From the NCBI GenBank assembly GCA_009777535.1, contig WRLP01000025.1, positions 1 through 40,518 of the forward strand: a stretch of 40,518 nucleotides of DNA, read 5' to 3'. The DNA comes from Treponema sp. Lineage in GTDB: Bacteria; Spirochaetota; Spirochaetia; Treponematales; Breznakiellaceae. The translations under genes and the position numbers were made by a program. The notes under the pieces are model-generated. The model had not been told where the DNA came from, made no database searches, and saw only the letters and a list, made by a program, of their open reading frames with translations. Positions 1 to 40,518 of the stretch are shown here, piece by piece (position 1 is the stretch's first letter; the number at the start of each line of letters is the position of its first letter).

Positions 1-237
1 CGGAAGCCCTGAGGGAGCAAAAGGTTCATGCGGCATTTATTCTCTCATTGAAACAGCAAAGCAAAATGATTATGTTCCGGCCCATTATCTCAGGGCCCTT
101 TTTGAAAAAGCCCCCTATGCTTCTACTTCGGAAGATTGGGAAAACCTCCTGCCCTGGAATATCTTTTCAAAATAATCTGAAAAACAAGCCTGAAAGTCAT
201 TCCCCTTGGCCTTTTTACCGCTAGAATTGACGCTTAC
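1..237 (+). mobile_element. IS66-family insertion sequence, right end only
   Basis: The window opens inside an IS66-type element. It carries the last 57 codons of the TnpC transposase (ending at 175), a short non-coding tail, and an end that reads GACGCTTAC at 229-237. IS66-family ends are known to start 5'-GTAAGCG, so this is the right terminal inverted repeat in the expected orientation. If the family rule of an 8-bp target duplication holds, the duplicated target is TTTCTAAG at 238-245. The left end lies outside the window, so the pairing of ends cannot be checked here. Confidence 0.75.
2..175 (+). CDS. IS66 transposase TnpC, C-terminal fragment (partial at window edge)
   Basis: This open frame runs in from the left edge and ends in TAA at 173-175. 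It shows the typical IS66 C-terminal domain: a conserved segment reading GIYSLIETAKQND, followed by HYLRALFEKAP and a terminal LLPWNIF. This small domain follows the DDE catalytic core in the IS66 family, whose full proteins are about 500 residues. The catalytic residues lie outside the window, so activity cannot be judged. No frameshift is seen in the visible part. The assignment rests on recalled family features. Confidence 0.8.
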   Translation, partial: GSPEGAKGSCGIYSLIETAKQNDYVPAHYLRALFEKAPYASTSEDWENLLPWNIFSK

Positions 238-381
238 TTTCTAAGTCGTCGTAACGCTCGGCTTTTTGGGCTTGATGATCTCTCAATGGACTATCTTATG
301 ACAAAGTCAATAGCAGATAATAAAACACCTGGAGATATTATCAGTGAAATGATTCGTGAACGAATTACGGCAACAGTTTAA
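238..381 (+). pseudogene. 3' remnant of a small gene interrupted by the IS66 element
   Basis: Directly after the IS right end an open frame continues for 47 codons to TAA at 379-381. It ends with a charged helix-like stretch (MTKSIADNKTPGDIIS, then EMIRERI). The frame has no start codon before the IS boundary except an internal ATG at 286, and its first codons join straight onto the element. This is what the tail of a target gene split by insertion would look like. The family is not recognised. A short acidic and basic helical tail is compatible with a small DNA-binding or antitoxin protein, but that is a guess. Confidence 0.5.
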
Positions 382-497
382 ATGTTAATTACCTAGTTAG
401 CCGCAAACCGCATAATGAATAACGCCTCGAATAAAATCAGAAGAATTTTTTATCCGCGGATTACGCTAATTAGCGCGGAGAACACGGAAAAAATGAA

Positions 498-658
498 ATC
501 CGCGTAATGTCTCCCTTGTTGTCCTTCGGAAAGCTTAGTCGACGAGCCGAGAGGAATGGATTTAAGGGCGCTTCGAACCGCGGACCCTCTTCCTCTCTCC
601 CCCCACATCTAGCGTGGGCTGACAAATACCGGCACTATGAAATTTTGGTGTCAGGCAC
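498..658. repeat. Direct repeat, copy A, with REP-like palindrome
   Basis: This stretch is repeated at 769-968 with nearly the same sequence. Shared landmarks are ATCCGCGTAATGTCTCCCTT, CTTAGTCGACGAGCCGAGAG, GGGCGCTTCGAACCGCGGAC, TAGCGTGGGCTGACAAATAC and GGTGTCAGGCAC. Copy A lacks about 39 bp that copy B has in the middle. Just past its end GTCAGGCACTGTGCCTGAC (650-668) is a perfect palindrome with a 3-nt loop, resembling REP-type elements. Open frames across it on either strand have low-complexity translations and no ribosome sites, so I treat it as non-coding. Confidence 0.75.
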
Positions 659-768
659 TGTGCCTGACCCTCTTCTCCGCGTAAATCAAGAGGGGAACCT
701 TCGCTCACTTACGTTCGCTCGGTTGAGGATTCCGCGTAATCCGTGTAATCCGTGGACTCTTCTTCCCT

Positions 769-968
769 ATCCGCGTAATGTCTCCCTTGCTGTCCTTCGG
801 ACAGCTTAGTCGACGAGCCGAGAGGAATGGATTTAAGGGCGCTTCGAACCGCGGACCTGCGGTCCGACGGTTCTCCGCGCCCGGCGGCTTCCGCGGACTC
901 TTCCTCCCTCCCCCCATATCTAGCGTGGGCTGACAAATACCGGCACTATGAAATTTTGGTGTCAGGCA
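769..968. repeat. Direct repeat, copy B
   Basis: Second copy of the element at 498-658, with an extra GC-rich segment of about 39 bp after GAACCGCGGAC. In this copy GCTGTCCTTCGGACAGC forms an almost perfect short hairpin that is degraded in copy A. Between and after the copies a shorter motif, CCGCGTAATCCGTGTAATCC followed by GTGGACTCTTCTT, occurs at 732-764 and about 989-1021. A weaker relative (AATCCGTATAATCTGTGGAC) lies at 40142-40161, so the short motif is dispersed. Together these account for the gene-free stretch 382-1050. Confidence 0.75.
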
Positions 969-1050
969 CCGTTGCGTACCTAAATAATCCGCGTAATCCG
1001 TGTAATCCGTGGACTCTTCTTCTCCGCGAAAATCCGCGGACCCTTCTTCC

Positions 1051-2329
1051 TCACTCAACAGCATTAGCATTAAAGTCAGCCAAATTTGCCCATACAAATT
1101 TACCGCTTTCCTTGGTCCTAAGATTAGTATAATTGGTAGCAAGCTGGGGTATGCCATTCACCAATGTGACTCCAGTGGAAAAACCACTAGTAGCGCCATT
1201 ACCAAACTTTAGCCAATCTTCTTCGTTAAGCGATGGAACTGGTCGTGTTGCATCAGTACCCAAATATTTAGTATCAATACCAGTAAGATCAGCCCCAGTA
1301 ACTTTTGCTTGTCCAGTATTATCGACAAATGCGCGATGGTTTGGTTGGAGAGATGCATGCCCGACCAGTGACCCGGCATATTTTTTTGAAATTATCACAT
1401 TAGTATATGTAGCAGGAAATCCACTAACACCCGTATGAATGTATTCACCACCTAAGCCGCGAATATAAACAACTCCAAAAGCACCATAGCGTGTTTCACT
1501 TGAAATATCATGCCATATATTCAAATAACCTCTATTTGCAGTAGTCTGAGATATACCAAACAGGGTTGAGCTTATAGTTGTAAATTTTATATCTATAACT
1601 CCATTAAAATTACCGTCTATATATACAATATTATTATAATCTCCTATTAACCCTATGTTACGAGTTGGAATCAAGGATAAATAATTACTACCACTTAAGC
1701 TACTCCACTTATCCCCATCCCCTATAATATTCGTATTCTTAAATTCAGATATACCTAGGGATGAGATTAGGTAGTTGGCCATGGGGACGGTTAGGTTGCC
1801 GACATAGTCTGTGCGTGGCTCGCTTTGTTGATATCCACCGCCGGCAACAGCCGCCTTGCGATCGGCTGAATTGGCTGTGACTCCGCCGATGTTGCGGGAA
1901 GTGACGGCGCCGTTTGCGCTGCCGTCAAAGGTTAGGCCAGAGGTAGGCCAGACCGGGAGAAGGCTTTTATTATCTGTGCCGACTGTGCTACCGCTGCCAT
2001 TAGGGTTGTAGTATGCAAGGACAAAGTCATACATGCCGTTTGCTGCGACATTGGGAACGGCAGAGCCGATACCCTGGACGCGGACGCGAGAGTGGTCAAG
2101 GAGTACATTGTCAGATGGATGTAAGCCATTATCTTTTAAAGCGGATTCATAAGCGGCCCAATCATTAACAATGGGATAATCATTAATAACACTACCCAAT
2201 TCTTCATATGCAATACCCCCCTAAAATAGATATACTTTCCCAATTACCAGAAAACGATGAAATACTTCCACCCGATTCTTGTTTTAACCCAAAACCATGG
2301 AATGGGGCTTCCTCATAGTTTCTATTCAA
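1051..2329 (-). pseudogene. Surface or secreted protein remnant, frameshifted at a G6 tract
   Basis: Two frames on the minus strand belong together. The main frame (1051 to about 2217) is rich in Gly, Asn, Ser and Thr, typical of bacterial surface proteins. The 5' frame (2329 to 2204) encodes 33-40 residues with the same character (ESGGSISSFSGNWESISIL) and stops soon after a run of six G on the minus strand (2216-2221). With five G the frames join as ...SISILGGIAYEELGSV. No ATG, signal peptide or ribosome site starts the 5' part, which begins right after the preceding lipoprotein stop, so the N-terminus is missing. The 3' end abuts the repeat block. The only start in the long frame is a TTG at 2199 without a ribosome site. 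The family is not recognised. It may be a dead gene or a silent donor cassette. Confidence 0.6.
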
Positions 2330-3215
2330 TTACAGCTATGTCAGTTGCGTTCACACCCTGGGCTGTCAAAGCCTCGCGTATGTAATGCACGTATGCTAGG
2401 GATATATCCGCCATTCCGGTCGAACTTAACTCGACATCCACGGCCCTTCCGGTAAGGTTTTGTGTAATAAAGCTGTTAAGCGAGCCTATTGTAACACTTG
2501 AGTAATCGGACGGATCGCCGTTGATTACAAGAGTTGCCTTTGCGCCGGGAGCTTCCGGTATAACAAGGACAGCCGCCGGGCCGTTTGTGCCGAGGGCTGC
2601 GATATTGAAAACTGCATCGCTGTCGCCGGTTATCGTATACGTTTCGCTCATAATGGGCGAATTGTTCATACCGTCCAATACGGCAATGGCCTTAATGGTG
2701 GTTGTTGTATTGATGTTTATAGCGTCCGTGTAGAGGACGCTGCCTGTCGTGGGCGTATTGCCGTCGAGGGTGTAGTAAATGTCAGCCCCGTCTGTGCCGC
2801 AGGAAAGGGTAACTGATACCAACTCGTCGAAAGTACCCCCTTGTGGGTCGGCGGTCGGAATGGCGACGGTATTGGGGTCGTCAATAGTATACTCCTCCGT
2901 CATTACCGCACTGTTGTTCATGCCGTCTTTTACGGCAATAGCTTTAAGGGTAGCAGTTGCGGCGATTTCTATCGCACTGGCGTAGGAGTTACTGCCTGTC
3001 GTGGGCGTGCTGTTGTCGAGTGTGTAGTAAATAGCCGCCCCGCCTGTAACACAGGAAAGGGCTACTGACACCGGAGCGGCGTAAGTCCCACCGGCAGGGG
3101 AAGCGGTCGGCGTGGCGACGGTATCGGTCGACGAACTGTCCGGATGCGGACAGCCGGCAAGAGCGAGTTGCAGACACAGCAGCGAAATGCACACTTTAGC
3201 GAATGACTTTTTCAT
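2322..3215 (-). CDS. Lipoprotein with two chitobiase C-terminal-type repeats
   Basis: A 297-residue exported lipoprotein. Residues 1-21 form a signal peptide ending in a lipobox (LALAGC, lipidated Cys21). Two tandem repeats follow at about 35-112 and 118-195, each with the pattern TP-A-P-GGTY/F, then V-V-LSC, then IYYTLD-.TPTTGS, then TIKAIAV-DGMNNS. This is the CHB_HEX_C-type domain seen in carbohydrate-active and surface proteins. The C-terminal 100 residues are not recognised. A possible promoter (TTGCAT, 17 bp, TAAACT) places the -10 box only 6 nt before the ATG, suggesting a leaderless transcript, although the boxes are weak. The gene sits between parS and the surface-protein pseudogene. 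Substrate and role are unknown. Confidence 0.8.
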   Translation of the reverse strand: MKKSFAKVCISLLCLQLALAGCPHPDSSSTDTVATPTASPAGGTYAAPVSVALSCVTGGAAIYYTLDNSTPTTGSNSYASAIEIAATATLKAIAVKDGMNNSAVMTEEYTIDDPNTVAIPTADPQGGTFDELVSVTLSCGTDGADIYYTLDGNTPTTGSVLYTDAININTTTTIKAIAVLDGMNNSPIMSETYTITGDSDAVFNIAALGTNGPAAVLVIPEAPGAKATLVINGDPSDYSSVTIGSLNSFITQNLTGRAVDVELSSTGMADISLAYVHYIREALTAQGVNATDIAVIE

Positions 3216-3258
3216 GCTTAGAGTTTAGCAGGGGGCGGGGGAAGATGCAATTGGCGGC

Positions 3259-3292
3259 GGTCTTCAATGTTTCACGTGAAACATTGAAGACC
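3259..3292. promoter_or_regulatory. parS centromere site (ParB binding) inside a 34-bp perfect palindrome
   Basis: TGTTTCACGTGAAACA at 3268-3283 matches the conserved bacterial chromosomal parS consensus. The dyad extends without a mismatch to 34 bp, with half-site GGTCTTCAATGTTTCAC. ParB-CTP clamps load at such sites and spread to organise the origin region for segregation. Position supports the call: it lies between genes and about 12 kb from the predicted oriC, where parS sites usually cluster. There is no T-tract on either side, so it does not look like a terminator. parA and parB are not in this window. Confidence 0.9.
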
Positions 3293-4534
3293 CTATGCTG
3301 TTAAAACTTGGAGCGGTATTACATTTACTCCGTCTTTACGGCGGCAGGCAAAGCCGTTTGCACTAATAACCGTCAGCGCTGCGGGTTTCCCCATTTTTTT
3401 CTGGTCAATTTTGTCGGTAAAGCGAAGAAGGTTTGCGGCGGCTTCATCCTGGGCGCTGAATCCCATTTTTACTTCAAAAGCCGCCCAGGTATTATCCGGG
3501 TACTCAACTATTGCATCAATTTCCATGTTGCGGGAATCCCTATAGTGATAGATTTTTCCGTCATGCAAATCCGCATATATTCTTAAGTCGCGAATTACTA
3601 GTGATTCAAATAAAAAGCCGAAATAATTTAAATCCGAAAGCAGCTTGTCCGTGGAAAGAGCCAGTGTCCCGATAGCGAAGGAAGGATCAACAAAATGACG
3701 CTTGGGCGCTTTACGTAGCGTGTCTGCGGATCGGATATGTGTATTCCAGGCAGGGAGCTGTTCCACTACCATTAACCGTTCAAGAATATCCAAATACTCA
3801 GCGATTGTTTCGTCTGTTGATATGCCGGTATCTTTTGAGAGGGAAGATAAAGACGCCTCTGTAGAAATATTTCTGGACAGTGATTGCAAAAGCCTCATAA
3901 CTTTTTGCGGCTCTCTTTTTTTTCCGGAAACTCTGTTGATATCAACCTCTGCTATTAATGCGGCATAATCCTGCATAAAACGTAAAGCCTCACGGCTGTT
4001 GGAATTCAATAGACTTGGCCAGCCCCCAATGGTGAGTCTTTCAGCTAATGTTTTTAAATCAAACTGTGCCGGCTCAGATTTAACAGGGCGGCCTTTCATC
4101 ACATTCGACAGACTTACTTCCCCGGTAGACCAGCCTCTTTCGAAAAGCGACATTGGCCTCATTTTAATGATAGAGAAGCGTCCCGCACCTGAATGAAGGC
4201 GGGCACGTTCTTCCGGATTTGCAGAACCGGTAAGTATAAACTGGCCTTTCTTCTTTCTGTCATCAACCTCACGCCGGACATAGTTCCATATTTGGGGATG
4301 CTCCTGCCATTCATCAATAAGGCGGGGAACCGGCCCTTCCAGAACAGACCTGGGATTCATTTCCATACGCATGGATATATCTTCGTCTACATCGAGCCGT
4401 ATACTGCTTTTTGCAGCCTGTAGCGCCGTTTCTGTTTTTCCGCAGCCCTTTGCACCCTGTATCAGGACCGCTCCGGAAAGACGGAGCCGGTCTTTTAAAG
4501 TAGTGTCGGCAAAGCGTTTTAGGTAAGAAGCCAT
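3293..4534 (-). CDS. AAA-family ATPase with DUF4143 domain (AAA_14 type)
   Basis: Predicted P-loop ATPase of the AAA_14/DUF4143 class, about 413 residues from the ATG at 4534. That start has a ribosome site (ACAGGA) 7 nt upstream; a longer frame from a TTG at 4564 lacks one. The Walker A motif reads GAKGCGKTET near residue 35, the Walker B-like segment is RLIDEWQEHPQIW, and a sensor-like LTGSAN follows. The C-terminal third contains the nuclease-fold-like DUF4143 pattern (MEIDAIVEY and FEVKMG). Members are widespread, often multicopy and mobile, and their function is unsettled. The gene is bounded upstream by a 23-bp tandem repeat and downstream by parS. It differs clearly in sequence from the second DUF4143 ATPase at 5544-6785. 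Confidence 0.85.
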   Translation of the reverse strand: MASYLKRFADTTLKDRLRLSGAVLIQGAKGCGKTETALQAAKSSIRLDVDEDISMRMEMNPRSVLEGPVPRLIDEWQEHPQIWNYVRREVDDRKKKGQFILTGSANPEERARLHSGAGRFSIIKMRPMSLFERGWSTGEVSLSNVMKGRPVKSEPAQFDLKTLAERLTIGGWPSLLNSNSREALRFMQDYAALIAEVDINRVSGKKREPQKVMRLLQSLSRNISTEASLSSLSKDTGISTDETIAEYLDILERLMVVEQLPAWNTHIRSADTLRKAPKRHFVDPSFAIGTLALSTDKLLSDLNYFGFLFESLVIRDLRIYADLHDGKIYHYRDSRNMEIDAIVEYPDNTWAAFEVKMGFSAQDEAAANLLRFTDKIDQKKMGKPAALTVISANGFACRRKDGVNVIPLQVLTA

Positions 4535-4561
4535 AAATATTCCTGTTTTAAGTGTATTACA

Positions 4562-4646
4562 CAACCGGGAAAATGTAAAGGTTTCAACCGGGAATTTGTA
4601 AGTATTTCAACCAGGAAAATGTGAATGTTTCAACCGGGATTTTGAT
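4562..4646. repeat. 23-bp tandem repeat, 3.7 copies, upstream of the ATPase gene
   Basis: Units begin at 4562, 4585, 4608 and 4631, each starting CAACCGGGAA (CAACCAGGAA in the third) and ending with TTT; the last is partial. The array lies 28 bp upstream of the ATPase start on the minus strand and runs into the 3' end of the ybaK-like gene, supplying its last codons. Exact 23-bp spacing, about two helix turns, is compatible with phased protein binding as in iterons or operators. It may also be a relic of how the ATPase gene was inserted. Confidence 0.85.
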
Positions 4647-5121
4647 CCACACAGACATCTACCCAGCCCTTGCATTGGGAGTACTCTTCCAGCTCTGCCA
4701 TGGTAAGCTCTATTGCCGAATTGCCACTGCCGCAGGCTGGAAAAATTGTCTCGAAGCGTTTCATTGAATTGTCCAGATAAACATCTACTCCCTCTGGAAG
4801 GGCGAAAGGGCAAACGCCGCCAATGGCATGGCCGGTATATTCCAGGGCTTCATTGGGGCTTAGCATTTTCGGCTTAAACCCGAAATGAGTGCGAAATTTC
4901 TTATTGTCCAGCCTGTTGTCGCCGGCTGTAACAACCATCATTGCGCCATTGGCGCCGCTGTTGGCGCCGTTTCTAAGAGAGATGCTCTTTGCGATTCTTG
5001 CCGGAATTACCCCAAGTGCGGCAGCGGCAAGTTCCACAGTAGCGGTAGAGATGCCCATCTCGATAATATCTTTTTCCCTGTTCCAGCGGCTTAAATATTT
5101 GCGTACCTGTTCAATAGACAT
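4630..5121 (-). CDS. YbaK/EbsC-family aminoacyl-tRNA editing protein
   Basis: A 163-residue single-domain protein of the YbaK/ProX editing family, which hydrolyses misacylated tRNA such as Cys-tRNA(Pro) in the cytoplasm. Features include the conserved lysine region ARIAKSISLRNG (residues 41-52), the GDNRLDNKKF segment, and the hallmark GHAIGGVCPFALPEG (about 97-111), whose GG.CPF loop lines the active site. Length is normal. The last residues (DQNPG) are encoded by a tandem-repeat unit, so the original tail may have been replaced. The promoter is TTGGCG, 18 bp, TATAAT with the -10 box ending only 10 nt before the ATG and no ribosome site, which suggests a near-leaderless mRNA. The tRNA substrate cannot be assigned. 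Confidence 0.88.
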   Translation of the reverse strand: MSIEQVRKYLSRWNREKDIIEMGISTATVELAAAALGVIPARIAKSISLRNGANSGANGAMMVVTAGDNRLDNKKFRTHFGFKPKMLSPNEALEYTGHAIGGVCPFALPEGVDVYLDNSMKRFETIFPACGSGNSAIELTMAELEEYSQCKGWVDVCVDQNPG

Positions 5122-5131
5122 TACAATATTT

Positions 5132-5161
5132 ATTATACTGAATTATCAAATTACACGCCAA
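5132..5161 (-). promoter_or_regulatory. Sigma-70-type promoter of the ybaK-like gene, near-leaderless
   Basis: On the minus strand TTGGCG (-35, 4 of 6), an 18-bp spacer and a perfect TATAAT at 5137-5132 precede the ATG at 5121. Transcription would begin about 4-5 nt before the start codon, leaving no room for a Shine-Dalgarno site, and none is seen. The same 60-bp gap must also drive the divergent FMN-binding lipoprotein gene. Confidence 0.6.
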
Positions 5162-5181
5162 CAGTGTAAGGAGTATCTGAA

Positions 5182-5532
5182 ATGCGTTATAAAATCTTAT
5201 TATTTGCCGGCCTTGTACTGGCCGTATCCTGTACAAACTTAAAAAATATCGCCGTTAACTCGCCCGATTTAAGTAATATCGCTGATGGCATCTATCGTGG
5301 TAAATCAAAGGTGCATGTTGTAAGGGTAACGCTTGATGTTACGATGCAGGACGGAGCCATTTCTTCGATACAGATTATTCAACACTTTAACGGCAGGGGA
5401 AAAAAGGCCGAGGCCATTGTCCCCCAAATAATCGAAGCCCAAAGCCTGAATGTCGATGTTGTAAGCGGCGCTACAGGAAGCAGCAAGGCTATCTTAAAGG
5501 CTGTCGAAAACGCGCTTGCGGCAGACGATTGA
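5182..5532 (+). CDS. FMN-binding-domain lipoprotein, predicted ApbE flavinylation substrate
   Basis: A 116-residue exported lipoprotein. The signal peptide ends in LAVSC (lipidated Cys17) and is followed by one FMN-binding domain (PF04205 type). The flavinylation motif D..(S/T)GA(T/S) is exact: DVVSGAT at residues 92-98, with Thr98 as the predicted acceptor of covalently attached FMN. The family carries electrons outside the membrane, in RnfG/NqrC-type complexes or as single-domain redox proteins. An ApbE flavinyltransferase lipoprotein is encoded at 20662-21666 and could modify it. Start ATG has a good ribosome site (AAGGAG, 9 nt). It is convergent with the neighbouring ATPase, with an 11-bp gap. 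The electron partners are unknown. Confidence 0.85.
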   Translation: MRYKILLFAGLVLAVSCTNLKNIAVNSPDLSNIADGIYRGKSKVHVVRVTLDVTMQDGAISSIQIIQHFNGRGKKAEAIVPQIIEAQSLNVDVVSGATGSSKAILKAVENALAADD

Positions 5533-5543
5533 TACCAACAAAT

Positions 5544-6785
5544 TCACTTATTACCATTCACCAGCCAGTCAATTAAATAAAGCTGGATTATCCCGTTGTG
5601 GTTTGCCCTGGATGGAATATCATCCAGGGTTAATAAATATTTTGGGTGATTATCCTTAATTCCAGTCAGACTTGACAGTTCCCGTGCCAGAGTATCCGGA
5701 TCCAATACCGATGCTGCTACCTGATAATAATTAATCCCGTCAGAATCATTGTCCAACCCTTTCGCCCCAACAGCGACAAAATCAACTTCCTTATAGGCCA
5801 CCTTACCTACAAAGACACAACGGAACCGTCGGCGCAGTTCCAAATACACGATGTTTTCAAGCTGATGTCCCATATCTGGTGATGATGTTTCCAGAAGCAT
5901 ATTTCTAATGCCCGTATCAACTATATAGTACTTGCCCAAAGTTTTTAAATACTGCTTTCCCTTTATATCATAACGTCCGGCATGGTAGAAAATAAAACTG
6001 TCCGTTAGATTTCGTAAATAGGCATCAACAGTATTAACTGAAATTTTCCTTCCTGATGAATTAATGGTATCGCTAATTCTTTTTATAGAAATAGGACTCC
6101 CCACAGAATGACTTAAGAATTTTATAATACTCTCCAACAGGGCAATATCAGTGGTGTCTGTGCGTTTTGCCACATCTTTCAATAAAATTGTATTGTAGAT
6201 TCCATCAATATATGTTTTTATCATTCCCGGATTGGTACCCAGAGCCGCATTATAGGGAAAGGAACCATAACGCAGATACTCATTGAAAGCCGCTCTAAGG
6301 TCAGTAGATTTTTTCTGCGTGTTTGTGTTGGTAAAAGCCAGATACTCAGCAAAGGACAACGGCAGCATATTTATTTCCACATACCTGCCAGATAACAGTG
6401 TGGCCAGTTCTCCAGACAGCATATAGGCATTAGAACCAGTAATATATACATCAACATTTTCTTTAATAAACAGCCCGTCTATTGCTTTCTCAAAGCCAAC
6501 GCACTGTTGCACTTCGTCAACAAAGATATAGGTATATCTATTTTTACAAAGTCTTTTTTGAATGTAAGAATAGAGCATCTGATGATTTAGCAGTGTTTCA
6601 AATTCAGGATCTTCCAGGTTTATTGAGATTATTTGATCTTCACCTACACCGTTGCCTTTAAGCCAATCTATGTATTGCAGTAATAGAGTTGATTTTCCGC
6701 ATCTCCTTACGCCAGATATGACCTTAATTACCTGCTTTTCCCGCCAGGCTGCCAAATAAGCCAAATATTCATTTCGCTTTACCAT
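5544..6785 (-). CDS. AAA-family ATPase with DUF4143 domain (second, unrelated copy)
   Basis: A 413-residue P-loop ATPase. Walker A is SGVRRCGKSTLL (residues 24-35), Walker B is YTYIFVDEVQQ, and a sensor segment YITGSNAYMLSGEL follows, all typical of AAA_14 proteins. The C-terminal half has the DUF4143 layout, with a winged-helix-like part (SVNTVDAYLRNL) and a nuclease-like segment (LENIVYLELRRR, then YKEVDFVAV). Function in this family is not established. The ATG at 6785 lies 6 nt after a perfect -10 box, so the mRNA should be leaderless. The N-terminus (MVKRNEYLAYL...VIKVISGVRRCGKST) matches the usual start of the family, which supports that ATG. A 13-bp-stem inverted repeat overlaps the -35 box. 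Confidence 0.87.
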   Translation of the reverse strand: MVKRNEYLAYLAAWREKQVIKVISGVRRCGKSTLLLQYIDWLKGNGVGEDQIISINLEDPEFETLLNHQMLYSYIQKRLCKNRYTYIFVDEVQQCVGFEKAIDGLFIKENVDVYITGSNAYMLSGELATLLSGRYVEINMLPLSFAEYLAFTNTNTQKKSTDLRAAFNEYLRYGSFPYNAALGTNPGMIKTYIDGIYNTILLKDVAKRTDTTDIALLESIIKFLSHSVGSPISIKRISDTINSSGRKISVNTVDAYLRNLTDSFIFYHAGRYDIKGKQYLKTLGKYYIVDTGIRNMLLETSSPDMGHQLENIVYLELRRRFRCVFVGKVAYKEVDFVAVGAKGLDNDSDGINYYQVAASVLDPDTLARELSSLTGIKDNHPKYLLTLDDIPSRANHNGIIQLYLIDWLVNGNK

Positions 6786-6791
6786 TTTTTA

Positions 6792-6820
6792 ATTATATCG
6801 TATTTTTAGCCATCTGTCAA
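6792..6820 (-). promoter_or_regulatory. Perfect consensus sigma-70 promoter, leaderless ATPase gene
   Basis: On the minus strand TTGACA (6820-6815), exactly 17 bp, then TATAAT (6797-6792): both boxes and the spacing are ideal. The start codon begins 6 nt after the -10 box, so the expected first transcribed base is the A of ATG. This combination is rare and suggests that expression is strong unless repressed. Confidence 0.85.
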
Positions 6821-6847
6821 GTTTTTTCTCATCAGAGAAAAAACTTG
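6818..6847. promoter_or_regulatory. Inverted repeat overlapping the -35 box (candidate operator)
   Basis: CAAGTTTTTTCTC (6818-6830) and GAGAAAAAACTTG (6835-6847) are perfect inverted copies separated by ATCA. The repeat shares three bases (6818-6820) with the -35 hexamer of the leaderless ATPase promoter, so a protein bound here would block RNA polymerase. As RNA on the minus strand it would be an AU-rich hairpin without a GC core, so it is a poor terminator for the upstream META-domain gene. Confidence 0.65.
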
Positions 6848-6888
6848 GATTATTTAAAAATTTTTTCTTTTACGATGCCACTCATCGG

Positions 6889-6915
6889 AAAACGTAGCGC
6901 CGTCAACGGCGATTA
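6889..6915 (-). terminator. Weak hairpin after the META-domain gene
   Basis: On the minus strand, ATCGCCGTTGACGGCGCTAC forms a 5-bp GC stem (CGCCG/CGGCG) with a 4-nt loop, followed by a short T-containing stretch (CGTTTTCC). It lies about 45 nt after the META-domain stop codon. The short stem and imperfect T-tract make termination uncertain. Confidence 0.3.
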
Positions 6916-6958
6916 AGGGACACTATGTATGGGATATGTTCTCGCCTTTTTTCCCCGG

Positions 6959-7414
6959 TTAGTCCAAAACAAAAAGCATGGTTACATCAGCGCCGCCTTC
7001 GCCCTTTGATGAAAGCTCCAGGCTGCCTTTAACCAAATCCCATTTGTGGGTGTTTTGAATATAAGCGAAATAATCATGCTCTTTAAGTTTTTCCGGATGC
7101 GACAATGGGGCCATCATTGTAACAACAGCCGCTCTTACACTTATTGCCTGGTTTCTTCCAAGGGTGTAGGGAGCAGAATAGCGGTTTGGCGCACCAACAC
7201 CGCCGAGTCTGTCCGTTTCAAAGGTCAGGGTAAAAATATCGCCGAACCCTTCAGCTATCAATACATTCCGGTCAAAATTGATGCTGTCGCCGTTTAACAG
7301 GACATCCGTCAGCTTCCATTCCTTCCCTGAAACATCAGAAAATTTTGGAGTGCTTTTACATCCAACAAGACACACGGCGACAAGCACAACCAGGATACAT
7401 ATATTCTTCTTCAT
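6959..7414 (-). CDS. META/HslJ-domain lipoprotein
   Basis: A lipoprotein of about 151 residues from the ATG at 7414, which has a ribosome site (GAGAGGA) 6 nt upstream; an upstream extension to 7438 overlaps gyrA and lacks one. The signal peptide ends in VCLVGC. The remainder fits the META domain found in HslJ: the conserved GKEWKLTDVLLNG near the mature N-terminus, a central APNRYSAPYTLGRN, and a C-terminal MLFVLD. META proteins are small envelope proteins of unclear role, some linked to heat or novobiocin resistance. The gene follows gyrA directly and is probably cotranscribed with it. Confidence 0.75.
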   Translation of the reverse strand: MKKNICILVVLVAVCLVGCKSTPKFSDVSGKEWKLTDVLLNGDSINFDRNVLIAEGFGDIFTLTFETDRLGGVGAPNRYSAPYTLGRNQAISVRAAVVTMMAPLSHPEKLKEHDYFAYIQNTHKWDLVKGSLELSSKGEGGADVTMLFVLD

Positions 7415-7427
7415 GTTGATCCTCTCT

Positions 7428-9914
7428 CTACTCTGCAACAGCCTCGTCTTCCTTTACGATTCTGTCTAGTCCGATTACAAAATCCGGCTTATCAATACTC
7501 AGGATACGCACCCCCTGGGCAGCGCGTCCCATCACACGGATTTCTTTAACCTTGAGTTTAATCGATTTTCCCTGGCTTGTGATACACATTATGTCCTCGT
7601 TTTCCAGCACGCTGACACAGCCTACAATCTCTCCGGTTTTTTCCGTAACCGTATAAATCCTCTGGCCCCCGGTGCCGCGCCCATGCGATGAAAATTCGCT
7701 GAATTCAACCCGCTTTCCATAGCCAAATTCGGAAATTATCAGCATTTTTTCGACTTTTTCCGGCGGGCGGCCTTTACCGTCATCAACCCGCAATACGCCT
7801 GTAAGCTCATCGCCGGCAGTAAGTTTTATGCCGCTGATTCCCCGTGAGGATCGCCCCATCGCACGAACCTTGTCTTCGCTGGTTCTAAGGGCCTGCCCCC
7901 TGCGGGAAATAAGAACAATATCGTCCTTGCCCTGGGTTAAAAGGGCACTTACCAGTTTGTCGCCTTCATCAAGGTTAATAGCAATAACGCCCCTTGTTTT
8001 TGCATTGACGAATTCGCGGGTTTTTACCTTTTTTACAACGCCGCGGGCAGTCCCCATAAAAAGGAACTCGCTGTCGCTGAAATCCTTGAGCGATACTATC
8101 GCCGTAATATCCTCGTTCGGCGAAACCGTAAGCAGGCTCTTTATATGCGAACCCTTGCTTGTACGGCTGCCCTCCGGCAGTTCGTGTACCTTCATCCAGT
8201 ATGCCTTACCTGCGCTGGTAATAAACATAATGTACTCGTGAGTTGAAGCAACAAAAATTTGCCCCACATAATCGTCTTCTGAAAGTTTTGCGCTCTGCAT
8301 TCCCTTACCTCCACGTCCTTGATTTTTGTATGCGGAAACCGGAACCCGTTTCACATAACCTAAGTTAGAGATGAGAATCATCATCTCTTCTTTTCTTATA
8401 AGATCCTCAATATTGATATTTTCCACTTCGCCCTTAACTATCTCGGTGCGTCGCTCTTCTCCGTATTTTTCGGCAATCGTTTTTGTTTCATCTTTGATAA
8501 CGCCGCGCAGTTTTTTTTCGTCTGCCAGCAGGGATTTTAAGTAAGCGATCTGAACTTTCAGTTCTTTCAGCTCCTGCTGGATTTTTTCAATTTCCAGCGA
8601 AGTAAGGCGGCCAAGGCGCATTTCGACGATTGCCTCGGACTGCGCCTCGGAAAGCTGGAAGCGCTCCTGCAATTTCAGCCGCGCCGTTGCAACATCGCGG
8701 CTTGCCTTTATAATAGCGACTACTTCGTCAATATTTTCAAGGGCAATAACCAGCCCTTCCAGAATATGTGCGCGTTCCTCGGCCTTGCGTAATTCATAGC
8801 GCGTCCGGCGTGTTATAACTTCTACACGGTGCTCTACAAAATGATAGACAAGCTCTTTAAGCGTGAGTAACTGAGGCCTGCCGCCGACCAGCGCCAAGTT
8901 GATAATTCCAAAGGAAGATTGAAGCTGCGTATTGGAAAAAAGCTGATTCAAGACAACTTTTACAATGGCGCCCTTTTTCAGCTCTATCACAATTCTGATG
9001 CCGTCGCGGTCTGATTCGTCGTTTGCATTCGCGATGCTGTCGATTACCTTGTCCCGCATTAACTGGCCGATTTTTTCCAGCAGCATGGCCTTGTTCACAT
9101 TGTAAGGAATTTCCGTAAAGACAATTTTTTCTTTTCCGCCCTTTGATGTTTCAATATCGAATTTTCCCCTGACTAACAGCTTGCCCCGGCCGGTCTTATA
9201 GGCCTCTCGAATTCCGCGGCGGCCAAAAATTACCCCTCCGGTGGGGAAATCCGGGCCCTGTACAAGCTGCATCAACTCCTCGTTAGGTATTTCTGGGTTA
9301 TCAATAAGGGCGCAGATTGCATCGCAGATTTCAATCAAGTTATGGGGCGCCATGTTGGTGGTCATACCGACCGCAATCCCGCTGGAGCCGTTTATCAGCA
9401 GATTGGGAATGGCCGACGGCAAAACCGACGGTTCCTTAAAGGAATCGTCATAATTGGGGACAAAATCCACGGTCTCTTTTTGGAGATCCTGGAGCATTTC
9501 GTCGCCGATTTTGGAGATTTTCGCTTCCGTGTAGCGCATGGCCGCCGGCGGATCGTCGTCGATTGAGCCGAAATTTCCCTGCCCCTTTATCAATGGGTAG
9601 CGGAGCGAAAAATCCTGGGCCATGCGCACTAGAGCATCGTAAATTGACATGTCGCCATGGGGGTGGTACTTACCCATGGTTTCGCCGACAATTAGGGCGC
9701 TTTTTTTTGTCCCTGCATTCGGCCTTAAACCAAGGCTGTCCATTGCGTACAATAGCCGGCGGTGTACAGGCTTTAGGCCGTCCCGTACATCAGGAAGCGC
9801 CCTGCTTACAATGACCGACATTGCATAATTTAGATAGTCAGTTTTTACTTCATCTTCTATTGCTACCGGAATTATTTTTCCCGCGGGAACAGGCGTATCT
9901 TTAGTATCAGCCAC
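7428..9914 (-). CDS. gyrA: DNA gyrase subunit A
   Basis: 828 residues; the GTG start has a ribosome site (AAGAAGG, 10 nt). GyrA cleaves and rejoins DNA in the A2B2 gyrase that introduces negative supercoils. The winged-helix/tower domain occupies the N-terminal half with catalytic Tyr128 (AAMRYTE). The C-terminal beta-pinwheel carries a degenerate GyrA box, QGRGGKG, which argues for gyrase rather than ParC. In the quinolone-resistance region the sequence is [10 protein letters not shown] (residues 84-93): Met89 occupies the place of E. coli Ser83, while the Asp87 equivalent (Asp93) is kept. Its partner gyrB is not adjacent but lies on the other side of the predicted origin on the opposite strand. 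Confidence 0.98.
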
Positions 9915-10012
9915 TGATGTGTTTCCTTCTTGTTATATTATTTTGCCTGTCCCAGTATACACTTTTTTACCAGAAAAATGAAGGGGGCGGAGTACCGGAT
10001 ACGCGCTGATTA

Positions 10013-10807
10013 TTAATTTGGCAGATTTACCTTTACCAAAAAACCATTAGGCAGGGGGGTGAGTGTAATATTATCGTTTTTTTTACGAATATGCAGCCAG
10101 GGGATAAGATAGCCTGTTGCCGAGCCGATAATTGCTCCGGTCAGAACATCGCTTATAAAATGATTGCCGGAAAAAATACGGCTTGCGCTGATTGCTGCTG
10201 CCAGAGAATAAGCCGCAGCACACAAGGGAATTTTCCAGGAAGAATCGGGGTATTCAGAGAAAAAGGTAAACGTAAGAAATCCGGCGGAATTAAAGGCAAA
10301 TGCGGAATGCCTGGAAGCCAAACTCTTGTAATACTCACTTTCCTGTCCGGCCGGAATGTCGCCAAAATAATTGTAAGGCCTGTACCTGGGATATGAATTT
10401 TTAACAATTTCGGTGATCCCGAATAAAAACAGAACAGATTCGGCATACATGATGCCGTAAACTGCCCAGGCGTCTATGTCCCTGTAATTTCCGGCCAGGG
10501 ATAACAGAGGCAATGCAACCGCTCCGTAAACGGCAACATCACCGGCAATACTCAATGGCCTGTTGTATTCGTACATTAAGCCGCGATCAAAAATATTAAC
10601 ATTTTCCCTGTGCAGAACCGCATCTATGGAAGCATTGTTTGCAGAATTGTTGATAAAAAATGATGATACCGACAGACCCAGCGCGGCGGAGCCGATAATC
10701 AGGTCTTTTTTAAGATCATAATAAAAAACGCTTTGTGTAAAACCGTTATGCGTAATTATTAACAGGCAGAATAAAAAAAGTTTTCTCACTTTATTCAGAA
10801 TTGCCAT
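10013..10807 (-). CDS. PAP2-family membrane phosphatase
   Basis: A 264-residue membrane protein with an N-terminal signal or anchor (residues 7-24) and several hydrophobic segments. The three phosphatase motifs are present: KNSYPRYRP (K.....RP type), a shortened second motif SRHSAF, and SRIFSGNHFISDVLTG (SR.....H...D). The catalytic His and Asp fall in the last motif. The family removes phosphate from lipid phosphates such as phosphatidate, PGP or undecaprenyl pyrophosphate; the substrate cannot be told from sequence. The start overlaps the end of dciA by 17 bp, so translation is probably coupled. The 98 bp to gyrA hold no clear element. Confidence 0.85.
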   Translation of the reverse strand: MAILNKVRKLFLFCLLIITHNGFTQSVFYYDLKKDLIIGSAALGLSVSSFFINNSANNASIDAVLHRENVNIFDRGLMYEYNRPLSIAGDVAVYGAVALPLLSLAGNYRDIDAWAVYGIMYAESVLFLFGITEIVKNSYPRYRPYNYFGDIPAGQESEYYKSLASRHSAFAFNSAGFLTFTFFSEYPDSSWKIPLCAAAYSLAAAISASRIFSGNHFISDVLTGAIIGSATGYLIPWLHIRKKNDNITLTPLPNGFLVKVNLPN

Positions 10808-11099
10808 AGCCCAGCATCAGGGAAATTCCGGAAATTTCCAATTCCGGAAACCGGCGGCGAAAATCGTTTAGCAGCATGCCCTGTTTGGTTTGTAGAATTT
10901 GCTTCCATCCAGGGTGGTCTGCTTCAATTATCATGATGCCTCTGTCCAGTTCTTTTATTCTGGAGTGATCTGCGGCGGCGGCGATTCCGTTATTTTTAAC
11001 AGCCTCTGTCCAAAAATCGAAAAACCTGGAATAACCCCGGGCTTTTTTCATCAGTCTTTCGTCAAAAATAACTGAAAGTACCTCACCGGCCTGCTTCAT
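10791..11099 (-). CDS. dciA: DUF721 / DciA-type replicative helicase loader
   Basis: A 102-residue protein with the DUF721 fold: an N-terminal helix (VLSVIFDERLMKKARGYSRF), then the conserved W (FWTEAV), and a KH-like core (IIEADHPGWKQILQTKQGML). In many bacteria without DnaC or DnaI, DciA loads the DnaB helicase at the origin. Its place between recF and gyrA in a dnaA-dnaN-recF cluster is the classic context and supports the role. It starts 37 nt after recF, with no clear ribosome site, and overlaps the PAP2 gene downstream. Confidence 0.8.
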   Translation of the reverse strand: MKQAGEVLSVIFDERLMKKARGYSRFFDFWTEAVKNNGIAAAADHSRIKELDRGIMIIEADHPGWKQILQTKQGMLLNDFRRRFPELEISGISLMLGYGNSE

Positions 11100-11136
11100 C
11101 TGAAAAGCGTAGCATCAGACGGTGGAAATGCCAAGC

Positions 11137-12228
11137 TCACTGTGAAAACTGCCCGTCATTTACATAATACACCAGGGTATTGGTATTGCGATAATTTTCG
11201 TACGGCTCCTCGGGGAGAAATGTATAAAAAGCCTGTTCATAGCCCGGCAAAACTGAGAGAAATCTCCGCCGCTTTTCACCGTCCATTTCAAGCAGTACAT
11301 CGTCCAGCAGTAAAACCGGTTTTTTCCCGGTTGCTTCCGAAAAGCGGCGGAACTGAGCGACACGAAGCAGCAGGGCCAGGAGCCGCCGCTGACCGGTCGA
11401 GGCTTTTCCGGTAAACTCAGTGCCATTAAGGGAAATTACATAACGATCTCGATGCGGACCGGACATAGAAACACCTGAAGCCATGTCGGCGGCTCGCCGT
11501 TCCCTTAAAACAGAAAAAACATTCTCCATAGCGGCTTCTTTCCACGAGGGAATGTACCGCACGGTAATGCCGGAAATGCCGCAGACTTCCCTGTAAAGAC
11601 GCCCAAAAACATCAGAAAACAGGTGAGCCGCCGTTTCCCGTTTTTCCATAAGATTTACTCCGTAATTTACAAGCTGCGGATCCAGGGCGTCTAAGACAGC
11701 ATCCGAATTTCCGGCAAATCTGCGTGAAACACAGTCCCTTAGTAATGAATTCCGCGTTTTTAATACCCGCCGGTATCTGCGTAAATCGTCCAGATAAACC
11801 GGATCATAAAGACTTAAAACCTGATCAAAAAACCAGCGCCGCCGCTCCGGACTGCCCGATATAAACTCCATGTCTTCATGACAGAAAACAATGCAGGGAA
11901 CGGCTTGTAAAAGATCTTTTCTGTCCTCTGCTTTCTTGCCGTCAATAAAAATATTTTTTTTTCCTTTTTCAAATTTTATCTGAACTTCGCCGCCGGCCGC
12001 GCCTGCTGTTTTAATTGACGCGGAAAAATCCTTTTCACCGTTACGCGCCAATTCACCGTCTCTGACCCCTCTGAAAGATGAAGCATAAGCGCAAAAATAA
12101 AGCGCCTCAAGAAAATTTGTTTTTCCCTGCCCGTTTTTACCGACTAAAAAAACATCTTTTGAATTTGTCGAAACATCCGCATCTGCAAGATTACGGAAAA
12201 ATACGGTGTGCAGGGAAGAAATGAACAT
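11137..12228 (-). CDS. recF: DNA replication and repair protein RecF
   Basis: 363 residues, normal length. An SMC-like ATPase that works with RecO and RecR to load RecA at gaps. Walker A is VGKNGQGKTN (residues 29-38), the signature region is STGQRRLLALLLRVAQ, and Walker B is PVLLLDDVLLEMD. It begins 25 nt after dnaN and is followed by dciA, a conserved origin-region operon. The start ATG overlaps no other gene and has a weak purine-rich ribosome site (AGAGAA). Confidence 0.96.
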   Translation of the reverse strand: MFISSLHTVFFRNLADADVSTNSKDVFLVGKNGQGKTNFLEALYFCAYASSFRGVRDGELARNGEKDFSASIKTAGAAGGEVQIKFEKGKKNIFIDGKKAEDRKDLLQAVPCIVFCHEDMEFISGSPERRRWFFDQVLSLYDPVYLDDLRRYRRVLKTRNSLLRDCVSRRFAGNSDAVLDALDPQLVNYGVNLMEKRETAAHLFSDVFGRLYREVCGISGITVRYIPSWKEAAMENVFSVLRERRAADMASGVSMSGPHRDRYVISLNGTEFTGKASTGQRRLLALLLRVAQFRRFSEATGKKPVLLLDDVLLEMDGEKRRRFLSVLPGYEQAFYTFLPEEPYENYRNTNTLVYYVNDGQFSQ

Positions 12229-12253
12229 GATTTTCTCTGATTACCTGAAATTT

Positions 12254-13357
12254 CTAAAACTGCATCGGCATTACAATATGAAAAAAGTCCTTGGCCGGCA
12301 GTGGCTCCATTGTTATGGCCTTTTTTGCCTCTCCGGTAAAACGGATACTAACCTCTTCTTCCCTCATTGATTTTAAGGGTTCCTCAATATATCTGTAGTT
12401 AAAGGCAATATTATATTCTTCCCCGTCGTATTTACACGGAATTTCATCATCGGCCGTCCCTTTTTCTCCTTCTTCCGAGTAAATATTAATTTTCCCGGGA
12501 GATATTCCAAGATAAATTCTATACGTTTTTTGCTCAACCATCTGTGCAACACGGTGTAAGGCATTCAGCATTTCATCGCGCTTGAAAGAAAGGGAAAAAG
12601 GCTGATCTTCGGGAATAACTTTTTTATAATTGGGAAATGTTCCTTCTATGAGTGTAGAAGAAAATTTATATGATGCGAAATTTATGAATATCATTTTGTC
12701 ATTAATAGAAATATTTACAAGCCCTTCATCGCCGGAGCGCTTAATAATTGTATTTAGAATTTTTGGAGGAATTATGATACCGGAAAAATCATTAATATCT
12801 TTTTTTATTTCCTTACTGATGTATGCTAAACGTCTTCCATCGGTTGCTATCATATTAATTTTATTATCAATTTTTTCCAAATAAACTCCGTTCATAAAAT
12901 ATTTTGTTTCATCGTCAGAAATTGCAAATACGGTTTGTTGTATCATTTCCTTAAAATCTTTAATAGACATATCAAAAAATAAGGAATTTGATACCGGAAA
13001 TACCGGAAATTTATCTGAAGCAATACTTTTTATTTTATATTCCGGTTTTTTATGTGTTGTAGGTTTAACAATTATATTTATTCCGTCTTGATAAATTTCA
13101 ATTTCATCATAGGGAAAAGAACTTATTATTCCAAGAAATATATCTCCAAAAACGGTTGTTGAACCGGGTTCAATAACCGTAACAGGAACCACGGTTTCAA
13201 AATTAACCTTCATATCTGTCGATTTAATAATAAGACTATCTTTAGCCGCTTCAATATATATGTTGGACAATATTGAAACAACATTTTTGGAGGAAATAAT
13301 TTCCCTTGCAATTGAGATTTCTTTGAGAATTACTGATTTATCACATATAAATTTCAT
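12254..13357 (-). CDS. dnaN: DNA polymerase III beta sliding clamp
   Basis: 367 residues, the full three-domain clamp length. The dimeric ring encircles DNA and tethers the polymerase. Typical features are the N-terminal helix (KSVILKEISIAREIISSKN), the conserved ATDGRRLAYISKE in domain 2, and the C-terminal hydrophobic hook ending HIVMPMQF. A good ribosome site (AGGAG, 8 nt) precedes the ATG. It lies 202 bp downstream of dnaA with an AT-rich intergenic region. The coding sequence is noticeably more AT-rich than recF next to it. Confidence 0.97.
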   Translation of the reverse strand: MKFICDKSVILKEISIAREIISSKNVVSILSNIYIEAAKDSLIIKSTDMKVNFETVVPVTVIEPGSTTVFGDIFLGIISSFPYDEIEIYQDGINIIVKPTTHKKPEYKIKSIASDKFPVFPVSNSLFFDMSIKDFKEMIQQTVFAISDDETKYFMNGVYLEKIDNKINMIATDGRRLAYISKEIKKDINDFSGIIIPPKILNTIIKRSGDEGLVNISINDKMIFINFASYKFSSTLIEGTFPNYKKVIPEDQPFSLSFKRDEMLNALHRVAQMVEQKTYRIYLGISPGKINIYSEEGEKGTADDEIPCKYDGEEYNIAFNYRYIEEPLKSMREEEVSIRFTGEAKKAITMEPLPAKDFFHIVMPMQF

Positions 13358-13559
13358 ATTAACAACTCCTATTAATTTATTAATTTATATATATAATAGT
13401 AATAATAATAAGCGGCAGTAAATGTGGAAAAGCCGCTTAATTTCTTACATATCCTTAATTTATAATATTCACAACCCATGGATAAGTATGTACTTTTTAC
13501 AGATTTTTCACAATATTTAAAAATATTCATATTTTATTCACCGTTTTTTAACAATTTAT
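13358..13559. other. dnaA-dnaN intergenic region, AT-rich, with hairpin and DnaA-box-like sites
   Basis: Very AT-rich spacer. AAGCGGC (13410-13416) and GCCGCTT (13432-13438) form a 7-bp stem. On the minus strand it is followed by ATTATTATTATT, so it could attenuate dnaA transcription. The loop contains TGTGGAAAA (8 of 9 to the DnaA box complement), and CATGGATAA lies near 13478. This may be a second, minor half of a bipartite origin, or simply a regulatory spacer. Confidence 0.45.
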
Positions 13560-14984
13560 TCATTTTGAACTAAATTCCTTTATAGAACGTTTTAAGCTTT
13601 CTATAGTTGAATCCAATGTTGGATCGGTTAGAATTTTCCCTTTAATTTTTTCTATTGAATACATAACTGTTGTGTGATCACGGCCCCCAAATTCCTGACC
13701 AAGTTCCGTTGTTGAATAATCTGTCATCTCCCTACCTATATACATGGCGAGCTGCCGGGGATTTACAATATTTTGAGATCGTTTTTTTCCCTTTAGATCA
13801 TTAGGAGTAAGACTAAAGTATTCAGCAACAACACGGATAATATTATCCAATGAGAGATTGGCCTGCCTTGGCGCATTAAAAGTATCTCTTAACCTTTGCT
13901 GGGCTACTTCCAAAGTAATGGGTTTACCCATCAATTCAGTGTAGGCAATAAGTGTGTTCAGGGCAGATATTAAATCACGCACATTGGAAGAAATATTTTT
14001 ACTTACTAAATCAATTACTTCGTCCGGAATGGCAGCTCCGCGGCTTTCGGCAGTGGTCCTTAAAATGGCACAACGAACTTCATAACGCGGAGGCTGTAAA
14101 TCGACCTTAAGGCTTTGTTCAAAACGGGTAATAAGCCTTTCGGAAAACTTTTTAAGTTCAGAGGGCGGCCGGTCGCAGGTAAAAACAAGCTGCTTTTTAT
14201 TATTGAGCAATTCGTTAAAAGTATGAAAAAGCTCTTCCTGAACTCCTGGCTTATCCTGAAAAAACTGAATATCGTCGATTAAAAGTACATCAGTATATCT
14301 GAATTTATTTTTAAAAGCATTCATTTTACCGTCCTGAATGGCCTGAACATATTCATTTAAAAAATTTTCTGAAGTTGTATATATAACCTTGTTATCTGAA
14401 TTTTCATATACATAGTTACCAATTGCCTGCATTAAATGTGTTTTTCCCAGGCCGACGCCGCCATAGATAAGAAACGGATTATATGCCTTGCCGGGATTCC
14501 TGCTTATCGCAATGGCGGCATTGGCGGCAAAACTGTTATTCTCCCCGATAATATATCTGTCAAAGATAAAATCGTCCCGCATTTGGAGATGTTTGCTCTT
14601 TTTTTCCTTTTTTGGTGCTTCCGGCGATGCTGCGGCTGATATTTTTGAATTTATTTCTTCTTTTTCCCTGTTGCCGCTGTCTTGAACCGGTATTTGCTGT
14701 TTATCGCCGGCGTCCTTTCCGGCCTTTTCGGATAAAATCTCGAATTTAAGGTCTATATCCCGGCCGCCAGCCGCCTTTTTCAGACTGGCCTTTATCGTAT
14801 TTTGATAGCGTGATTTTACCCTGTCACGGTGAAACGAGGAAGGAGCCCCGATTATGACACAGTTCTCCCCTTCTTTTAGATATTTTAAGTCTGTAAACCA
14901 TCCGCTGAACTCCTCCTCCCCCAGGTCAGTCCGCAGCTGGACAAGGGACTCATTCCAGAACCCCTTAAGATCCAAATTTGCCAT
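13560..14984 (-). CDS. dnaA: Chromosomal replication initiator DnaA
   Basis: 474 residues from the ATG at 14984, which has a ribosome site (AAAGG, 8 nt); an upstream TTG at 14990 is less likely. Domain I is at the N-terminus (GFWNESLVQLRTDLGEEEFS) and a low-complexity linker covers about residues 95-135. The AAA+ domain follows, with Walker A YGGVGLGKTHLMQAIGNYV and Walker B VLLIDDIQFF. Domain IV ends with the DnaA-box-reading signature GGRDHTTVMYSIEKI. It opens duplex DNA at oriC and also controls its own gene; a perfect DnaA box lies 33-41 bp upstream of the start. Confidence 0.98.
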   Translation of the reverse strand: MANLDLKGFWNESLVQLRTDLGEEEFSGWFTDLKYLKEGENCVIIGAPSSFHRDRVKSRYQNTIKASLKKAAGGRDIDLKFEILSEKAGKDAGDKQQIPVQDSGNREKEEINSKISAAASPEAPKKEKKSKHLQMRDDFIFDRYIIGENNSFAANAAIAISRNPGKAYNPFLIYGGVGLGKTHLMQAIGNYVYENSDNKVIYTTSENFLNEYVQAIQDGKMNAFKNKFRYTDVLLIDDIQFFQDKPGVQEELFHTFNELLNNKKQLVFTCDRPPSELKKFSERLITRFEQSLKVDLQPPRYEVRCAILRTTAESRGAAIPDEVIDLVSKNISSNVRDLISALNTLIAYTELMGKPITLEVAQQRLRDTFNAPRQANLSLDNIIRVVAEYFSLTPNDLKGKKRSQNIVNPRQLAMYIGREMTDYSTTELGQEFGGRDHTTVMYSIEKIKGKILTDPTLDSTIESLKRSIKEFSSK

Positions 14985-17331
<2,347 letters not shown>

Positions 17332-17365
17332 CAATCATATAAGCTTTGATTTGTGAGGTGAAATT

Positions 17366-18505
17366 GTGCAGTATCGTCCCATCGGTAAAACCGGCATGTC
17401 CGCCAGCGTCATAGGTCTTGGCGCCGAACATCTTGAGGGCAAGCCATATAAAACTGTAGATACGGTGATCAACGCCGCCCTGGATCGGGATTTCAACATT
17501 ATCGATGTTTTTATGGCAGGGGAAGAAGTGCGTAAAAATATCGGGCGGGCGCTGGGCGGACGGCGGGATAAAGTGCTGATCCAGGGGCATATCTGCTCAA
17601 CAGACATTGATGAGCAGTTTGACCGCAGCCGGGATTTACCCACTGTTAAAAAATACTTCGAAAATTTGTTTCGCTGTCTTAATACTGACTATATAGATCT
17701 TGGAATGTTATTTTTTATTGATACGGAGCAGGATTTTTCCGATGTCTTCGAGACTGAAATTCTCAGTTATGCCCAGGATCTTAAACAACAGGGTCGTATC
17801 CGGGCGATCGGCGCCAGTTCGCACAATCCAATTACCGCCAGGCGGGTAGTAGAGGCCGGCGTTATCGATTTGCTCATGTTCAGCATCAACCCCGCATTCG
17901 ATATGGCATCGGCAGATACCTATGTTATCGATTATATGGATAAAGCTCTGGATTTTGAGAAAAAACTGGATCGTGACAGGGCTGCCCTTTACCAGCTATG
18001 CGAACAAAAAGGAATAGCCATAACGGTAATGAAAACGCTGGGAGCGGGTAAACTCTTATCTGCGAAACAAACTCCTTTTTCCAAACCCTTGACCGTGGCC
18101 CAGTGCATACATTACGCACTGACCAGGCCTGCGGTGGTAAGTGCGCTCATTGGCTGCGCCTCACAGGAAGAAGTACAGGAAGCGGCGGCTTATTTTGAAA
18201 AAAGCGATGCAGAAAAGGATTACAGCTCTGTTCTTTCTGATTATCAGGGCGATTTTAGGGGGAGCTGTGTATATTGTAACCACTGTCTTCCCTGTCCTTC
18301 TGAAATAAATATTGCAGGCGTTCACAAGTATCTGGACATTGCCCTGTTGGATGCGGCGAACATTCCCGCAAGCGTTACAGATAATTACCGAACCCTGGAA
18401 CGGCATGCTTCGGACTGTGTTAACTGCGGAAGCTGTGAAGATCGCTGTCCCTTTTCGGTGCCGGTAATGAAGAATATGGAAAAAGCCGCAAAATTGCTGG
18501 GTTGA
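17366..18505 (+). CDS. Aldo/keto reductase-like protein with C-terminal 4Fe-4S ferredoxin domain
   Basis: 379 residues. An AKR TIM barrel (about 1-285) is followed by a ferredoxin-like tail with CVYCNHCLPCP and CVNCGSCEDRCPF, enough cysteines for two 4Fe-4S clusters. The AKR catalytic tetrad is eroded. Asp47 is kept (NIID), but the usual Y-G segment reads VFMAG, the Lys position in the RDKV.... strand is His75 (LIQGHI), and the catalytic His is Phe116 (DLGMLFFID). I recall anaerobe proteins with the same changes, so this looks like a subfamily trait rather than decay. Ordinary NADPH carbonyl reduction is unlikely. The gene lies 34 bp after gyrB with a ribosome site (GAGGTG). Confidence 0.82.
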   Translation: MQYRPIGKTGMSASVIGLGAEHLEGKPYKTVDTVINAALDRDFNIIDVFMAGEEVRKNIGRALGGRRDKVLIQGHICSTDIDEQFDRSRDLPTVKKYFENLFRCLNTDYIDLGMLFFIDTEQDFSDVFETEILSYAQDLKQQGRIRAIGASSHNPITARRVVEAGVIDLLMFSINPAFDMASADTYVIDYMDKALDFEKKLDRDRAALYQLCEQKGIAITVMKTLGAGKLLSAKQTPFSKPLTVAQCIHYALTRPAVVSALIGCASQEEVQEAAAYFEKSDAEKDYSSVLSDYQGDFRGSCVYCNHCLPCPSEINIAGVHKYLDIALLDAANIPASVTDNYRTLERHASDCVNCGSCEDRCPFSVPVMKNMEKAAKLLG

Positions 18506-18553
18506 TAAGTATCTGCCCCGGTTTACAATAATGATATATACTGATGTTAAATT

Positions 18554-19069
18554 ATGTTTAAACTAAAACGAGTATCAACCTTTTCTTTCCGGGGGCAATT
18601 GAATGTGTTCAGGGTGATGATTTTGATCATTCTCGTTTTACTTGTTATCCTGGTTGTGGGAACTGTCTACGCTTTTGCCCGTCCGTCCGGCTCCGGCCCT
18701 GTATTAAGGTTTGGAAGTACGAAAGCTTTTGACAGGCAGGAGAGCGGAGATGCATTAGTATATGACGGCGCCGGAATTTTTGCCGGAATCGGGCGCCTTA
18801 GAATTCCTTTAGTTAATTCCTCTACCTTGATCCTGTCTATCGCTTTCCCGTATCCTCCGGACGACCGGGCATTTACCGAAGAATTGGCCGCTAAAATCGG
18901 CGATTTTCGGGCAATAGCAAGCGATTATTTTTCATCTCTTGCCGCCGAAAGACTCAGTGTTTTGGACGAAGATGCGGCTAAAGCCGAAATATTAAGGCGG
19001 TACAATGCAATTTTGCGCCTGGGGAAAATATCAACCCTTTATTTTAACGATTTAATGATAATAGACTGA
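18554..19069 (+). CDS. FliL-like membrane-anchored protein
   Basis: 171 residues with one N-terminal transmembrane helix (about 20-45, rich in I, L and V) and a periplasmic domain. The C-terminus matches the FliL pattern: AEILRRYNAILRLGKI, then STLYFNDLMI. FliL supports stator and rotor function at the flagellar motor. Here the gene is away from flagellar operons, so it may be a second FliL-type protein tied to the adjacent sigma factor genes. No strong ribosome site precedes the ATG. Confidence is good for the fold type and low for a flagellar role. Confidence 0.65.
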   Translation: MFKLKRVSTFSFRGQLNVFRVMILIILVLLVILVVGTVYAFARPSGSGPVLRFGSTKAFDRQESGDALVYDGAGIFAGIGRLRIPLVNSSTLILSIAFPYPPDDRAFTEELAAKIGDFRAIASDYFSSLAAERLSVLDEDAAKAEILRRYNAILRLGKISTLYFNDLMIID

Positions 19070-19179
19070 GAGGCCGCTGCAACCATATCGCTGATTTCTT
19101 GTCAAAACATGGACGAAGCTAGAAAAATAGGGTAGGGTGAAAGAAAACACATTCGTTTTGGGCAAAGGAGCCGGTTTTT

Positions 19180-19524
19180 ATGGAGAATATGTCTTCTTCC
19201 GCTGCACAGGTTATCATCGCTATTATTCCCATTGTCGGGATAGTGATGGGCTCGGTCGTTATTTTTTTCTACTTGCTTTGGGATCACCGGCGAAGAACCC
19301 TGATTATTAAATCCGGGCATTACAGCCGTCCGGATTTTTCCCTTCTTTCGTTCAGCCTGCTTGCCGGATTGTTGTTAAGCGTCGTTGGGGTTACTGTAAC
19401 CGTGCTGCTGGCGGTAATTGAGGGAAAATCCTATGGTCTGTTTGGTGGTTTAATCCCGCTGTCGACAGGCGCTGGTCTTCTTGCGTATTACATAATAAAG
19501 CGCGGCGACAAGCCAAATGGTTGA
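19180..19524 (+). CDS. Small two- to three-helix membrane protein upstream of an ECF sigma factor
   Basis: 114 residues with hydrophobic stretches at about 9-33, 55-78 and 82-103, separated by a basic loop (WDHRRRTLIIKSGHY). The pattern resembles the small DUF6249-type proteins often encoded beside ECF sigma factors, but this is a weak match from memory. A strong ribosome site (AAAGGAG, 9 nt) precedes the ATG. The stop codon overlaps the start of the sigma factor gene by 8 bp, so translation is probably coupled. It may belong to the sensing part of the sigma/anti-sigma system. Confidence 0.7.
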   Translation: MENMSSSAAQVIIAIIPIVGIVMGSVVIFFYLLWDHRRRTLIIKSGHYSRPDFSLLSFSLLAGLLLSVVGVTVTVLLAVIEGKSYGLFGGLIPLSTGAGLLAYYIIKRGDKPNG

Positions 19525-20113
19525 TGGATCTCCGACAGGAGATAAAGACAGGGAAAACACTTCCGGCCTCGACGACCAGTTTATCATCAACCAGATTGCC
19601 GCTGGACGGAAGGATCTGTTCCGGCTGCTGGTTAGAAGGCATGAGCGGGCAGTTTACGGAATGGGGTTGAGCTTTTTCCGTAATCAGGAAGATGCTTCTG
19701 ATTTTGTTCAGGAGGTGTTCTTAAAGGTATACAAAAACCTTTCCCGCTTTGAGGGGAGGAGCAGGTTTTCAACATGGTTATACAGGATCGCCTATAATGC
19801 GGCGATAAATGAAGTAACCAGAAGGAAGGAATACCGCAGCCTTGCGGAAGAAGACGAGAGAACACTAGACGGAGAGGATACTCCGGAAAAGGTGCTGCTT
19901 CGTAAAACTGCGAGGGAAGCTGTCCGCAGCGCGTTAAAAGACCTTCCGGAGCGGTACAGGATTTGTGTGGATATGTTTTTCTTTTATGACCTGTCATACC
20001 AGGAGATTGAAGTGATTACCGGCATACCGGTGAACACAATTAAATCTCATGTATTCAGGGCAAAGAAGATGTTAAGAGAAAAACTGGAGTTTGAGGACTG
20101 TCATAGGAGTTAA
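19517..20113 (+). CDS. ECF-type RNA polymerase sigma factor
   Basis: 198 residues. Region 2 covers about 35-100, with the core-binding helix VRRHERAVYGMGLSFFRN and the -10-reading segment FEGRSRFSTWLYRIAYNAAI. Region 4 is about 135-190, with the helix-turn-helix LSYQEIEVITGIPVNTIKSH followed by RAKKMLRE. Region 3 is absent, as in the ECF class. It directs RNA polymerase to stress or envelope promoters. It is followed one base later by a zinc anti-sigma factor gene and overlaps the small membrane protein gene upstream, so the three form one unit. Confidence 0.93.
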   Translation: MVDGSPTGDKDRENTSGLDDQFIINQIAAGRKDLFRLLVRRHERAVYGMGLSFFRNQEDASDFVQEVFLKVYKNLSRFEGRSRFSTWLYRIAYNAAINEVTRRKEYRSLAEEDERTLDGEDTPEKVLLRKTAREAVRSALKDLPERYRICVDMFFFYDLSYQEIEVITGIPVNTIKSHVFRAKKMLREKLEFEDCHRS

Positions 20114-20114
20114 A

Positions 20115-20591
20115 ATGAAGTGTTCAAAAATTCTTGATACTGTATATGAATATTCCGGCGAGGAATCGATCCCGTTGCTGCTGCATATTCAGGTGGCGCT
20201 GCATACATTGTTCTGCCAAAACTGCGCCCGGGAAATCAATCGCTTTTATTTATGCAGAAACATTCTTAGAGAGGATTTTCTGCCCCCTTCGCCGGGACTG
20301 GAAGATTCCATAATGGCCAGAATTGCCGCCCTGGGAGAACTGCAGGAAGCGGAAGAAACGTTCGAAATCCCCGGCGGCCTTACCACAAGGGGCTGGATTA
20401 TTACCGGCTTTGTTATTCTGGTGTCGCTTGTAACCGCTTTCTTTGGCCTGGAGTTCAACAATATAGCCGGCGAAGCCGGAAAGTCTTTCATGCTGCCGAT
20501 GGGCATTACCATTGGAATTGTACTGACCAGTTATGGAGCACTTTTTATAGGCAGCCATTTGAAGGAACTAAGCGAACGTTTCGGCTTGTGA
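20115..20591 (+). CDS. Membrane anti-sigma factor with zinc-binding (ZAS) domain
   Basis: About 158 residues from the ATG at 20115 (ribosome site TAGGAG). The cytoplasmic N-terminal part holds the ZAS signature H...C..C exactly: H30-TLF-C34-QN-C37. Two transmembrane helices follow (about 93-112 and 128-145), leaving a very short external loop. ZAS anti-sigma factors bind the cognate ECF factor and release it on a redox or envelope signal. The location directly after the sigma gene makes the pairing nearly certain. With so little exposed outside, the signal may come through another protein, possibly the small membrane protein encoded just upstream. Confidence 0.82.
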   Translation: MKCSKILDTVYEYSGEESIPLLLHIQVALHTLFCQNCAREINRFYLCRNILREDFLPPSPGLEDSIMARIAALGELQEAEETFEIPGGLTTRGWIITGFVILVSLVTAFFGLEFNNIAGEAGKSFMLPMGITIGIVLTSYGALFIGSHLKELSERFGL

Positions 20592-20661
20592 AACCTGCTT
20601 TAGGCATACATTTTTGCTGCTACTATAGTTTTGGAAAAATCTCGTATAAAATGTAATTCCC

Positions 20662-21666
20662 ATGTTAAATCGCCATGTTTTCCGGTGTTGTGCCGTCTTT
20701 GTGCTGGCGCTGACAGGCTGTATTCGCGATGAGCCTTCCCGCGCGGAATTTGTGCTGGGGACTGTCTGTAATATAACCCTGTTTGATCAGGCACGGGCAC
20801 AGGTTTACCGCGATGTCTTCGCCCGTATTCGTGAAATAGAAAACCACATGAGTGTAAATCTGCCGAACTCTGATATTGCCCGCATCAACGCCGCCGCGGG
20901 AATAACGCCAGTGCAGGTACATGACGATGTGTTTTATGTAATAGAGCGCTCCCTTTATTTTGCCGGACTTTCCGGCGGCGCCTTAGACCCGGCGGTGGGG
21001 CCGCTTGTTTCCCTTTGGGGAATAGGGACTGACAATCCCCGCGTTCCCTCGCAGACGGAGATTGATTCGGTTCTGCCCCTTGTTAACTGGCAAAACATAG
21101 AACTCGATTACAGCGCACGCAGCGTTTTTTTGAAACAACCGGGCATGGCTCTGGATTTGGGGGCGATTGCCAAAGGTTTTGCCGCAGACGAAGCGGCGGC
21201 AATTATAAAAAAAGCGGGGCTAAAGCGGGCGATTATCGACCTTGGCGGGGACATTATTACAAGCGGCAAAAAGAGGGACAGGAGTTCCTGGAAAGTGGGC
21301 ATTCAGGATCCGCTCGATAACCGGGGCTCCTACATAGGGGTTGTTACTGTCGGGGAGCAGGGTATTGTAACATCGGGAGTTTATGAACGGTATTTTGAGG
21401 CTGAGGGGGAGAGGTATCATCACATTTTTTCGCCGCAGCGGGGATTTCCGGCAGACAATGATCTAATGTCGGTTACAATAATTGCAGATAACGCCATGGA
21501 TGCGGATGCGCTTTCGACGGCGGTATTTGTCCTTGGTTATGAAAAGGGAAGGGCGCTCGTCGATTCTCTTGATGGGTTCCAGGCGATCTTTGTTTTTAGA
21601 GACAATAACGTTAGGATTACGCCCGGCACCGACTTCGTCCTAACCAGCGAGGATTACCGGTTTTGA
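20662..21666 (+). CDS. apbE: FAD:protein FMN transferase (ApbE), lipoprotein form
   Basis: 334 residues. The signal peptide ends in LALTGC, so the enzyme is an outer-face lipoprotein. ApbE transfers FMN from FAD to Thr or Ser of exported flavoproteins, using Mg2+. Recognisable parts are the N-terminal GTVCNITLFD strand, the flavin-binding DLGAIAKGFAADEA (about residues 168-181), IDLGGDIITSGKKR and the metal-binding end NAMDADALSTAVFVLG. Length is normal. The likely in-window substrate is the FMN-binding lipoprotein at 5182-5532. It follows the anti-sigma gene by 70 bp with a possible -10 box (TATAAA), so it may be transcribed separately. Confidence 0.95.
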   Translation: MLNRHVFRCCAVFVLALTGCIRDEPSRAEFVLGTVCNITLFDQARAQVYRDVFARIREIENHMSVNLPNSDIARINAAAGITPVQVHDDVFYVIERSLYFAGLSGGALDPAVGPLVSLWGIGTDNPRVPSQTEIDSVLPLVNWQNIELDYSARSVFLKQPGMALDLGAIAKGFAADEAAAIIKKAGLKRAIIDLGGDIITSGKKRDRSSWKVGIQDPLDNRGSYIGVVTVGEQGIVTSGVYERYFEAEGERYHHIFSPQRGFPADNDLMSVTIIADNAMDADALSTAVFVLGYEKGRALVDSLDGFQAIFVFRDNNVRITPGTDFVLTSEDYRF

Positions 21667-21699
21667 GTGGATTGTTATTTCTGTGGAACAGGGCTGGGC

Positions 21700-21743
21700 A
21701 AAAAAAAACCCCCCGGGAAAAGGAGGTGAGGAAACCCGGGAGG
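21700..21743 (-). terminator. Strong intrinsic terminator, minus strand, with anti-Shine-Dalgarno loop
   Basis: On the minus strand CCTCCCGGG (21743-21735) pairs with CCCGGGGGG (21717-21709) in a 9-bp GC-rich stem containing one U-G pair, followed by nine T (21708-21700). The 17-nt loop reads TTTCCTCACCTCCTTTT. Its TCACCTCCTTT equals the 3' end of bacterial 16S rRNA. There is no T-tract on the plus strand. The next minus-strand gene lies 3 kb upstream with only plus-strand genes between, so this must end an intergenic transcript or be antisense to apbE readthrough. Confidence 0.75.
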
Positions 21744-21843
21744 CTGCTGATGCACGGCAGCTGAACAGCAAGAGATGTATAATCATAGATGATTGATTAG
21801 AAAGCAGTTGTTGAAGAACTCATCTAAACCGTATCATCAGTCT
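21700..21843 (-). ncRNA. Candidate small RNA in the apbE to AI-2E gap
   Basis: Inferred from the strong minus-strand terminator at 21700-21743 and a possible promoter on the same strand (TTGACC at 21878-21873, 17 bp, TAGGTT at 21855-21850; the -10 box is poor). The RNA would be about 145 nt, with a second small stem near 21749-21767 (GCTGC...GCAGC). The C-rich terminator loop could pair with ribosome-binding sites, as known regulatory RNAs with exposed CU-rich loops do. Without it, the 334-bp gap 21667-22000 has no explanation apart from the AI-2E gene promoter. Confidence 0.4.
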
Positions 21844-21964
21844 ATACAAAACCTAATGATTTTTAGCTCTAAGGTCAAGTATTTTTATCAAAATATTATG
21901 AATATAGCAATAATCTTTTAGGAACCATTTTTTGCCCAAATTTCATGAAATTTGCCCTTTGAGA

Positions 21965-21993
21965 TTGCCCTGTTTGGCCGTTTATGTCATAAT
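21965..21993 (+). promoter_or_regulatory. Promoter of the AI-2E family gene
   Basis: TTGCCC (4 of 6), 17-bp spacer, CATAAT (5 of 6; 21988-21993). The predicted start of transcription at about 22000 lies directly before a GTG codon at 22001. This argues against the longer open frame reaching back to a TTG at 21932 and for a leaderless or near-leaderless start. Confidence 0.5.
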
Positions 21994-22000
21994 TTATGGT

Positions 22001-23098
22001 GTGAGGAATGTGTTTAAAACATTTAATTCAGGCCGGGCGACCTTCTTTTTGATGGTTTTTCTCTGCAGTATTCTTGCAGGGGGGGTCTTGAAGATAACTT
22101 CTCCGGTAATTTTACCCTTTACCATAGCATTATTGCTGGCATTCATAACGTATCCGATAATAAAATGGCTGGACAAGCTTCATTTACCCCGAATTGTATC
22201 GATTCTTTTGGTTATTTTGATAATTGTCACCGGTTTATACGGTTTTGGCATGGTTCTTATTACAGCCGGAAGAACGGTCATTGCCCAACGGTCTAATATC
22301 GAGAACCGTTTGCTGGAAATTTATGCCTGGACAGCGAATATTTTTGATTTTTCCTACAACGAAGACCTTAGTCTTTTTGAAAATTTATGGGCCCAGCTGG
22401 GGGTGCGTACCTGGCTCAGGACATTTACCTTCTCTTTTTCCAATTTCTTTTTCCAATTTCTTAGAAATGCCTTTTTGGTAGTCCTTTTTATGGCATTTTT
22501 CCTGGCGGAGGCAAGTTTTTTTAAGGAAAAACTTGTAGTTGCCTTTGAAAGCCGCTCGGATCGTATCAGAATGATAGCCGCCGATCTAATGAACAAGGTT
22601 ACAAGGTACCTTACGGCAAAATTTTTCATTTCTCTTGGGAATGGTTTGATATTCGCTATTATTTTTCGATTGATCGGGCTTGATTTTGCGCTAATTTGGG
22701 GGCTCCTGGCATTTATTTTGAATTTTATTCCAACCCTTGGCAGCATTGTCGCCGGTATCATTATATCGCTATATGCCCTGGTTCAGTTTTGGCCGGAACC
22801 GGCGCCCATTATTATGGTGATTGCCGTTATACTTGGGGGTAATGTGATTACCGGAAATATCCTTGATCCTAAAATTATTGGGGATAATGTAGGCCTTTCC
22901 CCCCTTATGGTTTTAGCGTCTCTTTTGATATGGGGATATATCTGGGGTTTTGCCGGAATGGTCGTGGCCGTGCCCATGATGGTTACGGTTAAAATTGTCT
23001 GCGAGAATATCTCAATTTTGGAGCCAATTTCAATTCTTATGGGATCGCGAAAAGCTGTTCAGGCAAAAAAGGCGGATTTGGAAAAGGCTGAAGTTTAG
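22001..23098 (+). CDS. AI-2E/PerM family membrane protein
   Basis: About 365 residues. Known members include the AI-2 exporter TqsA, PerM and Na+/H+ antiporters, so the family alone does not give the substrate. Seven to eight hydrophobic helices are visible, with the family's long central soluble loop and the hallmark C-terminal segment GNILDPKIIGDNVGLSPLMV. The N-terminal pair of helices includes PVILPFTIALLLAFITYPII. I chose the GTG at 22001 (or 22010) because the promoter lies just upstream of it and no ribosome site serves the TTG at 21932. A DUF2156 gene follows 3 bp after the stop. Confidence 0.85.
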   Translation: MRNVFKTFNSGRATFFLMVFLCSILAGGVLKITSPVILPFTIALLLAFITYPIIKWLDKLHLPRIVSILLVILIIVTGLYGFGMVLITAGRTVIAQRSNIENRLLEIYAWTANIFDFSYNEDLSLFENLWAQLGVRTWLRTFTFSFSNFFFQFLRNAFLVVLFMAFFLAEASFFKEKLVVAFESRSDRIRMIAADLMNKVTRYLTAKFFISLGNGLIFAIIFRLIGLDFALIWGLLAFILNFIPTLGSIVAGIIISLYALVQFWPEPAPIIMVIAVILGGNVITGNILDPKIIGDNVGLSPLMVLASLLIWGYIWGFAGMVVAVPMMVTVKIVCENISILEPISILMGSRKAVQAKKADLEKAEV

Positions 23099-23101
23099 AT
23101 T

Positions 23102-24022
23102 ATGCCTGTTCCCTGTTATCCGGATTTCAGCCCGATTAATCTTGATTTTAGGAATGAGATGCATCCGGGGCTTTCGTTAACACCCGATGGCGTATCTGAA
23201 TTTACTTTTTCGGGTTTGTACCTTTTCAGAAATAAATATAAATACCGTGTTTCCAGAGATGAACAAAGCAGATGGTTTATAATCTCCGGTGAACAGCCTA
23301 TTGTATCCGAAGCGCCTCAGCCGGGGAAAAAATTTTTTATGACTCCATGCGGCGCGCCGGATTATGATGTGCTGGAATCCCTCTTTGAAACGCATGACTA
23401 CTGGAAAAATATTTCAGAATCTGTATTGTCGCCGGTACAGGAAGAAGTTGAAAAGCTTGGTATCGAGATTTCCGAAGATCGTGATAACTTCGATTATCTA
23501 TATCTGCGTAAAGACTTGGCTGAACTGAAGGGAAAAAAATATCATAAAAAAAAGAATTTATTGAATCAGTTTTTAAGTGCATATCCCTTGCATGAACAAA
23601 AACCTATGACGGCGGCGCTTATTCCCGATGCTGTTGAAATTCTGGATCACTGGCGGCAAGATAAGGGCGGGGACGGCGATTACCAGGCGGCAAGGGAATC
23701 CCTGGAGCAGTTTGATTCCCTGTGTCTAAGAGGAGCGGTATTTTACGCCGATGGGAAGCCTGTTGCCTACTGCCTGGGGGAAAGCATTGCCAGGGGGAAA
23801 ATGTTTGCAGTTCATTTTGAAAAGGGAATAGATGAATACAAGGGCATCTATCAATATATGAATCAGGCGTTTGCCCTGTCGCTGCCCGCCTTCTTTATCT
23901 GGATAAACCGTGAGCAGGACATCGGCGATGACGGCCTGCGCCAGGCAAAAACCAGCTACCGGCCTTCCGGCTTTGTTAGAAAATTCAAGGGTATTAAAAA
24001 CGGAGAGCGCGCGAGCTTATGA
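23102..24022 (+). CDS. DUF2156 (GNAT-fold, phosphatidylglycerol lysyltransferase C-terminal-like) protein
   Basis: 306 residues, a double GNAT-type fold. The family signature is the segment YLYLRKDLAELKGKKYHKKK (about 137-156), followed by a second acetyltransferase-like half with VFYADGKPVAYCLGE, MFAVHFEKG and the YQYMNQAFA helix. The domain is related to the transferase part of MprF-type aminoacyl-phosphatidylglycerol synthases, but this protein lacks a membrane flippase region, so a lipid substrate is not implied. It shares ATGA with the following methyltransferase gene, showing translational coupling. Confidence 0.82.
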   Translation: MPVPCYPDFSPINLDFRNEMHPGLSLTPDGVSEFTFSGLYLFRNKYKYRVSRDEQSRWFIISGEQPIVSEAPQPGKKFFMTPCGAPDYDVLESLFETHDYWKNISESVLSPVQEEVEKLGIEISEDRDNFDYLYLRKDLAELKGKKYHKKKNLLNQFLSAYPLHEQKPMTAALIPDAVEILDHWRQDKGGDGDYQAARESLEQFDSLCLRGAVFYADGKPVAYCLGESIARGKMFAVHFEKGIDEYKGIYQYMNQAFALSLPAFFIWINREQDIGDDGLRQAKTSYRPSGFVRKFKGIKNGERASL

Positions 24023-24762
24023 TTTATCTGACTAATTTCCACGCAATCGAAGAACGAATCAAATCCGGCAGGGCGTATGGCCCGCTCCTGCTGGCAAAGG
24101 CCGGGCCCCGCGCCAAAGAAATAGTTACGCTTGCGGTTAACAGTAAAATCCGTGTAGACCGTGTCGGTGCTTTCGACTTGGACAAACTTGCACCGGACAA
24201 CCGGGGAATAGCCCTTGGGGTTGATGATATTGATGATGCCGGCGCGGACATCGATCTGGAAGATTTTATAAACGCCCTGGGCGAACGCCGCAGCGTGCTG
24301 GTACTTATTCTTGACGAGATAACCGATCCCCATAATTACGGCGCTATTCTTCGAAGCTGCGATCAATTCGGCGTTGACCTGGTTGTTAGCCGCAACAGGC
24401 GCAGCGCCAAACACGCCGCCGTTGTTTCCAAAACTTCGGCGGGGGCGGTCAGTTGGGTTCCTCAGGCTGAAACGCCGAACCTTGTCCGCGCCGCAGAGGA
24501 TCTTAAAAATGCCGGCTTCTGGATTTACGGCGCGGACATGGGGGGAGAGCCTGTATATAAAAAGAATATGACCGGCAGGACGGTTCTGGTTCTTGGCAGC
24601 GAAGGGGCGGGGATTTCCCGCCTTTTAAGGGAGCGCTGCGACGGCATGGTGGGGATTCCTTCCCTGGGCAGGATTGATTCGCTAAATGTCTCAGTTGCCG
24701 CCGGCGTACTGCTCTACGAAGTGCAGCGGCAAAATCGGCATAACCCGGCCGTTCCTCTCTAA
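24019..24762 (+). CDS. SpoU/TrmH-family RNA 2'-O-methyltransferase (RlmB-like)
   Basis: 247 residues with the SPOUT knot. Motif 1 is LILDEITDPHNYGAILRSCD (about 93-112), motif 2 is LVLGSEGAGISRLLRE, and motif 3 is IPSLGRIDSLNVSVAAGVLLYEV. The knotted C-terminus binds SAM, and a short N-terminal L30e-like substrate-binding domain precedes it, as in RlmB (Gm2251 of 23S rRNA). The RNA target is inferred from length and domain order only. The 3' end overlaps the oppositely oriented sppA by 72 bp. Confidence 0.9.
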   Translation: MIYLTNFHAIEERIKSGRAYGPLLLAKAGPRAKEIVTLAVNSKIRVDRVGAFDLDKLAPDNRGIALGVDDIDDAGADIDLEDFINALGERRSVLVLILDEITDPHNYGAILRSCDQFGVDLVVSRNRRSAKHAAVVSKTSAGAVSWVPQAETPNLVRAAEDLKNAGFWIYGADMGGEPVYKKNMTGRTVLVLGSEGAGISRLLRERCDGMVGIPSLGRIDSLNVSVAAGVLLYEVQRQNRHNPAVPL

Positions 24763-26424
24763 CCTGTAAAAAATATCGGCAAATAGCGGCTGCGGAAGGA
24801 AAAAGTCCGCTATTGACGCCGCAGCCGGACGATGCCCGGCCCCTGACCGCAGCAAGGCCGCTATTGCCGGAAAGCGATCGAGCATTTTATCCCAAAATTT
24901 GGGCTTGGGGTATTCGTTATAGGCTGCGCCCTGATTTTCAGGGATTTCCGCCAAATTCCTCGCTATGCTGATCGCTTCCGGCAGGCCGCCGATGCTGTCG
25001 ATAAGGCCGGCCCTGAGCGCTCCCTGGCCGGAAAATACCCGCCCCTGGGCGACGGCTTCAACCCTTTCGATTTCCATGCCGCGGCCGGCAGCGACTTTTG
25101 CGGTGAAGGTTCCGTAAATATCCAGCAGCAGGCTTCTGTAGCGCGCCTCTTCTTCCGCATTCAGATCACGTCTGGGCAGAATAAAACCTGTGAGCAAATC
25201 GGCGTGAGCGCCGCGCTGCAGCGAATCCACCGAAAAGCCAAGCCTGCTGTTAAGGCCGTTGTCGTAGAACCATGCGCTGATTACGCCGATGGAGCCAGTA
25301 AGGGTATACGGAGAAGCGGTGATGTGGCTGGCATTCATGGCCGCCCAGTAACCGCCCGACGCAGCCTGCTGCCCCATCGAAACCACTACAGGCTTTTTCT
25401 GTTTTGCATAACGCACAGCCTCGGCCACATAGTCGGCAGCATCCGCGCTTCCGCCCGGCGAATTGATCCGCAGCACTATTGCCCTGACTCTTTTTTTGTC
25501 GGCAAGTTCACGGATTGTCCGGCCGAGGCTGCGGGCTGCCATGCCCCGTTCCATGTCGGTCTGGCCGTTTGCGTAAACTATGGCAATTACAGGCGCCCTT
25601 CTGAAAATATTTCCCGCCCTTGCCGGCCTGTAGTTTTTGCGTGTTTTCATTAAATTTGACTCTGAATCTCCGTATAATACGAATTGTTCGACGGCGCGGC
25701 CTTCAATCTCCCTGATGGCTTCGGCAACAGCTTCTCCCCGCCCGACTCGATCGACAAGGTTTTGTTCCAGGGCGCTTTTCGATGAATATAAAAACCCCCG
25801 GTTCAGGATTGAATCGAATTCTTCGTCTGTCCACGAGCGGGCGTTTTTCAATGTATCTCTGGTAAGGTTAAAAATGTCGTCCAGATATTCGCCGTACTGT
25901 CTGCGGTCTGCCTCGGACATGGAGTCTCTTGTAAACATTTCGTTTGCGGATTTATATTCAAAGTAACGCAGCTCCCTGACGCCTATTCCCAGCTTTTCAA
26001 GACTGTGCTGCACATAACCCATGCCAAAGGCGTAGCCAAACATGCTCAGAAGCCCCTGGTCGTCCATTACGATTTTATCCGCAACCGAGGCAAGGCTGTA
26101 AAGGTCCATATCGGCGGAACTGATAAAGGCGCATATTTTCTTGCCGTTAGATTTGAAATTCTCCAGAGCGTTTCTCAGTTCCCAAAGATTTTCCCGTGTA
26201 CTGCCAAAACCGGAAATGTTAAGAACAATGCCCTTAATATTTTTATCGCCGCCTGCCCTTTCGATTACTCTGAATACTTCCAGTTCCGGCTTTTGCCGGA
26301 CAGAACGGATACTTCTTTGCACTGTCTGATTATTCAGATTAAGCTCAAGATATTGCTGTGAAAATAAAGGAAAAGACATCAGACAATACACCCCCAACAA
26401 AAAATATTTGCAGCTAATTTTCAT
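24691..26424 (-). CDS. sppA: Signal peptide peptidase SppA, 67K type
   Basis: 577 residues, the long tandem-domain form. It degrades cleaved signal peptides at the membrane. An N-terminal signal or anchor (MKISCKYFLLGVYCLMSFPL) is followed by two ClpP-like repeats. The catalytic dyad is Lys158 (FEYKSANE) in the first half and Ser356 (QQAASGGYWA) in the second, as in E. coli SppA. A conserved RINSPGGSADAAD precedes the serine. The start overlaps the end of the GH13 gene by 11 bp. The last 24 codons lie antisense to the methyltransferase gene, so the convergent messages can pair. Confidence 0.93.
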   Translation of the reverse strand: MKISCKYFLLGVYCLMSFPLFSQQYLELNLNNQTVQRSIRSVRQKPELEVFRVIERAGGDKNIKGIVLNISGFGSTRENLWELRNALENFKSNGKKICAFISSADMDLYSLASVADKIVMDDQGLLSMFGYAFGMGYVQHSLEKLGIGVRELRYFEYKSANEMFTRDSMSEADRRQYGEYLDDIFNLTRDTLKNARSWTDEEFDSILNRGFLYSSKSALEQNLVDRVGRGEAVAEAIREIEGRAVEQFVLYGDSESNLMKTRKNYRPARAGNIFRRAPVIAIVYANGQTDMERGMAARSLGRTIRELADKKRVRAIVLRINSPGGSADAADYVAEAVRYAKQKKPVVVSMGQQAASGGYWAAMNASHITASPYTLTGSIGVISAWFYDNGLNSRLGFSVDSLQRGAHADLLTGFILPRRDLNAEEEARYRSLLLDIYGTFTAKVAAGRGMEIERVEAVAQGRVFSGQGALRAGLIDSIGGLPEAISIARNLAEIPENQGAAYNEYPKPKFWDKMLDRFPAIAALLRSGAGHRPAAASIADFFLPQPLFADIFYRLERNGRVMPILPLHFVEQYAGGN

Positions 26425-29400
26425 TTTTTCCCCTGTTAGATTCTATCAGATTATTGATCAATGTTTCCAGGCGATAGCCGGAATTTTTTTCCGCAGCGGT
26501 GAAAACTTCATAAATTTCTTCCATGCGCCCGATGCGGTCGTGCCAGGAAAGGGAAGTGTTTATCGCATCCATGCTTTCCACGGCGATGAATAAATTTCCG
26601 AAGAACAGCAGATCATCGAACCCTTCCTTGTTGAACCAGGTAATATCGTCAAAAATGTTGATTCCCAAAATGCGCCTGAAATCCTCTTCAAGATAATTTT
26701 CCCCGATTACTGCTGCGGCAAATTTACCTGCGTCGAAATCAGCACCGGCTGCTGCATACTTTGTTCCTTCCATTGGCGCCGTCCGGCTGAGTACCGCCCT
26801 GGCTGTTTCGGCAAGCCGCCATGCTTCATCTCCAGCCGCACCGAATTTAATGTACTGCTCACGCAGCTTGCGTTCAAGATTCCAGTGATCAAACCCAAGA
26901 CTGACAGCATGGCGGCCGGCGGCGCCCTTACCGATAGCAAGCCGCAGCAGTGTAAATAGGCTGTAACCAAGCACGGCGGCGCAAAGCTGCGGCCTGTTTT
27001 TTATTTGTTCCGCAATAATTTCCATAAGCCGTTTGGGCTGTTTGCGGCGCTCATCAGCATAGTCGGAGATTCTTATCAGTCTATTAATAATTGCTTCGAA
27101 CTCATGCAGTATTTCATCTTTTTTGGGCCGGATAAATTTAACGGCGGCGCCATTTTGATCTTTTGGAATCCATGGCTCATAAGCACCGCCGGCGCCGTCA
27201 ATGAAACTGAATACTGTTTCAAAAAAAGCCTGCGCCGGATCTTTCACGGACTCTATAAATGGTTTTTCCCGTCCGGAATTTTTCGGTCTTACAAAAAATT
27301 CATGCAGCCCATTAATTATTTCCGGGCTGAAAAGCTCCGCAAAGCGGTAATAAAGTTCACCAAGGTATATGTCCATTATTGCCGTCTGCGGATCGGAGAC
27401 GCCCCTGCCCTGCAAATCGTTATTAAGCCTTGCCCAACGCCCCCGTTCATCGTCTTCGACTTCATGTATGTCCAGGAATACCTGGCATTCATATCCCTTA
27501 AGGCTTACAAAAAAGCCGTTCTCGGATACATCTTTGGAAGAACGGATAAACCAAAGATTTGAACGCTGCTCCCGCATAAGAGTGAAATATTTACTCTCGC
27601 CGTGCAGCGAGAGGGCTTCGCTAAGGCTGTCTCTGCGGACGCCTCCGCTGCCGTCCGGTATTGCAGGATCACTTACCCTGATCCAGCCCGTCGTCTCATA
27701 ATACGAATTGTTATAAAAAATCAGAGCCCGTTCTTCGCCGCCGTGTATCCAGGCGCGGTTGGTATAGGCGAAAACATTTTCGTTCACGGAGCCGCCGGTT
27801 GTATACAGATCGTAAATTCTGAATCCTGCGCTGCCCGAAAAAAGAGAGCGGCGTTTCATTAGCGGAAAAATTTCACGCTCGTGGCGATCAACAAGATAGC
27901 CGTCGCTCTGTTCGTCCCTGTAAGAGCGGCGGTACTCCATTCCGTATTTTTCTTCAAGTCCTTCAATTTGTCCGTGTCCGAACATTGGCAGTCCGGGCAT
28001 GGTAACAAGCAGTGTGCAAATGCCGAAATATTTATCGCCCTTGCCAAACTGGGCGACCGCTGTTTCCTCGTCGGGGTTGTTCATAAAATTTACAAAACGT
28101 TTAAGAATTTCAGGATCAAACTCGATAGTATTTTTTATTGTAGAGCGGTACTTTGCGTTTTCTTCGTTTTTAAGCATGTTCATGAATGCGGAATTGTAAA
28201 CACGGTGCATACCCAGGGTGCGGACAAAGTAGCCTTCCATCATCCAAAAGGCTTCGGCAAGAAGCAGTGTGTTAGGCGCTTCAACGGCGCACCGGTCTAC
28301 CACTTCCCGCCAGAACTCATTCGGAATGCGGCGGTTAAATTCATCGGTATTGATGGAATGTTCGGCCCTGCTTGCGATGGCTCCGCCGCTGCCTGGCGGC
28401 GGATACCACAGCCGCTGTATGTGCCTTTTTGCCAGAGTCATGGCAGCGTCAAAACGTACGATGGAAAATTGCCGGCACACTCCGATTATTGTGTTGATTA
28501 CCGCTTCCCGCGCTTCGGGGTTAAGAAAATCAATCTGAGCCGTATCGTTCCAGGGGGTAGAAGTACCGTCGTTTCCGTGGTAGATGTAGCGGGTCTCTCC
28601 TGTGTGGTTGTTGATTCTTTTGAATACAACCGCCGCATCGCTGCGGGTAAAATAGTGTTCTTCTATTTGAACGGTGATGTCATCACGGCCGGAAAGGTTG
28701 CCGCAGTTGTAGTTGTAATTCGGAAACGGCGGCCATGGAAGCTGCAAAAAGCGCTCAGGGTGTTCGATGATCCAGCGGCTGTCGATGCCTGTGTGATTGG
28801 GAACCATATCAGAACCAAGGCGGATACCGCGCTGCATACAGCGTTCCCGCAGATTTGTCAGCGCTCCCCAGCCGCCCAGTTCGCCGGCAATGTCGTAATC
28901 GTGAAGACTGTAAGCAGACGCTGCCGCTTCGGGGTTGCCCATCCACTGCTTGATTGTCTTGCTGGCCGCACTCCTTTCCCACAGGCCGATGAGCCACAGG
29001 CCGGTAAAACCGCGGCCGGCCAGAATATCCAGTTCCTCGTCGGGGATTTGATCCAGGCGGGTAATTTCTCTTCCGTATTTTTGTGAAAGCTGAAAAAGCC
29101 AAACCAGGGTGCTTTTTGCCATCAACACGGTTTTGGGCATCCAGTCCTGATCTGGACTGAATCGTTCGTATTCATCGAGGCCGTCGTATCGCATAACCTC
29201 ACTTGGGCCGGGCCCAAAGAAAGCCGGTTTTTCTTCTTCGCTTATAACGTCCAGACTGAGGAGCAGACGGGACATGTACTTTGACAATACAAGCCCCCAA
29301 TTCCTGCGCATATAGTCAAGCTGGCCGGCAAGGGAATCCGGTGAGTTCAGGGCCGGCGCACGGAGCATGTCCCATAGATTCTGTCCGTTGGGGCCGAACA

Positions 29401-30049
29401 CCGGCAGGCTTCTAAAATGGTTTTTTAATTCTTCGATGGCTGCGGGATAAATGGTTTTTGCCGCCAGGTCCTTTTCGTCAAACATGAATTTGAACGGCCT
29501 GAATGCCGGATTCAGGTTCGCCAGGGAAAGGAGCATTGTTTCTTCCAGGGAAAGGGCTCGGCAGCTTTCACCGTCTTCGCTGCCTTCAAGATACTCGCTT
29601 GTTTTTTTCTCCCCGTTGTAAACCTGCATGGGCGGGAACTGTTCTGAAAAGGAAAAAAGCAGGCCGCCGGTTTTGTTTTCGCCCAGGTTTGTTTCCAGTC
29701 TGCCAAGGGCTGTTTCAAAAGCATCGGGCTGTACCTGCTGTCTGTAAAGTGTAATTACATAGTGCAGAATTTCATCTATCAAGCCCATTGCATAAAGCTG
29801 GCCGGCTTTAATAAAGCGCTCAGGGCGGGCAGGGTCTTGTTTGTTATTGTAATTTGCCGCCAGTTCTCTTGCCTGCTTAAGGTCGGCAAGAATTACATTT
29901 CCTGTAAGGGAAAAAAGACTGTCCTTTAAGCCATATTCCCGCCGGATATCGCTGTTAATATGAAATTCCATGCGGACTTTGCGGACTGTCTTTCTGAATA
30001 CGGAACAGCTCTTTTCAAGTCTGGTTAGTTTTAAGCGTATTCTCTGCAT
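26414..30049 (-). CDS. Large GH13 (alpha-amylase family) protein
   Basis: 1211 residues with no signal peptide, so probably cytoplasmic. The GH13 barrel occupies about 340-760: region I DMVPNHT (414-420), region II IVRFDAAM with nucleophile Asp534, region III LLLAEAFW with acid/base Glu599, and region IV NNPD (657-660), where the usual NHD histidine is Pro. The N-terminal 330 residues and C-terminal 400 residues are helical and unfamiliar. I recall long uncharacterised GH13-like proteins of this layout in spirochaetes. It may act on glycogen or maltooligosaccharides. The ATG has a strong ribosome site (AAGGAG, 6 nt). It follows the CoA-transferase by 21 bp. Confidence 0.87.
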   Translation of the reverse strand: MQRIRLKLTRLEKSCSVFRKTVRKVRMEFHINSDIRREYGLKDSLFSLTGNVILADLKQARELAANYNNKQDPARPERFIKAGQLYAMGLIDEILHYVITLYRQQVQPDAFETALGRLETNLGENKTGGLLFSFSEQFPPMQVYNGEKKTSEYLEGSEDGESCRALSLEETMLLSLANLNPAFRPFKFMFDEKDLAAKTIYPAAIEELKNHFRSLPVFGPNGQNLWDMLRAPALNSPDSLAGQLDYMRRNWGLVLSKYMSRLLLSLDVISEEEKPAFFGPGPSEVMRYDGLDEYERFSPDQDWMPKTVLMAKSTLVWLFQLSQKYGREITRLDQIPDEELDILAGRGFTGLWLIGLWERSAASKTIKQWMGNPEAAASAYSLHDYDIAGELGGWGALTNLRERCMQRGIRLGSDMVPNHTGIDSRWIIEHPERFLQLPWPPFPNYNYNCGNLSGRDDITVQIEEHYFTRSDAAVVFKRINNHTGETRYIYHGNDGTSTPWNDTAQIDFLNPEAREAVINTIIGVCRQFSIVRFDAAMTLAKRHIQRLWYPPPGSGGAIASRAEHSINTDEFNRRIPNEFWREVVDRCAVEAPNTLLLAEAFWMMEGYFVRTLGMHRVYNSAFMNMLKNEENAKYRSTIKNTIEFDPEILKRFVNFMNNPDEETAVAQFGKGDKYFGICTLLVTMPGLPMFGHGQIEGLEEKYGMEYRRSYRDEQSDGYLVDRHEREIFPLMKRRSLFSGSAGFRIYDLYTTGGSVNENVFAYTNRAWIHGGEERALIFYNNSYYETTGWIRVSDPAIPDGSGGVRRDSLSEALSLHGESKYFTLMREQRSNLWFIRSSKDVSENGFFVSLKGYECQVFLDIHEVEDDERGRWARLNNDLQGRGVSDPQTAIMDIYLGELYYRFAELFSPEIINGLHEFFVRPKNSGREKPFIESVKDPAQAFFETVFSFIDGAGGAYEPWIPKDQNGAAVKFIRPKKDEILHEFEAIINRLIRISDYADERRKQPKRLMEIIAEQIKNRPQLCAAVLGYSLFTLLRLAIGKGAAGRHAVSLGFDHWNLERKLREQYIKFGAAGDEAWRLAETARAVLSRTAPMEGTKYAAAGADFDAGKFAAAVIGENYLEEDFRRILGINIFDDITWFNKEGFDDLLFFGNLFIAVESMDAINTSLSWHDRIGRMEEIYEVFTAAEKNSGYRLETLINNLIESNRGKNEN

Positions 30050-30070
30050 TAGTGCTCCTTATCTGTTAGC

Positions 30071-31579
30071 TTAAACCTCAAAGTCCAGCATCTGTTGAAT
30101 TTGTTTTATTTCGTCGATACCAGGGAATACTTCCGCCAGCCTTAACCCCTTTTCTGTTAACTGAAATACGCACCGTTCGGTTACAAACAAGACTTTTTGG
30201 CCGCGCTTAACGGCGTTTTTACCGGAAAAACTTATAGCCGCAATTTCTTTTTTGAATTTTGGAACGGAGCCTTCCTGTAATATTTGTATAAGTCCGTCTT
30301 TTTTTACCGCAATAAGTCCTTTTGTATTGAAACTTAAACAGAATACAATAATTTTTGTTGCATGGGTGATATTGGCAAAACCGCCGATTCCGGCGTAACT
30401 TCCTTCCAGTTTGTGGGCGTTTACATTGCCTTCCCTGTCAACTTCCAGCCCTCCCAGAAAACAGATGTCTAGGCCGCCACCGTCGTAAAAGTCAAACTGG
30501 GTGGCCATGTCGCATATCATGTCGGCGCCGATTGTTGCGCCGAATGTAACGCCCGGAGCGGGAAGCCCGCCTACGCCGCCTGCTTCAACAGTAATGGCAA
30601 CATCTTTTAATATGCCGAGTTTCGAGGCGTACTTCCCCACTGTTTCCGGAATACCAATGCCGATGTTGACGATTTGCCCGGGGCGCAGTTCCTTTGCAGC
30701 CCGCTCACATATTATATCGGTGGCCATATCGCCGTTATCTGCTTTTTTTATTACAGCGGTAGACAGTCTGTTCACATAATAGTCCATGTGTGTAGACGGA
30801 ACGTGAACATCTCCGGACAGGGCGGGGTTGTATGCTATTGTTTCCGTTTTATTTTCGCTTACGACCACCATATCTACCAAAACTCCCGGAACAATTACAT
30901 TTCGCGGACGTGAAAACACGTGGCTCACCTGATCTACCTGCACAATCACCTTGCCGCCGTTACGTTTTGTAGCCTGCGCCATGGCCAGTGCGTCTACTGT
31001 AAGGTACTCCTTCTCGAAAGATATATTTCCGTTTGGATCTGCGGTGGTTCCCTTGATAAAGGCAATATCTATTTTTGGCGTATATACAAGCAGATAATCT
31101 TTCCCTTCAATGCGCTGTATTTTTACCAGTTCTTTTTTGGATATTTCGTTCATGGCGCAGGTGTCTACACGCGGGTCTGCGAAAGTGCCGAGCCCAACCT
31201 CGCTCAGAACCCAGTCCTTGCCTGCAGCCGCTGCCCTAATGGCCTGCGACAATATTCCCAGCGGCAGACAGTACGCCTCAACCTTGCCGGCCATTATCAT
31301 TTTTTTGGCGGCCGGAGTGCTGTTAAAATGGCTGGCAATAATCTCGCGGACGGCGCCGAGTTTTACATAACGGTCGGCAAAGCGGTTTTCGTCCCAGACG
31401 CCGAAACTTGCCGCACCGTATAAACTCAAGTTTTTCGGAGAGCCTGTTTCGGCAAACCGTTCATACAGGGCATCATGCAGGGCTTCCGGGTTGGAAAGGG
31501 CTAAAAAAGAGTTTATGGCAATGCAATCGCCGTCTTTGATGAATTCGATTGCCTCTCTTGCCGAGATGATCCTGAACAC
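30071..31579 (-). CDS. Family I acyl-CoA:acetate/propionate CoA-transferase (YdiF-like)
   Basis: 502 residues with fused alpha and beta halves. The enzyme moves CoA between carboxylic acids through a glutamyl-CoA intermediate. The predicted catalytic residue is Glu332 in ITVEAGGVGGLPAPG, near the expected E333 of YdiF. Other landmarks are KGTTADPNGNISFEKE in the first half and GGLEVDREGNVNAHKL in the second. The role fits fermentative metabolism of acetate, propionate or butyrate; specificity is not readable. GTG start with ribosome site AGGAGG. It follows metK by 45 bp and precedes the GH13 gene. Confidence 0.9.
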   Translation of the reverse strand: MFRIISAREAIEFIKDGDCIAINSFLALSNPEALHDALYERFAETGSPKNLSLYGAASFGVWDENRFADRYVKLGAVREIIASHFNSTPAAKKMIMAGKVEAYCLPLGILSQAIRAAAAGKDWVLSEVGLGTFADPRVDTCAMNEISKKELVKIQRIEGKDYLLVYTPKIDIAFIKGTTADPNGNISFEKEYLTVDALAMAQATKRNGGKVIVQVDQVSHVFSRPRNVIVPGVLVDMVVVSENKTETIAYNPALSGDVHVPSTHMDYYVNRLSTAVIKKADNGDMATDIICERAAKELRPGQIVNIGIGIPETVGKYASKLGILKDVAITVEAGGVGGLPAPGVTFGATIGADMICDMATQFDFYDGGGLDICFLGGLEVDREGNVNAHKLEGSYAGIGGFANITHATKIIVFCLSFNTKGLIAVKKDGLIQILQEGSVPKFKKEIAAISFSGKNAVKRGQKVLFVTERCVFQLTEKGLRLAEVFPGIDEIKQIQQMLDFEV

Positions 31580-31624
31580 ACTCGCCTCCTGACCGGTGTT
31601 ATGCGCTATTTGCGGTGCGGCGTT

Positions 31625-32794
31625 TTAACCCAATGCTTTTTTAAGGGCTTCCGTCTTGTCTGTTTTTTCCCATGAAAACTCTGACCGGCCAAAATGACCG
31701 TAAGATGCTGTTTTGCGGTAAATTGGCCGGCGAAGATCCAGGGTCTTTATGATTCCCGCAGGACTTAGGTCGAAAACCTTTGCCGCCGCGGCCTCAATTT
31801 TTGCTTCCGGAACCTTTGCGGTTCCAAATGCGTCGACCATTACGGAAACGGGGAAAGGAACTCCAATGGCATAGGCAAGCTGAATTTCGCAGCGTTCGGC
31901 GAGACCGGCGGCTACAATGTTTTTTGCCATATAACGCGCCATGTAGGCGGCTGAACGGTCAACCTTTGTCGGATCCTTGCCGGAAAAGGAACCGCCGCCG
32001 TGGCGTCCCATGCCGCCGTAGGTGTCTACGATTATCTTGCGGCCGGTAAGGCCGGTATCGCCGAAGGGGCCGCCGACAACAAAACGGCCGGTGGGATTAA
32101 TAAAGTACTTTGTCTTTTTGTCTAAAAGACCGGAAGGCTCCAGAATGGGTTTAATTATCTGTTCGATTATGCTTGATTCAATCTGTTTATGGTTAATATC
32201 AGGATCATGCTGATGCGAAACCACAACCGTATCAATGCGGACAGGCCGATACCCTTCGTATTCAACGGTAACCTGGCTTTTCGCATCGGGGCGCAGCCAT
32301 TTAATAGTTTTGTTTTTTCTTAATTTCGCGGCATGAAGCAGTATTTTATGCGCAAGCATAACAGGCATGGGCATAAGCTCTTTCGTTTCGTTACACGCAA
32401 AGCCAAACATCATGCCCTGATCGCCGGCTCCCTGCTGGCCTGCAAATTTTTTAAGCCCTTTGCCGGAAACGCCCTGGCTTATGTCCGGTGACTGATTGTG
32501 AATCATGCTCAAGACAGCCATGGATTTGCAGTCCAGCCCGTAGGAAGGATCTGTGTAGCCGATATCCTCGGCAACTTTACGAACCACCTGCTGAAAGTCG
32601 ACAAAAGTTTTTGTTGTTATCTCCCCGCCTATTAGCACCAGAGAAGTTGATGCAAAGGTTTCGCAGGCCACCCGGCTTTGCGGATCGTCTTTTAGGCACG
32701 CGTCCAGGATTGCATCGGAAATTTGATCGCAGAGCTTGTCGGGGTGTCCTTCCCCCACAGACTCGGAAGTAAAAAAATAACGCTTGTCTTTCAT
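31625..32794 (-). CDS. metK: S-adenosylmethionine synthetase
   Basis: 389 residues from the ATG at 32794, which has a ribosome site (TGGAGA); a longer frame to a TTG at 32806 is less likely. It makes SAM from methionine and ATP. Signatures are [20 protein letters not shown] at the N-terminus, [16 protein letters not shown], the P-loop-like [20 protein letters not shown], and the C-terminal [12 protein letters not shown]. Length is normal. It lies 12 bp downstream of the PII-like gene, so it may be read from the same transcript as the DUF1538 system; a functional tie is uncertain. Confidence 0.97.
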
Positions 32795-32806
32795 CTGTAT
32801 CTCCAA

Positions 32807-33616
32807 TTATTCAAAATTCAGGCCCATTACATCGTCTACCGGCATGGAAAAAACAAGACCGTGGGCATCTTTGTTAAGGCCGTGTTCTTCACAAATTGCC
32901 TGCATAATTTGGATTTTATTTTCCCTTTTGGTCAGAATAAAAATAATTTCCTTTTCGTCCTGAACCGATATGCCGAAAAATTTGACCGCCCCTTCGTGCG
33001 CCTGGCCGCGTGCCGACAATACCGTGCCGCCGGTGGCGCCGGCTTCACGGGCTGTTTTCATCAATTCATCACTGTAGCCCTGATTAACAATAGAGATGAT
33101 GAGATCGTGTGAAAATTCGCCTGCCACAATTCCTCCTTCGTCCCTGGGATCAATATTTCCATTGGATTTTGATCCCGGTTCTGCGGTGATTTTTTCATTT
33201 TTAAGTATGCTTTGTTTAAAGACCAGTAACACCGGATCGTTGATTGCTGAAAGGGGAATTGTAAAAGATATTCCCGCACCGGGGCTGATGTGCCTCAGTT
33301 TCTTTCTGACTTCTTTCATCAATACCGGAACCATTACCGCCTGTTCCAGGCAGATAATAACCGCCTTTTCTTCGGCGCCGACCCCCAACAGATCGAGTAT
33401 TTCAGAACTGGCGGTTCCTATTCCTTTGCAGTGAAAATGAAACCGCACTTTTTCTTCTGTAAAAATATTGGAAATAATATTGGCCTGGCTCCAGTCTACA
33501 ACAAAAAACACTAACTTTAGGGTCGGCAGGCCGGGGCTAACAGCCGTTTCTGCCGGAGTCTCATGCCTGGACGAGAGCTTATTAAAAAATTTTGAGATTA
33601 GGTTTTTTTTGGCCAC
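32807..33616 (-). CDS. Tandem PII-like signalling protein paired with DUF1538
   Basis: 269 residues. Residues 32-125 and 168-265 look like two copies of a PII-type ferredoxin-like fold. Each has a strand (KLVFFVVD / HDLIISIV), a G-rich turn (KGIGTASSE / GATGGTVLSARG), a strand near VIICLE / IIFILT, a helix, and a closing ISFTIPLSAI / LVFSMPVDDV. The second copy is closer to GlnB-like proteins. The link at 135-165 is polar. Such proteins bind nucleotides or small ligands and gate a transporter. The GTG start directly abuts the stop of the DUF1538 gene, and its ribosome site (GGTGGAG) lies inside that gene, so the two are translationally coupled. Confidence 0.75.
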   Translation of the reverse strand: MAKKNLISKFFNKLSSRHETPAETAVSPGLPTLKLVFFVVDWSQANIISNIFTEEKVRFHFHCKGIGTASSEILDLLGVGAEEKAVIICLEQAVMVPVLMKEVRKKLRHISPGAGISFTIPLSAINDPVLLVFKQSILKNEKITAEPGSKSNGNIDPRDEGGIVAGEFSHDLIISIVNQGYSDELMKTAREAGATGGTVLSARGQAHEGAVKFFGISVQDEKEIIFILTKRENKIQIMQAICEEHGLNKDAHGLVFSMPVDDVMGLNFE

Positions 33617-35173
33617 TTACTTCTCCACCTTAAAAACGGTTATTTTTCCCCAGTTAAAAACCTGTCCCGATGTACTGATGGCAGCTGTCTGCAGTTCTGT
33701 AAGGACGTTGGCTTCTTTCTGCTTCAGGCTGTAGATGAGTCCCATTAGCTGAATAACAACCAGGGGAGTCATGGCGACAATGGCGACAATGCCAAAGGCG
33801 TCTATCAGTAAATTGCCGCCCACGCCTTCGCAGGTTCCCATTGCGAACGGCAGCAGGAAGGTAGAAGTCATGGGACCGGAGGCGACGCCGCCTGAATCGA
33901 AAGCGATGCCGGTAAAAATACGGGGTACGAAAAAGGTAAGCAGTAAGGCGAAAAAATATCCCGGTATCAGAATATACATAATTGGAATACCGAATATTAT
34001 CCGGCACATGGTAAGCGTTAAAGCTGCGGCCATGCCGATGGAAAGCCCGCGGTTCATCATTTTAACAGTGATCGTTCCGCCTGAAATTTCCTCCACCTGC
34101 TTGTTCAGTACGTGAACTGCCGGTTCAGCGGCCACGATGAAGTAGCCAATCAGGGCTCCAAGCGGCAGTAAAATTAATCTGAAAGGCGATGACGCAATCT
34201 GGAATCCCAGGAGCCTGCCTACCGGAAAAAAGCCTACGTTTACACCGGCCAGAAAAAGCACCAGCCCAATCAGGGTATAGAAAAAACCTACGGCGATGCG
34301 TCCAAGGTGGTGCCGGTGGAAACGCCTGGTAATAAGCTGGAACACGGCGAAACATAACACTATGGCCCCTATGGTCATGCACATTTCTTTAAAATAATGG
34401 GGCAACTCAAGGGCAAAGTATTTTGCTACTTCTCGTGATGTGGCTGCATCTTTAAAAATATAAGATTGTACATTTAATGTATCCGGCTTATAAAAAATAC
34501 CCAACAGGAGAATTGCCATTATCGGCCCTACGCTGCACATCGCAACAATGCCAAAGCTGTCCTCCTGGGAATTTTTGTCGCTGCGAATGGAAGCCACACC
34601 CATGCCCAGAGCAAGCATAAACGGAACGGTAATGGGGCCGGTTGTAACACCGCCCGAATCAAAACCAACGGGAACAAAGGTGCTGTCAGAAAAATATGCA
34701 ACTGCAAAGACAATAATGTAAAAAATGATCAGTAAAACTGAAAGCCTGATCTTAAACAGCGCCCTGAGTACGGCGAGCATCATGAAAACTGCCACGCCCA
34801 CAGACACTGTTCCAATCAAAACAGTGGCCGGAATTGAAGGAGTCTGCCTTCCCAGTACCTGTAAATCCGGCTCGGCGATGGAAATGATGAATCCAATTAC
34901 CAATGTAACAGAGATGATGATAAATAAATTAGACCTTTTCGTCATCTCGATACCGATGCCTTCCCCCATTGGCATCAGGGCCATATCTGCCCCAAGGGTG
35001 AAAAAACCCATTCCAATAACGAGAAGCGCCGCTCCAGTTAGAAACATCAGTATTGTTCCTGCCGGCAAAGGAGTTAAAAAAACGCTGATAATCAGTACAA
35101 TTAAAGTAATGGGAAATACCGAAGTAAGAGCTTCGGCGATTTTTTCTTTTAATACCTTGTTTATTTTGTTCAT
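33617..35173 (-). CDS. DUF1538 membrane protein with duplicated halves (putative transporter)
   Basis: 518 residues with 12 or more hydrophobic segments. The two halves repeat the same motifs. AEPDLQVL and AEPAVHVL occur after long helices. GFDSGGVTTGPITVPFMLAL and AFDSGGVASGPMTSTFLLPF follow, then DSFGIVAM and DAFGIVAI. This shows an internal duplication with pseudo-twofold symmetry, as in many secondary transporters. The FDSGGV..GP.T loops are the likely substrate or ion site. The family has no established substrate that I know of. The gene is directly followed by the PII-like gene. A possible promoter is TTGATT, 17 bp, CATACT. Confidence 0.82.
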   Translation of the reverse strand: MNKINKVLKEKIAEALTSVFPITLIVLIISVFLTPLPAGTILMFLTGAALLVIGMGFFTLGADMALMPMGEGIGIEMTKRSNLFIIISVTLVIGFIISIAEPDLQVLGRQTPSIPATVLIGTVSVGVAVFMMLAVLRALFKIRLSVLLIIFYIIVFAVAYFSDSTFVPVGFDSGGVTTGPITVPFMLALGMGVASIRSDKNSQEDSFGIVAMCSVGPIMAILLLGIFYKPDTLNVQSYIFKDAATSREVAKYFALELPHYFKEMCMTIGAIVLCFAVFQLITRRFHRHHLGRIAVGFFYTLIGLVLFLAGVNVGFFPVGRLLGFQIASSPFRLILLPLGALIGYFIVAAEPAVHVLNKQVEEISGGTITVKMMNRGLSIGMAAALTLTMCRIIFGIPIMYILIPGYFFALLLTFFVPRIFTGIAFDSGGVASGPMTSTFLLPFAMGTCEGVGGNLLIDAFGIVAIVAMTPLVVIQLMGLIYSLKQKEANVLTELQTAAISTSGQVFNWGKITVFKVEK

Positions 35174-35215
35174 AATACCGCTTAGTATCAGTATGTAGTA
35201 TTAGAGGCTTCAAAT

Positions 35216-35258
35216 CAATAATCCCGCCCCCTTAAAGGGCGGGATTATTGTTTTTTTT
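35216..35258 (+). terminator. Strong plus-strand intrinsic terminator without an obvious gene
   Basis: CAATAATCCCGCCC (35216-35229) pairs perfectly with GGGCGGGATTATTG (35237-35250), 14 bp with a 7-nt loop, followed by eight T (35251-35258). This works only for plus-strand transcripts, yet the neighbours on both sides (DUF1538 and the ammonia-lyase) are on the minus strand. It may stop antisense transcription through the DUF1538 gene. The stem base also overlaps the candidate -35 of DUF1538. Confidence 0.75.
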
Positions 35259-35272
35259 AAGGTATTAGTCTC

Positions 35273-35312
35273 GGGGTACACAACCCGCCCTTCAGGGTGG
35301 GTTGTGTACCCC
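35273..35312 (-). terminator. 18-bp hairpin after the ammonia-lyase gene
   Basis: GGGGTACACAACCCGCCC and GGGTGGGTTGTGTACCCC form an 18-bp stem with one G-T pair and the loop TTCA, 30 bp past the lyase stop codon. It lacks a T-tract on either side, so it is either a processing or pausing hairpin or works together with the second hairpin at 35216-35250. It accounts for most of the gap 35174-35342. Confidence 0.55.
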
Positions 35313-35342
35313 TCGCTGCAAATCAACAGATTGTGGTAAAAT

Positions 35343-36881
35343 TTACAGGCTAAAGTGTTTTTCTTCTATCAGCTTCAGCGTCTTGCGCAGATCTTCTTCC
35401 AGCGGCCTGTCATCTTCCAGCGGCCTGAAAAAACCGGCGATTTCATTATATGTGGTCTCTGTCCTTCCTAAATCACCGGATTTAAGTTCACCTTTTTTCA
35501 GCCTTAGATTGATGGCTTGGAAGGAAGCAAGCAGCGAAGCGGCCATTACCTGGGCGGTCAGCTTGTTAATTCTTGCACAGTCACGGGCGGCAATGGTTCC
35601 CATGCTAACCTTGTCCTGATTGTGACACTCGGTAGATCGGGAAAATACACTCGAAGGCATTGTGTTCTTTAAGGCTTCGGCAGTCCATGCTGATGCAGCG
35701 ATCTGCACGGCCTTAAAGCCGTGGTTGCATGAAATATTATCTTTTGTGCCGGACAGATTCGCAGGCAGGCCGCGGTTATATTTGGAATCGACAAGAAGGG
35801 CAAGCTGGCGATCCAGCAGATCGGCAAGATTGGCGGTTATGTTTTTAAGCGAGTCCATTGCAAAGCAGATATGGCCGCCGTAAAAATGCCCTCCGTGGTA
35901 TACCGACTGGGTTTCAGGATCGATCAGGGGGTTGTCGTTTGCACTGTTCATTTCGGTTTCGATAAAATTCCGTATTGTATCACTTGCATCGTAATACAGC
36001 CCGATTACATGGGGAGCGCAGCGTATCGAATATACGTCTTGAATTCTGGCCGGAGCTTCAGGCTTTCCCTGCGGCAGGCGCGGCAGAGCCGCCTCTATTT
36101 TTTCCGCCGCCAGGGCTTGTCCCGTATGGGGCTTTAACTCGAAGAGCCGTTTGTTAAAGTGATAGGCATTGCCCTTAAGCGCGATGGAATTCATTGCAGT
36201 AATGCGGCAGGCAAGGTCCGCCAGATACCCGGCATCGGAATACGCAAGCGCGGCGACAGCATTCATTACAGCGGTCCCGTTCATTATGGCGATGGCTTCC
36301 TTGGGACGGAATTGATACGGCGCCTTACCCAGGGAAGCAAGCACAACGGCGGAAGACTGAACATTGCCCTGATACATTACCTGCCTCTCCCCGATGAGCG
36401 CGCCCGCAAGGTACGAAAGTGGGGTTAGATCCCCCGAAGCGCCGACCGAACCTTCCTGCGGGACAAGGGGCAGGATATCATGCTCGATGAAAAATTCGAT
36501 ATAGCGAAGCATATCCATGCTGACGCCGGAATAGCCCTGTGCCAGTGTATTAAGCCTGATTATCATCATCGCCCTGACAGTTTCGCTGTCAAAATAATCC
36601 CCCATGCCGCAGCCGTGGAAGCGTGTTAAATTAACGGGCAGCTCGCGGTATTTTTCCGGGCTGACAATTTCTGTGCATGAATCGCCGTATCCGGTTGTTA
36701 CGCCGTAGATTCCGCCGTACTTTTCCAGCATCTGATCAAGAAAGGCTGCGCCTGTTTCTATCTTTTCTGCAAATTCAGAAGATCGGCATAAACGCACCGT
36801 TATCCGCTTTTTTGCCGCGGCTGTAAGATTTTCGATTGTGAGCCTGTCGCGGCCGATTTCCAGTATCTGTTGATTCATCAT
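35343..36881 (-). CDS. Aromatic amino-acid ammonia-lyase (histidine ammonia-lyase family)
   Basis: 512 residues. The MIO electrophile is formed from Ala148-Ser149-Gly150 (GSVGASGDLTPLSYLAG). Tyr59 in IYGVTTGYGDS corresponds to the catalytic tyrosine. The family makes urocanate from His, or coumarate/cinnamate from Tyr/Phe. The residue pair that separates these is Phe88-His89 (NLTRFHGCGMGDYF), neither the SH of typical HAL nor the HL of typical TAL, so I do not assign hutH. No hutU, hutI or other histidine-degradation gene is near. ATG start with ribosome site GGAGAG; it shares ATGA with the FN3-like gene upstream, so the two are coupled. Confidence 0.88.
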   Translation of the reverse strand: MMNQQILEIGRDRLTIENLTAAAKKRITVRLCRSSEFAEKIETGAAFLDQMLEKYGGIYGVTTGYGDSCTEIVSPEKYRELPVNLTRFHGCGMGDYFDSETVRAMMIIRLNTLAQGYSGVSMDMLRYIEFFIEHDILPLVPQEGSVGASGDLTPLSYLAGALIGERQVMYQGNVQSSAVVLASLGKAPYQFRPKEAIAIMNGTAVMNAVAALAYSDAGYLADLACRITAMNSIALKGNAYHFNKRLFELKPHTGQALAAEKIEAALPRLPQGKPEAPARIQDVYSIRCAPHVIGLYYDASDTIRNFIETEMNSANDNPLIDPETQSVYHGGHFYGGHICFAMDSLKNITANLADLLDRQLALLVDSKYNRGLPANLSGTKDNISCNHGFKAVQIAASAWTAEALKNTMPSSVFSRSTECHNQDKVSMGTIAARDCARINKLTAQVMAASLLASFQAINLRLKKGELKSGDLGRTETTYNEIAGFFRPLEDDRPLEEDLRKTLKLIEEKHFSL

Positions 36882-37711
36882 CTCTCCATTAATGTCCAGC
36901 TAAGTTCTTCACGGCGAAAGCCATTGGGCTCCACACCATAAGTTCCGCCGCCGGCGGCTCCGCCCCTTATCAGGACTTTATCATAATAAACCCTTCCCGG
37001 GTACATTCCGGTAACGATAATAACTCCGTCCATTGTGCCGTTTTGAGCCATCGATGCGGTTGTATTCGTATTTCCGTTAAGGACAAAATAATGTCCCAGG
37101 GCCCTGTTATTATCAATATAAAAATCCGCATAATTTTCGTACTGCATTATGACCCTTCCGCCCAGACCGGCGACACGGGCTTGATAGGACAGGCTGCCGC
37201 TGATACCGCCCTGTACCTGCTCCGAGCCAAGTTTACTTGTTGTGCCGGGTTTGTTCATATATGTCAATTTTTGATGCGATGCTTTTATGGTTTTATTATA
37301 CTCCTGCCAGTAACATTCATGCGTAAGCGCGCCATATCCCATAACGGTTTCGGAAAAAACGGCCGCCTCGCCGCCGGCATTCGAAAGCGCAATCCGGTAA
37401 TAAAAAATTTTTCCCGGCGCCGCCGCGGGATTTTCGTCCATGAAGGAAAAAATTCCGCCGCCTTCCTGCACCGGTGTGGCGGAAATTCTTTCAAAGCCGG
37501 AATCCACCATGACCGAGCGATACACATGAAAGGCGCTGCCGCGCTGATCCGGCTGCCTCCAGCGAAGCCGCACCGGATAAACTCCGGAGGAATTAGGTCT
37601 GTATGTGCCGGTATTTTCCGCGCGGCTTGCTTCAAGACCGAATGATACTTCCTGAGAGTCTGCAAAAGACAGCGGGATGCATAAAAAAACAAAACATAAT
37701 AATAGACGCAC
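36878..37711 (-). CDS. Exported protein with fibronectin-III-like domain
   Basis: 277 residues; the signal peptide (residues 1-17, MRLLLCFVFLCIPLSF) lacks a lipobox. Residues 40-125 look like one FN3 domain: VRLRWRQPDQRGSAFHVYRS, then IFSFMDENP, then FYYRIALSNAGGEAA. The C-terminal 150 residues (ending NGFRREELSWTLMER) are glycine-rich and beta-like; I recall similar spirochaetal proteins of unknown function. GTG start with an AGG-type ribosome site. It sits between rsmG and the ammonia-lyase gene with 4-bp coupling to the latter. Role unknown. Confidence 0.72.
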   Translation of the reverse strand: MRLLLCFVFLCIPLSFADSQEVSFGLEASRAENTGTYRPNSSGVYPVRLRWRQPDQRGSAFHVYRSVMVDSGFERISATPVQEGGGIFSFMDENPAAAPGKIFYYRIALSNAGGEAAVFSETVMGYGALTHECYWQEYNKTIKASHQKLTYMNKPGTTSKLGSEQVQGGISGSLSYQARVAGLGGRVIMQYENYADFYIDNNRALGHYFVLNGNTNTTASMAQNGTMDGVIIVTGMYPGRVYYDKVLIRGGAAGGGTYGVEPNGFRREELSWTLMER

Positions 37712-37778
37712 TTATTACCTGAATCTTGCTGGTTTCTGAATATCTACACTGACAGTATAAATCCCGCAGGTGGTTTCT

Positions 37779-38453
37779 TCAAGGAGGCGTAATAATGAGA
37801 AGGTGCCGCTCTTCTTCGAGAAAAGGCACAGGGCAGGGGATCGCTTCCCAACTGCCGCAAAATTTTTCCAGCGGCGCCATTTCTTCCTCGATTTTTTTTC
37901 TGCGTCCCTTGTAGGCGGCAAGGCAGCCGCCCTTTGCGCAGGCGCGAAAAAGCGCTTTTAGTAATTTTGGTTCCAGCGTTTGAAAAGCGCGAAAGGTGAT
38001 GAGCTGAAAACTGCCGGGCGCTGTTCTTTCTATTTCCCCTTCTTCGACCGTTATGTTGGAAAGACCCAGCGATGCTTTTGTGTTCCACAAAAAACCCGCC
38101 CGGCGTCCCATTCGCTCTATAAGGGTTATGTAAAACCGAGGAAGGGCAATGGCAAGCGGAATACCCGGCAAGCCTGCGCCCGAGCCGGCATCGGCGATAT
38201 TGTGCGAAGGCATTTTTACAAGCAGCCGGTAAATTATTCCCAGAGGAGCCAGGGAATCCAGAATATGTTTTATTATCAATTCTTTTAAGTCAGTTGTTCC
38301 AACCAGTCCGTAAGCAGGATTAAATGTTTCGATTTCGGCAATATATTTAGACAGGTGTGAAATTATTTCTTCATGGCGGGGCGCAATGACGGCTTCAATA
38401 TCACTGTCGCCCTGCCTTAAAATGTTCACGCCTTCTTCCAGAATTGTTTTCAT
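37779..38453 (-). CDS. rsmG: 16S rRNA (guanine-N7) methyltransferase RsmG
   Basis: 224 residues, normal length. It methylates G527 of 16S rRNA using SAM; its loss gives low-level streptomycin resistance in other bacteria. The SAM site is IADAGSGAGLPGIPLAIALP (about 86-105), with the upstream KHILDSLAPL and the downstream FRAFQTLEPKLL and AYKGRRKKIEEE segments typical of GidB. The gene is divergent from the PfkB-type kinase with only 36 bp between starts, and has no clear ribosome site. A weak promoter (TTGCCC, 17 bp, TAAACT) has its -10 box 8 nt before the ATG, again suggesting a leaderless start. Confidence 0.93.
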   Translation of the reverse strand: MKTILEEGVNILRQGDSDIEAVIAPRHEEIISHLSKYIAEIETFNPAYGLVGTTDLKELIIKHILDSLAPLGIIYRLLVKMPSHNIADAGSGAGLPGIPLAIALPRFYITLIERMGRRAGFLWNTKASLGLSNITVEEGEIERTAPGSFQLITFRAFQTLEPKLLKALFRACAKGGCLAAYKGRRKKIEEEMAPLEKFCGSWEAIPCPVPFLEEERHLLIITPP

Positions 38454-38489
38454 GCTAAATTAGTTTATGCGATAAAGAAAGGAGGGGCA

Positions 38490-39689
38490 ATGATTACCAT
38501 TCACGGAACGGGCTGCTGCCTGATGGATTATCTGTATGCTGCCTGCGATTTTTCTTCGGAATATTTCAAAAAAGCCATGTCTAAAAAAGAAGCGGACGGC
38601 GGCCTTAGCCCGGGCAAGCTGGTTTTTGCCGAGGATTTTGAACGGTTTATGGGCAAGCCCTACAATGCTGCGCTGGCGGAAATAACCGGCAAGCCGCCGG
38701 ATTCGCACAACCTGGGAGGGCCATCGGTTGTTTCACTTGCCCATGCTGCCCAAATATTGGGAGATAAGGCGGCTGTAAGATACTTCGGCGTTAGGGGAAA
38801 TGATAAACCGGCCGATTTTGTCGAGAGCGCGCTTAAAAAGATTCCTTTTAATGAATACCGGCTTGTGCGAAAGGATTACCCTTCGCCCCGGACTGATGTG
38901 CTTTCTGATCCAAATTATGATAACGGCCACGGTGAGCGCACATTTATCAATCTGATGGGCGCGGCGAATTATTTTTATCCTGATGATCTTGATAATGATT
39001 TTTTTAATGCTGATATTGTTGCGTTCGGAGCGACTGCCCTGCTTCCGCAAATCCATAAAAATTTAACCGGACTGCTTAAGCAGGCAAAAGAAACCGGAGC
39101 TGTTACCGTGGCGAATCTGGTCTACGATTTTCAGAGCGATATAAATTCACCGGGTAAAAAATGGAATTTGGGCGGGAAGGATGACGCATACCAGTATATT
39201 GATATTCTGATAGCCGATAAAGATGAAGCCTTAAAAACATCCGGCTGCGCAGACAGCGGCGGCTATTCCGTCCGGCACGCAATTCAATGGTTTATGTCCC
39301 ATGGTACGGGAGCGGTAATTGTTACCGATGGTTCAAGGGGGATAAGCCTTGCCGCCGGAAAGGGAATATTTTCTCCCCTGGAGTTCTTGTCCATGCCGGT
39401 CTGCACGGAAATAGACCGCGAGCTGGCCGCTCACCCGCAGCGGAGGGGAGACACAACAGGCTGCGGGGACAATTTTGCAGGGGGCGTAATCGCCGGCATT
39501 GCAGAACAGTTATGCGCCGCTCCAGGGGAAGCGCTTGATTTAAGGGAGTGTGCAATACAGGGAACCGCTGCCGGCGGCTTTGCTTGTTTTACCATCGGCG
39601 GCACTTACTACGAGGAGAGCCCTGGCGAAAAGCGAAATAAACTTGAGCCATACATAGAGGCTTACCGGAGGCAGTTGGGGAAAAGGTAA
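38490..39689 (+). CDS. PfkB-family carbohydrate/nucleoside kinase
   Basis: 399 residues, longer than the usual 300-340. The ATP/anion-hole motif is DTTGCGDNFAGGVIAG, with catalytic Asp in GCGDNFAGG. The N-terminal substrate side includes HNLGGPSVVSLAHAAQILG, and the lid-like region contains ERTFINLMGAANYF, which resembles the adenosine- and ribokinase-type proteins. A large insertion around residues 18-65 accounts for the extra length. Substrate is not readable. A very strong ribosome site (AAAGGAGGGG) precedes the ATG. After the stop there is no terminator in view. Confidence 0.87.
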   Translation: MITIHGTGCCLMDYLYAACDFSSEYFKKAMSKKEADGGLSPGKLVFAEDFERFMGKPYNAALAEITGKPPDSHNLGGPSVVSLAHAAQILGDKAAVRYFGVRGNDKPADFVESALKKIPFNEYRLVRKDYPSPRTDVLSDPNYDNGHGERTFINLMGAANYFYPDDLDNDFFNADIVAFGATALLPQIHKNLTGLLKQAKETGAVTVANLVYDFQSDINSPGKKWNLGGKDDAYQYIDILIADKDEALKTSGCADSGGYSVRHAIQWFMSHGTGAVIVTDGSRGISLAAGKGIFSPLEFLSMPVCTEIDRELAAHPQRRGDTTGCGDNFAGGVIAGIAEQLCAAPGEALDLRECAIQGTAAGGFACFTIGGTYYEESPGEKRNKLEPYIEAYRRQLGKR

Positions 39690-39736
39690 GAGAGAGGAAA
39701 GAAAAGGCTACGGGGCCACCAGATGCGTTAATTGTT

Positions 39737-39922
39737 TTAAACAGCTATTTCAAATTCCGAAAATATTTTAGATTTTGACAGCAGAATTTCTTCTATACCT
39801 TCTTCTGATAATTCTTCGTTTATTGTTATCTCAACTAATTCCTTAAGATTCGTATATGTTTCCTCGTAAGTGTCGCCTTGAGTAAAACAACCCTTAATTT
39901 CCGGACAGAGGGCAAAATAATC
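39737..39922 (-). pseudogene. hicB antitoxin remnant, N-terminus lost
   Basis: 62 codons ending in TAA at 39737. The translation starts DYFALCPEIKGCFTQGDT, then YEETYTNLKELVEI. This is the HicB partial RNase-H-like core (normally preceded by a beta strand and a D-G turn), followed by INEELSEEGIEEILLSKS. In frame upstream is a TAG (39923-39925), and no start codon precedes the homology. The sequence passes directly into hicA codons in another frame, so the 3' end of hicA and the 5' end of hicB have been deleted together. A working antitoxin is unlikely. Confidence 0.75.
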
Positions 39923-40074
39923 CTAATAAAATCCTCGCCAAAGTCCTTACTGCCATGAACTGGTATTGGAACAGAGTGAATGCCGTTGCTATATATGTGA
40001 TGACTACTTCCTTTTTAACGAATAAATTTGTAACCGTTGTTTTCTAAAAAACGGATTAGTTCTTGTGGTTTCAT
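39923..40074 (-). pseudogene. hicA toxin remnant with internal stop codon
   Basis: From the ATG at 40074 the frame reads MKPQELIRFLENNGYKFIR, a typical HicA start. Codon 20 is TAA (40017-40015) where family members have Gln or Arg, then the frame continues KGSSHHIYSNGIHSVPIPVH, including the conserved catalytic His region G.SH. The C-terminal helix of HicA is truncated and runs into the hicB remnant. One base change (CAA to TAA) explains the stop. The toxin should be inactive, consistent with the loss of its antitoxin's N-terminus. Confidence 0.75.
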
Positions 40075-40108
40075 TGTCAAGCCCAAGGTGCAAACCTCTC
40101 TACCTGTT

Positions 40109-40114
40109 ATTATA
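40109..40114 (-). promoter_or_regulatory. Extended -10 promoter element, hicA side
   Basis: On the minus strand TGATATAAT is a perfect extended -10 (TGnTATAAT) lying 35 bp before the hicA start. It is the left arm of an inverted repeat whose other arm (40217-40232) forms the same element on the plus strand. There is no good -35 box, as extended -10 promoters allow. Confidence 0.55.
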
Positions 40115-40226
40115 TCACATTATTTTTAATTTTTATCACTAAATCCGTATAATCTGTGGACTTTTTAATCTCAATTTTTTTGTTAATTTTTAGCCAAAAG
40201 GCTAATTTTTTTTGCTAATAATGTGA

Positions 40227-40232
40227 TATAAT
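40227..40232 (+). promoter_or_regulatory. Extended -10 promoter element, leader side
   Basis: TGATATAAT (TATAAT at 40227-40232) mirrors the hicA-side promoter; the shared 16-bp arm AATAATGTGATATAAT is exact. Transcription would begin at about 40238 and run through four hairpins to the small ORF at 40405. A protein binding the 16-bp arm could control both directions together. Confidence 0.55.
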
Positions 40233-40378
40233 GGGTCTGGTAAGGAAGCCGGTTGCTTCCCTACCAGACCCTGCATTTTCTCCCGTTTCGTTGAAACGGT
40301 GCGAAAATGCAGTTTATAAGGAAATTTTTCAGAAACTGAAGTTTCCGAAAAATAACCCGCAATTATTTCGCGGGTTAT
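40233..40378 (+). ncRNA. Structured leader or small RNA with four consecutive hairpins
   Basis: Hairpin 1 (40233-40271): GGGTCTGGTA/TACCAGACCC plus an inner GGAAGC/GCTTCC. Hairpin 2 (40271-40312): CTGCATTTTC/GAAAATGCAG with inner CCGTTTC/GAAACGG. Hairpin 3 (40324-40353): ATTTTTC/GAAAAAT with inner GAAAC/GTTTC. Hairpin 4 (40352-40378): ATAACCCGC/GCGGGTTAT. They sit end to end with almost no spare sequence, then a ribosome site and ATG follow. None has a T-tract, so this is not a terminator. It matches no RNA family that I can name. The first stem begins before the expected transcription start, so it could partly act as DNA. Confidence 0.55.
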
Positions 40379-40404
40379 AAACCATTAAAGTAAAGGAGTA
40401 GATT

Positions 40405-40518
40405 ATGAGAAACAGTATTATTGACAAAGGAGGCGGAAGTATGGTAACCTGCAAGAGACCAGTCACCAGTCACCAGTCACCAGTCACCAGTCACCAGTCA
40501 CCAGTCACCAGTCACCAG
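40405..40518 (+). CDS. Small ORF running into heptamer repeats (partial at window edge)
   Basis: The ATG at 40405 has a ribosome site (AAAGGAG, 6 nt) and starts MRNSIIDKGGGS. A second in-frame ATG at 40441 has an even better one (AAAGGAGG, 7 nt) and starts MVTCKRP. The frame then enters 7-bp tandem repeats, which translate as a repeating PVTSHQS heptapeptide, and leaves the window open. No function is recognised. Two well-spaced ribosome sites suggest translation is real, but the repeat may simply have invaded the gene. Confidence 0.45.
   Translation, partial: MRNSIIDKGGGSMVTCKRPVTSHQSPVTSHQSPVTSHQ
40458..40518. repeat. 7-bp tandem repeat (ACCAGTC), at least 8.7 copies
   Basis: Perfect ACCAGTC heptamers run from 40458 to the window end without a mismatch. 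No frame contains a stop, and three units make 21 bp. Because 7 is not a multiple of 3, gain or loss of one unit shifts the downstream frame. Similar heptamer arrays are known as short tandemly repeated repetitive sequences in other bacteria. Confidence 0.95.

Follow-up and report, generated by a model that had tools for sequence, protein, structure and literature searches.

The only member of the DUF1538 family to have been studied is UmpAB of Halomonas zhaodongensis; measurements on everted vesicles, with its two proteins co-expressed, showed it to be a Na+(Li+,K+)/H+ antiporter (PMC5484666). UmpA and UmpB were reported to form a heterodimer of two 7-TM proteins, and UmpAB alone conferred antiport on E. 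coli, so that PII is not needed for transport (PMC5484666). The activity of UmpAB in E. coli without PII agrees with a modulating, not an indispensable, role of the partner, and the Halomonas paper makes no mention of a PII subunit (PMC5484666). In the literature on DUF1538, no description of a DUF1538–PII pair was found.

PII-type proteins paired with membrane transporters are represented by AmtB–GlnK and SbtA–SbtB. The locus described here lies in a stretch of 40,518 nucleotides of Treponema sp. DNA (contig WRLP01000025.1), the whole of which was analysed and is called the window, and it would belong to an already known kind, the PII-regulated transporter, with gating by PII as the presumed mode of action. 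It resembles AmtB–GlnK in that a PII gene stands beside the gene of a membrane transporter, on which its product probably acts. However, the two transporter families are unrelated, the window partner is a double PII protein whereas GlnK is a single-domain trimer, and the partner lacks both the Tyr51-type T-loop and the GDGK-type B-loop signatures. With SbtA–SbtB the locus shares the pairing of an ion-coupled transporter with a PII-like protein that is devoid of canonical signatures; in contrast, SbtB has one domain with loop features of its own, and SbtA has no sequence kinship to DUF1538. The pair consists of the following two genes:

Positions 33617–35173, minus strand: DUF1538 membrane protein of 518 aa, similar to UmpA and UmpB fused in one chain, with 14 predicted TM helices (7+7, antiparallel) and two matches to PF07556.
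Positions 32807–33616, minus strand: tandem PII-like protein, 269 aa.

By the ORF coordinates, the GTG start of the PII gene comes directly after the TAA stop of the DUF1538 gene, and a GGAG about 7 nt 5' of the GTG is a plausible ribosome site (bases upstream of the GTG: AAGGTGGAGAAGTAA). Such abutment makes translational coupling of the two genes probable. A previous description of the DNA, made from its letters and hereafter called the sequence-only reading, had placed both genes exactly and had correctly described them as abutting.

The main reading, to which we give a probability of about 0.6, is that this two-gene cassette encodes an antiporter for monovalent cations and H+ that is under PII control. 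Its membrane protein would be a single-chain relative of the UmpA–UmpB heterodimer, built of two antiparallel 7-helix halves, while the tandem PII-like protein would sit on the cytosolic face of the antiporter. Binding of a small cytosolic ligand by the PII-like protein might then open or close the antiporter, a picture modelled on the action of GlnK on AmtB and of SbtB on SbtA. The analysis shows the two folds, the repeats within each protein, the near-obligate pairing of the genes, the unvarying carboxylates and the lack of canonical PII signatures; that the two proteins bind physically, that gating occurs and in which direction, and the part played by a ligand and by oligomerization are what we infer.

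The membrane protein carries two repeats, each with two of the candidate carboxylates:

Positions 34493–35110, minus strand: DUF1538 repeat 1 (UmpA-like half), PF07556 E 6.6e-67.
Positions 33734–34363, minus strand: DUF1538 repeat 2 (UmpB-like half), PF07556 E 8.2e-67.
Positions 34871–34873, minus strand: E101, within the AEP motif of repeat 1, invariant in 123/123 proteins and at a helix break in the model.
Positions 34658–34660, minus strand: D172 of FDSGGVTTGP in repeat 1, invariant in 123/123 proteins and near a helix break.
Positions 34124–34126, minus strand: E350, within the AEP motif of repeat 2, invariant in 123/123 proteins and at a helix break in the model.
Positions 33896–33898, minus strand: D426 of FDSGGVASGP in repeat 2, invariant in 123/123 proteins and next to a helix break in the model.

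The two repeats score 225.3 and 225.0 bits against the curated PF07556 cut-off of 22.6, which places both in the family, and the halves also align with each other (blastp E 2e-23 with 30% identity; hhalign 99.8% probability, E 1e-29). The internal duplication that had been proposed for the membrane protein is thus borne out. Like UmpAB, it comprises two homologous DUF1538 units of 7 TM helices each, and its best NCBIfam matches are UmpA (5.6e-47) and UmpB (7.6e-40), each to its own half. It differs from UmpAB in being one fused chain and in scoring well under the equivalog cut-offs, with 160 bits against 490 for UmpA (NF041627) and 136.9 bits against 500 for UmpB (NF041628). By these profile matches, the window protein is classed as a member of the DUF1538 family and an UmpA-UmpB-like fusion, and not as an UmpAB equivalog. 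The sequence-only reading knew of no substrate for DUF1538 proteins and was mistaken on this point, given the antiport measured for UmpAB (PMC5484666). Cation/H+ antiport by the window protein would be carried over from UmpAB by analogy, and because the scores lie so far under the UmpA and UmpB cut-offs, its substrate may differ.

E101-P102, R137, D172, E350-P351 and D426 are unchanged in 123 aligned DUF1538 proteins, split and enlarged forms included (residues are counted from the ATG, which equals the numbering of alignment A1, made without Met1, plus one). The pairs E101 with D172 and E350 with D426, at or near broken helices, are likely candidates for the cation/proton sites. Outside this alignment, a divergent DUF1538 copy (L133:653-3345, genome G112) has E replacing D172; it is flanked by a single PII gene upstream and a double PII gene downstream and is the second copy in its genome. 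Ordinary and enlarged DUF1538 genes were also seen side by side at L137:7985-9991, in a genome of the window's genus (G094).

The distribution of charges fits a predicted topology of 7 helices per half, antiparallel, with cytosolic N and C termini. On average, 20.0 K+R fall in predicted inside loops and 3.75 in outside loops of equal total length, and the inside excess recurs in 116/116 DUF1538 sequences; the loops were drawn on the window sequence, which makes this a consistency test and not a blind prediction. A fold relative of the membrane protein was sought and dropped, as Foldseek with the DUF1538 model gave no match at E <0.001 in PDB or BFVD and the best VIA-align scores, Z 5.4 (CLC-7) and 4.9 (NCX_Mj), are too weak for use.

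As an alternative, the DUF1538 protein might be PII-gated and move another substrate, such as an anion, an organic acid or a divalent cation, with UmpAB antiport being a side activity or specific to Halomonas. Besides the low UmpA/UmpB scores, it is favoured by the testing of a single family member (PMC5484666) and by the lack of a solved structure clearly matching the predicted membrane fold. Nevertheless, the four carboxylates are common to fused, split and large forms, each window half best matches its own Ump subunit, and a sodium/hydrogen exchanger gene adjoins one DUF1538 locus, while three further loci have comparable genes no more than about 4 kb away. Another substrate is considered unlikely.

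Whether the pairing extends beyond the window can be judged from the co-occurrence of the two families. Among 149 genomes of the window's order, DUF1538 was found in 89 and the double-PII profile in 83, with both in 81. All 8 DUF1538 genomes missed by this profile carry a triple-PII protein, so that genomes with DUF1538 but without PII are apparent only, and a PII-type partner is present in 89/89 DUF1538 genomes of the sample (81 by the double-PII profile, 8 triple). Fisher's test on the profile-based table (81/8/2/58 genomes) gave p 7e-30, a statistic that, like the co-occurrence counts, takes genomes as independent and ignores shared ancestry. G028 and G147, which belong to a single genus, have a double PII but no DUF1538, a point against the main reading. 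Positions were checked in 87 DUF1538 genomes, G135 and G137 being left out, and 85 of these have the partner next to the transporter gene. For 79 genomes the positions are listed, and the coordinates show adjacency in 76 of them, to which G038 can be added when a contig end is allowed for. The remaining two, G027 and G071, have the partner on another contig.

In a wider set of 80 loci, mostly from Bacillota and with Spirochaetota and one Synergistaceae genome, PII lies directly downstream in 77, which is 77/79 of those usable (L040 ends at a contig end); L036 and L044 have no PII nearby. Single-linkage clustering of the neighbours in this set found no third recurrent family. Three alphaproteobacterial plasmid records matched both proteins, and two annotated records, plasmids of Methylocystis rosea and Chelativorans, have separate umpA and umpB genes followed by a single P-II gene. 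Annotation by NCBI's pipeline already gives such neighbours the name 'P-II family nitrogen regulator'.

The pairing of DUF1538 with PII is real and near-obligate. The coupling of a PII-type regulator to a transporter, as envisaged by the sequence-only reading, is supported, and rare co-occurrence, named beforehand as a possible refutation, was not what the genomes showed. With a partner in 89/89 DUF1538 genomes, the data suggest that the whole transporter family is under the control of an overlooked sensor subunit.

Several neighbouring genes were recorded at these loci. The orphan double-PII genes of G028 and G147 (L125 and L126) adjoin an apparent nucleosidase gene, and the unlinked double-PII gene of G027 (L131:2516-4865) is immediately followed by a gene for a Na+/H+ antiporter of the NhaC type (PF03553). 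The gene just upstream of DUF1538 in L038 (L038:3-1271) codes for a Na+/H+ exchanger with a PTS EIIA domain fused to it, and L035, L048 and L050 have related genes at a distance of up to about 4 kb.

The PII-like protein might also be no gate at all. GlnK is sequestered by AmtB, and following this precedent, the PII-like protein could be a reporter that is held at the membrane by the transporter and released to another target upon a change in ions or pH. The partners that are unlinked (G027, G071) or orphaned (G028, G147) agree with such a role, as does the NhaC-type antiporter gene next to the partner in G027. However, adjacency is near-constant and no third recurrent partner gene was found in the wider set, and we regard a reporter as rather improbable.

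The soluble partner comprises two domains:

Positions 33203–33526, minus strand: PII-like domain 1, the diverged N half, recognized by hhalign to the C half (98.6%), by strands and helices of the model and by alignment.
Positions 32819–33118, minus strand: PII-like domain 2, the C half, with PF00543 E 4.7e-8 and matches to PDB P-II chains (best E 7e-8).

Only the C half reaches the Pfam P-II cut-off. The N half aligns with the C half by profile (hhalign E 6e-16), and its own profile matches PDB P-II chains with a best E of 0.0025. The AlphaFold2 model (mean pLDDT 72) has a beta-alpha-beta-beta-alpha-beta core in each half, its Foldseek matches include structures of GlnK and SbtB, and in VIA-align the N half scored Z 8.2 with PotN and 8.1 with GlnK1. 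Model, structural matches and the P-II profile matches of both halves thus all indicate the ferredoxin-like fold of PII, and the repeated PII-like fold that had been claimed for the soluble protein is confirmed. PotN, PstA/DarA and other PII-like proteins have the fold in common with it (VIA-align Z 7.4 to 8.2), but they are single-domain and lie outside the DUF1538-linked lineage.

With two domains per chain, the partner departs from the canonical homotrimer of one-domain chains. None of 109 partner proteins, the window's included, carries the PROSITE T-loop signature Y-[KR]-G-[AS]-[AE]-Y, and none carries the C-terminal B-loop signature with GDG[KR], which a canonical control fragment did match. 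Instead, the N half keeps G.GTA..EiLD.LG in the T-loop region and G.GIAF in the B-loop region, while the C half keeps GA.GGT..aRG, with EKE; as far as the aligned sequences tell, these motifs are the DUF1538-linked PII lineage's own. Neither a further PII above the Pfam cut-off nor the ammonium transporter AmtB (PF00909) was found in the window genome (92.8% complete). That the partner is an ordinary nitrogen-regulatory PII (GlnB/GlnK) standing by chance beside a membrane gene, as its P-II assignment by Pfam and by NCBI annotation could imply, is extremely improbable and was rejected, given the missing AmtB, the absence of PII signatures from all 109 partners and an adjacency kept across spirochaetes, Bacillota and alphaproteobacteria.

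The number of PII domains varies. A fused double PII is the rule, and a fused triple also occurs; a single PII domain is found beside split or half-size DUF1538 (L114, L115, L127, L129, L130), and PII takes the form of two separate genes at L059, L108 and L128. The triple PII-like protein has about 370–390 aa (371–387 in seven with an assigned start), and its gene lies behind an enlarged DUF1538 gene with soluble inserts or a truncated one (L120–L124, L134, L135, L142). Its three domains match the C-half profile of the double PII with 88%, 97% and 95% probability, compared with 1.9% for a membrane-protein control, and the triple form is possibly a single-chain PII trimer. An approximate tree built from 76 domains places single-domain proteins and the second of two separate genes with the C halves, and the first of two genes with the N halves, save for a poorly supported corner. 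This suggests that PII was duplicated once, long ago, and that fusion or fission came later; the C half would be closer to the ancestral type.

The sequence-only reading had further imagined a double sensor matched to a transporter of pseudo-twofold symmetry. This is not supported and was rejected, as PII copies range from 1 to 3 and the membrane halves are predicted to be antiparallel. In an antiparallel arrangement the pseudo-twofold axis runs within the plane of the membrane, so that the halves would offer no equivalent cytosolic docking faces, and since the number of PII domains does not track the two membrane halves, the symmetry argument is removed.

A broader version of the proposal, possible but held with some reserve, is that antiporters of the UmpAB type generally have a PII-like subunit of one to three domains as a third component, which has been overlooked, the triple being a natural single-chain PII trimer and the ligand and its site being unlike those of canonical PII. 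If true, PII-type control would reach beyond ammonium and bicarbonate uptake to sodium, potassium and proton balance, and a regulatory subunit would have to be added to the two components known from the single study of the UmpAB family. Chains with one, two and three PII domains would then amount to a natural experiment in which a symmetric trimeric sensor has been turned asymmetric.

As for ligands and other forms of control, c-di-AMP was set aside, because diadenylate cyclase occurs in 140/149 genomes with DUF1538 present or absent and does not discriminate. SAM, hinted at by the adjoining metK, was also dropped, as this synteny was seen in the window's family alone and metK is no recurrent neighbour in the wider set. 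Riboswitch control of the pair was rejected, with no Rfam family found in the window and the only cis-regulatory Rfam matches at 24 related loci being T-box and glmS on the opposite strand. The metK gene itself (window positions 31625–32794, minus strand) starts 12 nt beyond the PII stop with a GGAG of its own, and the window's family includes five more genomes that retain this neighbourhood, in some of which a small lipoprotein-like gene intervenes. On the other side of the pair, a strong terminator-like hairpin of 14 pairs followed by T8 (window positions 35216–35250, plus strand) separates the DUF1538 gene from an aromatic amino acid lyase gene.
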